46,090 bases of DNA from Nitrospirota bacterium (GTDB lineage Bacteria; Nitrospirota; Leptospirillia; Leptospirillales; Leptospirillaceae), in the NCBI GenBank assembly GCA_027415345.1, contig DAIBTC010000004.1, forward strand, positions 1 through 46,090, given 5' to 3'. Below the pieces are notes generated by a model. That model was not told the DNA's origin and did no database searches. It worked only from the letters and a program-made list of their open reading frames with translations. Positions 1 to 46,090 of the stretch are shown here, in pieces; within the stretch, counting starts at the first letter, position 1, and the number at the start of each line of letters is the position of its first letter. The translations under genes and the position numbers were made by a program.

Positions 1-309
1 GTGGTGGCGATCGCGCAGGCAGGGGAACCTGTCGAAATCCTGGCGGGGAAACCGGGACAGGACCTTGCGCTATGGGGCGGATTGGCCTCCCACCGGTATT
101 TCAGGGATAGCCTCTGGTGGGCCCAGCAGCAAAACACGGGACTGACGGTGGTGGTGGCCAGAAAATCCGGGGAAGACGCAAGGGAGAGGACCTTTGAGGA
201 AATACGGCTTGAAAACCCGGGATCCTCCGCAAAAAGGTTGGGGGAATTCCGGGAGAAGGGCCGGTATCCCTTGTCCTGGAGCGAGGTTTATCGCCTCTCG
301 GCCTCATGA
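1..309 (+). CDS. hypothetical protein, probably the 3' part of a gene truncated by the window edge
   Basis: ORF open from base 1 to a stop at 309; no family recognised. Confidence 0.45.
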   Translation: MVAIAQAGEPVEILAGKPGQDLALWGGLASHRYFRDSLWWAQQQNTGLTVVVARKSGEDARERTFEEIRLENPGSSAKRLGEFREKGRYPLSWSEVYRLSAS

Positions 310-385
310 AATCCAAAGAAGGATGTCTTTTGTGATATGATGGCGGGATCGTCGCCTTCAGGAACAAAAAGATAAGAAGAACCAA

Positions 386-460
386 TGGTGGGCGATACAG
401 GTTTCGAACCTGTGACCCCTGCCGTGTGAAGGCAGTGCTCTACCGCTGAGCTAATCGCCC
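386..460 (-). tRNA. tRNA-Val (anticodon CAC), CCA encoded
   Basis: Reverse complement GGGCGATTAGCTCAGCGGTAGAGCACTGCCTTCACACGGCAGGGGTCACAGGTTCGAAACCTGTATCGCCCACCA folds as a cloverleaf; loop TTCACAC gives CAC. Confidence 0.95.
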
Positions 461-540
461 CCTCGGGAAGTCCTGATTCTAGAGAAAACCCGGGAGATTA
501 TCAAGAGACTGGTATTTTTTCTGTCGACCAAGGAGCCGAT

Positions 541-3393
541 GTGGACTTCAAGAACACCCTGAACCTGCCAAAGACAGACTTTCCGATGAAGGCGGACCTT
601 CCGGCCAAGGAACAGGGTTATCTCGCCGTCTGGGACAGGGAGGACCTCTATGCAAAAATGAAGTCCTCCTCAAAGGGAAGAGCCCTCTTCATCCTCCACG
701 ACGGCCCCCCTTACGCCAACGGCCACCTTCATATGGGCCACGCCATGAACAAGATCCTCAAAGACATCATCAACCGGGTCTCCCTCAAGAAGGGCCTCGG
801 CCTCTCCTATGTGCCGGGGTGGGATTGCCACGGACTCCCCATCGAGCACAAGGTCCTGAAAGACCTGGGAAAGAAGAGATCCGAGCTGTCCGCCCTGGAG
901 ATCAGGAAAAAATGCCGGGAGTCCGCCTCCTTCTATTCGGAAGTTCAAAAGAAGGAATTTCTCAGAATGGGGGTCCTGGGGGATTTTCGGCACCCCTACC
1001 TCACGATGGATTTTTCCTATGAGGCGGAGATCTTGAGAAGCCTCGGACGGATGAACGACCAGGGGCGTATCTACAAGGGGGAAAAACCCGTCCTCTGGTG
1101 CGGAACCTGCGAAACGGCCCTGGCAGATGCCGAAGTCGAGTACGCCCCCCATCGGTCCCAATCGGTCACTGTTCTCTTCGCGAAAACCGATTCTCAAAAG
1201 AAGACCTACTACCCCATCTGGACGACCACCCCCTGGACACTCCCCGCCAACCAGGCCGTGGCCGTCAATCCGGAGATCCGGTATAGCCTGCTCGAACTGA
1301 CCCACGATACTTTGAACCTTACCAAGGGAGACATTCTCATCGTGGCGGAGGCCATCCTCGACCGATTGCGCCAGGAAGGAAAATCCCCCTGGAAGGAGAT
1401 CCTGGAGGCTTCGCGGATCGCAGGGACCCGGACGGGTGCCGAGCTCCTTTTTGAGAAACCACGCCTTTTGCATCCCTTCATCCCCGGAAAGACCGTTCCG
1501 CTGGTCGCCGGTTCCTTTGTCCAGACGGATCAGGGAACCGGACTCGTCCATATCGCTCCCGGCCATGGGGAGGAGGACTTCGAGGTCGGCCGGGCGAACG
1601 CCCTTTCCAGCGAGTCTCCCGTTACCGGAAAGGGACGCTTCGGGCCCGCCATCGCCGCGGTGGACTCTTCATGGACCGGTCTCAGGGTCCTGGAGGCGGG
1701 TCCCGTCGTAATCGCCCTTCTTGAAAAGACCCGGACCCTTCTCCACCAGGAGATGCTCGAACACTCCTATCCCCATTGCTGGCGGTGCAAGAACCCTGTC
1801 TTTTACCGGGCCACCTCCCAGTGGTTCCTTTCACTGGAGACGGAAGGTCTCCGGGAAAAGACCCTCTCCGCCATCGGGGATGTCCACTGGATCCCCGAGA
1901 AGGGAGAAAACCGGATCCGGGGGATGATCGAAACCCGCCCGGACTGGTGCCTCTCACGCCAGAGATCCTGGGGAGTTCCCATTCCCGCCTATTCCTGCAA
2001 CCACTGCGGAACGAGTACTCTCGAAGGAAATTTTGTCCGGCGGATCGCCGACCGTGCCGAACGGGAGGGGGTGGATTTCTGGTTCGAACCGGAGGCCGGA
2101 AAGACCCTCCTTCAGGGCCTTCGCTGCCCCGCATGCGGGGGAGAAGACCTCTCCCTCGAAGAAGACATCCTTGATGTCTGGTTTGATTCGGGAGTGAGCC
2201 ACGAGGCCGTCCTCAGGAAGAGACCGGACCTCGCCTGGCCCGCCGATCTCTATCTCGAAGGCTCAGACCAGCACAGGGGATGGTTTCACTCCTCTCTCCT
2301 CACCTCGATGGCCCTGGAAGGTCGTCCTCCCTACAAGGCGGTCCTGACCCACGGATTCGTTGTCGACGGCCAGGGAAAGAAGATGGCCAAAACCCTGGGA
2401 AATGTCATCGCCCCCTCCGAGATCATCGACAAGTACGGAGCGGATGTCCTGAGGCTCTGGGTCGCCGCCTCCGACTATCAGGAAGACACGCGGCTTTCCC
2501 TTGAAATCATGAACAACCTGGTGGATGGGTATAGAAAGATCCGGAACACCTTCCGTTACATGCTGAGCAATCTCTACGACTATCCCTGGGAAATCGGTCC
2601 CTCCCCCTCCGCCGACATCCTGGACCGCTGGATCCTTTCTGTATGGGAACAGACAAAGACCTCGATTCTCGACGCCTATGACCAGAGGAAATTTGCCCAG
2701 GTCGTCCAGACCATCAACCATTTCTGCTCCATCTCCCTCTCGGCCCACTACTTCGACATGATCAAGGACAGGTTATACGCCGAAAGTGCGGGGGGAGAGA
2801 CAAGACGCCACACCCAGGCGACCATGGCCCGGATCCTGGAAGATTTGTCAGCCATCCTCCATCCCGTTCTCCCCTTCACCACGACAGAAATCGCCCACCA
2901 TGCCTCCAGGAATTCCCCCGACAGACTCCTGGACGATTCGATGGCCATCCTCATGAAACCCTTTCCGGGCCCCGAGACCGCAAGGATCGACCCCGTTCTG
3001 GAGTCCCGCATCGACACCCTTCTCGAGGTGAGAGCCATCCTGGGAAAGATGACCGATGAGCTGAAAAAGGAGAAGCGCATCGGGAGCACGATGGAGATCC
3101 ATCTCCGCATTTCGGCCCCCCGGGACCGCTTCAACCCCGGGAACTGGCCGGATGAATTTTTTGAAACCTTTTTCATCGTCTCGAAATTTTCCTGGTCTTC
3201 CCCCGGGGCCCCGGAGGAGGGCCCGGTCCTGGCCACTGCGGAGGGACCTGATCCGGAATCGAGGCTCTTCCTCCTAGCGGCCCCGGGGAACAAGTGCGAA
3301 CGCTGCTGGCTCAGAAAAACGACGACAGGCAAGAACCCCGAGGGTCTTCCCGTCTGCGAACGGTGCTTCCGGACCCTCCGGACCCCGGCCTAG
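541..3393 (+). CDS. ileS: isoleucyl-tRNA synthetase
   Basis: 950 aa; HIGH-like HMGHAMNK, DGQGKKMAKTLGN (KMSKS-like), WFDSG, C-terminal Cys zinc cluster; GTG start with AAGGAG upstream. Confidence 0.97.
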   Translation: MDFKNTLNLPKTDFPMKADLPAKEQGYLAVWDREDLYAKMKSSSKGRALFILHDGPPYANGHLHMGHAMNKILKDIINRVSLKKGLGLSYVPGWDCHGLPIEHKVLKDLGKKRSELSALEIRKKCRESASFYSEVQKKEFLRMGVLGDFRHPYLTMDFSYEAEILRSLGRMNDQGRIYKGEKPVLWCGTCETALADAEVEYAPHRSQSVTVLFAKTDSQKKTYYPIWTTTPWTLPANQAVAVNPEIRYSLLELTHDTLNLTKGDILIVAEAILDRLRQEGKSPWKEILEASRIAGTRTGAELLFEKPRLLHPFIPGKTVPLVAGSFVQTDQGTGLVHIAPGHGEEDFEVGRANALSSESPVTGKGRFGPAIAAVDSSWTGLRVLEAGPVVIALLEKTRTLLHQEMLEHSYPHCWRCKNPVFYRATSQWFLSLETEGLREKTLSAIGDVHWIPEKGENRIRGMIETRPDWCLSRQRSWGVPIPAYSCNHCGTSTLEGNFVRRIADRAEREGVDFWFEPEAGKTLLQGLRCPACGGEDLSLEEDILDVWFDSGVSHEAVLRKRPDLAWPADLYLEGSDQHRGWFHSSLLTSMALEGRPPYKAVLTHGFVVDGQGKKMAKTLGNVIAPSEIIDKYGADVLRLWVAASDYQEDTRLSLEIMNNLVDGYRKIRNTFRYMLSNLYDYPWEIGPSPSADILDRWILSVWEQTKTSILDAYDQRKFAQVVQTINHFCSISLSAHYFDMIKDRLYAESAGGETRRHTQATMARILEDLSAILHPVLPFTTTEIAHHASRNSPDRLLDDSMAILMKPFPGPETARIDPVLESRIDTLLEVRAILGKMTDELKKEKRIGSTMEIHLRISAPRDRFNPGNWPDEFFETFFIVSKFSWSSPGAPEEGPVLATAEGPDPESRLFLLAAPGNKCERCWLRKTTTGKNPEGLPVCERCFRTLRTPA

Positions 3394-3420
3394 GAGGCTG
3401 GCTCCAGGACTCCAATTTTA

Positions 3421-3429
3421 TGATATAAT
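3421..3429 (+). promoter_or_regulatory. candidate extended -10 promoter (TGATATAAT) for lspA
   Basis: TGnTATAAT in the ileS-lspA gap; poor -35. Confidence 0.45.
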
Positions 3430-3474
3430 TTCAGAACAGGATGGTCCGGGCCCTGGAACTCATGCCTGGATTCC

Positions 3475-3996
3475 TTGAAAAGGGGATGGCCAATCAAAAA
3501 ATCATGGCTGCTTTACGGGATTGTCGGAGCAGGACTCTTTGCCCTCGACCAGGCGACCAAATATCTTGTCCTTACGAAACTTCCGTTAGGAACCGAAACC
3601 GAGATCCTTCCGCATTTTTTCAGGATCGTATCCGTCCGGAACACAGGCATCGTGTTCGGTCTCTTTTCCCAAGGAGACACCCAATCACACCAGGGAGGAT
3701 TCATCCTCTTCACCCTTTTGGCCATCGTCGCGCTCCTTTACTACAGCCGAAGAAAGAAGGCCGCGGATTCTTCCGAATTCTATCCGCTGGCCCTCATCCT
3801 CGGAGGAGCGACGGGAAACCTTGTGGACAGGATTCTTCATGGACGTGTCATCGACTTTCTCGACTTCTATATCCGGGACCATCATTGGCCCGCCTTCAAC
3901 ATTGCCGACTCCGGGATCGTGGTGGGGGTCGGCCTTCTGCTTCTTCTCCAGTGGGAGGAGGAGCGAAAGCAGAAAAGGGCATCATTTGAACACTGA
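3475..3996 (+). CDS. lspA: lipoprotein signal peptidase (signal peptidase II)
   Basis: FALDQATKYLV, VRNTGIVFGLF, GGATGNLVDRILHGRVIDFLDFY and FNIADSGIVVG motifs. Confidence 0.95.
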   Translation: MKRGWPIKKSWLLYGIVGAGLFALDQATKYLVLTKLPLGTETEILPHFFRIVSVRNTGIVFGLFSQGDTQSHQGGFILFTLLAIVALLYYSRRKKAADSSEFYPLALILGGATGNLVDRILHGRVIDFLDFYIRDHHWPAFNIADSGIVVGVGLLLLLQWEEERKQKRASFEH

Positions 3997-4042
3997 TTTC
4001 GCCAATTCATCCATGAAACCCAGAGCTTAGGAGGAGATCGGC

Positions 4043-4948
4043 ATGGAACAAAACCAAAAAAGCCGCATCACCCGGATTCAACTGGCTCTCGAAAACAGTG
4101 AATGGCTCAAGGCCTTCCATCTTTCGGAGGCCGCCATCGGGGACGAACCGGATGTCCTCCCTTTCCGCTACCTCATGATCGATGCCCTGATCCAGGGGGG
4201 ACGATTCGACGAGGCCCTCAAAAGGGTCACGGAATGGCGTAAGACCTTTCCCCAGGACAGGAAACTCGGAATTTACACGCTCCACCTTCTCATCTATTTC
4301 AAGAAATTCGAGGAGGCCGAGGTTCTGGGAAACTCCCTGATCGAGGGGTGCCAGAACATCATCGAAAAACGGGACATACTGCTTCACCTGGCCTTTGCCG
4401 CCCACGGAAAGGCGGACCCGAAGCGGGCGGTCCTCCTCTTAAACGACCTGATCCAGGAGGATCCCCTCAACACCGATGCCTATGAAACGATCGGAAAGAT
4501 CTATTTCGAGCATGCCAGGTTCGAGGAGGCCGAGCGCTATTTCCTCCAGTTGACCGACATCGACCCCCTCCATCCCCGGGTCCACCAGTTGCTAGGCCTC
4601 CTCTACTCGGAACAGGGAAAATGGGACGAAGCCATCATGGAGCTCGAGGAGGCGATCGAAATCGAACCGAGTGACGAGACGATGCGGGAACTGGGTTGGA
4701 CTCTCAACATGGTCGGAGACAGGGACGGGGCCATCAGCGTCCTTGAGGAGGCCCTGGACATGAATCCTCTCAACCTCCAGGCCCGGATCGACCTAGGAAC
4801 GATCTACATGGATCAGGAAGACTATGATCGCGCCATCAGCGAATGGAAAATCGCCCAGAAACAGGATCCGGGCAATTCCACGATCAAATCCTTCCTGGAA
4901 AAAGCCCGGGAGAAGGTTGAAAAGGATAGATCCGTCAGTCGGCATTGA
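4043..4948 (+). CDS. tetratricopeptide repeat protein
   Basis: 301 aa with repeated TPR signatures (e.g. AYETIGKIYFEHARFEEAERYFLQLTDIDP). Confidence 0.85.
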   Translation: MEQNQKSRITRIQLALENSEWLKAFHLSEAAIGDEPDVLPFRYLMIDALIQGGRFDEALKRVTEWRKTFPQDRKLGIYTLHLLIYFKKFEEAEVLGNSLIEGCQNIIEKRDILLHLAFAAHGKADPKRAVLLLNDLIQEDPLNTDAYETIGKIYFEHARFEEAERYFLQLTDIDPLHPRVHQLLGLLYSEQGKWDEAIMELEEAIEIEPSDETMRELGWTLNMVGDRDGAISVLEEALDMNPLNLQARIDLGTIYMDQEDYDRAISEWKIAQKQDPGNSTIKSFLEKAREKVEKDRSVSRH

Positions 4949-5024
4949 CCTCATCCGACAACGAACCGGCAAAAGGGGGGATATCCCCGGAGAAGGGCTC
5001 CCCGACCTCCCGGAGTCCTGCCGG

Positions 5025-5981
5025 ATGTTCCAGGTCGACCCGGGAGAATCGAAAAAGCGGCTCGATCACTATCTGGCCCAGAAATGCCTTCCCTTCTCGC
5101 GATCGAGAATCCAGAAAATCATTGACGAAGGCCTGATTACTGTCAATGGAGGAGAGGAAACCGCCTCCTACAAGGTCCGCGGAGGTGACCTCATCACCGT
5201 CCGGATCCCTCCCCCTGCCCCCTCCGAAGAGACTCCCGAGGAGATGCCGCTCGATATCCTCTTCGAGGATGACTTTCTGATTGTCCTGAACAAGCCTCCC
5301 CAGCTGGTCGTCCACCCTGCCCCCGGACATCGGTCAGGAACCCTTTTGAATGGCCTTCTGGGCCACCTGGAAAAGACCAGGGATCCGGAGGAGACGCTGG
5401 AGGATCCTCCGAGGGCAGGTCTTGTCCACCGCCTCGACCAGGACACGTCGGGCCTGATGGTCGTGGGAAAGACTTCCGAGGTCCTCGACCACCTGATGGG
5501 CCAGTTCAAGGACAGAAATGTTTCGAAAAGCTATATCGCCCTTGTCATCGGGATTCCGCCCTCCAAAAGGGGAACGATCGACGCCCCCATCGGACGGTCT
5601 TCCGGAGACAGGAAGAAATTTGCAGTCACGGCCTCGGGAAAACCCTCCCTCACCCGGTACAGGGTGATGACCACCTATGTCGAAGGGTATGCGCTATTGG
5701 ATATCACCTTGCTGACAGGACGGACCCACCAGATCCGGGTGCATTTTCACCACCTGGGATACCCGCTGGCGGGAGATCCGGTCTATAGAAAAAGGGGGAG
5801 ACGGGAGGAGGGACGATTCCCCAGGATCATGCTACATGCCGCAAGGCTGGGATTCACCCACCCTGTGACCGGCCAGGAGATGAACTTCTCGGCACCGATT
5901 CCCGAAGACATGCAGGGGGCCCTCAACAGCCTCACCGAGCGCCCCCTTGCGGAGATCAAGACCCCTACAGGGTCGCCATGA
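5025..5981 (+). CDS. rluD: RluA/RluD-family 23S rRNA pseudouridine synthase
   Basis: S4-like N-terminus, GLVHRLDQDTSGLMVVGKT and GRTHQIRVHFHHLGYPLAGDPVY; start set at ATG 5025 rather than the longer ORF. Confidence 0.9.
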   Translation: MFQVDPGESKKRLDHYLAQKCLPFSRSRIQKIIDEGLITVNGGEETASYKVRGGDLITVRIPPPAPSEETPEEMPLDILFEDDFLIVLNKPPQLVVHPAPGHRSGTLLNGLLGHLEKTRDPEETLEDPPRAGLVHRLDQDTSGLMVVGKTSEVLDHLMGQFKDRNVSKSYIALVIGIPPSKRGTIDAPIGRSSGDRKKFAVTASGKPSLTRYRVMTTYVEGYALLDITLLTGRTHQIRVHFHHLGYPLAGDPVYRKRGRREEGRFPRIMLHAARLGFTHPVTGQEMNFSAPIPEDMQGALNSLTERPLAEIKTPTGSP

Positions 5982-7248
5982 CCATCCCGGTCAGCGGTTT
6001 CGGATAAAAATAGGTCGACTTCTGCGGCATCAGCTCCCCCCGGAGCGAGACCTCCTCGATCACCTTTGCCGGAACAGGCCGGATAAAGAAGCCGATGGCA
6101 TACTCGCGGCTCCCGAAGACCTTCTCGAGAACGGAGGGGGCCGATTTGTCGTATCTAAGAAGATCCTCGGTCCGGATCCGTTCGGGCGTGATTCCTAAAA
6201 GAGGCGAAAGAATCCCTTCCTGGAGCCAGTAGGTATCAAGTCCCTTCACTCCTTCTCCCCTCTCCACATTCAGCCGGCAGAGAAGAAGCTCCCTCGTATC
6301 CCGGACCGCCACTCCGATCACCGTCTCCTGCGGGGAGGATTGCCGGAGGAGAGAGAGAAATCGGTCCGATTCCGCCGCAGGAATGCGCGTGAGAGTTCCG
6401 CGGGAGGCAAGGGCCGACACGAAGGAGGAGACCGCATCCGGAGCAAGGGTCCGGACCAGACGGTGGGTGGGAAGAACGGACAGGTTTTCGTCTTCGAGGG
6501 CGGCCAGGAAGACGGTCACGAACTCGTAGGGGGCATTCGGATCAGGATTGGAGACGAGAGACCGGCGGTAGTTCCGGTAGGCGAGATAGGTCTCGTAGCG
6601 ATGATGGCCATCGGCGATGAAAAGGGCCTTCTTCGCGAAGGAGGCCACCACCGCCTCAATGGCTCCCTTGTCCGTCACCGCCCCCAGCGTGTGAAGGACT
6701 CCGTCCGCATCCTTCGCCCGGAAACGCTCCCGGGAGTGCTTTTCAAGAAGCCCCATGATCTCCCGGCGGCTGTCAGGATAGAGAAGGTAGATCTGGCTGA
6801 AGGAGCAGGCCGTCGCCTTGAAAAGGGCCATCCGGTCCTCCTTCGGCCCCTGCAGGGTGCGCTCGTGGGGGTAGACAATCTTCTTTTCCCATTCCTCGAG
6901 GCGGATCCTTCCGACAAAGCCGTGGATGGTGCGCTCGGTCCCGGTCAGCGGGTCCCGGAAGGTCATGGAATACGGATAAAGGGCCGGCTGGTCATCGACC
7001 TTCAGGACCCCGGATTGCCTCATCCGGTCCAGCTCCTTTTTGGCCCGGACATATCGGTTGTCTTCCGGGGTCTCCGGATCGGGGGCTATCGGAAGCTCGA
7101 GACGGATGACATTGTCGGGATGACGTTCGTAAAAGGCCTTCTGGGCCTCCTTCGAAATGATGTCGTAGGGCGGAGTGGTCAACTGGTCCATCGAATCCTT
7201 TAGAGAATCCGCGTATACCAGTCCTTTGAAGGGAATCAGATCAGCCAA
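5965..7248 (-). CDS. DUF1015 family protein
   Basis: 427 aa; LTTPPYDIISKE, FIADGHHRYETYLAYR. Confidence 0.85.
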   Translation of the reverse strand: MADLIPFKGLVYADSLKDSMDQLTTPPYDIISKEAQKAFYERHPDNVIRLELPIAPDPETPEDNRYVRAKKELDRMRQSGVLKVDDQPALYPYSMTFRDPLTGTERTIHGFVGRIRLEEWEKKIVYPHERTLQGPKEDRMALFKATACSFSQIYLLYPDSRREIMGLLEKHSRERFRAKDADGVLHTLGAVTDKGAIEAVVASFAKKALFIADGHHRYETYLAYRNYRRSLVSNPDPNAPYEFVTVFLAALEDENLSVLPTHRLVRTLAPDAVSSFVSALASRGTLTRIPAAESDRFLSLLRQSSPQETVIGVAVRDTRELLLCRLNVERGEGVKGLDTYWLQEGILSPLLGITPERIRTEDLLRYDKSAPSVLEKVFGSREYAIGFFIRPVPAKVIEEVSLRGELMPQKSTYFYPKPLTGMVMATL

Positions 7249-7287
7249 GGGAGCCTCCGTGGTGGGGAAAGGGAATGAACCGGGTCT

Positions 7288-8286
7288 TCACATGTCCCGG
7301 GAGATGACGAAATCGGACAGGGCGAAAAGGTGCTGGCGGGCCGGAGAGTCCGGGAAGGCGGAAAGGTTCTCCTGGGCCAGCCTCGTAAACTCCCTGGCCC
7401 GGGAAAGCGAATATTCGATCGATCCTGTCTCCCTCATGAGGTCAAGAACCTCCTCGAGGTCCGCGTTTCGGGACTCCCCGGAGCCGATCATCGACTGGAG
7501 CCTTAGGCGGGAAGAGGACGGGACATGGGCCAGGCAGTGTATCAGGGGAAGGGTCATCTTCCCTTCGGCAAGGTCCCGGCCCAGCGTCTTGCCAAGACGA
7601 TCGACGCTCGCCATGTAGTCCAGGGCATCATCGGCCACCTGGAAGGCCATGCCGACAAAGTACCCGAACTGTTCCAGGTGGGTCTTTCCCTTTTCGGAGA
7701 TGCCGCCAAGAATGCCCCCCAGCCGGCAGGTGCTGGCGGTCAGGGTTGCCGTCTTGCAGGCGGCGACGTTGAAATAGTCCTCCTCGGAGGCCTTGAGATT
7801 CCTGTCCAGGAAGAGTTCGAGGATTTCCCCCTCGGACATCTTCTTGCAGGCCAGGGTCAGGGAGTCGTTGATCTCGTCGTTGTGAAGTCCCATGGCAAGC
7901 CAGAGGGAATTGGCGTAAAGGAAATCGCCGACAAGGATCGCCGGCTGATTCCCCCATCGCTGGTGGGCCGCCGGCTTTCCGCGACGGAGTTCGGCGCTGT
8001 CGACGACATCGTCATGGAGAAGGGTCGCCGTATGGATCATCTCCACAACCGCCGCCAGAAGGATGGAGGCATCGCCCTCGGAATGGCAAAGGCGCGAGGA
8101 GATGATCATCAGCAGGGGACGAAGCCTCTTCCCCCCCCCGCTCACGATGTAGGATGTCATCTCGCTGGCAAGCGGAAGCACATCCTTCAGGATGAGGCGA
8201 AGACGATCCTCTACCGCCTCCATCTGGCTCTGGTAAGCGGTCCATATCGAGTTGACACCGGTTGTCACAAGTGGATTCATGCTCAT
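7288..8286 (-). CDS. polyprenyl (octaprenyl/heptaprenyl-type) diphosphate synthase
   Basis: LLHDDVVDSAELRRGKPAAHQRWGNQPAILVGDF and AFQVADDALDYM (Asp-rich motifs); start ambiguous, ORF extends to 8316. Confidence 0.92.
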   Translation of the reverse strand: MSMNPLVTTGVNSIWTAYQSQMEAVEDRLRLILKDVLPLASEMTSYIVSGGGKRLRPLLMIISSRLCHSEGDASILLAAVVEMIHTATLLHDDVVDSAELRRGKPAAHQRWGNQPAILVGDFLYANSLWLAMGLHNDEINDSLTLACKKMSEGEILELFLDRNLKASEEDYFNVAACKTATLTASTCRLGGILGGISEKGKTHLEQFGYFVGMAFQVADDALDYMASVDRLGKTLGRDLAEGKMTLPLIHCLAHVPSSSRLRLQSMIGSGESRNADLEEVLDLMRETGSIEYSLSRAREFTRLAQENLSAFPDSPARQHLFALSDFVISRDM

Positions 8287-8330
8287 AAGATAAGCTTCAC
8301 CCGCGATGATTGTCAAGGAAGACGGGCCCT

Positions 8331-8717
8331 TCAGGGCTCCATTCCGGAATGGTAGACGGTCACTTCGATCCAGTGGCCATCCGGATCCTGAAAATAGAGA
8401 GAACGGGAGACTCCATGGTCGTCAAGGCTGTACGGCATTCCCGATTCCCTCAATTCATCCAGGGCCCGGAGGAAGCCCTCGTCATCGGTCCGGAAGCAGA
8501 AGTGGCGCACGGTGGGAGGAGAGGTCTCCGGAAGACCGCCTCCGTTCGCCAGAAGGGCAACGCAGGTCCCTCCGGCACAAAGAAAGGCGGGATTGGTCCC
8601 CCATTCTTTCTCGAAGCGCCGCTCGAGGCCGAACATCTTTCTATACCAGAGGATCGACCGTTGGACATCCGAAACCGGAATGGCCACATGGTCAAGACCC
8701 GATATCCTGATCATCAA
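8331..8717 (-). CDS. VOC (glyoxalase/bleomycin resistance) family protein
   Basis: ISGLDHVAIPVSDVQRSILWYRKMFGLE ... YFQDPDGHWIEV. Confidence 0.88.
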   Translation of the reverse strand: MMIRISGLDHVAIPVSDVQRSILWYRKMFGLERRFEKEWGTNPAFLCAGGTCVALLANGGGLPETSPPTVRHFCFRTDDEGFLRALDELRESGMPYSLDDHGVSRSLYFQDPDGHWIEVTVYHSGMEP

Positions 8718-8722
8718 TCCGC

Positions 8723-9562
8723 TCAGAAGAGGGTGATATAGCCGATTTTCACAGGGACGAGCGTCATGGAAGAAGAGGATATGCCCGCCCCTGAGAAGGG
8801 ACCCGACTGGTTTTCATAGTCGATTTCAAAAAAGATCCCCTGATGCTTGACGGTTCCGAAGGGGATCATGATCCCGGGTCCCACCCGGAAGGCAAATCCC
8901 GTGGTTCCCACCCCCTCCCCGTTGCTGGCCGTTGAGGAATTGAAGGCCGGACCAAAGGCAAACTCGAGGTAAGGCACGATATTGATCGGAGTGTTTGCCA
9001 CCGTCATCGGGAATCCGCCTCCGTTGGCAAAAAAGTACTGGGCCCCGACCATCACGGGAACATTGGTATCGTTTCCGAAGGCATGGACCGAGATGCCGAG
9101 GGTCAGGGCGAGGTTCTTGTAGATGGTGTACCCTCCCTCGATCCCGACGAGAAACCCCGTCCCGAGTCCCTCGTTTCCGATCGCGCCCGTGACCGTCGGC
9201 CCGCTGGCCGGGACGAATCCGATGTCGGCCTGGAAGAGGATCTGACCCGGGGCCCCGAGCGGGTTGACGGATTCCGACGTAGAGACGTCCGACTGGCCCG
9301 AAAAGTCGGGGAGTCCGTCCTGATTGTCGATATCGACGCCCCAGGATTGACCCGGGCCGGAGAGGACCAGAAAAACGGGAAGCAGGAACAGACCAAGAAG
9401 TCCCAGAAGGATCCGGGAGGACCCGGAGGCGATCCGCTCCGCGCCTTCCGGCGCGGTTGACTGGCATATGGTTTCCCGCAAAGAGTCCCTCCCCACCGAC
9501 TCGTGGTGATCACCCGAGGTCCTCCCGGACCCTGCCATGGTATAATCGCCACATGCTAGCAT
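8723..9562 (-). CDS. putative exported outer-membrane beta-barrel protein (start uncertain)
   Basis: Signal-peptide-like LLGLLGLFLLPVFLVLSGPGQSWG followed by alternating amphipathic segments, ending in ITLF. Confidence 0.6.
   Translation of the reverse strand: MLACGDYTMAGSGRTSGDHHESVGRDSLRETICQSTAPEGAERIASGSSRILLGLLGLFLLPVFLVLSGPGQSWGVDIDNQDGLPDFSGQSDVSTSESVNPLGAPGQILFQADIGFVPASGPTVTGAIGNEGLGTGFLVGIEGGYTIYKNLALTLGISVHAFGNDTNVPVMVGAQYFFANGGGFPMTVANTPINIVPYLEFAFGPAFNSSTASNGEGVGTTGFAFRVGPGIMIPFGTVKHQGIFFEIDYENQSGPFSGAGISSSSMTLVPVKIGYITLF
9538..9546 (+). promoter_or_regulatory. candidate extended -10 promoter (TGGTATAAT)
   Basis: TGGTATAAT immediately upstream of the C-N hydrolase gene. Confidence 0.4.
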
Positions 9563-10430
9563 GAGTCAATCCAAACGACAATCATCCGGAAGCCTTGGCA
9601 AAATGCAGAAAACTCCGAGAAACATCAAGATTACGGTTGTCCAGAACAGTCCGGAATTCGGACGCCCCGAAAAGAACAGGGCCGAGGTTGCGCGGATGCT
9701 TCTTGGCCAGGCCGATCCTTCAGCCGACCTGATCGTTCTCCCCGAACTTTTTGCAACAGGCTACCAGTTCGACTCCAGGGCCGAACTCCGGGATCTGGCC
9801 GAACCGGAAGACGGCCCGACCTTTGGATTCCTGTCCGAAATCTCAGGGGCGACCGGCGCGGTTGTGGTCGCAGGCCTTCCGATCAGGCGCGGGGCAGATT
9901 TCTCGAACGGGGCCCTCGCCATCTTCAAAAACTCCCTTCTCGCCTCCTACGACAAGATTCACCTCTTCGACGAGGAACGCGATTTTTTTGTCGAGGGAAC
10001 CCGTCCCCTCCCGGTCTTCGAAACCCCCTTCGGCCCCATGGGTCTCATGATCTGTTTCGACTGGCTCTTCCCGGAGGCCTTGCGTTCCCTTGCCCTCTCC
10101 GGGGCCCTCGTGGTGGCCCACCCCTCCAACTGGGTCCTTCCTTTCGGTCCCCAGGGAATGATCCTCCGGTCCGTGGAAAACAGGGTCTTTACCGTCACAG
10201 CCAACAGGGTCGGGCGGGAAGAACGGGGAGGGAGGCCTCCCCTGACCTTCATCGGCCAGAGCCAGGTCATCGGCCCACGGGGCGATGTCATTGCCCGGGG
10301 GCCGGCCGATGAGCCCGTCCTCCTTCAGGCAAGGATCGACCCTGAAGAGGCCCGCTCCAAGAAAGTGGCCTCACGAAGTGACTTTTTCGAACAGCGACGG
10401 CCTGGACTCTATTCGTCCCTCACGTCCTAG
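9561..10430 (+). CDS. carbon-nitrogen hydrolase (nitrilase superfamily); start may be 9603
   Basis: IVLPELFATGY, YDKIHLFDEE, GLMICFDWLFPE (Glu-Lys-Cys catalytic motifs). Confidence 0.9.
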   Translation: MSQSKRQSSGSLGKMQKTPRNIKITVVQNSPEFGRPEKNRAEVARMLLGQADPSADLIVLPELFATGYQFDSRAELRDLAEPEDGPTFGFLSEISGATGAVVVAGLPIRRGADFSNGALAIFKNSLLASYDKIHLFDEERDFFVEGTRPLPVFETPFGPMGLMICFDWLFPEALRSLALSGALVVAHPSNWVLPFGPQGMILRSVENRVFTVTANRVGREERGGRPPLTFIGQSQVIGPRGDVIARGPADEPVLLQARIDPEEARSKKVASRSDFFEQRRPGLYSSLTS

Positions 10431-11254
10431 AAAGGGGCTTCCCAGGGAATGTAGGGACGAGGATCCGGAGAAAATCGGGAGGTGGTGATGAAGCCGGTAT
10501 GGCCGATGATCCTGTGGGCCGGACGGACGCTCTGGGGACCGAATTCCCAGTCGCGGACGATGGACTCGACGGTCCGGATGAGGTGAAAATTCCCCGTCTC
10601 CTGGAGTGCCAGGGAAAGGGTATGCACCTGGAGGGGGGTCGGGACATAGGTCAGAAGAATCCCTCCCGGGCGCAGGATCCTCCGCACATTCCCGATCGCC
10701 TTCCAGGGTTCGGGAAGATCCAGGATCACACGGTCAAAAAGGCCGTCATCCCCGGCGAAGAGGTCCGGATCATACATGTCTCCGATCCGGAGGGAATGAT
10801 CGGAAACCCCTCCGGGATCGAGAACCCCTAGATTCCGGAGGGCCTCCACCGCATGCTCCTCCCTCCGCTCCACGGATACGACGCTTCCCCCTGGCCGGAC
10901 CATTCTCAAAAGAGAGACTGTCAGGGCCCCGCTTCCGATCCCCGATTCAAGAACCCTGAGGCCGGGGCGGATGTCGGCCCACAGAAGAATCATCCCCTGG
11001 TCCTTGGGATAGATGATCTGCGTTCGTCTCTTCAGGTTCGACAGGGATTCGGCATGGGTCGGGCGCAACGGGAGGACCCACCCTCCCCGCTCGAGAACCA
11101 GGGGGATGCCCTCCCGAGCCTGTTCAATCAGGAGGGAATGCGGGACAGGAAAACCCTCGACATGGGTCCGGGAACCCTCGCGAAGCTGGGGGATGGACAC
11201 CGTCCGGCCGTTGGGCAGGTAGAGAATGAGAGGTTCACCGGGCAGAAAGGCCAT
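10427..11254 (-). CDS. trmI: tRNA (adenine-N1)-methyltransferase, TrmI type
   Basis: IIYPKDQGMILLWADIRPGLRVLESGIGSGALTVSLLR and DLPEPWKAIGNVRRILRPGGILLTYVPT. Confidence 0.88.
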   Translation of the reverse strand: MAFLPGEPLILYLPNGRTVSIPQLREGSRTHVEGFPVPHSLLIEQAREGIPLVLERGGWVLPLRPTHAESLSNLKRRTQIIYPKDQGMILLWADIRPGLRVLESGIGSGALTVSLLRMVRPGGSVVSVERREEHAVEALRNLGVLDPGGVSDHSLRIGDMYDPDLFAGDDGLFDRVILDLPEPWKAIGNVRRILRPGGILLTYVPTPLQVHTLSLALQETGNFHLIRTVESIVRDWEFGPQSVRPAHRIIGHTGFITTSRFSPDPRPYIPWEAPF

Positions 11255-11349
11255 GGGCGGATCTTACTAGAGTCAGGGGAAAAGGGCAACGCAACCCTGC
11301 CAACAAACGAAAGGGGCCGGAAGCTCCCGGCTCTATTTGCCCGTTTCTC

Positions 11350-11378
11350 TTGACAAGTTAAGGATGCAATGATTTAAT
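11350..11378 (+). promoter_or_regulatory. candidate sigma70 promoter for the cytochrome c gene
   Basis: TTGACA - 17 bp - TTTAAT. Confidence 0.6.
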
Positions 11379-11569
11379 GGGCTTGCTTCTCAAACAGATC
11401 ATTGCAGGACAGGAAGACTCTGGCAATGCCGGGCTCAGGAGGCCTCTAGCGCCCCATGTTAAGAATTTCCGGTTTTAATCCGGAAAGCCGGATTTTTGCG
11501 TTCTTCCATCCGCGCGATGTGAGTCGATGTTATTTTCTTTCAATTCATTTCTTACGGAGGGTCGGTCTT

Positions 11570-12124
11570 ATGAAAACATGGAAAATGGCAGTCTTGGGCG
11601 TGGCCGCCATCGGATTTTCCGCGATGTCTGCCAATGCCGGCGAGCTCGACATTCTCAAACCCCGGGTCCCTGCCGACCAGATTGCGGCGGCCAAGGCCAT
11701 GAAGCCTCCCTTTGCCGTGACCCAGGACATGATCGCCAAGGGCAAGGACGTCTTCAACGGTGCCGGAACGTGCTACACCTGCCATGGCGCAGCCGGAGAC
11801 GGAAACGGCCCCGGTGCTGCCGGAATGGATCCCGCCCCCCGCAATTTCACCAACTCCAAGTTCGAGCAGGTCCGCACCGCCGGAGAAATGTTCTGGGTGG
11901 TGTCCAACGGTTCTCCCCTCCAGCCCGCCATGGTCGGATTCGTGACTGCCGGCCAGATCACCGAGAAGCAGGCCTGGGAAGCCGTGATCTATGAAAGAAG
12001 CCTCGGATGCGGCGGCGACATGTCCTGCGTCGAAGGTTCGGCCGACTGGGTCTCCAAGCAGCCCGTCCACGAGGAAGCGGCCGGAAACCTGAAGCCCGAG
12101 TTCCTGAACACGGCGGCGAAGTAA
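11570..12124 (+). CDS. secreted class I c-type cytochrome
   Basis: MKTWKMAVLGVAAIGFSAMSANA signal peptide; one CYTCH haem motif; SD ACGGAGGG. Confidence 0.88.
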   Translation: MKTWKMAVLGVAAIGFSAMSANAGELDILKPRVPADQIAAAKAMKPPFAVTQDMIAKGKDVFNGAGTCYTCHGAAGDGNGPGAAGMDPAPRNFTNSKFEQVRTAGEMFWVVSNGSPLQPAMVGFVTAGQITEKQAWEAVIYERSLGCGGDMSCVEGSADWVSKQPVHEEAAGNLKPEFLNTAAK

Positions 12125-12142
12125 CGCCCCCTGAAATGACGG

Positions 12143-12173
12143 CCGGGAAAGGATCCCCCTTTCCCGGTTTTTT
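12143..12173 (+). terminator. Rho-independent terminator after the cytochrome c gene
   Basis: CCGGGAAAG-N7-CTTTCCCGG followed by TTTTTT. Confidence 0.88.
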
Positions 12174-12664
12174 CATCGACCCATGCTTGACAAAAAATGA
12201 AATCTGAGGTCTAATCGGCAGAAAGATTCCGGAAAACGGTGATTTGTCCGTTTCCCTAATACGAATGCCTTCTCCAATTCGCCTGGTTCCCGGTTCCTGA
12301 ATAACGGGTTGCTGGAACGGTCCATTCCCGGTCGCCCACTCCAAGAGACAACCCCATCGGCTAACCCAACTGGATCCATCCCCCTGGACAAGAATTTGGA
12401 CAAGACCTGAAAGACATCTGCAGAATCGATACCGCCGTGGCCTATACTCTGCTTGCCCATCAGGATCCCCACACCGGAGAAAAAGGGATCCAGACAAGAC
12501 AAGCCTTCGCCTCTTGGGCGAAAAACGGCGGGTCATTCCTGCAGGCGTAGGCTTCCCCCGGCGGTGAGGCGCCTTTAGAAATCATGAAAACCCTGGTCTT
12601 CCACTGGACTGGAAGCCACCAGGTCCGGAACAAGAGCGAACGAAAACGGAGGAGTTTCAAAACG

Positions 12665-13936
12665 ATGGATGACAAGGAAAATTGTCTGAACCTGGCTGAC
12701 CTGAAGGAAAAAAGCATTGCCGAGCTCACTGATGTCGCCAAGGGCTACCATATCGAGGGGGCGGTCAACCTGCGCAAGCAGGACCTGATCTTCGCCATCC
12801 TCCAGGCCCAATCCGAAAAAAACGGGGTGATCTATGGAGAAGGGGTGCTGGAAATTCTTCAGGACGGCTTTGGATTCCTCCGTTCCCCCCTTTACAACTA
12901 CCTTCCCGGACCCGACGACATTTACGTCTCCCCCTCCCAGATCCGGCGATTCAACCTGAGGACCGGAGATACCATCTGGGGCCAGATCCGCCCTCCCAAG
13001 GAAGGGGAACGCTACTTTGCCATGCTGAAGGTGGAGAAGGTCAACTTCGAAGATTCCGAGGTGGGTCGTGAAAAGATTCTCTTCGACAATCTGACTCCCC
13101 TCTATCCCATGGAAAGGATCCGTCTCGAAAACAGCCCGGAAGACCTTTCGATGCGGGTCATCGATCTTCTGACTCCGATCGGAAAGGGCCAGAGGGGCCT
13201 GATCGTCGCACCGCCCCGGACAGGAAAGACCGTTCTTCTCCAGGGGATCGCCAAGGCCATCGCCAAGAATCACCCGGAAATCTCTCTCATCGTCCTCCTG
13301 ATCGACGAGCGGCCGGAGGAGGTCACCGACATGATCCGCCAGGTCAAGGGCGAGGTGGTCAGCTCCACCTTCGACGAACCCCCGCAACGGCACATCCAGG
13401 TGGCCGAAATGGTTCTCGAAAAGGCCAAGCGCCTGGCCGAGTCCCAGAAGGACGTGGTCATCCTGCTCGACAGCATCACCCGTCTTGCCCGGGCCTTCAA
13501 TATCGTCACCCCGCCGTCGGGGAAGGTCCTCTCCGGAGGACTCGACTCAAACGCGCTCCAGAGGCCCAAGCGCTTCTTCGGATCGGCCAGGAATATCGAG
13601 GAGGGCGGGAGCCTCACCATCATCGCCACGGCCCTCATCGATACCGGCAGCCGCATGGACGACGTCATTTTCGAGGAGTTCAAGGGAACCGGCAACATGG
13701 AGCTCCACCTCGACAGGAACCTCGCCGATCGCCGAATGTTTCCGGCGATCAATGCCACCACATCCGGGACACGCAAGGAAGAGCTCTTGCTGGACAAGGA
13801 TGACATCAATAAAATATGGATACTCCGCAAGGCGATGAACTCCAACAATGCCCAGGAGGACATGGAGTACCTTCTGAGCAACATGAAGGGAAGCCGGAGC
13901 AACAAGGACTTCCTTGAAAAAATGATGAAAGGGTGA
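12665..13936 (+). CDS. rho: transcription termination factor Rho
   Basis: [52 protein letters not shown] 12665 with upstream GGAGG. Confidence 0.97.
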
Positions 13937-13970
13937 GGGATCGATCCTTCCCCGCATTCGGGAGAACGAA

Positions 13971-14186
13971 ATGAAAAAAGGCATTCATCCGGACTACATG
14001 CCGGCCAGGGTTGTCTGCGCCTGCGGCAACACCTTCGAAACCAGGACCACCGTCGGCGACCTGCACCTTGACATCTGCAACGCCTGCCATCCCTTCTTTA
14101 CCGGCACCCAGAAGATCATCGATACCGAAGGGCGCGTGGAGCGCTTCATGAAGAAATACCGGAAAGAGGACAGGAAAAAGGCCTGA
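13971..14186 (+). CDS. rpmE: 50S ribosomal protein L31 (Cys-containing, zinc-binding form)
   Basis: MKKGIHPDY...[35 protein letters not shown]. Confidence 0.95.
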
Positions 14187-14191
14187 CGCCG

Positions 14192-15289
14192 ATGGCGACC
14201 ATGGACGTCACTCCGGAAATCCTCGAAAAGATTCTTCCCCGGCTCCAGTCGTTACGGGACCGTTACGACGAGCTTTCCGGAAAAATGGCCAGCCCCGAAA
14301 TCTCAAAACACCCGGACCAGTACCGGAAGCTGGCTCAGGACCAGGCTGAACTGGGTCATGTGGTCGAGATTTTCGACCAGTGGAAAAAGCTCAGGAAGGA
14401 ACAGGAAGACCTGGGAGAGATCAGGGGCGATCCGGCCATGGCCGATCTCGTCTCGGGAGAAGACCGCCGGCTGAGGGAGGAACTTTCTTCCCTCGAAGGA
14501 CGGCTTGTCGATGCCATCCTGCCCAAGGACCGGCTCGATGACCGGAACCTCTTCATCGAGATCAGGGCGGGAGCGGGAGGGGAGGAGGCGGCACTTTTCG
14601 CCGCAGAGCTGGGAAGAATGTACCTCCGCTTCATCGAGCGGATGGGATACCGGGCCGAGGTCATGGAGTCGACCGAGACAGACATCGGGGGGGCCCGGGA
14701 GTTCATCATCTATGTCCAGGGCAAAAACGCATACAGCCGCCTCAAGTATGAAAGCGGGGTCCACAGGGTCCAGAGGGTTCCGGTGACGGAGGCCGGAGGG
14801 CGGATCCACACCTCCACCGTCACGGTCGCCATCCTGCCGGAGGCCCTCGAGGTCGAGGTCGCGATCGATCCGAAGGATCTCCGGATCGATACCTTTTGTT
14901 CCTCGGGCGCGGGAGGACAGAGCGTCAACACCACCTATTCGGCAGTCCGCATCACCCATATCCCGACCGGGATCGTGGTCAGCTGCCAGGACGAGCGTTC
15001 CCAGCTCAAGAACAGGGCCAAGGCCATGGCGGTTCTCAGGTCCAGAATCCTTGAACAGGAGGTGGCCCGTCAGAACCAGGAGATCGCCTCCCACAGAAAG
15101 AGCCTCGTCGGATCCGGAGACCGGTCCGAGCGCATCCGGACCTACAACTTTCCCCAGAACCGGGTGACCGACCACCGGATCGGCCTCACGCTCTACCAGC
15201 TCGACCGGGTCATGGAAGGGGAGCTCGAACCTCTGGTGGATGCCCTTCGGGCCCACGACCGGGCCGAGGAAATCAAGAACTTCGCCTGA
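14192..15289 (+). CDS. prfA: peptide chain release factor 1
   Basis: GAGGEEAALFAAEL and SSGAGGQSVNTTYSAVRITHIPTGI (GGQ motif). Confidence 0.96.
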   Translation: MATMDVTPEILEKILPRLQSLRDRYDELSGKMASPEISKHPDQYRKLAQDQAELGHVVEIFDQWKKLRKEQEDLGEIRGDPAMADLVSGEDRRLREELSSLEGRLVDAILPKDRLDDRNLFIEIRAGAGGEEAALFAAELGRMYLRFIERMGYRAEVMESTETDIGGAREFIIYVQGKNAYSRLKYESGVHRVQRVPVTEAGGRIHTSTVTVAILPEALEVEVAIDPKDLRIDTFCSSGAGGQSVNTTYSAVRITHIPTGIVVSCQDERSQLKNRAKAMAVLRSRILEQEVARQNQEIASHRKSLVGSGDRSERIRTYNFPQNRVTDHRIGLTLYQLDRVMEGELEPLVDALRAHDRAEEIKNFA

Positions 15290-16176
15290 TGGCCCCCCGA
15301 AGGGAGAATCCGGAGAGCGTCTCGGACTGGCTTCTCTGGGGACAGGATCGACTGGAAGGACTCGACAATCCGGCCCTTGAATCCCGGGCCCTGATGGGAG
15401 CCCTTCTGGGTTCTCCGACCGCCCCCTGGACACGGGGGGCGGAGCCCCTGCCTGTGGAGCACCGGACAGTCTTCCAAAGGTGGGTTGGCCGGAGGGCAAA
15501 AAGAGAACCCTTCCACCTCATTGTGGGATCGGTCCCATTTTTTGGCCGAAACTTCCGGGTCGGGCCGGGAGTCCTGATCCCCCGGCCCGAGACCGAGCAC
15601 CTCGTTCTCTGTGCCCTCGACCACCTGGCCGGACGCCGGGCGGAGGATCCGGCCCGAATTCTCGATCTCGGGGCAGGTACCGGGATCATTGCCCTGACCC
15701 TTCTTCTCGAATGCCCCACCACCTTGGGTGTGGCCGTCGAACGGGAGCCAGCGGCCCTTGGCCTCCTCCTTGAAAACCGGAGAAGCTTCGGGCTCGAAGA
15801 TAGACTGTCAGTGATTCACGGAAGCTGGGGAGAGATGTTTGCGGACAGGCCCGCTTTCGACCTGGTCCTCTCCAATCCTCCCTACATTCCCACAGGCGTC
15901 CTCCCGAGGCTCGAGCCGGAAGTCCGGGACCACGAACCCGTTGCGGCCCTCGACGGAGGAGCTGACGGGCTCGCCTGCTACCGGAAGATCCTCTCCACAG
16001 CCCCCGGCCTTCTCAGGGAGGGGGGCCTTCTGGCCTTCGAAATCGGAGAGGGGCAAGCCGGCTCCTTCCGGGAGGGAGGAGCGGCCTGGCCCTCTCCGGA
16101 GACACCATTTTCGAGTCCTCCCGCCGTCATAAGGGACGTGTCGGGCCGGGACAGGGTCATCATCTGGAAAAAATGA
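15289..16176 (+). CDS. prmC: peptide chain release factor N5-glutamine methyltransferase
   Basis: VLIPRPETEHLV, ILDLGAGTGIIALTLL, DLVLSNPPYIP; follows prfA. Confidence 0.95.
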   Translation: MAPRRENPESVSDWLLWGQDRLEGLDNPALESRALMGALLGSPTAPWTRGAEPLPVEHRTVFQRWVGRRAKREPFHLIVGSVPFFGRNFRVGPGVLIPRPETEHLVLCALDHLAGRRAEDPARILDLGAGTGIIALTLLLECPTTLGVAVEREPAALGLLLENRRSFGLEDRLSVIHGSWGEMFADRPAFDLVLSNPPYIPTGVLPRLEPEVRDHEPVAALDGGADGLACYRKILSTAPGLLREGGLLAFEIGEGQAGSFREGGAAWPSPETPFSSPPAVIRDVSGRDRVIIWKK

Positions 16177-16186
16177 GGGAACCTGC

Positions 16187-17476
16187 TTGGATGCTTTCAG
16201 AATAGTCGGTGGCCATCCCCTCCGGGGAACGGTCAGGATCTCGGGCTCCAAGAATGCGGCTCTTCCAATTCTTTTCTCCTCCCTCCTCGGAGGGGAGTTC
16301 ACCCTTCGAAATGTTCCCTGTCTCCGGGACATACGGACGACCCTTTCCCTCCTCCGGCAGCTCGGGATCCACATGGAACAGCTTGAACCCCCGGTCCCCT
16401 CCCTCCCGGAGTGGACCGGAACCTTTGCGATTTCGGACAGGGAGACCCCGGACTACGAGGCTCCCTATGATCTCGTCCGGACGATGCGGGCCTCCGTCCT
16501 CTGCCTTGGGCCTCTCCTGGCCAGAAAACGGCGGGCCCGGGTCTCTCTGCCCGGAGGGTGCCTGATCGGAGCCCGGCCCATCGACATGCACCTCAAGGCC
16601 TTCGAAAAAATGGGCGCCCGGATCACCATCCACCACGGATATATCGATGCGGAGACCGACGGCCTTGTCGGAGCGGAGATTGCCCTCCCCTACCCGACGG
16701 TCACGGGGACGGAGAATATCCTGATGGCGGCGGTCCTGGCCAGCGGAACAACCACGATCTCGAATGCGGCCGAAGAACCGGAGGTGGCGGACCTGGCGCA
16801 CTTCCTGATGGCAAGGGGGGCGCGGATTTCGGGCGCCGGATCCTCGACGATCCGGATCGAGGGCGTCGAGGCTCTTCGCGAGACGGCATACACGATCATG
16901 TTCGACCGGATCGAGGCGGGAACCTTCCTTGTGGGGGCGGCCCTCCTGGGAGACTCCGTCCGGATCGAGGGAGTCGACCCCGCCCCCCTGACCTCCATCC
17001 TCGATGTTCTGGTGGCGATGGGGGCCGAGCCCCGGATCGGGGAAGAGGCGATCACCCTGGGAGCAATCCGGAAACCCGTCGGGACAACGGTCCGCACCCT
17101 CCCCTATCCCGGATTTCCCACCGACATGCAGGCCCAGATTCTCCCGCTGATGGCCACCGCCAGCGGCTCCTCCTCGATGATAGAAACGGTCTTCGAAAAC
17201 CGCTTCACCCATGTCATGGAGATGAACCGGATGGGGGCCGAGATCGAAATCCATGGCTCCCAGGCCCTGGTCCGGGGAGGGAGCCGCCTGGAAGGGGCGA
17301 TCGTGATGGCCTCCGACCTTCGGGCCTCAGCCGGACTTGTCCTGGCCGGACTGGTGGCGGAAGGAGAGACGGAGATCAAGAGGGTGTACCATATCGACAG
17401 GGGCTACGAATCCATCGAAAGGAAGCTTGAATTGCTCGGGGCCCGGATCAAGCGCGTCCAGGAGGATCAGCCATAA
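16187..17476 (+). CDS. murA: UDP-N-acetylglucosamine 1-carboxyvinyltransferase (TTG start)
   Basis: IVGGHPLRGTVRISGSKNAALPILFSSLL; ALLARKRRARVSLPGGCLIGARPIDMHL. Confidence 0.96.
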   Translation: MDAFRIVGGHPLRGTVRISGSKNAALPILFSSLLGGEFTLRNVPCLRDIRTTLSLLRQLGIHMEQLEPPVPSLPEWTGTFAISDRETPDYEAPYDLVRTMRASVLCLGPLLARKRRARVSLPGGCLIGARPIDMHLKAFEKMGARITIHHGYIDAETDGLVGAEIALPYPTVTGTENILMAAVLASGTTTISNAAEEPEVADLAHFLMARGARISGAGSSTIRIEGVEALRETAYTIMFDRIEAGTFLVGAALLGDSVRIEGVDPAPLTSILDVLVAMGAEPRIGEEAITLGAIRKPVGTTVRTLPYPGFPTDMQAQILPLMATASGSSSMIETVFENRFTHVMEMNRMGAEIEIHGSQALVRGGSRLEGAIVMASDLRASAGLVLAGLVAEGETEIKRVYHIDRGYESIERKLELLGARIKRVQEDQP

Positions 17477-18132
17477 AATCTCCCGCCCTCGTTCTCGCCC
17501 TTCCCAAGGGCAAGATGTTTGATGATCTCCTGGCGCTTTTTGAAAAAGGAGGATGGGGATTTGCCGAATATCGCCGGAATCCCCGCGCCCTGACCTGCCG
17601 CTCCGACGACGGCTCCCTTCGCCTCCTCCTTGTCCGCTCGAGCGATGTGATCGCCTATGTGGAACATGGAGGGGCCGACATGGGAATCGTGGGCCGGGAC
17701 CAGATCGAAGAGCAGAATCGGGAGATGATCGAACCCCTTGATCTCAATGTGGGATTCTGCCGGCTGGTCGTGGCCCGTCCGGAGGGATCCTCGCGGGAGG
17801 GGACGGAAAATCGGGCCCTTCGGATCGCCACCAAATACCCGAGGCTTGCCGAGATGCATTTTCTGGCGCGGGGAATCCCCGTCTCGATCCTGAAGCTCTA
17901 TGGGTCCCTTGAGCTTGCGCCCCAGACGGGGCTGGCGGACCAGATCGTGGACCTTGTGGCAACGGGACGGACCCTCCGGGAAAACCGCCTCGAGATCGTC
18001 GAGGAGATTCTTCCGTCGACCGCCCGCCTCATCGTCAACCGGGCCTCCTGGTCCCTCAGGAACAGGACAGTCATGGAGATCGTCGAACGGCTCAGGCCCC
18101 ACATCCCCCCCAAGCCGGTCATCTCGGGGTGA
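17473..18132 (+). CDS. hisG: ATP phosphoribosyltransferase, short form; start proposed at ATA 17473 (ORF track starts at ATG 17515)
   Basis: ALVLALPKGKMFDDLLALF, SSDVIAYVEHGGADMGIVGRD; AGGAGG at 17460-17465, 7 nt before ATA; no ATG/GTG/TTG in frame between the stop at 17428 and ATG 17515. Confidence 0.9.
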   Translation: MKSPALVLALPKGKMFDDLLALFEKGGWGFAEYRRNPRALTCRSDDGSLRLLLVRSSDVIAYVEHGGADMGIVGRDQIEEQNREMIEPLDLNVGFCRLVVARPEGSSREGTENRALRIATKYPRLAEMHFLARGIPVSILKLYGSLELAPQTGLADQIVDLVATGRTLRENRLEIVEEILPSTARLIVNRASWSLRNRTVMEIVERLRPHIPPKPVISG

Positions 18133-19478
18133 CCGCCGCCAGGGACCCGGAGGCTCCTTTCATGAAGAGACTGATCTCGCGGGTAGAATCGCACGACGAG
18201 GGCAAGAAGGCCCTCGCCCGTATCCTTTCCCGGGGCCGGGACAAGGAGGCCCAACGGGTCCGGGAAAGGGTCTCCGAAATCATCTCCTCCGTCCGCTCCG
18301 GAGGGGACGAGTCCCTTCTCGAATGGGCCCGGACCCTCGACGGCTTTACCGGAGGCCGGGCGGATCTCGAGGTGGGCCTGTCCGTTGCCGAAAATGCCTG
18401 GAATTCGCTGGCTCCCTCCCTGAAAGACGCCCTCTCCTTTGCCAGAAACCGGATTTCAGACTACCACCACCGGCTCCGGGACGATCTCCGGGACCTGGCC
18501 CCCTCCCCCGAAAGGGCCGGATGCCGCTGGACCCCCATCGACCGGGTGGCCGTCTACGTTCCGGGGGGAACCGCCCTCTATCCCTCCACCGTCCTGATGA
18601 CGGCCACCGTCGCCCGGGTGGCCGGAGTCCGGGAAATCTCCGTCATCACGCCGGGGGGGCCCGGAGCCATCGACCCCGTCGTCCTCGCGGCCTGCCATGC
18701 GGCCGGCGTGGACAGGATCTTCCCGGTCGGAGGGGTCCACGCCATCGCCGCCCTGGCCTTCGGAACGGAGAGCCTTCCGGCCGTCGACCAGATCGTGGGC
18801 CCGGGGAACCGCTATGTGGCCGAGGCCAAACGCCAGCTCTACGGAACCATTGCCATCGACATGATCGCCGGCCCCACCGAGGTTCTCATCGTTGCCGACA
18901 GTTCGGCGGATCCCGCGTTCATCGCCGCCGACCTTCTGGCCCAGGCCGAACACGACACCCAGGCCTCGGCCGTCCTCCTGACCGATTCGGAGGAGCTTTC
19001 CGGAAGGGTTTTGGAGGAGCTCGGACGACAGCTTGAGACCCTCCCCCGACGGGAGATCGCGAGCACCTCCCTCGAAGAGTTCGGCGCTATCCTCACCCTG
19101 GCCTCTCTTGACCTGGCCCCGGGCCTTGTCGACCTCATCGCCCCGGAACATCTCGAACTGGCCGTCACAAATCCGGGAGAGCTCGCAGGAAGGATCAGGA
19201 ACGCCGGAGCGATCTTCCTGGGACACTCCGTCCCCGAGGCGGCAGGAGACTATTGCTTCGGGCCAAGCCATGTCCTTCCGACCAACGGGACAGCCCGCTT
19301 CGCCTCCCCCGTCTCGGTCGAGACCTTCATGAAGCGGACGAGCCTCATCGGGGGGGAGAGGGTCGGCGACCTCGAGCGGATTCTCGAGGTCTCGGAAATC
19401 CTGGCCCGGGCCGAGGGGCTCGAGGGCCATGCCCGGTCGGCAGCGTTCCGGCGGAAAGGATCCCCCCATGACCGATGA
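18129..19478 (+). CDS. hisD: histidinol dehydrogenase
   Basis: RVAVYVPGGTALYPSTVLMTATVARVAGV, GPGNRYVAEAKRQLYG, AEHDTQASAVLLT, LPTNGTARFASPVSVETF. Confidence 0.97.
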   Translation: MTAARDPEAPFMKRLISRVESHDEGKKALARILSRGRDKEAQRVRERVSEIISSVRSGGDESLLEWARTLDGFTGGRADLEVGLSVAENAWNSLAPSLKDALSFARNRISDYHHRLRDDLRDLAPSPERAGCRWTPIDRVAVYVPGGTALYPSTVLMTATVARVAGVREISVITPGGPGAIDPVVLAACHAAGVDRIFPVGGVHAIAALAFGTESLPAVDQIVGPGNRYVAEAKRQLYGTIAIDMIAGPTEVLIVADSSADPAFIAADLLAQAEHDTQASAVLLTDSEELSGRVLEELGRQLETLPRREIASTSLEEFGAILTLASLDLAPGLVDLIAPEHLELAVTNPGELAGRIRNAGAIFLGHSVPEAAGDYCFGPSHVLPTNGTARFASPVSVETFMKRTSLIGGERVGDLERILEVSEILARAEGLEGHARSAAFRRKGSPHDR

Positions 19479-20553
19479 CCTCTGTCGGGACTGGATCCGT
19501 CCCGAAATCCGGGCCGAGTCGGGGATAAAGAAGGAGCCCGTTCCCGAAGGGACCCTCCGTCTTGATGCCATGGAAAACCCCTTCGACCTTCCCCCCGAGA
19601 TTCACCGGAGGCTGGGAGAGGATCTGGCGCGCCTTCCCCTGAACCGGTATCCCGACGGAGGAGCCTCCGAACTTCGGGATCTTCTCGGAAAAAGACTTTT
19701 CGGACTCCCTTCCGACAATATTTTTCTGGGAAACGGCTCCGACGAGATTCTCCAGAATCTCTTTCTCCTGACGCCGGGACCCATTCTCCTGGCCGAACCC
19801 ACCTTCTCGATGTACCGCCTCCTTGCCCGCATCACGGGTCGTCCTGTCGGGACCGTACCCCTCGAGAAGGATTTCTCCCTCGACCCGGAGAGGCTCCTCG
19901 AGGCTGTCAAAAGGCTCAGGCCTTCCCTGATTGTCCTCTCCCACCCCAACAACCCCACCGGACGCGATCTCGACTCCCGGGTCGTGGAAGGCCTCTGCCG
20001 GGAATTCCCCGGGGGAATTCTGGTCGATGAAGCCTACTTTCCCTTTTCCGGAAATACCCTCCTTTCCCTCCGGGAGACCTGCCCCTCCCTCATGATCCTC
20101 CGCTCCCTCTCCAAGATGGGACTCGCGGCCCTCCGGCTCGGGATCCTCGCGGCCGACCCCAGGATCGTCTCCGAGCTCGACAAGATTCGCCTCCCCTACA
20201 ATCTCGACATCCTGACGCAGCGGGCGGCCACCCTCATCTGCCGCGAGTCCTTTCCTGTCCTTGAGGCCCAGGTCCGGGTGATCGTTGGCCTAAGAGAGGA
20301 GCTCAGGGAGCGTCTCCAGAATATCTCCGGGGTGACGCCCCTTCCCTCGAGCGCGAACTTCCTTCTGGTCCGGATCGCAGGAACGGATCCTTCTTTTGTC
20401 GCCCAGAAACTCGCCCTCCAGGGCATTTGCGTCCGGGACGTCAGCCGGCAGCATCCCTTGCTGGCCGGATGCCTGCGCGTCACGATCGGAAAACGTGAGG
20501 AGAACGACCGGTTTGCATCGACCCTCGCCCTCATTTTGAAAGGACAGCCATGA
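19468..20553 (+). CDS. hisC: histidinol-phosphate aminotransferase
   Basis: LDAMENPFDLP, IFLGNGSDEIL, LSHPNNPTG, VDEAYFPF, RSLSKMGLAALRLG. Confidence 0.95.
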   Translation: MTDDLCRDWIRPEIRAESGIKKEPVPEGTLRLDAMENPFDLPPEIHRRLGEDLARLPLNRYPDGGASELRDLLGKRLFGLPSDNIFLGNGSDEILQNLFLLTPGPILLAEPTFSMYRLLARITGRPVGTVPLEKDFSLDPERLLEAVKRLRPSLIVLSHPNNPTGRDLDSRVVEGLCREFPGGILVDEAYFPFSGNTLLSLRETCPSLMILRSLSKMGLAALRLGILAADPRIVSELDKIRLPYNLDILTQRAATLICRESFPVLEAQVRVIVGLREELRERLQNISGVTPLPSSANFLLVRIAGTDPSFVAQKLALQGICVRDVSRQHPLLAGCLRVTIGKREENDRFASTLALILKGQP

Positions 20554-21176
20554 CCGAACCCCATCTGACGGAATCCCGGGAGGGGCCTCTCCGGAGGGCC
20601 TCCCTCTCCCGCCACACCCGGGAAACAACAATCGAAGGAAACCTCCTGATCGAGGGGACGGGACAGGCCAGAATCAGCACAGGAATGCCCTTCTTCGACC
20701 ATCTTCTCGATCAGGTCTGCCGCCACGGTCTCCTCGACCTCTCCCTCCAGGCCGAAGGGGATCTGGAGGTCGACTGGCACCATACCGTCGAGGACACCGG
20801 ACTGCTCCTGGGAAGTCTTCTTGACACCGCTCTCGGGGACCGAGCGGGAATCAACCGGTTCGGCTTCTTCTACGCCCCTCTCGACGAGGCGCTGGCCCGG
20901 GTCGTCATCGATCTCTCCGGCCGCCCCTTCCTCGCCTACGACCTCCCCTCCGAACGGGGAGAACGCGTCCGGGACTTCGACATCGATCTCCTCGAGGACT
21001 TCTTCCAGGCACTGACCCAGAAGGGTCGCTTCACGATGCACCTCCACCTCCTCTCCGGACGGAACACCCACCACAAGGCCGAGGCGGTCTTCAAGGCCTT
21101 CGCCCGGGCCCTGCGCATTGCCTGCGCCAGGGACCCCCGACAGACGGGCGTTCCCTCGACCAAGGGAAGCCTCTGA
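20550..21176 (+). CDS. hisB: imidazoleglycerol-phosphate dehydratase
   Basis: STGMPFFDHLLDQVCRHG, DWHHTVEDTGLLLG, NTHHKAEAVFKAFARAL. Confidence 0.96.
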   Translation: MTEPHLTESREGPLRRASLSRHTRETTIEGNLLIEGTGQARISTGMPFFDHLLDQVCRHGLLDLSLQAEGDLEVDWHHTVEDTGLLLGSLLDTALGDRAGINRFGFFYAPLDEALARVVIDLSGRPFLAYDLPSERGERVRDFDIDLLEDFFQALTQKGRFTMHLHLLSGRNTHHKAEAVFKAFARALRIACARDPRQTGVPSTKGSL

Positions 21177-21802
21177 TGGCAAAGGCTCCAAGGACGGTGG
21201 TGATCGACTACGGAATGGGAAACATCCATTCCGTCTCCAAGGCCCTGGAGGCCTCGGGCCATCGGGTGCAGATCGCTTCTCACCCGGAGGCCTCCTTCCT
21301 GGCCTTCGACCCGACCCATCTCGTCCTTCCGGGGGTCGGGGCCTTCGGGGAAGGGATCGCCCGCCTCGAAAAGGCAGGCTGGATCCCCGCGCTCAGGGGC
21401 TGGATCTCCGGAGACCGGCCCTTCCTGGGCATATGCCTGGGCATGCAGCTCCTCTTCGGAGAGAGCCACGAGTTCGGAACCCATCGGGGACTGGAGATCT
21501 TTCCGGGAAGTGTGGTCCCCTTCGACCCGAACCGGGGAAAGGTGCCCCAGATCGGGTGGAACGAAGTCAAAAGGAGGGCCCCTCATCCGATATGGCAGGG
21601 ACTTCCTCCGGAACCCGACCTGTATTTCGTTCACTCCTTCCACGTCCGGACCCCCGAACGGTCGATCGTCCTGGGCGAGACCGACTACCATGAGACCTAT
21701 CCCTCCATGGTCGGCCTCTCCCGGGTCGTGGCCATGCAGTTTCATCCGGAAAAAAGCCAGCGGACCGGTCTCACCCTCCTCAAAAACTTTGGAGCCCTCT
21801 GA
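21176..21802 (+). CDS. hisH: imidazole glycerol phosphate synthase subunit HisH
   Basis: VVIDYGMGNIHSVSKALE, PFLGICLGMQLLF, AMQFHPEKSQ. Confidence 0.96.
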   Translation: MAKAPRTVVIDYGMGNIHSVSKALEASGHRVQIASHPEASFLAFDPTHLVLPGVGAFGEGIARLEKAGWIPALRGWISGDRPFLGICLGMQLLFGESHEFGTHRGLEIFPGSVVPFDPNRGKVPQIGWNEVKRRAPHPIWQGLPPEPDLYFVHSFHVRTPERSIVLGETDYHETYPSMVGLSRVVAMQFHPEKSQRTGLTLLKNFGAL

Positions 21803-22542
21803 TGGAGATCTATCCTGCAATCGACCTTAAGGAAGGATTGGTCGTCCGCCTTTCACAGGGCGACTTCGACCGCTCCACCGTCTACGGGACCGATCCGACG
21901 GCTGTGGCGGTCTCATTTGCCCGCCAGGGTGCCCGATGGCTCCATGTGGTGGACCTCGACGGAGCCAAAAGCGGGAAGGTCTCGAACCTGTCCGCCATCG
22001 AACAAATCGTCGGCCACTTTCCCGGAAAGGTCCAGGTGGGCGGGGGCATCCGGACACTCGAGGCGGCCGCCCGCTATCTCGAACGGGGAGTGGAACGGCT
22101 TGTGCTGGGAACGGGGGCTCTGACCGACCCGGACTTCCTTGCCGCCATGCTAAAACACCACCCGGGTCGCTTCTATGTGGGTCTCGATGTCAGAGATGGG
22201 CGGATCGCCGTCTCGGGCTGGATCGAGGAGGCGGCCGGAGACCCCCGGGAGACCATGGCCGCCCTGGCCAAAAGGGGCGTGGCCGGCTTCGTCTACACCG
22301 ACATCCTGAAGGACGGCATGCTTGCGGGGCCCAATCTCGAGGTCTACCGGGACCTTGCCGGGAGCCTTCCTGTTCCTGTGATCGCAAGCGGTGGGATCGG
22401 AGGCCTGTCCGACATCATCGCCCTTTCCGAGGCCGGGGTCGCCGGCGCCATCGTGGGCCGGGCCCTTTACACCGGGGCGGTGGATCTCGCCCGGGCCCTG
22501 TCAGTGTCGAAGTCCGGATCCCCGGGAGAGACGGCATGCTGA
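21802..22542 (+). CDS. hisA: ProFAR isomerase
   Basis: MEIYPAIDLKEGLVVRLSQGDFDRSTVYGTDP, VQVGGGIRTLEAAARYLERGVERLVLGT. Confidence 0.96.
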   Translation: MEIYPAIDLKEGLVVRLSQGDFDRSTVYGTDPTAVAVSFARQGARWLHVVDLDGAKSGKVSNLSAIEQIVGHFPGKVQVGGGIRTLEAAARYLERGVERLVLGTGALTDPDFLAAMLKHHPGRFYVGLDVRDGRIAVSGWIEEAAGDPRETMAALAKRGVAGFVYTDILKDGMLAGPNLEVYRDLAGSLPVPVIASGGIGGLSDIIALSEAGVAGAIVGRALYTGAVDLARALSVSKSGSPGETAC

Positions 22543-23318
22543 AAAAAAGGATCATTCCCTGCCTCGACATGAAGGGGGGGCGCGTGGTCAAGGGGGTCTG
22601 CTTCGAGGCGCTCCGGGATGCGGGAGACCCGGTCGAGACCGCCGCCCTCTATGACCGCCTGGGGGCCGACGAACTTTGCTTTCTCGACATCGGGGCCTCG
22701 GTGGAAAATCGGGGAACCCTTTTTGAAATCGTGGAAAAAACCGCCAGCCGGGTCTTCCTTCCCCTCACCGTCGGAGGCGGAATCCGGTCGGTGGAGGAGA
22801 TCCGGCGGGCGCTCAACTGCGGAGCCGACAAGGTCTCTCTAAACTCGGCCGCCCTGGCCAACCCGTCCCTTCTGACCGAGGGAGCCCTCCGCTTCGGCTC
22901 CCAGTGCATCGTCCTGGCGGTCGACGTCAAGCGGGAAGGCTCCTCCTGGCGCGTCTATTCCCACGGGGGGACCCGCCCCACAGACCGGGACGCCATCGAA
23001 TGGATCAGGGAAGGGGTGCAGGCCGGGGCCGGAGAGATCCTGCTCACCTCCATGGACCGGGACGGAACAGGGGAGGGGTACGATCTGGCCCTCATAGAAA
23101 CGGTAAGCCGGGCAGTGGAGGTCCCCCTGATCGCCTCCGGAGGGGCCGGCACCATGGAGGACTTCCGGAAGGCCTTCGAGGCCGGCGCCGACGCCGCCCT
23201 GGCGGCAAGCCTCTTCCATTTCGGGACCATCGATCTCCGGGACCTGCGCCGGAGACTCTTCGAAGCGGGGGCCCAGGTCCGGCCCCCCTTTCAGGACGAA
23301 ACGGGAGAGACCCCATGA
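22536..23318 (+). CDS. hisF: imidazole glycerol phosphate synthase subunit HisF
   Basis: MLKKRIIPCLDMKGGRVVKGVCFE, LTVGGGIRSVEEIRRALNCGADKVSLN, LLTSMDRDGTGEGYDLAL; ATG 22536 inside a longer ORF. Confidence 0.96.
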   Translation: MLKKRIIPCLDMKGGRVVKGVCFEALRDAGDPVETAALYDRLGADELCFLDIGASVENRGTLFEIVEKTASRVFLPLTVGGGIRSVEEIRRALNCGADKVSLNSAALANPSLLTEGALRFGSQCIVLAVDVKREGSSWRVYSHGGTRPTDRDAIEWIREGVQAGAGEILLTSMDRDGTGEGYDLALIETVSRAVEVPLIASGGAGTMEDFRKAFEAGADAALAASLFHFGTIDLRDLRRRLFEAGAQVRPPFQDETGETP

Positions 23319-24010
23319 CCGGGCAAGACCGCTTAACCGACCCCTTTGGCGACGACCAGACGCTTCTCCCGGCCATCATCCAGAATGCGGATACGGGAAA
23401 GGTCCTCATGCTGGGCTACATGAACCGCGAAGCCCTCGAGACCACACTCCGGACAGGCCGCGTCACTTTTTTCAGCCGCTCCAAAGGACGCCTGTGGACG
23501 AAGGGGGAGAGCTCGGGCCACTTTCTTTTGGTCCGGGAAATACTCTGGGACTGTGACCGTGACACTCTTCTGGTCATGGCCGATCCGGAGGGGCCGACCT
23601 GCCACACCGGAACCGAAAGCTGCTTCGACGGGCGCACCCTCTTTAAGGCCCTGGCCCCCCGCCCTGCCTTCGAAACCCTGGACCGCCTCCTTCAGGTGAT
23701 CCGGGACCGAAGAACCCAGGATCCCGGCACCTCCTATGTCGCGCGCCTTCTGTCCGGCCCCCCAAGCTCCCTTCTCAAGAAGCTTGTCGAGGAGTCGGGA
23801 GAGATCATGGCGGCGGTCTACGAAGGCAATCCGGAGGCGATCCGGTCCGAGATGGCCGATCTGATCTTTCACCTCCTGGTCACCATGGAACGGACCGGGA
23901 TCCCCTGGAAGACCGTCATGGAGGAACTCGACCGGCGGACCGGAAAGGGGGGCCTGACCGAAAAGCGGGAACGCCTGGAGAAAAATCCCAACCCGAAGGA
24001 GATCCCATGA
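23315..24010 (+). CDS. hisIE: bifunctional phosphoribosyl-AMP cyclohydrolase / phosphoribosyl-ATP pyrophosphohydrolase
   Basis: LMLGYMNREALETTLRTGRVTFFSRSKGRLWTKGESSGH and SYVARLL...KLVEESGEIMAAV...EMADLIFHLLV. Confidence 0.94.
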   Translation: MTGQDRLTDPFGDDQTLLPAIIQNADTGKVLMLGYMNREALETTLRTGRVTFFSRSKGRLWTKGESSGHFLLVREILWDCDRDTLLVMADPEGPTCHTGTESCFDGRTLFKALAPRPAFETLDRLLQVIRDRRTQDPGTSYVARLLSGPPSSLLKKLVEESGEIMAAVYEGNPEAIRSEMADLIFHLLVTMERTGIPWKTVMEELDRRTGKGGLTEKRERLEKNPNPKEIP

Positions 24011-24378
24011 CCCCGAATTCCCCTCCGCCCGCCGACTGCCTCTTCTGCCGCATCCTCCGGGGAGAGATCCCGTCCACCCCCCTCTGGCAGACGGAGAAGA
24101 CCCTGATCATCGCCGATATCATGCCCCAGGCCCCCTTCCATGCCCTCGTCATTCCCCGCCGCCACGCCGCCGATATCGGGGAGTTCATGAAGGACGACGG
24201 GGCCTCTTCGGAGCTTTCCGACCTCTTTACAAGCGCGCTGGGGCTCATCGGGGAACGCCGGATCGACCGGAAGGGCTACCGCCTGGTCATCAACACCGGA
24301 AGGGAGGGCGGCCAGACGGTGGGACATCTTCACCTCCACCTCCTGGCGGGACGCCCCTTGGGCTGGCCCCCGGGATGA
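24007..24378 (+). CDS. HIT family protein (HinT-like)
   Basis: CLFCRILRGEIP and GQTVGHLHLHLLAGR (HxHxH triad). Confidence 0.92.
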   Translation: MTPNSPPPADCLFCRILRGEIPSTPLWQTEKTLIIADIMPQAPFHALVIPRRHAADIGEFMKDDGASSELSDLFTSALGLIGERRIDRKGYRLVINTGREGGQTVGHLHLHLLAGRPLGWPPG

Positions 24379-24384
24379 GTCACT

Positions 24385-24413
24385 TTGACAAATGGCCTGT
24401 TTCAGGATACAAT
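24385..24413 (+). promoter_or_regulatory. sigma70-type promoter for rpsU
   Basis: TTGACA - 17 bp - TACAAT, about 40 bp before the rpsU start. Confidence 0.82.
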
Positions 24414-24454
24414 GAACAGTCTTGGTTTATCTTATAAACGGAGGAGCTTATTTT

Positions 24455-24652
24455 ATGACAGGTGTACGGGTCAAGGAAAACGAATCCTTTGAGAGCGCCC
24501 TCAAGCGCTTCAAGAAGCAGTGCGAGAAGGCGGGGATCCTCTCCGACGTCAAGAAACGGGAACACTACGAAAAGCCCTCCGTCCGGCGCAAGAAGAAGGC
24601 CCTGGCCGCCCGGAAAAAGGCCCTCAAGAGAGCTCGTCTGGCCATCCGCTAA
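24455..24652 (+). CDS. rpsU: 30S ribosomal protein S21
   Basis: [52 protein letters not shown] upstream. Confidence 0.95.
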
Positions 24653-24691
24653 CAGAGTCCGGCAACACACTCTTCAGAAAGGGCGGATGAT

Positions 24692-25144
24692 TTGGGACTT
24701 CGGGAACAGATACTCGACCACCAGAAAGACAGCCTCCGCGCGAGGGAAACCACGCGTCTCTCCGTTCTCAGGCTCCTGATGGCCCAGATCAAGAACCGCG
24801 AAATCGAGAAGGGCAAGGGGGCCGTCCTGACCGATGAGGAGATCATCGAAACCATCGCCTCCATGATCCGCAAGATGGACGAGTCCATCGAAGGCTTCGA
24901 AAAGGGAGGACGGTCCGATCTGGCGGACAAGGAGCGGGCCGAAAAGGGCATTCTCAAGGCCTATCTCCCCGAACCCCTCTCCGAGGCCGACCTCGACCGC
25001 CTGGTTACGGAGGCCCTCCGGGAGACGGGGGTCTCGGGACCCAAGGGGATGGGGGCGGTGATGCAATGGCTCGCTCCCCGGACGAAGGGACGGGTCGACA
25101 ACCGTGTCGTCAGCCAGAAGGTCAAGGCAGCCCTGGGTTCTTAG
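24692..25144 (+). CDS. GatB/YqeY domain protein
   Basis: LSVLRLLMAQIKNREIEKGK, AYLPEPLSEADLDRLV, GPKGMGAVM; position between rpsU and dnaG. Confidence 0.9.
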   Translation: MGLREQILDHQKDSLRARETTRLSVLRLLMAQIKNREIEKGKGAVLTDEEIIETIASMIRKMDESIEGFEKGGRSDLADKERAEKGILKAYLPEPLSEADLDRLVTEALRETGVSGPKGMGAVMQWLAPRTKGRVDNRVVSQKVKAALGS

Positions 25145-25212
25145 GCCATTTCCTTCCGGATCCTCTGAGGGGACCCAGGGAAGAGACCGGCACCAATCGA
25201 TCGGATCGCACT

Positions 25213-26970
25213 ATGGCGGATGAATGGGTTGAGTCAGTCCGGCGCGCAACCGATCTGGCAGAGGTTGCCTCGCGCTATGTCAACCTCCGAAAACGCGGAC
25301 AAAAATGGGTGGGGCTCTGCCCGTTCCATGACGAAAAGTCCCCCTCCTTTCAAATTGATCCCGACAAACAGCTCTACTACTGCTTTGGGTGCCATGCCGG
25401 AGGAGACGTCTTTCGCCTGGTCGAAAAACTTGAGCACAAGTCTTTCGGCGAGGCGGTGCGCCATCTTGCGGCCCTTGCCGGCATTCCCGTGCCTGAACGG
25501 GGAACGGCGGAGGACAGGGATCGCCGGGAACGCTTCCGCCAGGCCATGCTTTTCGCCGAAGGAATCTACCGGAAGGCCTTGGCCTCACCGGAAGGACAGG
25601 AGGCCCGGCGCTACCTTCTGGAGACCCGCGGACTGACCGAGGAGACCCTAGGACGATTCTCCCTGGGCTGGGCCAATGGCGCCTCCGTCCTTTCCACCAC
25701 CCTAAAGGCCGGCAGCAAGACTCCGGGAGGGGGGGCCACCGGGATCGCCGAAGTCCTCGAAGAGGCCGGCATGATCCGCCGGGGCCCTTCCACCGGGGCC
25801 ACCGGGGGCGAGCGGGCGGGTGACCTCTTCCGGAACCGGATCATGATCCCGATCCGGGAGAGGCCGGGACAGGCTCCCTCGGGATTCGGGGGACGACTCA
25901 TCGAACCCGGTTCCCGCTTCCCGAAATATCTGAATTCGGCCGAATCCCCCTACTTCCGGAAACGGGAAATCCTCTTCGGCCTCGACCAGGCCGCGGAGGC
26001 CCTGAAAAGGGAGGAACGCGCCCTGGTGGTCGAGGGATATTTTGACGTGATGCGTCTCTCGCAGGAAGGGATCGGCGGGGTGGTGGCCCCGCTGGGCACA
26101 GCCCTGGGGCCCGCCCATGTCTCCCTCCTCAAGCGTCATGCCCGGGAGGTCATCCTCCTCTTCGACGGAGACCGCGCGGGACGGGATGCCGCCGTCCGGA
26201 TCATCAGCCGGTTCCTCTGGGATCCCGATCTCGTCTTCCGGGCGGTCTGGCTTCCCGACGGAACCGATCCCGACCAGTGGATCGTCCGGGAAGGGGCCAC
26301 GGGGGTCAGGCGAGCCCTTGAGGGGGCCCTTCCGATGGGGGATTTTGTCCTCGACTGGCTTGCGGCCTCCATCGCAAGGATCAGGAAGGACCGGGGAGGA
26401 GAGGGGAAATCCTCTCTTGTCGCCGATTTTCTCTCCATGGTCCGGGCCTTTCCTGACCTTGAGGTCCAGGAACAGCTTCTGGAACAGGGCGCCATCCTTC
26501 TCGACACCATGAAGGACCTTCTGGCCATGCAGCTTCTCTCGGGAGAGTCGGCCCACACCCGGGAGACGGCGAAAAAGGGCGACCCCGATCCCGCGAACCT
26601 CAACAACCGGGGGCTGGCCTGGCGGAACATCCTCGTCGAACTGGCACGCCTCTGGGTCGACGGAGGGACCCCCCATCCGAAGGAGCTTTGGAAGCGTGAG
26701 GACTTTTCCTTCATCGACGACCCCTCCCTTTCGGGAATTCTCGATGATCTCTGGATCCTGGAAGACGATCCCTCGGCCTCGCTCCACGACCTTCTCAGAA
26801 GGGACGCCTTTCTCTGGAAACAGTGGTATGACCTGCCTTCGGACCCGGGGTCCCGGCAGGTGCGCCTCGACGACGTCTGTACGGCGATCCGCCGCCTCTC
26901 GCGGAAAAATGCCCGTCCCGTGACTCTCCGAAGGGAGGAAGCCGGGGCCGGCAGGCAACAAGCCTATTAG
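25213..26970 (+). CDS. dnaG: DNA primase
   Basis: VGLCPFHDEKSPSFQIDPDKQLYYCFGCHAGGDVF zinc finger; VVEGYFDVM; LFDGDRAGRDA (Toprim). Confidence 0.96.
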   Translation: MADEWVESVRRATDLAEVASRYVNLRKRGQKWVGLCPFHDEKSPSFQIDPDKQLYYCFGCHAGGDVFRLVEKLEHKSFGEAVRHLAALAGIPVPERGTAEDRDRRERFRQAMLFAEGIYRKALASPEGQEARRYLLETRGLTEETLGRFSLGWANGASVLSTTLKAGSKTPGGGATGIAEVLEEAGMIRRGPSTGATGGERAGDLFRNRIMIPIRERPGQAPSGFGGRLIEPGSRFPKYLNSAESPYFRKREILFGLDQAAEALKREERALVVEGYFDVMRLSQEGIGGVVAPLGTALGPAHVSLLKRHAREVILLFDGDRAGRDAAVRIISRFLWDPDLVFRAVWLPDGTDPDQWIVREGATGVRRALEGALPMGDFVLDWLAASIARIRKDRGGEGKSSLVADFLSMVRAFPDLEVQEQLLEQGAILLDTMKDLLAMQLLSGESAHTRETAKKGDPDPANLNNRGLAWRNILVELARLWVDGGTPHPKELWKREDFSFIDDPSLSGILDDLWILEDDPSASLHDLLRRDAFLWKQWYDLPSDPGSRQVRLDDVCTAIRRLSRKNARPVTLRREEAGAGRQQAY

Positions 26971-26980
26971 GGGAGAATGA

Positions 26981-28753
<1,773 letters not shown>

Positions 28754-28774
28754 GAGGGGAAGGCGTTCACGAAT

Positions 28775-28849
28775 GGGCCTATAGCTCAACGGCAGAGCTG
28801 CCGGCTCATAACCGGTTGGTTCCAGGTTCGAATCCTGGTGGGCCCACCA
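28775..28849 (+). tRNA. tRNA with CAT anticodon (elongator Met or lysidine-modified Ile2; not resolved)
   Basis: GGGCCTATAGCTCAACGGCAGAGCTGCCGGCTCATAACCGGTTGGTTCCAGGTTCGAATCCTGGTGGGCCCACCA folds as a cloverleaf; loop CTCATAA. Confidence 0.93.
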
Positions 28850-28863
28850 TACAAACTAAAGAG

Positions 28864-29622
28864 ATGGAAAGGATAGGTCACTTGGACGTGGGACCTTCGG
28901 TCCAGGACACGCTGGCCCTGGTTTATCGGTTGCAGTCGATCGACAGCGAATTGGCCCACATCACCCAGGAAATCGAGGCAAGCCGCGACGCCCTTCATAG
29001 GAGGGAAGAGAGTCTCGAGGCCCTGGCACAGCTCATGGAGTCCGAAAGGAACGAAATCCTCCGCCTGGCCCGGGACCGGCGCGACCGGGAGGAGGAGCTC
29101 CGGACCAACGAACACCTCATCTCCGAGAACAAGAAAAAGAACAAGGAACTCAAGCATTCCCGGGAAATCCAGGCCTATCTGGCCGAGATGGAGTTCCGCC
29201 GCGACGAGGTCGAACGCCTCCAGGACGAGATCCTCCGGATCATGGAGACCCAGGAAAATCTCGAAAAGGCGCTGAAGGACCGGGAGAAGGATTTTGCGGC
29301 AAAGCAGGAGGAGCTTTCCGCCTTCCGGACGGCCGCCGAGGAAGAGAGCGGCTCCCGGATGGACCGGATCCGGGGCCTCGAGGAGGAAAAAACCCTTCTT
29401 GCGGACCAGTTCCCCGATCCCCTCTTCCAGCAGTACACACGGCTGCGCCAGTCCCACAGAAACGGCCTGGTGGTCTCCCGCATCCTGAACGGGACATGCG
29501 AGGTCTGCCGGATGACCCTGCCGCCCCGGACGCTGACCGAGGTCAAGAAACGGCAGAAAATCGTCCCGTGTCTCCACTGCCAGCGATGGCTTTTCATGGA
29601 GGATGCCCAGCCAAGGAGTTGA
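28864..29622 (+). CDS. C4-type zinc-ribbon coiled-coil protein
   Basis: Long helical region then CEVCRMTLPPRTLTEVKKRQKIVPCLHCQRWLF. Confidence 0.82.
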   Translation: MERIGHLDVGPSVQDTLALVYRLQSIDSELAHITQEIEASRDALHRREESLEALAQLMESERNEILRLARDRRDREEELRTNEHLISENKKKNKELKHSREIQAYLAEMEFRRDEVERLQDEILRIMETQENLEKALKDREKDFAAKQEELSAFRTAAEEESGSRMDRIRGLEEEKTLLADQFPDPLFQQYTRLRQSHRNGLVVSRILNGTCEVCRMTLPPRTLTEVKKRQKIVPCLHCQRWLFMEDAQPRS

Positions 29623-29650
29623 ACCTCAGGCGTTGGCTTCCTTCGCAATT

Positions 29651-30030
29651 CGGATCCGGACCAAAGACGGGCAGGTGGCCGCCCGGACCCTTCACGGGTC
29701 CGGGAGGAAAGTCCGAGCACCAAAGGGCAGGGCGCTGGGTAACACCCAGTCCTGGCGACAGGAAGGACAGTGCCACAGAAAACAAACCGCCGGACCTTCG
29801 TCCGGTAAGGGTGAAAAGGCGAGGTAAGAGCTCACCGCGTCTCCGGTGACGGAGACGGCATGGTAAACCCCGCCCGGTGCAAGACCAAATAGGGAGGCTC
29901 GCAGTCATGCGGAAGGCCGGCCCGGCCCACGCCTCCGGGTAAGGTCGCTTGAGGCCCGGGGTAACCCTGGTCCCAGAGTAATGGCCACCCTCGACAGAAC
30001 TCGGCTTATGACCGTTCTTTGCCGGATCCG
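29651..30030 (+). ncRNA. rnpB: RNase P RNA (bacterial type A), approximate ends
   Basis: GAGGAAAGTCCGAGC near the 5' end, AGAGTAATGGCCACC...ACAGAA near the 3' end, and a long P1 helix CGGATCCGG/CCGGATCCG. Confidence 0.93.
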
Positions 30031-30054
30031 AAATCCGAAGGACAGACCTTTCTG

Positions 30055-31443
30055 ATGCCCGATTCTTCCCTCTCCTTGCCGTACGACGGCATCTCCCTGG
30101 TCTCCGACCCCGTCCACGGCTATCTCTCCTTCGTCGACACCCCGGCGGGGCCGACCGGAACCACCGAGCGGGATCTGATCGACCATTCCTGGGTCCAGCG
30201 GCTCCGGTCGATCTACCAGCTCCAGAGTGCCCGGTTCGTCTTCCCTTCGGCCGAACATACCCGTTTTTCCCACTCCCTGGGGGCGATGCACGTGGCCGGC
30301 CGGTTTGCCCGCCAGCTCTATCCCGCCCTTTCCGGGAACTTCTCCCTTCCCTTCTTCGAAACCCTCCTCCGTGTCGCAGCCCTCCTGCACGACACCGGCC
30401 ACGGGCCCTTTTGCCACTTTTTCGACGAGAATGTCGGGATTCCCCGCTTCGGACGCTCCCACGAGCAGATGAGCCAGATCCTGATACGGGGACCGCTCCG
30501 GCCGGTCATCGAACGGATCGACCGGGGTCTCTCCGGAGCCTTCGCCCCGGGCGAACGCCTTTCGGCCGACTGGATCGCCTATCTGGTCGGAAAGGGGAAG
30601 GGACCGAACCCGGTCCCGGAGGACCTCCCCCTCCTTTCGGCCCTCAAGCCCCTCTACTCGGGGATCTTCACCGTCGACAACCTCGACTACGTCCTTCGGG
30701 ACAGCTACATGTGCGGCGTATCCGCAGGTCCTGTGGACCTCGAACGGCTCCTCTACTACACCCATTTCCAGAAGGGACGCCTGGTCCTTCACCGGGCCGG
30801 ACTCGGGGTCTTCGAGCAGTTCATCCAGATCCGCCGGTACATGTATGCCCAGATCTACTTCCACCGCACGACCCGGGCCTTCGACCTGGCCCTCCGGGAA
30901 CTCCTGGGAGAAACCCTCCGGGAGCTCCTTCCCCGCGACCCCGCCTCCGACCTCGACCGCTTCCGGACCCTGACCGACCATTTTCTGCTGGAACACGTCC
31001 GGGACTGGCCCACCGCCCATAGTCCGCTCCTTCGCCGGCTCGGGGAAGGCTGGCGCCGGTTCCTGGCCCGGGAAAAGGCCTGGGAGCTGGTCTACGAACG
31101 GGTCCGGACCGGACCCGGAGGACGCCGGAAAAAGATTCCCGACGCGGGGGAGATCCGCAAAGAGGCCGAAAAGAGGGGGTATCTCCTGGGCGACGGGGAG
31201 ATCACCGTCGATGTGGCGAGCCGGGATGCACGCCCGGAAAATCCCGCCCAGGAGGGGGCCTCCGCCCTCGAGATCTATGACCCCCTCTCCGGCCGGGTGG
31301 GAGAGACGCTCCTTGCTGAAATGCTGGAAGGGATCCCGGTCCGCCAGGAAATCATCCGGGTCTTCGGGAAAAACCTTCCCGATCTTCCCGGGGCCTCACG
31401 GATCCTCGCCGAAATCCTCGGGGGAGAGGCCCTGGAGGGCTAG
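30055..31443 (+). CDS. HD-domain phosphohydrolase (dGTPase-like/SAMHD-like)
   Basis: SDPVHGYLSF, HTRFSHSLGAMHVAG, ALLHDTGHGPFCHFFD, DNLDYVLRDS; start chosen downstream of the rnpB 3' end. Confidence 0.9.
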   Translation: MPDSSLSLPYDGISLVSDPVHGYLSFVDTPAGPTGTTERDLIDHSWVQRLRSIYQLQSARFVFPSAEHTRFSHSLGAMHVAGRFARQLYPALSGNFSLPFFETLLRVAALLHDTGHGPFCHFFDENVGIPRFGRSHEQMSQILIRGPLRPVIERIDRGLSGAFAPGERLSADWIAYLVGKGKGPNPVPEDLPLLSALKPLYSGIFTVDNLDYVLRDSYMCGVSAGPVDLERLLYYTHFQKGRLVLHRAGLGVFEQFIQIRRYMYAQIYFHRTTRAFDLALRELLGETLRELLPRDPASDLDRFRTLTDHFLLEHVRDWPTAHSPLLRRLGEGWRRFLAREKAWELVYERVRTGPGGRRKKIPDAGEIRKEAEKRGYLLGDGEITVDVASRDARPENPAQEGASALEIYDPLSGRVGETLLAEMLEGIPVRQEIIRVFGKNLPDLPGASRILAEILGGEALEG

Positions 31444-32360
31444 TCCGGAAAGACCCGGAAGAGAGGAAGGACCAGGTGATGGGGGCGGAGACGCTTGGCC
31501 CGCTCCACCTCTCCCAGTCCTCCTCCTCCCATGAGATTCACCCATCGGATCCCCGACCCGGCCGCTTCGAGCACAAGGCGGGTCATGAGGCCTCCCAGGT
31601 TCGAGACCCCCGGCTTCCGGGCCTCGAGAAAACAGACCAGAGTCTCTTCCCCCTCCCAGCGACCGTACCATTGAAGCCCCAGGATCCTCCCCCTCTCTTC
31701 CAACACCCATCCCTCGATCTCCCTTCCGGCCCCCAGAAGAAGGGCCCGTTCGAAGGCCTGTCCCATGTCAAGGGCCAAAAGCTCCTGGAGGGATCCGGGC
31801 TCGGCCCCCATTTTCATCCGGACAAATTCTGCCACAAAAGGACGGAGGGCCGGAGCCTCTTCCGGGCCCACAGGGCGGACCCCAGCCGCCGGATGGTCCC
31901 GGAGAAAGCGGTTCCTCTCCCATCTCGTCTGGCGGCCCGCCTCGCCGCGGGGGTCGAGAAGGTGCGGGGCCGCCACCAGATATTCGCGTTCGGAGGGTTC
32001 GATCCGGAAAGGACCGGAGGCCAGGGCTCCCATGGGGCAGTTTTCGAGAAAGGGAGAGGGCCGGCCCGGGTTTTTGGCGGCCATCTCACGGAAAAGAGCG
32101 CCAAGGAGCCTCCCCCGGTCAGGAAGGCCCGGTTCCGGACGAAGGAGGGGGGGAGGGGGAACGGGGAGGAAGAGGACCCCGTCGGAGGTCTCTCCCATCA
32201 GGACCTCCCCGGCGGAGCGGGTCTCGCACAGGAAGAGAGAGAGGCGGTCGGAGAAGAGGTGATGGGCGGCAGGATGCCGCCAGGAAAAGGGAGCCTTCCC
32301 GCAGGCGGAGAGGTACCTTCGGAGACGGGCCGGGGAGAGACCCTTCCGCCCTCCGGTCAT
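31440..32360 (-). CDS. DUF2156 / phosphatidylglycerol lysyltransferase C-terminal-like acyltransferase
   Basis: 306 aa; RRYLSACGKAPFSWRHPAAHHLFSDRLSLFLCE and GLMTRLVLEAAGSGIRWVNLMG; ATGA overlap with the upstream gene. Confidence 0.6.
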   Translation of the reverse strand: MTGGRKGLSPARLRRYLSACGKAPFSWRHPAAHHLFSDRLSLFLCETRSAGEVLMGETSDGVLFLPVPPPPLLRPEPGLPDRGRLLGALFREMAAKNPGRPSPFLENCPMGALASGPFRIEPSEREYLVAAPHLLDPRGEAGRQTRWERNRFLRDHPAAGVRPVGPEEAPALRPFVAEFVRMKMGAEPGSLQELLALDMGQAFERALLLGAGREIEGWVLEERGRILGLQWYGRWEGEETLVCFLEARKPGVSNLGGLMTRLVLEAAGSGIRWVNLMGGGGLGEVERAKRLRPHHLVLPLFRVFPD

Positions 32361-32860
32361 GACGGCATCGGCCCTTCCGGTTCGGGCAGGGAGAGGACGG
32401 GCCGGTAGTGGGGACGGTCTTCCGAACGGGCAAGTTCGGAAAGCACCGGGACAGAGGCCCGCGGAAGCCTTTTCCATTCCTCCTCCCGAAACCGGGTGGC
32501 CCAGTCGAGAAAAAAGGAATGGGGCTCCCGGGCGGCAAAGGGACAGTCGGGGTCGAGGGCCAGGAGAAAGCCTTCGTCCCTGTAGACCAGGACAAGGGGA
32601 TAGAGACGGCAGTCGGCGGGGTGGCTCCCCCAGAAGGCGCACCGGTAGGAGTCGGAGCTCAAGGCGTCGCAGACCAGCACGGGAAGATCCATCCGTCCGG
32701 CCCCGGGAATCAGGGCCAGGGGTTTCGGGGGACGAAAGGGCGGGGGGAGGGTGTCCTCCCCCGGCCGGACGGCCCAGGGGGTGAGCACGGAGGGATCGGA
32801 AAACCGGCAGCAGAGTCCGCACTCCCGGCAGAGGTGGCCGGGAACCGGAAGGACAACCAT
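32357..32860 (-). CDS. YkgJ-family cysteine-cluster protein
   Basis: CRECGLCCRF, CAFWGSHPADCRLYPLVL. Confidence 0.8.
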   Translation of the reverse strand: MVVLPVPGHLCRECGLCCRFSDPSVLTPWAVRPGEDTLPPPFRPPKPLALIPGAGRMDLPVLVCDALSSDSYRCAFWGSHPADCRLYPLVLVYRDEGFLLALDPDCPFAAREPHSFFLDWATRFREEEWKRLPRASVPVLSELARSEDRPHYRPVLSLPEPEGPMPS

Positions 32861-34563
32861 CAGTCGGAGCCTCCGGCCACCAGCGATTCGAGCGGTTTTT
32901 CGAAGAGGCGGGCCTCGAGGATCCTCTCAAGGGGTCTTAGACTCTCGGGATCCAGGGCCGAGACGAAGACCGCCCCCGGGTAGCGGAGTTCGAGGATGCG
33001 CCGGGTATCGGCGGAGATCTGGTCGCACTTGTTGAAGAGGAGGAGAGTCGGAATCCGGTGGAGATCCATCTCCCGGAGGATCGTCTCCACCCGTTCGACC
33101 ATGAGGTCGCACTGGGGGTGGGAGGCATCGGTCACATGGACGATCAGGTCGGCGTCCCGGAGCTCGTCGAAGGTGGCCATGAAGGCCCTCCGGAGATCGG
33201 CGGGAAGATCCCGGATGAACCCCACGGTGTCGGTCAGGATGATCTCCCGCTCCCGGGGGAACCGGAGGCGCCGGGTCGTGGGGTCGAGGGTCGCGAACAT
33301 CTTGTCTTCCACCAGAACCTGGCTTTTGGTGAGGCGGTTCAGCAGGGTGGATTTTCCGACGTTGGTATAGCCCACGAGCGAGACGACAGGGAGCGCCGCC
33401 TCCCGGCGGCGGCTCTTGCGTTCGGCGCGCTCCACCTCGAGATGGCGGAGTCTTTGGGTGAGGGAGGCGATCCGGTCCCGGACCCGTCGCCGGTCTTCCT
33501 CGAGCCGGGTCTCTCCCGGTCCCCGTCCGCCGATGCCCCCCGTCAGGCGGGAGAGGGCGGTGGAGCGTTCGAAGAGGCGGGGGAGAAGGTACTTGAGCTG
33601 GGCCAGCTCGACCTGGAGCTTTCCGTCGCGGCTGTGCGCCCGCCGGGCAAAGATGTCCAGGATGAGCTGGGTCCGGTCGATCACCTTGAGTTCGGTCATC
33701 TCCGCAATCTTCCGGACCTGGTTCGGGGAGAGCTCCTGTTCGAAGATGATCAGGGTGGCATGGACCTGGAGCGCGTGGATCAGAAGAGACTTGAGACGAT
33801 CGAGGCTCATGAGGGTCGTGGGGTGGTAGCGGGCGAGACGCTGCCGGACCACCCCCAGGACATCGACATCGGCGGAGCGGGCGAGCTCGGAGAGTTCGGC
33901 CAGGGCATCCTCCTGGTCGGAGAGGGAATCGGGCGAGACGGAGACAAGGAGGGCCCGTTCCTGTCCCGTGGTCTTTTTCATGGCCGCGGAGAGGCTTCTG
34001 GAGAGCTCCTCCTCCAGAGCCTCGATCCGGCCGCCGGCCGACAGGCTCTCCGGCGTCACCGGGCGGGAGGCCTCGATGATCCAGGGAGGCTCCCCCTGGG
34101 GGTCGGGATTGATGGTCGCGACGCTCACCCGGTCCAGAAGCCCCGAATCCCTGTGCATCTGGAGAGCCACCATGCCGTCGAAGCGGAGCAGGGCCAGGTC
34201 GTTTAAATCGTCCTGGGAGAGGCCCTCGCCCTGGAGATGGGTGTGGACCATGCGCACTCCCCGGAGCGAGCGCCCGCCGGAGCGGGAGGGAGGAAGCTCG
34301 GAGAGGAAGACCTCGCGGGCGGTCCCGACCACGACCATGGCCACCGTTCCTTCCCGGGTAATGAGAAGGGCGATCTGCCGTCCGGTTTCGTGGCTCAGAA
34401 GCGCCATCTGGCGCGCGATTTCAGGGGTGATCCAGAGGCCGGGAGCGATCTTTCGGCCATGGAGACGGGAGAGGGATTTGAGCTGGCTGGCCTTGAGGCC
34501 CGAGAGGTTGCCGGTCAGTCCGGAAATGGGCGGTCCTTTCGCTAGGGGAAACATTCCGGCCAT
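32860..34563 (-). CDS. hflX: GTPase HflX with long N-terminal extension
   Basis: [59 protein letters not shown]. Confidence 0.94.
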
Positions 34564-34587
34564 CGGCCGGTCTTGAATATTGGATTC

Positions 34588-34596
34588 ATTATATCA
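34588..34596 (-). promoter_or_regulatory. candidate extended -10 promoter (TGATATAAT) for hflX
   Basis: Reverse complement of ATTATATCA immediately upstream of the hflX start. Confidence 0.5.
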
Positions 34597-34943
34597 TACC
34601 CGGAGAGGCGCCAAGCCTTGGCCGTCCGTTGGCAAAGCCGGCGGGATCCGGTTTCCTCTTCCTTCCGGTTCTCTTGTTGATGCCCCCTTTTTGCCCCTTC
34701 TCCGGCTCACCCCAAGCGTTTTCGCACATATCGGGCCAGAGCGTGCGATTTCTCAGGTCCGATTCCGCACACACGGAGGGAGACTGCCTGGGAAGAGATT
34801 TAAATTCCTTTTTATATTGATGATTTATTTTATATTTAAATTTAGGCATCCCTTTTGCTTTGCTCCTCGGACGCCCTCCTTTCAATGAGGAAAGGCAGGG
34901 AACTCACGCGATCTTTATGAATGACGAATGGAGGTTTCAAACG

Positions 34944-35954
34944 ATGGGAAAACATGTCATCACGATGCTTCCCGGCGAGGGAACGGGGCCGGAAATCTGC
35001 GAGGCGGTCCGGAGAATCATCGACCACAGCGGCGTGGACATCACCTGGGAGTATGAGGACATCGGCCTCGACTGCCTCGACAAGTACGGAACGCTTCTCC
35101 CCGAAAAGACGATCAAGTCGATCGCGAAGAACAAGATCGCGATCAAGGGACCCACGACCACACCGATCGGCACGGGCCACAAGAGCGCCAACGTGACCCT
35201 CCGGAAGATGTTCGACCTGTATGCCAACGTCCGTCCGGCCAAGCTCATCCCCGTGCTCAAGCGCCCCTGGGACAAGATCGACATCCTCACCTTCCGGGAA
35301 AACACCGAGGACTCCTACGCGGCCATCGAGCACATGGTCTCCGACGAGGTGGCCCAATGCCTCAAGGTCATCACCTGGCCGGGATCGGTCCGTATCGCCG
35401 AGTTCGCCTTCAAGTGGGCCAAGGCCAACGGGCGCAAGAAGATCCAGTGCGTCCACAAGGCCAACATCATGAAGATGACCGACGGACTCTTCCTCGAGGC
35501 CTTCCGGGAAGTGGCCAAGAAGTATCCCGAGATCGAAGCCGGAGACATCATCGTGGACAACTGCTCCATGCAGCTCGTGAGAAATCCCGCACAGTTCGAC
35601 TGCCTTGTGCTGCCGAACCTTTACGGGGACATCCTCTCCGATCTCTGCGCCGGTCTCGTGGGAGGTCTGGGATTTGCGCCGGGTGCCAACATCGGCGACA
35701 ACTGCTCCATCTTCGAAGCCGTCCACGGGTCGGCCCCGAAGTATGCCGGCATGAAGAAGGTCAACCCGTCGGCCGTTCTCCTCTCGGGGGTGATGATGCT
35801 GCGCTGGATTGGCGAAGGGGCCGCTGCAGAAAAGATCGAAAAGGGCATGAACAAGGTCCTGGCCGAAGGCAAGACGCTCACATACGATGCCGGTGGGACC
35901 GCCTCGACCGACCAATACGCCGACGCCATCATCCGGGCCATGGACACTGTCTGA
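34944..35954 (+). CDS. icd: isocitrate dehydrogenase catalytic polypeptide (Thermus-type IDH core)
   Basis: ITMLPGEGTGPEICEAV, KSANVTLRKMFDLYANVRP, NTEDSYAAIEHM, HGSAPKYAG. Confidence 0.88.
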   Translation: MGKHVITMLPGEGTGPEICEAVRRIIDHSGVDITWEYEDIGLDCLDKYGTLLPEKTIKSIAKNKIAIKGPTTTPIGTGHKSANVTLRKMFDLYANVRPAKLIPVLKRPWDKIDILTFRENTEDSYAAIEHMVSDEVAQCLKVITWPGSVRIAEFAFKWAKANGRKKIQCVHKANIMKMTDGLFLEAFREVAKKYPEIEAGDIIVDNCSMQLVRNPAQFDCLVLPNLYGDILSDLCAGLVGGLGFAPGANIGDNCSIFEAVHGSAPKYAGMKKVNPSAVLLSGVMMLRWIGEGAAAEKIEKGMNKVLAEGKTLTYDAGGTASTDQYADAIIRAMDTV

Positions 35955-35982
35955 CACCCCACCTACCGAAGGAGCCTTTTCC

Positions 35983-36330
35983 ATGCTGACAAAAGCGACG
36001 ACCGGCCGCGCGAAGCGGCCCGCAAAACCCATCACCCTTGTGGGGGTGGATGTCTATATCATCACCGAAGACGGAATCCCGATGTTCGACGACTACGGGG
36101 CCTTCAAGATCGAGTTCGTCTCGAACCGGGGCACCAAGGTCTGGCCGGGATACGTGAGCGACGATCTCATGATGGTCAACTGGTACCGTTGCCGTTTCAT
36201 GGCGACACGGACGGTGACCGACGCCGACGTGGACACCTTCATGACCGCCCTTTCGAAGAAATGGAAGTGGTCGGCGGCCCAGAAGCTGTGGAACTACGGC
36301 GACGAGGCGGGATTTTCCAAGGCCTACTGA
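35983..36330 (+). CDS. stand-alone IDH C-terminal-domain-like protein
   Basis: VGVDVYIITEDGIP...FVSNRGTKVWPG...WYRCRFM...GFSKAY resembles the C-terminal extension of Thermus thermophilus IDH as recalled; own SD GAAGGAG. Confidence 0.8.
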   Translation: MLTKATTGRAKRPAKPITLVGVDVYIITEDGIPMFDDYGAFKIEFVSNRGTKVWPGYVSDDLMMVNWYRCRFMATRTVTDADVDTFMTALSKKWKWSAAQKLWNYGDEAGFSKAY

Positions 36331-36345
36331 GAAAGGATTCGGGGA

Positions 36346-36369
36346 TCCTCCCTCCGGAAGGGGGGAGGA
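36346..36369 (+). other. GC-rich RNA hairpin downstream of the IDH pair
   Basis: TCCTCCCTCC-GGAA-GGGGGGAGGA, 10-bp stem. Confidence 0.6.
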
Positions 36370-36371
36370 CC

Positions 36372-36407
36372 AAAGAGGAGGGAAGCGATTCCCTCCTCTT
36401 TTTTTTT
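36372..36407 (+). terminator. Rho-independent terminator
   Basis: AAAGAGGAGGGAA-GCGA-TTCCCTCCTCTTT, 13-bp perfect stem with GNRA loop, then T run. Confidence 0.95.
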
Positions 36408-36469
36408 CGCATCCCCCGTCCCGGCCCGGGGAGTTTTCCGGTAGGACAAAGGGAAAAAAAGGATTCCTG

Positions 36470-37951
36470 TCAGCTTTCGCCGGAGGCGTTCCTGCGGGAG
36501 GCGGGAGCCGAAGCCTTTGAGGAAGGGGGAGAATCCCCGGCAGGTGATTTCTCTTCCCTCTCCCTCTCCCCCTTGAGGCGGCGGTCGAGAGCCCAGCGGC
36601 TGATCCCCAGCGATTCGGCGGCCCGGCTCTTGTTGCCGCCCGATCGGGCGAGAACCTCCGAAATCAGACGCCGTTCGGTCCCCTCGAGGGTGTCCTCCCC
36701 CATCCGGAACGGGAGGGAGAGGAGACGGGGATCCTCGGGGGAGGGGGCGGTGGAGGGAAGGAGGAGGGGAGTGCCGCCGTTTCTTAGTTCGGGCGGAAAG
36801 TGGACGGCCTCGAGCTGGGTTCCTCCGCAGAAGAGGACCGCCCGCTCGATCAGGTTCGAAAGCTCGCGGATGTTTCCGGGATAGACATAATCCCGAAGAA
36901 GCCGCTGGGCGGAGGGGGAGATCCTGAGGACCTTTTTCCGCAAGGTCTGGGCCGACTGGTGGAGGAAGCGTTCGGCCAGGGGAACGATATCCTCCCGCCG
37001 GTCCCGCAAGGGGGGAATCGAGAGGGTCACGACATTGAGGCGATAAAAAAGGTCCTCCCGGAAGCGGCCCTCCCGGACCGCGATCCGCAGGTCCCGGTGC
37101 GTGGCTGCCATGAAGCGGACATCGACCGGGAAGGGGGCCCCGCCTCCGACCCGGCGGATCGTCCGCTCCTCGATCACCCGGAGGAGCTTGGCCTGGAGAG
37201 GCAGGGGGAGATCCCCGATCTCGTCTAAGAGGACCGTTCCCCCCTCGGCCAGCTCGACGAGCCCGATCCGGCGTCCGGCGGCCCCCGTGAAGGAGCCCTT
37301 CTCGTAGCCGAAAAGCTCGCTTTCGAAGAGCTCGGAGGGAATGGCCGGACAGTCCACCTCGATGAAGGGCCGGTCCCCCGAGGGCCCGTTGTAGTGCAGG
37401 ACCTTGGCCACATACTCCTTGCCGCTTCCGGTTTCCCCCTGCAGAAGGACCGTCACCCGGTCGTTGGGGGCCAGTCCCGCCACCTGGTCCCGGAGATCCG
37501 ATCCCGCCGGGCTTTCCGCCACCATCCGCTCGAGGGCGTACCGGCCCGACTCCCGGCCGGTCCAGTAGCGGGCCTCGCGGGAGAGGGAGAGGAATCGCGC
37601 GGCATTCGAAAGGGAGAGAAAGAGTTCGTCCATGTCGATGTTCTTGGTGACGAAGTCGAAGGCCCCCAGGCGCATCGCCTCGACCGCATCCTTCACGGTA
37701 CCCCGGGCGGTGAGGAGGATCACGGGGATCTCGAGGTCGGCCGCCCGGACCTCTCTCAAAAGGTCGAGGCCCGACAGCCCCGGCATGACCATGTCCAGCA
37801 CCAGGATGTCGGGAGGGGAGGTCCGGAGAAGGGCCAGCCCCTCCTCGCCGCTCCTGGCCGTCTGGACCACATACCCCCGCTCGGAGAGACGCAGGGCGAA
37901 GGCCTCCCGGATGAGCGGCTCGTCTTCCACCAAAAGAATCGTCGAAATCAT
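36470..37951 (-). CDS. NtrC-family sigma54-dependent response regulator
   Basis: Receiver VEDEPLIREAF...VLDMVMPG; GETGSGKE Walker A; GYEKGSFTGA (GAFTGA-type loop); C-terminal Fis-type HTH GGNKSRAAESLGISRWALDRRL. Confidence 0.95.
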   Translation of the reverse strand: MISTILLVEDEPLIREAFALRLSERGYVVQTARSGEEGLALLRTSPPDILVLDMVMPGLSGLDLLREVRAADLEIPVILLTARGTVKDAVEAMRLGAFDFVTKNIDMDELFLSLSNAARFLSLSREARYWTGRESGRYALERMVAESPAGSDLRDQVAGLAPNDRVTVLLQGETGSGKEYVAKVLHYNGPSGDRPFIEVDCPAIPSELFESELFGYEKGSFTGAAGRRIGLVELAEGGTVLLDEIGDLPLPLQAKLLRVIEERTIRRVGGGAPFPVDVRFMAATHRDLRIAVREGRFREDLFYRLNVVTLSIPPLRDRREDIVPLAERFLHQSAQTLRKKVLRISPSAQRLLRDYVYPGNIRELSNLIERAVLFCGGTQLEAVHFPPELRNGGTPLLLPSTAPSPEDPRLLSLPFRMGEDTLEGTERRLISEVLARSGGNKSRAAESLGISRWALDRRLKGEREREEKSPAGDSPPSSKASAPASRRNASGES

Positions 37952-39930
37952 GGTCCCTCCTGTCTTGACGGAATCCAGACCGTCGCCCGCACCCCGCCTC
38001 CTGCCGGACTTTCGATCAGAAGCGATCCCCGGTGGCGGTCCACGATGTCCCGGCAGATGGTGAGGCCCAGCCCCACTCCCTTGGCCTTGCCGTGAGTGAA
38101 GAAGGGCTCGTTCAGCCTTTTTAAAAGGGCCTCGGGGATCCCCGGGCCCGAATCAAGAAGGCGGACGCCCACCCCTTCCCGCCCGGACCGGTTCTCCCGG
38201 AAAAGGGTGACGGCAAGTCTTCCCCCTCCGGCGGACATGGCATCCAGGGCATTCATGGCCAGGTTCAGAAAGACCTGCTGGAGGGGCCCCCGGGCCCCCT
38301 CGACCGCCGGGATCCCTCCTTCCACCGAAAGGGTCACCTCGACCTGGTGCTTCCGGAAGGCCTCCGCCAGGAGGGACTGGGTATCCCGGACAAGCTCCTC
38401 GAGGACGATCGTCTGGAACTCGAAGCTCCGGGGCCTGAGCTGGGAGAGGTGGGACTCCAGAAGTTCGTCGATCCGCCGGGCCTCGCTTGCGATCAGGGAG
38501 GATTGGCGCCGGAGGGGTTCAGGAAGGTCCCGGGCCTTCGTCATGTGGTCGGCCAGGCTTCCGATGCCGATCAGGGGATTTCTGATTTCATGGAGAAGTC
38601 CTCCCGCCAGCTGCCCCACAAGACGGATCTGCTCCGTCTGCCTGAGCGCCTCGAGGAGGCGTTCCCGCTCGGAGAGATCGGTCAGGATCGCGAGGAAGTA
38701 GCGAATGGTGTTGTCGGGGTCCATCACGGGGCTGATGTTCTCCCAGACCAGAAACTCGCTTTTGTCCTTTCTGCGGTTGATGAAGCGGCCGGTGTAGGGC
38801 TTTCCCGAGAGCAGGGTCTGCCAGAGGAGGTCGTAGAACTCGGAGGGCTGGCGGCCCGAGGAGAGGATCCGGGGCGTGCGGCCGGTCGCCTCCTGGCGGC
38901 TCCAGCCGGACATGCGCTCCATCGCCGGATTCCATTCGAGGATTACCCCCCGGGTATCGGTCAGGATCACCCCGTCCTGGAGCTGGGCGAAGAGCCGCTT
39001 GTAGAGCGAGAGCTGAGTCTCCTCCCGTTTCCAGCGCTCGAGAAGAGTCGCGATGGTGTTGGCCACCGTCTCGAGAAAGCCGATCTCGCTTTGGTCGAAG
39101 CGCCGAACCGAGACAGTGTGGGCGCTCATGGCCCCCAGGACCTGGTCGTGGAACATCATCGGCACGCTCACTCCCGAGCGGACCTTGTGCTCGGAGAGAA
39201 GGACCGAGGGGGAGAACCGGGTCTCGGTCAGAAGATCCTCCACCACCACCGGCCGCTTCTGGCGGATCGCGAACCCCGCCTGGGAGTGGATTCCTCCCTC
39301 CTGGACATAGCTGCCCACCAGCCCCGGCCGCCACCCGACTCCCGCCAGAAGGTGCAGGAGCGGATCGGAATCCCCCGGGATCAGGATCTTGCAGAACTCC
39401 ACGTCCAGGGCCCGGGCCGTCTCCCGGGCGGCGACGGTGGCGATTTCGGAGAGACCGGCCCCCTTGACCGCCAGATGGGCGATCTTTCCCAGAACCTCCT
39501 GGTAGCGGCCGAAGGCCAGGGTCTCCCGGGCCAGGACCTCGAGATCGGTCATGTCCTGGACGTGCATGAGGACAAGGCCCTCCTCCCCGCCAGAGGGCGG
39601 AAGAAGGGTCGTCTGGCTGTCGACGATCCGGGCCTGCCCTTCCCGGGTGACGGCCGCAAGCTTTCTCCGGATCTCCGGACGGGCGGAGGTCGTCTCCCGG
39701 GCCTGGTCCAGAAGAAGTCCCTCGATGGGCCGGGGAACCCCCTCCGGGGAGACCACGGACAGATCCTTCCGGATTCGCTCGCAGGCAGGGGTGGCAAAAA
39801 GGATCCGGCCCAGGCGGTCGACCAGACAGAATCCTCCGGGACCGTCCTCTCCCGGATCCCGGGAGAGGATCCGCTCCAGCGGAATCGTAAAGGACAATGT
39901 TCCCGGAAAGCCCTGTCTGCCCTCACTCAC
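37948..39930 (-). CDS. soluble PAS-GAF-PAS sensor histidine kinase
   Basis: HxBox LAGGLLHEIRNPLIGIG, NALDAM N-box, LDSGPGIPE, GVGLGLTIC; GAF and PAS segments; GTG start 39930 overlaps the dabA stop. Confidence 0.92.
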   Translation of the reverse strand: MSEGRQGFPGTLSFTIPLERILSRDPGEDGPGGFCLVDRLGRILFATPACERIRKDLSVVSPEGVPRPIEGLLLDQARETTSARPEIRRKLAAVTREGQARIVDSQTTLLPPSGGEEGLVLMHVQDMTDLEVLARETLAFGRYQEVLGKIAHLAVKGAGLSEIATVAARETARALDVEFCKILIPGDSDPLLHLLAGVGWRPGLVGSYVQEGGIHSQAGFAIRQKRPVVVEDLLTETRFSPSVLLSEHKVRSGVSVPMMFHDQVLGAMSAHTVSVRRFDQSEIGFLETVANTIATLLERWKREETQLSLYKRLFAQLQDGVILTDTRGVILEWNPAMERMSGWSRQEATGRTPRILSSGRQPSEFYDLLWQTLLSGKPYTGRFINRRKDKSEFLVWENISPVMDPDNTIRYFLAILTDLSERERLLEALRQTEQIRLVGQLAGGLLHEIRNPLIGIGSLADHMTKARDLPEPLRRQSSLIASEARRIDELLESHLSQLRPRSFEFQTIVLEELVRDTQSLLAEAFRKHQVEVTLSVEGGIPAVEGARGPLQQVFLNLAMNALDAMSAGGGRLAVTLFRENRSGREGVGVRLLDSGPGIPEALLKRLNEPFFTHGKAKGVGLGLTICRDIVDRHRGSLLIESPAGGGVRATVWIPSRQEGP

Positions 39931-42445
39931 AAAAGACCTCTTTTCCCGAAGGGGATCGAAGCGGGGAGTCCTCCCCCTCGTCCCTGACCCACGTCCCTTG
40001 CCGGCTCCGGTGCTCCATCGGCTCGCCCGGGACCAGGCGGGAGAGGTGGATCCACCCGTTTTCGACCAGGTTCCGGACCAGGGCATGGCGCCCGATGATC
40101 CGCTCGATGGGAGCCCTTGGCGCCTCGACCAGAACGAGGAGCCGAAGCGGTTCATGGACGAAGCGGCGCCCGTCATGAAGGGACTGGAGGGCCAGGCCCG
40201 TCCGGAGATCCCCTCCGTTCCCCTCGAAGACCCCGATGGCTCCTCCCACCACATTGTGAAGGACCTTGTTGCCGCTTCCGAAACGCCGGTTGTCCACCAC
40301 AGACCCATAATACTGCATGTTGATCCAGTGTCCCACGATCATGGGGGCGGTCAGGATCAGCTCAAGGGTCGCAAATTCCGGATCCTTTTGCCAGTCATAG
40401 TCGTGAAGGAAGGCACGTCCGGAAAGATCCACCCCCGCCGTCCGGATCCGGGGGGCCACGATGAAGGCGGCATTGCCGGCGAGCCCCCATTCGGGCCGGA
40501 CCTCGGACCAGTCCCGCCCCCGGCGCCTGGCCTCTTTCAAAAGGATCTCCGGGGAGGGCTCAGGGCTTCCGAAGAGGGCGGCCCGTTCGGCGCAGGCCCG
40601 CTCCCCGGCCCGCTCAAGATCCCCCGAGAGACGATCGATCTCGTTTTTGCGTCCCCCGGCCCAGGCTCCCGGATCGAGGAGGGTGACCCGGTCGGTGGTG
40701 GTGTCATGAAGGGCCGCCACGAAGAGCGTCTCCCTTGGAATCCTGATCCCCGCGCTGGAAAGTCCCTGGCGTGTCGCCGGATCATTGAGGAGGGCGGCGG
40801 CAATATGGGCGCTGGCCTCCCCGCTCTGGCCGGCGCAGGCCCCGCAGTCGAGGGCGCTGGCCTGCGGGTTGTTGGTCGTGGACGATCCGTGTCCCACCAG
40901 AAGGACGATCCGGGGAAAGCCTTCCACAAGCCCCATGGCCCGAAGAACGGACGCGGCGACCCGGGGCCGTTCCGGGAGAGGGATTCCCGTCTCTCCCGGA
41001 ACGCCGTCGAGATCGAAGACCAGAGAGCGGCGTTCCTCCTCCCGAAGACCCCGGTGGCGGGGGGGAGAATCGCTTTCCCCCATTCCCAGCACCTTCATGA
41101 GGAGCTTTCCCGCCGTAAGAAGCCCTGCCGATTCCACGAAGGCAAAGGCGGAGGAGGCCGAGGTCTTGAAGATCTTCCAGGCATGATCGGTGCCGAGCCG
41201 GATCTCACGCCGGGATTTGAGGCGCGCATGCTCTCCTTCTGCTCCCCCCGCGGGCCTCTCCTCGATCTGGAAAGCGGGAGAGAAGAGGACCGGGAGATGG
41301 GAAAGCGCCCCCGACGTTCCGATGGAGCGGACCGCCGCCGGGATGCCGAAGAAGCCCGCAAAGCCTGCGGTCTTTATATCAGGCGCCACCTGCTCCAGGG
41401 CGCGGCGGAAGACTTCCGACCGAACATCGATGCAGAAGACCGCCAGGGCCCGGGGAGGCGCCTCCCTCGCCCCTTCGGGGGCCGGGGTCTCCTGTTTGCG
41501 AAGGAGGGCGGACAGAGAGCGACGGTAGCCGATCTCGAAGGCCCGGGCGAGAAGCATGTCGACCTCCCTCTCCCGCCGGTGGATCTCCGCGCCTGCCCGT
41601 TCCTCCTCTTTCCACTTTATGAGCCGGCTCTCCCAAAGGCGCAGGAGACTCTCCCGGCGTCCGGTCTCCAGAAGGATCCTCTCCCAGGCCAGCCGGATGG
41701 CCAGAAGATCCCGCATCGAATTCTCGGTCTCCCCCAAAAGCTCCACCTGCCAGAGGCGGTAGCGGGCCCAGGAGGCCCAGCCCCCCACGGAGAGAAGGGC
41801 CGCATGAAGGCGATCCTCCTCCATCTCCGAAGGGAGGGAGAGCTCCTCCACGACCCCGCGGATCGTCTCCTCCGGATCCTCCGGGAGAGCGGAGACGAGA
41901 CCCCGGACCCCCCGGAGACCGAAGAGGCGGGGAGACTTGTCGATCAGCGCCTGGGACCGCCAGGCCTCGTAGAGGGACCGGCTCTTCCAGGGGTTCTTCC
42001 AGAGGGCCTGGCCCATGTCGAACCAGGAGGCGCAGACCGGGCTGATGCGGTCCACCACGAAGCTCTCCCAGGATCGGCCGTCGACCTCCTCCCTGAGAGC
42101 GCCCATAAGAAGAGGCGCGGGAGAGGGTCCTTTCGCCTCCCGGTCGATTTCCCGAAGAAGAGTCGGAAGGTCGAGCGGGCTTCCGCATTCCCGGAGAGCC
42201 TCCGAGAGATCCCGGGACCGGATCCGCCCCGTGCGGATCTGCTCGCGGTAATAGGCCCTGTCCATCAGGAGTCCGGTTCCGGCCACCCGCCCCAGGGTCC
42301 GGTGGGCCTCCTCCCAGGGCCGGTCCACGAGCCCGAAGTAGGGGCTCACGGCCACAAAATGCTTGAGGGGCCAGAGGGGGGCGATCCTCCGGCAGGCCCG
42401 GTCGACGGAGGCAGAGAGGGAGAGAGGGATCGGAGGGGTTGTCAT
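39923..42445 (-). CDS. dabA: DabA-type inorganic carbon transporter subunit (DUF2309)
   Basis: 840 aa; beta-carbonic-anhydrase-like sites VFCIDVRSEVFRRALE and LLVGHGSSTTNNPQASALDCGACAGQSGEASA. Confidence 0.93.
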   Translation of the reverse strand: MTTPPIPLSLSASVDRACRRIAPLWPLKHFVAVSPYFGLVDRPWEEAHRTLGRVAGTGLLMDRAYYREQIRTGRIRSRDLSEALRECGSPLDLPTLLREIDREAKGPSPAPLLMGALREEVDGRSWESFVVDRISPVCASWFDMGQALWKNPWKSRSLYEAWRSQALIDKSPRLFGLRGVRGLVSALPEDPEETIRGVVEELSLPSEMEEDRLHAALLSVGGWASWARYRLWQVELLGETENSMRDLLAIRLAWERILLETGRRESLLRLWESRLIKWKEEERAGAEIHRREREVDMLLARAFEIGYRRSLSALLRKQETPAPEGAREAPPRALAVFCIDVRSEVFRRALEQVAPDIKTAGFAGFFGIPAAVRSIGTSGALSHLPVLFSPAFQIEERPAGGAEGEHARLKSRREIRLGTDHAWKIFKTSASSAFAFVESAGLLTAGKLLMKVLGMGESDSPPRHRGLREEERRSLVFDLDGVPGETGIPLPERPRVAASVLRAMGLVEGFPRIVLLVGHGSSTTNNPQASALDCGACAGQSGEASAHIAAALLNDPATRQGLSSAGIRIPRETLFVAALHDTTTDRVTLLDPGAWAGGRKNEIDRLSGDLERAGERACAERAALFGSPEPSPEILLKEARRRGRDWSEVRPEWGLAGNAAFIVAPRIRTAGVDLSGRAFLHDYDWQKDPEFATLELILTAPMIVGHWINMQYYGSVVDNRRFGSGNKVLHNVVGGAIGVFEGNGGDLRTGLALQSLHDGRRFVHEPLRLLVLVEAPRAPIERIIGRHALVRNLVENGWIHLSRLVPGEPMEHRSRQGTWVRDEGEDSPLRSPSGKEVFCE

Positions 42446-44127
42446 GGAAGGACCTCCCGGGAATGAGGATTGGGGGAATCGGCCAGACGGAGCCGCCCGG
42501 GAGAGCTATAGCCTCCCTTTCGCGGTCTCCGCGGGGTGAGCAGCCGGTCCAGCAGGGCATCGGTGTAAAGACCGGCCCCGAGATGGACGTAGAGTCTCCG
42601 GAGGATCGGCCGGTCTCCGGAGAGAGGAAGCGTCTCCTCGATCCAGAGAAGGCCCAGGAAGAGGGCGGCCACCAGCACAAGGATCGTCATCTGGAGGGGG
42701 GTTTGCGGAAGAGGGGCGGAGGGAAGAACGGGGCCAAGACCCAGCTCGAAGAGGCGGTGGAGGGCGAAGGTCGCGAGAGAGACGGCGGCGACCAGACCGG
42801 CCGTCGGAAGAAGCAGGGGGAATCCCGAGCGCCCCCGGGCCGAAAGCCCCGAGAGAAGGAGACGGGCCAGGGCGACGGAGAGGATCATCCCCAGAAGGAG
42901 GAGGGCGGGCTCACGCCCAAGGTCGAGGCCCATGAGGCCTCCGGAGAGAAGGGTCAGGAGAATGCCTGTGGCCAGCGCCAGGAACATCCGGCCCGGGGGC
43001 CCCCCCAATTTGGGAGCGATCGAGAGCTCCGGGCCGCGGAAGGGCTCGACCACGCTTCCCGACGAGAGAAAGGCGTGGGCTTTGTAAAGGGAATGGGCGA
43101 TGATGTGCATGACGGCCACGCTGTAGAGCCCTAAGGCACACTCCAGGAGCATGAACCCCATCTGGGCGCAGGTCGACCAGGCGAGGGCCCCCTTGATGTC
43201 GCTGGCAATCATCATGGCCAGGGCGGAGACGACAATGGTGGCCATGGCATTTGCGATGAGAAGGTCCCGAAACCCCGTCGGAAGGGAGACGAGAGGGGCC
43301 ATTCTGAGATAGAGAAAGGTTCCGGAGTAAATGAGCCCGGCGTGCATGAGGGCCGAGACCGGAGTCGGGGCCTCCATCACCTGGATGAGCCAGCCCTGGA
43401 GGGGAAACTGGGCGCTCTTTGCGACCACGGCCAGGAAGAGGAGGCCGGCGGCGAGCCACAGGGAGGGTGAGAGCTCCGTCCGGCCGGAGAGGGCGGCTGC
43501 CAGTCCGGAAAAACGGTCGGTCGACAGGGTCCGGGAGACCAGGACAAAGGCCCCCAGGAGGGCCAGGTCGGCCATTCTGTGGAGAAAGAACTTCTTCCGG
43601 GCGGCCAGGCGCGCCTTCGGCCGGTCGGGGTAGAAGACGAGCAGACGATGGAGGCAGAGACCCTTTGCGACCCAGGAGAGAAAGAAAGCCCAGATGTTGT
43701 CCACGACGACCATCGTGAAGAAGAATCCCAGCGTCAGGCTCATGAACTGCATGAAGCGTCCCGCGCCCGGCTCCCCGTCCAGGTAGCGCTCCGAAAACCG
43801 GACGACGGCCAGCCCCACGAAGGCCACGAGAAGCGACATCGCAAGGCTCAGGGGATTGACCCCCACCCGAATTTCGAAGGCCCCCAGACCTGCCGGAAGG
43901 GGCAGGGAGAGCCAGGTGATCGTGCGGGAGAACCCCAGGATATAGGTTGCCAGGGCCAAAAGGGCCGAAACCATGGCAAAGGCGGCCGAGGCCGTCGTGG
44001 CCGTTTTCATGAGACGGGGATGGCGGTCCGCGCCGCCTATGGCGGAGAGGATCCCCGTCGCCAACAGGGGCCAGGGAAGGATCAGAAGGAAGGCCGAGGC
44101 GGCCAACGCGGTCGGTGAAGAGATCAT
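42442..44127 (-). CDS. dabB: DabB-type proton-conducting membrane subunit (NuoL-like)
   Basis: NuoL/MrpA-type helices (FFLHRMADLALLGAFVL, FPLQGWLIQVMEAPTPVSALMHAGLIYSGTFLYLR); ATG 44127 with AAAGGAGA; the longer ORF start at 44220 overlaps the candidate promoter. Confidence 0.92.
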   Translation of the reverse strand: MISSPTALAASAFLLILPWPLLATGILSAIGGADRHPRLMKTATTASAAFAMVSALLALATYILGFSRTITWLSLPLPAGLGAFEIRVGVNPLSLAMSLLVAFVGLAVVRFSERYLDGEPGAGRFMQFMSLTLGFFFTMVVVDNIWAFFLSWVAKGLCLHRLLVFYPDRPKARLAARKKFFLHRMADLALLGAFVLVSRTLSTDRFSGLAAALSGRTELSPSLWLAAGLLFLAVVAKSAQFPLQGWLIQVMEAPTPVSALMHAGLIYSGTFLYLRMAPLVSLPTGFRDLLIANAMATIVVSALAMMIASDIKGALAWSTCAQMGFMLLECALGLYSVAVMHIIAHSLYKAHAFLSSGSVVEPFRGPELSIAPKLGGPPGRMFLALATGILLTLLSGGLMGLDLGREPALLLLGMILSVALARLLLSGLSARGRSGFPLLLPTAGLVAAVSLATFALHRLFELGLGPVLPSAPLPQTPLQMTILVLVAALFLGLLWIEETLPLSGDRPILRRLYVHLGAGLYTDALLDRLLTPRRPRKGGYSSPGRLRLADSPNPHSREVLP

Positions 44128-44203
44128 GTCGGTCTCCTTTGAATCAGGTGGCCCCCTTGCCGAAAGTCCGGAGAGACAATCCGAAGGAGGGTTCCCCCAA
44201 GGA

Positions 44204-44220
44204 AGCAATCGACATGCCAA
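44204..44220 (-). promoter_or_regulatory. candidate sigma54 (-24/-12) promoter for dabBA-HK-RR
   Basis: Minus strand TTGGCATGTCGATTGCT: TGGCAT-N5-TTGC with GG-N10-GC spacing; predicted start of transcription about 65 nt before dabB ATG. Confidence 0.75.
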
Positions 44221-44302
44221 TTAATAAAGATAAAATTCATGGTAATTTACGAAGACGTCGACCAGAAATGATCCTTGGGAGCCCCCATTCAGCCCTTCAG
44301 AA

Positions 44303-44320
44303 ATGTGCGCATCCGCACAT
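44303..44320. promoter_or_regulatory. candidate activator-binding inverted repeat (enhancer/UAS)
   Basis: ATGTGCG-CATC-CGCACAT, perfect 7-bp arms, about 84 bp upstream of the candidate -24 element. Confidence 0.6.
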
Positions 44321-44581
44321 CCCGGTCCAGGGGATCAAAAGGAAAAAATTCCGGGACAAGGGGAGGGCCGGCCTTCAAGAAGGCCGCTTTTGGACCCGGA
44401 ACCCTGGCTCCCCGAAAGGAGGGTCAAAGCCTCTCTCCCCGGACTGGACAGGGGGAACGGGGCGGGCAGGGGCTTCATGATGGGCAAGGTTCAGGGGCAG
44501 GGCGGGACCCACGGGAGGGGATGTCATCAACAGTTCGGGAAAACGGAGGCCGACACCGCCCTCTTGCCGGACTCTTCCCCG

Positions 44582-44818
44582 TCAAAGGGCCACCAGGCAG
44601 CGCACCAGCCCGGCATAGTAGCAGCAGCGGTCGTCGTTTAGATCATTGAAGAAGAGTCTCTCCTGGCCGTCTTCGAAGAGGATCAGGACGAAGCAGGCGC
44701 CTCCGGCCACGGTGGACTCCCGGGTCTCGACGACCCGACCCGTTCCCCACTCCGGATAGTCCCGGTGACGGACCCTCTCATCGCGCCGGAGATATCGGCG
44801 CACGCCGTGTTCGATCAT
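44582..44818 (-). CDS. DUF3553-like small protein
   Basis: RVRHRDYPEWGTGRVVETRE...FEDGQERLFF. Confidence 0.65.
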   Translation of the reverse strand: MIEHGVRRYLRRDERVRHRDYPEWGTGRVVETRESTVAGGACFVLILFEDGQERLFFNDLNDDRCCYYAGLVRCLVAL

Positions 44819-45492
44819 GGATGGACCGCCCTGGGATTCATGGTTTGGGCCCGGGCCCGGTAGAAGGAGCTTTCGGGGCAGAGATCGAGCGCCGCCGAAA
44901 GGAAGCGCCGGGCGCCGGGACGGCCGAGGCGGTGGCGGGCGATGCCGATCCAGGAGAGGACCCGGGGATCCCCCGGACGAAGGGCGTTGGCCTGCTCGAA
45001 TTCCCCGAGGGCCCGGGCGACGGATCCCCCGACGAACCAGGGCTTGAAATAGAGCTCAAGGCCCTTCGACAGGTGGGCCTCGGGATTTTTGGGGTCGAGA
45101 GAAAGGGCCCGGGCGTTTTCGGTCTGGGCCTTTGTGCCGTAGGACATGCCGGCCGGGAATCCCCTGTACTGGACCATCAGGAGGTCCCGTTCCCCGGCCA
45201 GGGCGTGGAGGGTCGAATCCCCCGGATGCTCCGACAGGAGACTCCCCGCCTCCCGCCCGGCCAGGGCCAGGGCCTTCTCCCCGACACTTCGCTGGCCCGG
45301 GATGTCCCTCACCGTCCGGGCCACCAGAAGAAGGGCCCGGAGATCCGCTTCCGACGGGTTTGCCCCCAGGACCGGCAGGAGACGGGTTGTGGAAGGGCCG
45401 GGACAGGCGGGGAGGGTCTTGGGAAGGGCGTAGGCCGGAGAGAGACCGGCGGAGGCGAGGAGGAGAACGGCCAGGAGAACTCGGGACATCAC
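44815..45492 (-). CDS. exported TPR-containing hypothetical protein
   Basis: Signal peptide VLLAVLLLASAGLSPAYA; TPR-like AHLSKGLELYFKPW...ALGEFEQANALRPGDPRVLSWIGIARHRLG; ATGA-type overlap with the DUF3553-like gene. Confidence 0.65.
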   Translation of the reverse strand: MMSRVLLAVLLLASAGLSPAYALPKTLPACPGPSTTRLLPVLGANPSEADLRALLLVARTVRDIPGQRSVGEKALALAGREAGSLLSEHPGDSTLHALAGERDLLMVQYRGFPAGMSYGTKAQTENARALSLDPKNPEAHLSKGLELYFKPWFVGGSVARALGEFEQANALRPGDPRVLSWIGIARHRLGRPGARRFLSAALDLCPESSFYRARAQTMNPRAVHP

Positions 45493-45496
45493 CGGC

Positions 45497-45877
45497 TCAT
45501 GGCTTCTTTTCGACCAGGATCTGGGGCAGGTGGGAGGCGATCTGGGAGCGGTGGATCACATGCTCGAACCCCGCCTTCTGGGCCTGGCGCTTGGATTCGA
45601 GGTCGGTATGGAAGGTGATGGCGATGAGCTTGGGGTGGCTGCCGGTCGACCCCGCCTCCACGATCTCCGAGAGATACTCCTTGGCCTCCTTGAGGTCGGC
45701 CACCACCGCCCGGACGGAGAGGTCCTCCGAAACGGTGTTGTAGACCTTGGCCGGGGTCACCGACCGGGAGGAGAATCCCGCCCTCTGGACCGCCTGGGAG
45801 ACCATGGTTCCCAGAAAGATATCCCGGCCCACGAAAAGGACCACCCCGTTTTCGCCCTTCGTGCCGCCCTCGCTCAT
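45497..45877 (-). CDS. receiver-like domain protein
   Basis: 126 aa; VVLFVGRDIFLGTMVSQAVQRAGF...AVVADLKEAKE...KLIAITFHTD...AGFEHVIHRS, reminiscent of CheY-like folds. Confidence 0.55.
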   Translation of the reverse strand: MSEGGTKGENGVVLFVGRDIFLGTMVSQAVQRAGFSSRSVTPAKVYNTVSEDLSVRAVVADLKEAKEYLSEIVEAGSTGSHPKLIAITFHTDLESKRQAQKAGFEHVIHRSQIASHLPQILVEKKP

Positions 45878-45918
45878 CGGCCCGCCCTTCCCCTTGGTTC
45901 ACCTTTCGCCATCTGTCG

Positions 45919-46090
<172 letters not shown>

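Follow-up and report, generated by a model that had tools for sequence, protein, structure and literature searches.

A conserved sigma54-type promoter and upstream palindrome at the DAB carbon pump operon of the Leptospirillum family, probably switched by linked sensor and activator genes

Gene content of the dab locus

The window (the whole 46,090-nt stretch of DNA analysed here, with a G+C content of 62% and belonging to a 2.0-Mb draft genome, G000) carries on its minus strand the genes of a DAB inorganic carbon pump, followed by those of a histidine kinase and a response regulator (Table 1). The order is dabB-dabA-kinase-activator, and neighbouring genes overlap by 4 to 8 nt throughout, which makes cotranscription of all four almost certain. 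DabA, which adjoins the NuoL-like DabB, contains CIDVRSE, VGHGS and LDCGACAGQ, which we take to be its zinc-site motifs; the DabA domain formerly went by the name DUF2309. For dabB, the open reading frame list gives a TTG start at 44220, overlapping the promoter described below, and the likely start is the ATG at 44127, behind AAAGGAG. Hydropathy revealed no membrane-spanning segment in the kinase, which therefore probably reads a cytoplasmic signal. An earlier note on this DNA had held that the operon itself encodes an activator with a GSFTGA loop, and the Pfam domains and loop of the fourth gene product bear this out: a receiver with its Asp, an AAA+ domain with Walker motifs, GSFTGA as the GAFTGA-type loop, and a Fis-type helix-turn-helix (HTH). 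Its closest solved relatives are NtrC1-type proteins (NtrC1, ZraR and LuxO). An isocitrate dehydrogenase-like gene on the plus strand (34860-35954) is convergent with the operon end, and homologues of it also lie near the activator gene at two other loci (L150 and L151).

Table 1 Features of the dab operon and its upstream region (window coordinates)
Feature	Position	Strand	Details
Perfect palindrome TGTGCG-N4-CGCACA, candidate upstream activator site (enhancer)	44304..44319		Conserved in the family
AT-rich stretch directly upstream of -24	44221..44260	-	72% A+T in a window of 62% G+C
Sigma54 -24/-12 promoter element	44204..44220	-	TTGGCATGTCGATTGCT, 12/13 to consensus
Predicted transcription start (A)	44193	-	12 nt past the -12 C; inferred from spacing
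dabB, NuoL/Mrp-like membrane subunit of the DAB inorganic carbon pump	42442..44127	-	PF00361, PF00662
dabA, DAB catalytic subunit	39923..42445	-	PF10070, E 8e-261; 4-nt overlap with dabB
Soluble histidine kinase, GAF-PAS-HisKA-HATPase, 660 aa	37948..39930	-	Pfam; GTG start overlaps dabA end
NtrC-type response regulator/sigma54 activator: receiver, AAA+ with GSFTGA, Fis-type HTH	36470..37951	-	4-nt overlap with kinase gene

Read on the minus strand from 44220 to 44204, TTGGCATGTCGATTGCT departs from the sigma54 motif YTGGCACGNNNNTTGCW, which was scored over its 13 specified positions, by a single mismatch (C to T in TGGCAYG), with its GG (44218-44217) and GC (44206-44205) exactly ten bases apart inside the -24/-12 consensus (GG-N10-GC). 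The earlier note had described such a one-base departure in the -24 box, and its sequence, strand and coordinates proved correct throughout. It placed the element some 65-90 nt before the dabB ATG, and the 3' end of the site lies 76 nt ahead of that codon. Transcription beginning at the predicted A would give a leader of 66 nt. The AT-rich stretch ahead of the -24 box is a possible bend region, a function suggested by its composition and position. A sigma70-like TCGACA-N16-TAAAAT (44209-44236) overlaps the sigma54 site on the plus strand, opposite to the operon.

Conservation of the promoter element and an upstream palindrome

Bare matches to the sigma54 motif were no rarer than chance, both in the window (2 matches with up to two mismatches, against 1.46 expected) and in the whole draft genome (6 matches with at most one mismatch, against 8 for a reversed control). 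Genome-wide, a match alone thus proves nothing, and the motif score by itself was dropped as a criterion. Inside a 400-nt upstream region, a 12/13 match is rare, occurring at a frequency of about 3e-4 in Markov-shuffled sequence. We accept the promoter as genuine because conservation among relatives, rather than motif score, decides the matter.

For this comparison, the regions upstream of 14 main-lineage dabB genes were assembled: that of the window, ten more from the genus, and one each from G025 (a complete relative genome of 2,559,538 bp), G026 and G028. Every one of the 14 has a GG-N10-GC site at the corresponding place, scoring 10-13 of 13 and ending 66-118 nt ahead of the start codon, and in every one the region before the -24 box is 60-90% A+T. 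The flanks around these sites diverge, and the sites themselves vary at the first consensus position, which is A in place of Y in G008 and G002. When the six closest regions were aligned (pairwise identity 39-69%), the only invariant runs of at least 4 nt were GTGCG, TGGCA, TTGC and AAGGAG. Of these, TGGCA belongs to the -24 box, TTGC to the -12 box, AAGGAG to the Shine-Dalgarno sequence and GTGCG to an element further upstream.

The invariant GTGCG is the left half of the palindrome TGTGCG-N4-CGCACA, which is absent from the earlier reading of the locus and was found here upstream of the sigma54 site, its centre 93 bp upstream of the -24 GG. Palindromes retaining at least 9 of the 12 letters occur 70-104 bp before the -24 box in 12 of the 14 regions; that of G001 is weak (8/12). 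To judge from its sequence and position, the palindrome is probably an enhancer, and together with the -24/-12 element and the AT-rich spacer it would make up the full set of elements usual for a sigma54 promoter that depends on an activator. Across 13 regions, the spacings (70-74, 91-95 and 104 bp) cluster near whole helical turns (helical-phase resultant 0.71), a pattern that is suggestive only, since the genomes are related and the 91-95 bp class dominates.

RpoN, the linked activator and alternative readings

Absence of rpoN from the genome had been set beforehand as the observation that should count against a sigma54 promoter; the search was made, and the window's own draft genome encodes a full-length RpoN of 497 aa. 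With rpoN present and the site kept in all main-lineage upstream regions, the sigma54 reading of the earlier note is supported. Ten further genomes of the genus also have the gene (11 of 14 in total). In three drafts that carry the promoter (G002, G008 and G009), rpoN was not detected, and hpf, its neighbour in G000, is likewise missing from them, which weakens any use of these three genomes as a refutation; the likelier cause is a gap in the assemblies rather than true loss of the gene.

Genes for the kinase and activator adjoin dabA, or lie a few kilobases past it, at 11 loci (G000, G001, G002, G007, G008, G011, G021, G025, G026, G027 and G028), and one contig of G006 has them after a fragment of dabA. 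In G003 and G012, the contigs with the activator gene show no dab genes, but their sequence starts inside ilvD or the kinase gene, and they are therefore uninformative on loss of linkage. Outside the class, no DAB locus that was recovered has the kinase and activator arranged in this way, and no site combining GG-GC with a score of 10 or more of 13 was found at those with upstream sequence. The pairing of motif and activator is otherwise tidy, with one exception: a second main-lineage dab operon in G002 (locus L156, contig G002:C11) has a 12/13 sigma54 site and half-palindromes only, and its 9.3-kb contig lacks the kinase and activator. Taken together, these observations make it very probable that 44204-44220 is a genuine sigma54 promoter of the dabB-dabA-kinase-activator operon, switched through the palindrome by the operon's own kinase and activator.

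An alternative that retains the sigma54 promoter is that the palindrome is bound by another protein, either of the Crp/Fnr type or a different NtrC-type activator. Many other activators are available in the genome (18 matches in G000), and the palindrome, which can also be written TGTGC-N6-GCACA, bears a loose resemblance to Crp-type sites. Against another binder, the perfect palindrome is present in a single copy in both G000 and the complete genome of G025, at dab both times, as would be expected if the regulator served this locus alone rather than the genome at large. Furthermore, the HTH of the linked activator is preserved together with the palindrome (all orthologues examined retain the HTH stretch GISRWAL, as well as GSFTGA), whereas the palindrome is missing at second dab operons that have no linked activator; the second, more distant dabBA operons of G025 and G026 (L190 and L192) have neither promoter nor palindrome and no nearby kinase or activator. 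We therefore consider a different binder unlikely.

That the operon is instead driven by a sigma70-type promoter, with the -24/-12 match a relic or a coincidence, would agree with the chance frequency of the motif alone genome-wide, and little is known of promoters in these acidophiles. Two separate invariant boxes persist across the family in otherwise diverged DNA, however, and 44100-44830 has no sigma70-like site on the operon strand, the one found there being on the opposite strand, so we regard this reading as very improbable. Least credible of all is a different role for the conserved boxes, for instance as the operator of a repressor or as part of the leader: palindromes can serve as operators, but the letters of these boxes and the 10 nt between them are those of sigma54 promoters, their place is ahead of the predicted start, and a sigma54 activator accompanies them.

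A proposed carbon-uptake switch and its relation to known systems

For the preferred reading, in which the linked sensor and activator genes probably throw a sigma54 switch of the CO2 pump, the parts suggest the following sequence of events. RpoN holoenzyme would rest in a closed state on the -24/-12 element until the cytoplasmic GAF-PAS kinase, on receiving its signal, phosphorylates the NtrC-type activator. The phosphorylated protein would then occupy the palindrome and loop across the AT-rich spacer, where its GSFTGA loop and ATP hydrolysis would open the promoter, with transcription starting at about 44193. The resulting DabB and DabA would hydrate CO2 to bicarbonate by means of the membrane potential, which could trap carbon under acid conditions, in which CO2 is the form that inorganic carbon takes. 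With the kinase and activator encoded inside their own target operon, activation should reinforce itself; by the same token, if a promoter dependent on sigma54 alone drives its own activator, some other basal supply of that activator must exist. The candidate signals for the kinase are carbon shortage and redox or energy stress, and, as DAB couples CO2 hydration to membrane potential (PMC13144422), low carbon is a natural guess.

Little has been written on how the transcription of DAB pumps is controlled, and searches of open-access papers gave no report linking DAB to sigma54 or RpoN; the parts are of known kinds, and it is their wiring, from a DAB pump to sigma54, that appears to be undescribed. 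The operon supplies a testable promoter, a candidate enhancer, a sensor and an activator at a single locus, in hosts that matter in acid mine drainage and bioleaching.

In its design, the system resembles NtrB/NtrC-type sigma54 control, with a receiver-AAA+-Fis HTH activator, a HEIRNP-type kinase, an upstream palindrome and a -24/-12 promoter. It differs from NtrB/NtrC in that its target is an inorganic carbon pump, its activator has GSFTGA for GAFTGA, and its kinase takes input through GAF and PAS domains and lacks a membrane segment. GSFTGA is listed among the activator-loop substitutions that retain activity, and two response regulators of Desulfovibrio vulgaris with this loop, DVU2394 and DVU3220, have assigned sigma54-dependent targets (PMC4641369); they share the loop with the activator described here, and their target operons are different. 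The pump itself resembles the described DAB complex (DabA/DabB, DAB2; PMC13144422) in that its DabA carries the CxD, H and C motifs and its DabB is NuoL-like. It departs from that complex in the sensor and sigma54 activator of the operon, which were not seen at the DAB loci recovered from outside the class.

A published counterpart of the operon appears to be the 'och operon' of Leptospirillum sp. CF-1, which comprises genes for a NuoL-like protein, a DUF2309 protein, a hypothetical protein and ilvD, followed by sua5, and which is cotranscribed, induced 2.8-23.5 fold by chromate and interpreted as an oxidative stress operon (PMC9080137). When the text of that paper was searched, no promoter, sigma factor or response regulator came up (PMC9080137). 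The dab locus of G001 (L149:2634-14017) has, in one direction, dabB, dabA, DUF6671, ilvD, sua5, kinase and activator, which is the published och gene order together with its probable regulators; the operon in the window, with the kinase and activator directly after dabA, would be a related variant. We predict a palindrome and a -24/-12 site of the kind described here upstream of the CF-1 NuoL-like gene. A broader proposal, in which we place even confidence, is that DAB CO2 uptake throughout the Leptospirillum family is governed by a dedicated sigma54 two-component switch that reinforces itself, has a single perfect enhancer in at least two genomes and is driven by a cytoplasmic GAF-PAS protein sensing the carbon or redox state of the cell interior, and that the chromate response of och is a response of this switch rather than of a specific detoxification system. 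The comparison suggests that the och oxidative-stress operon be read anew as a CO2-uptake operon.
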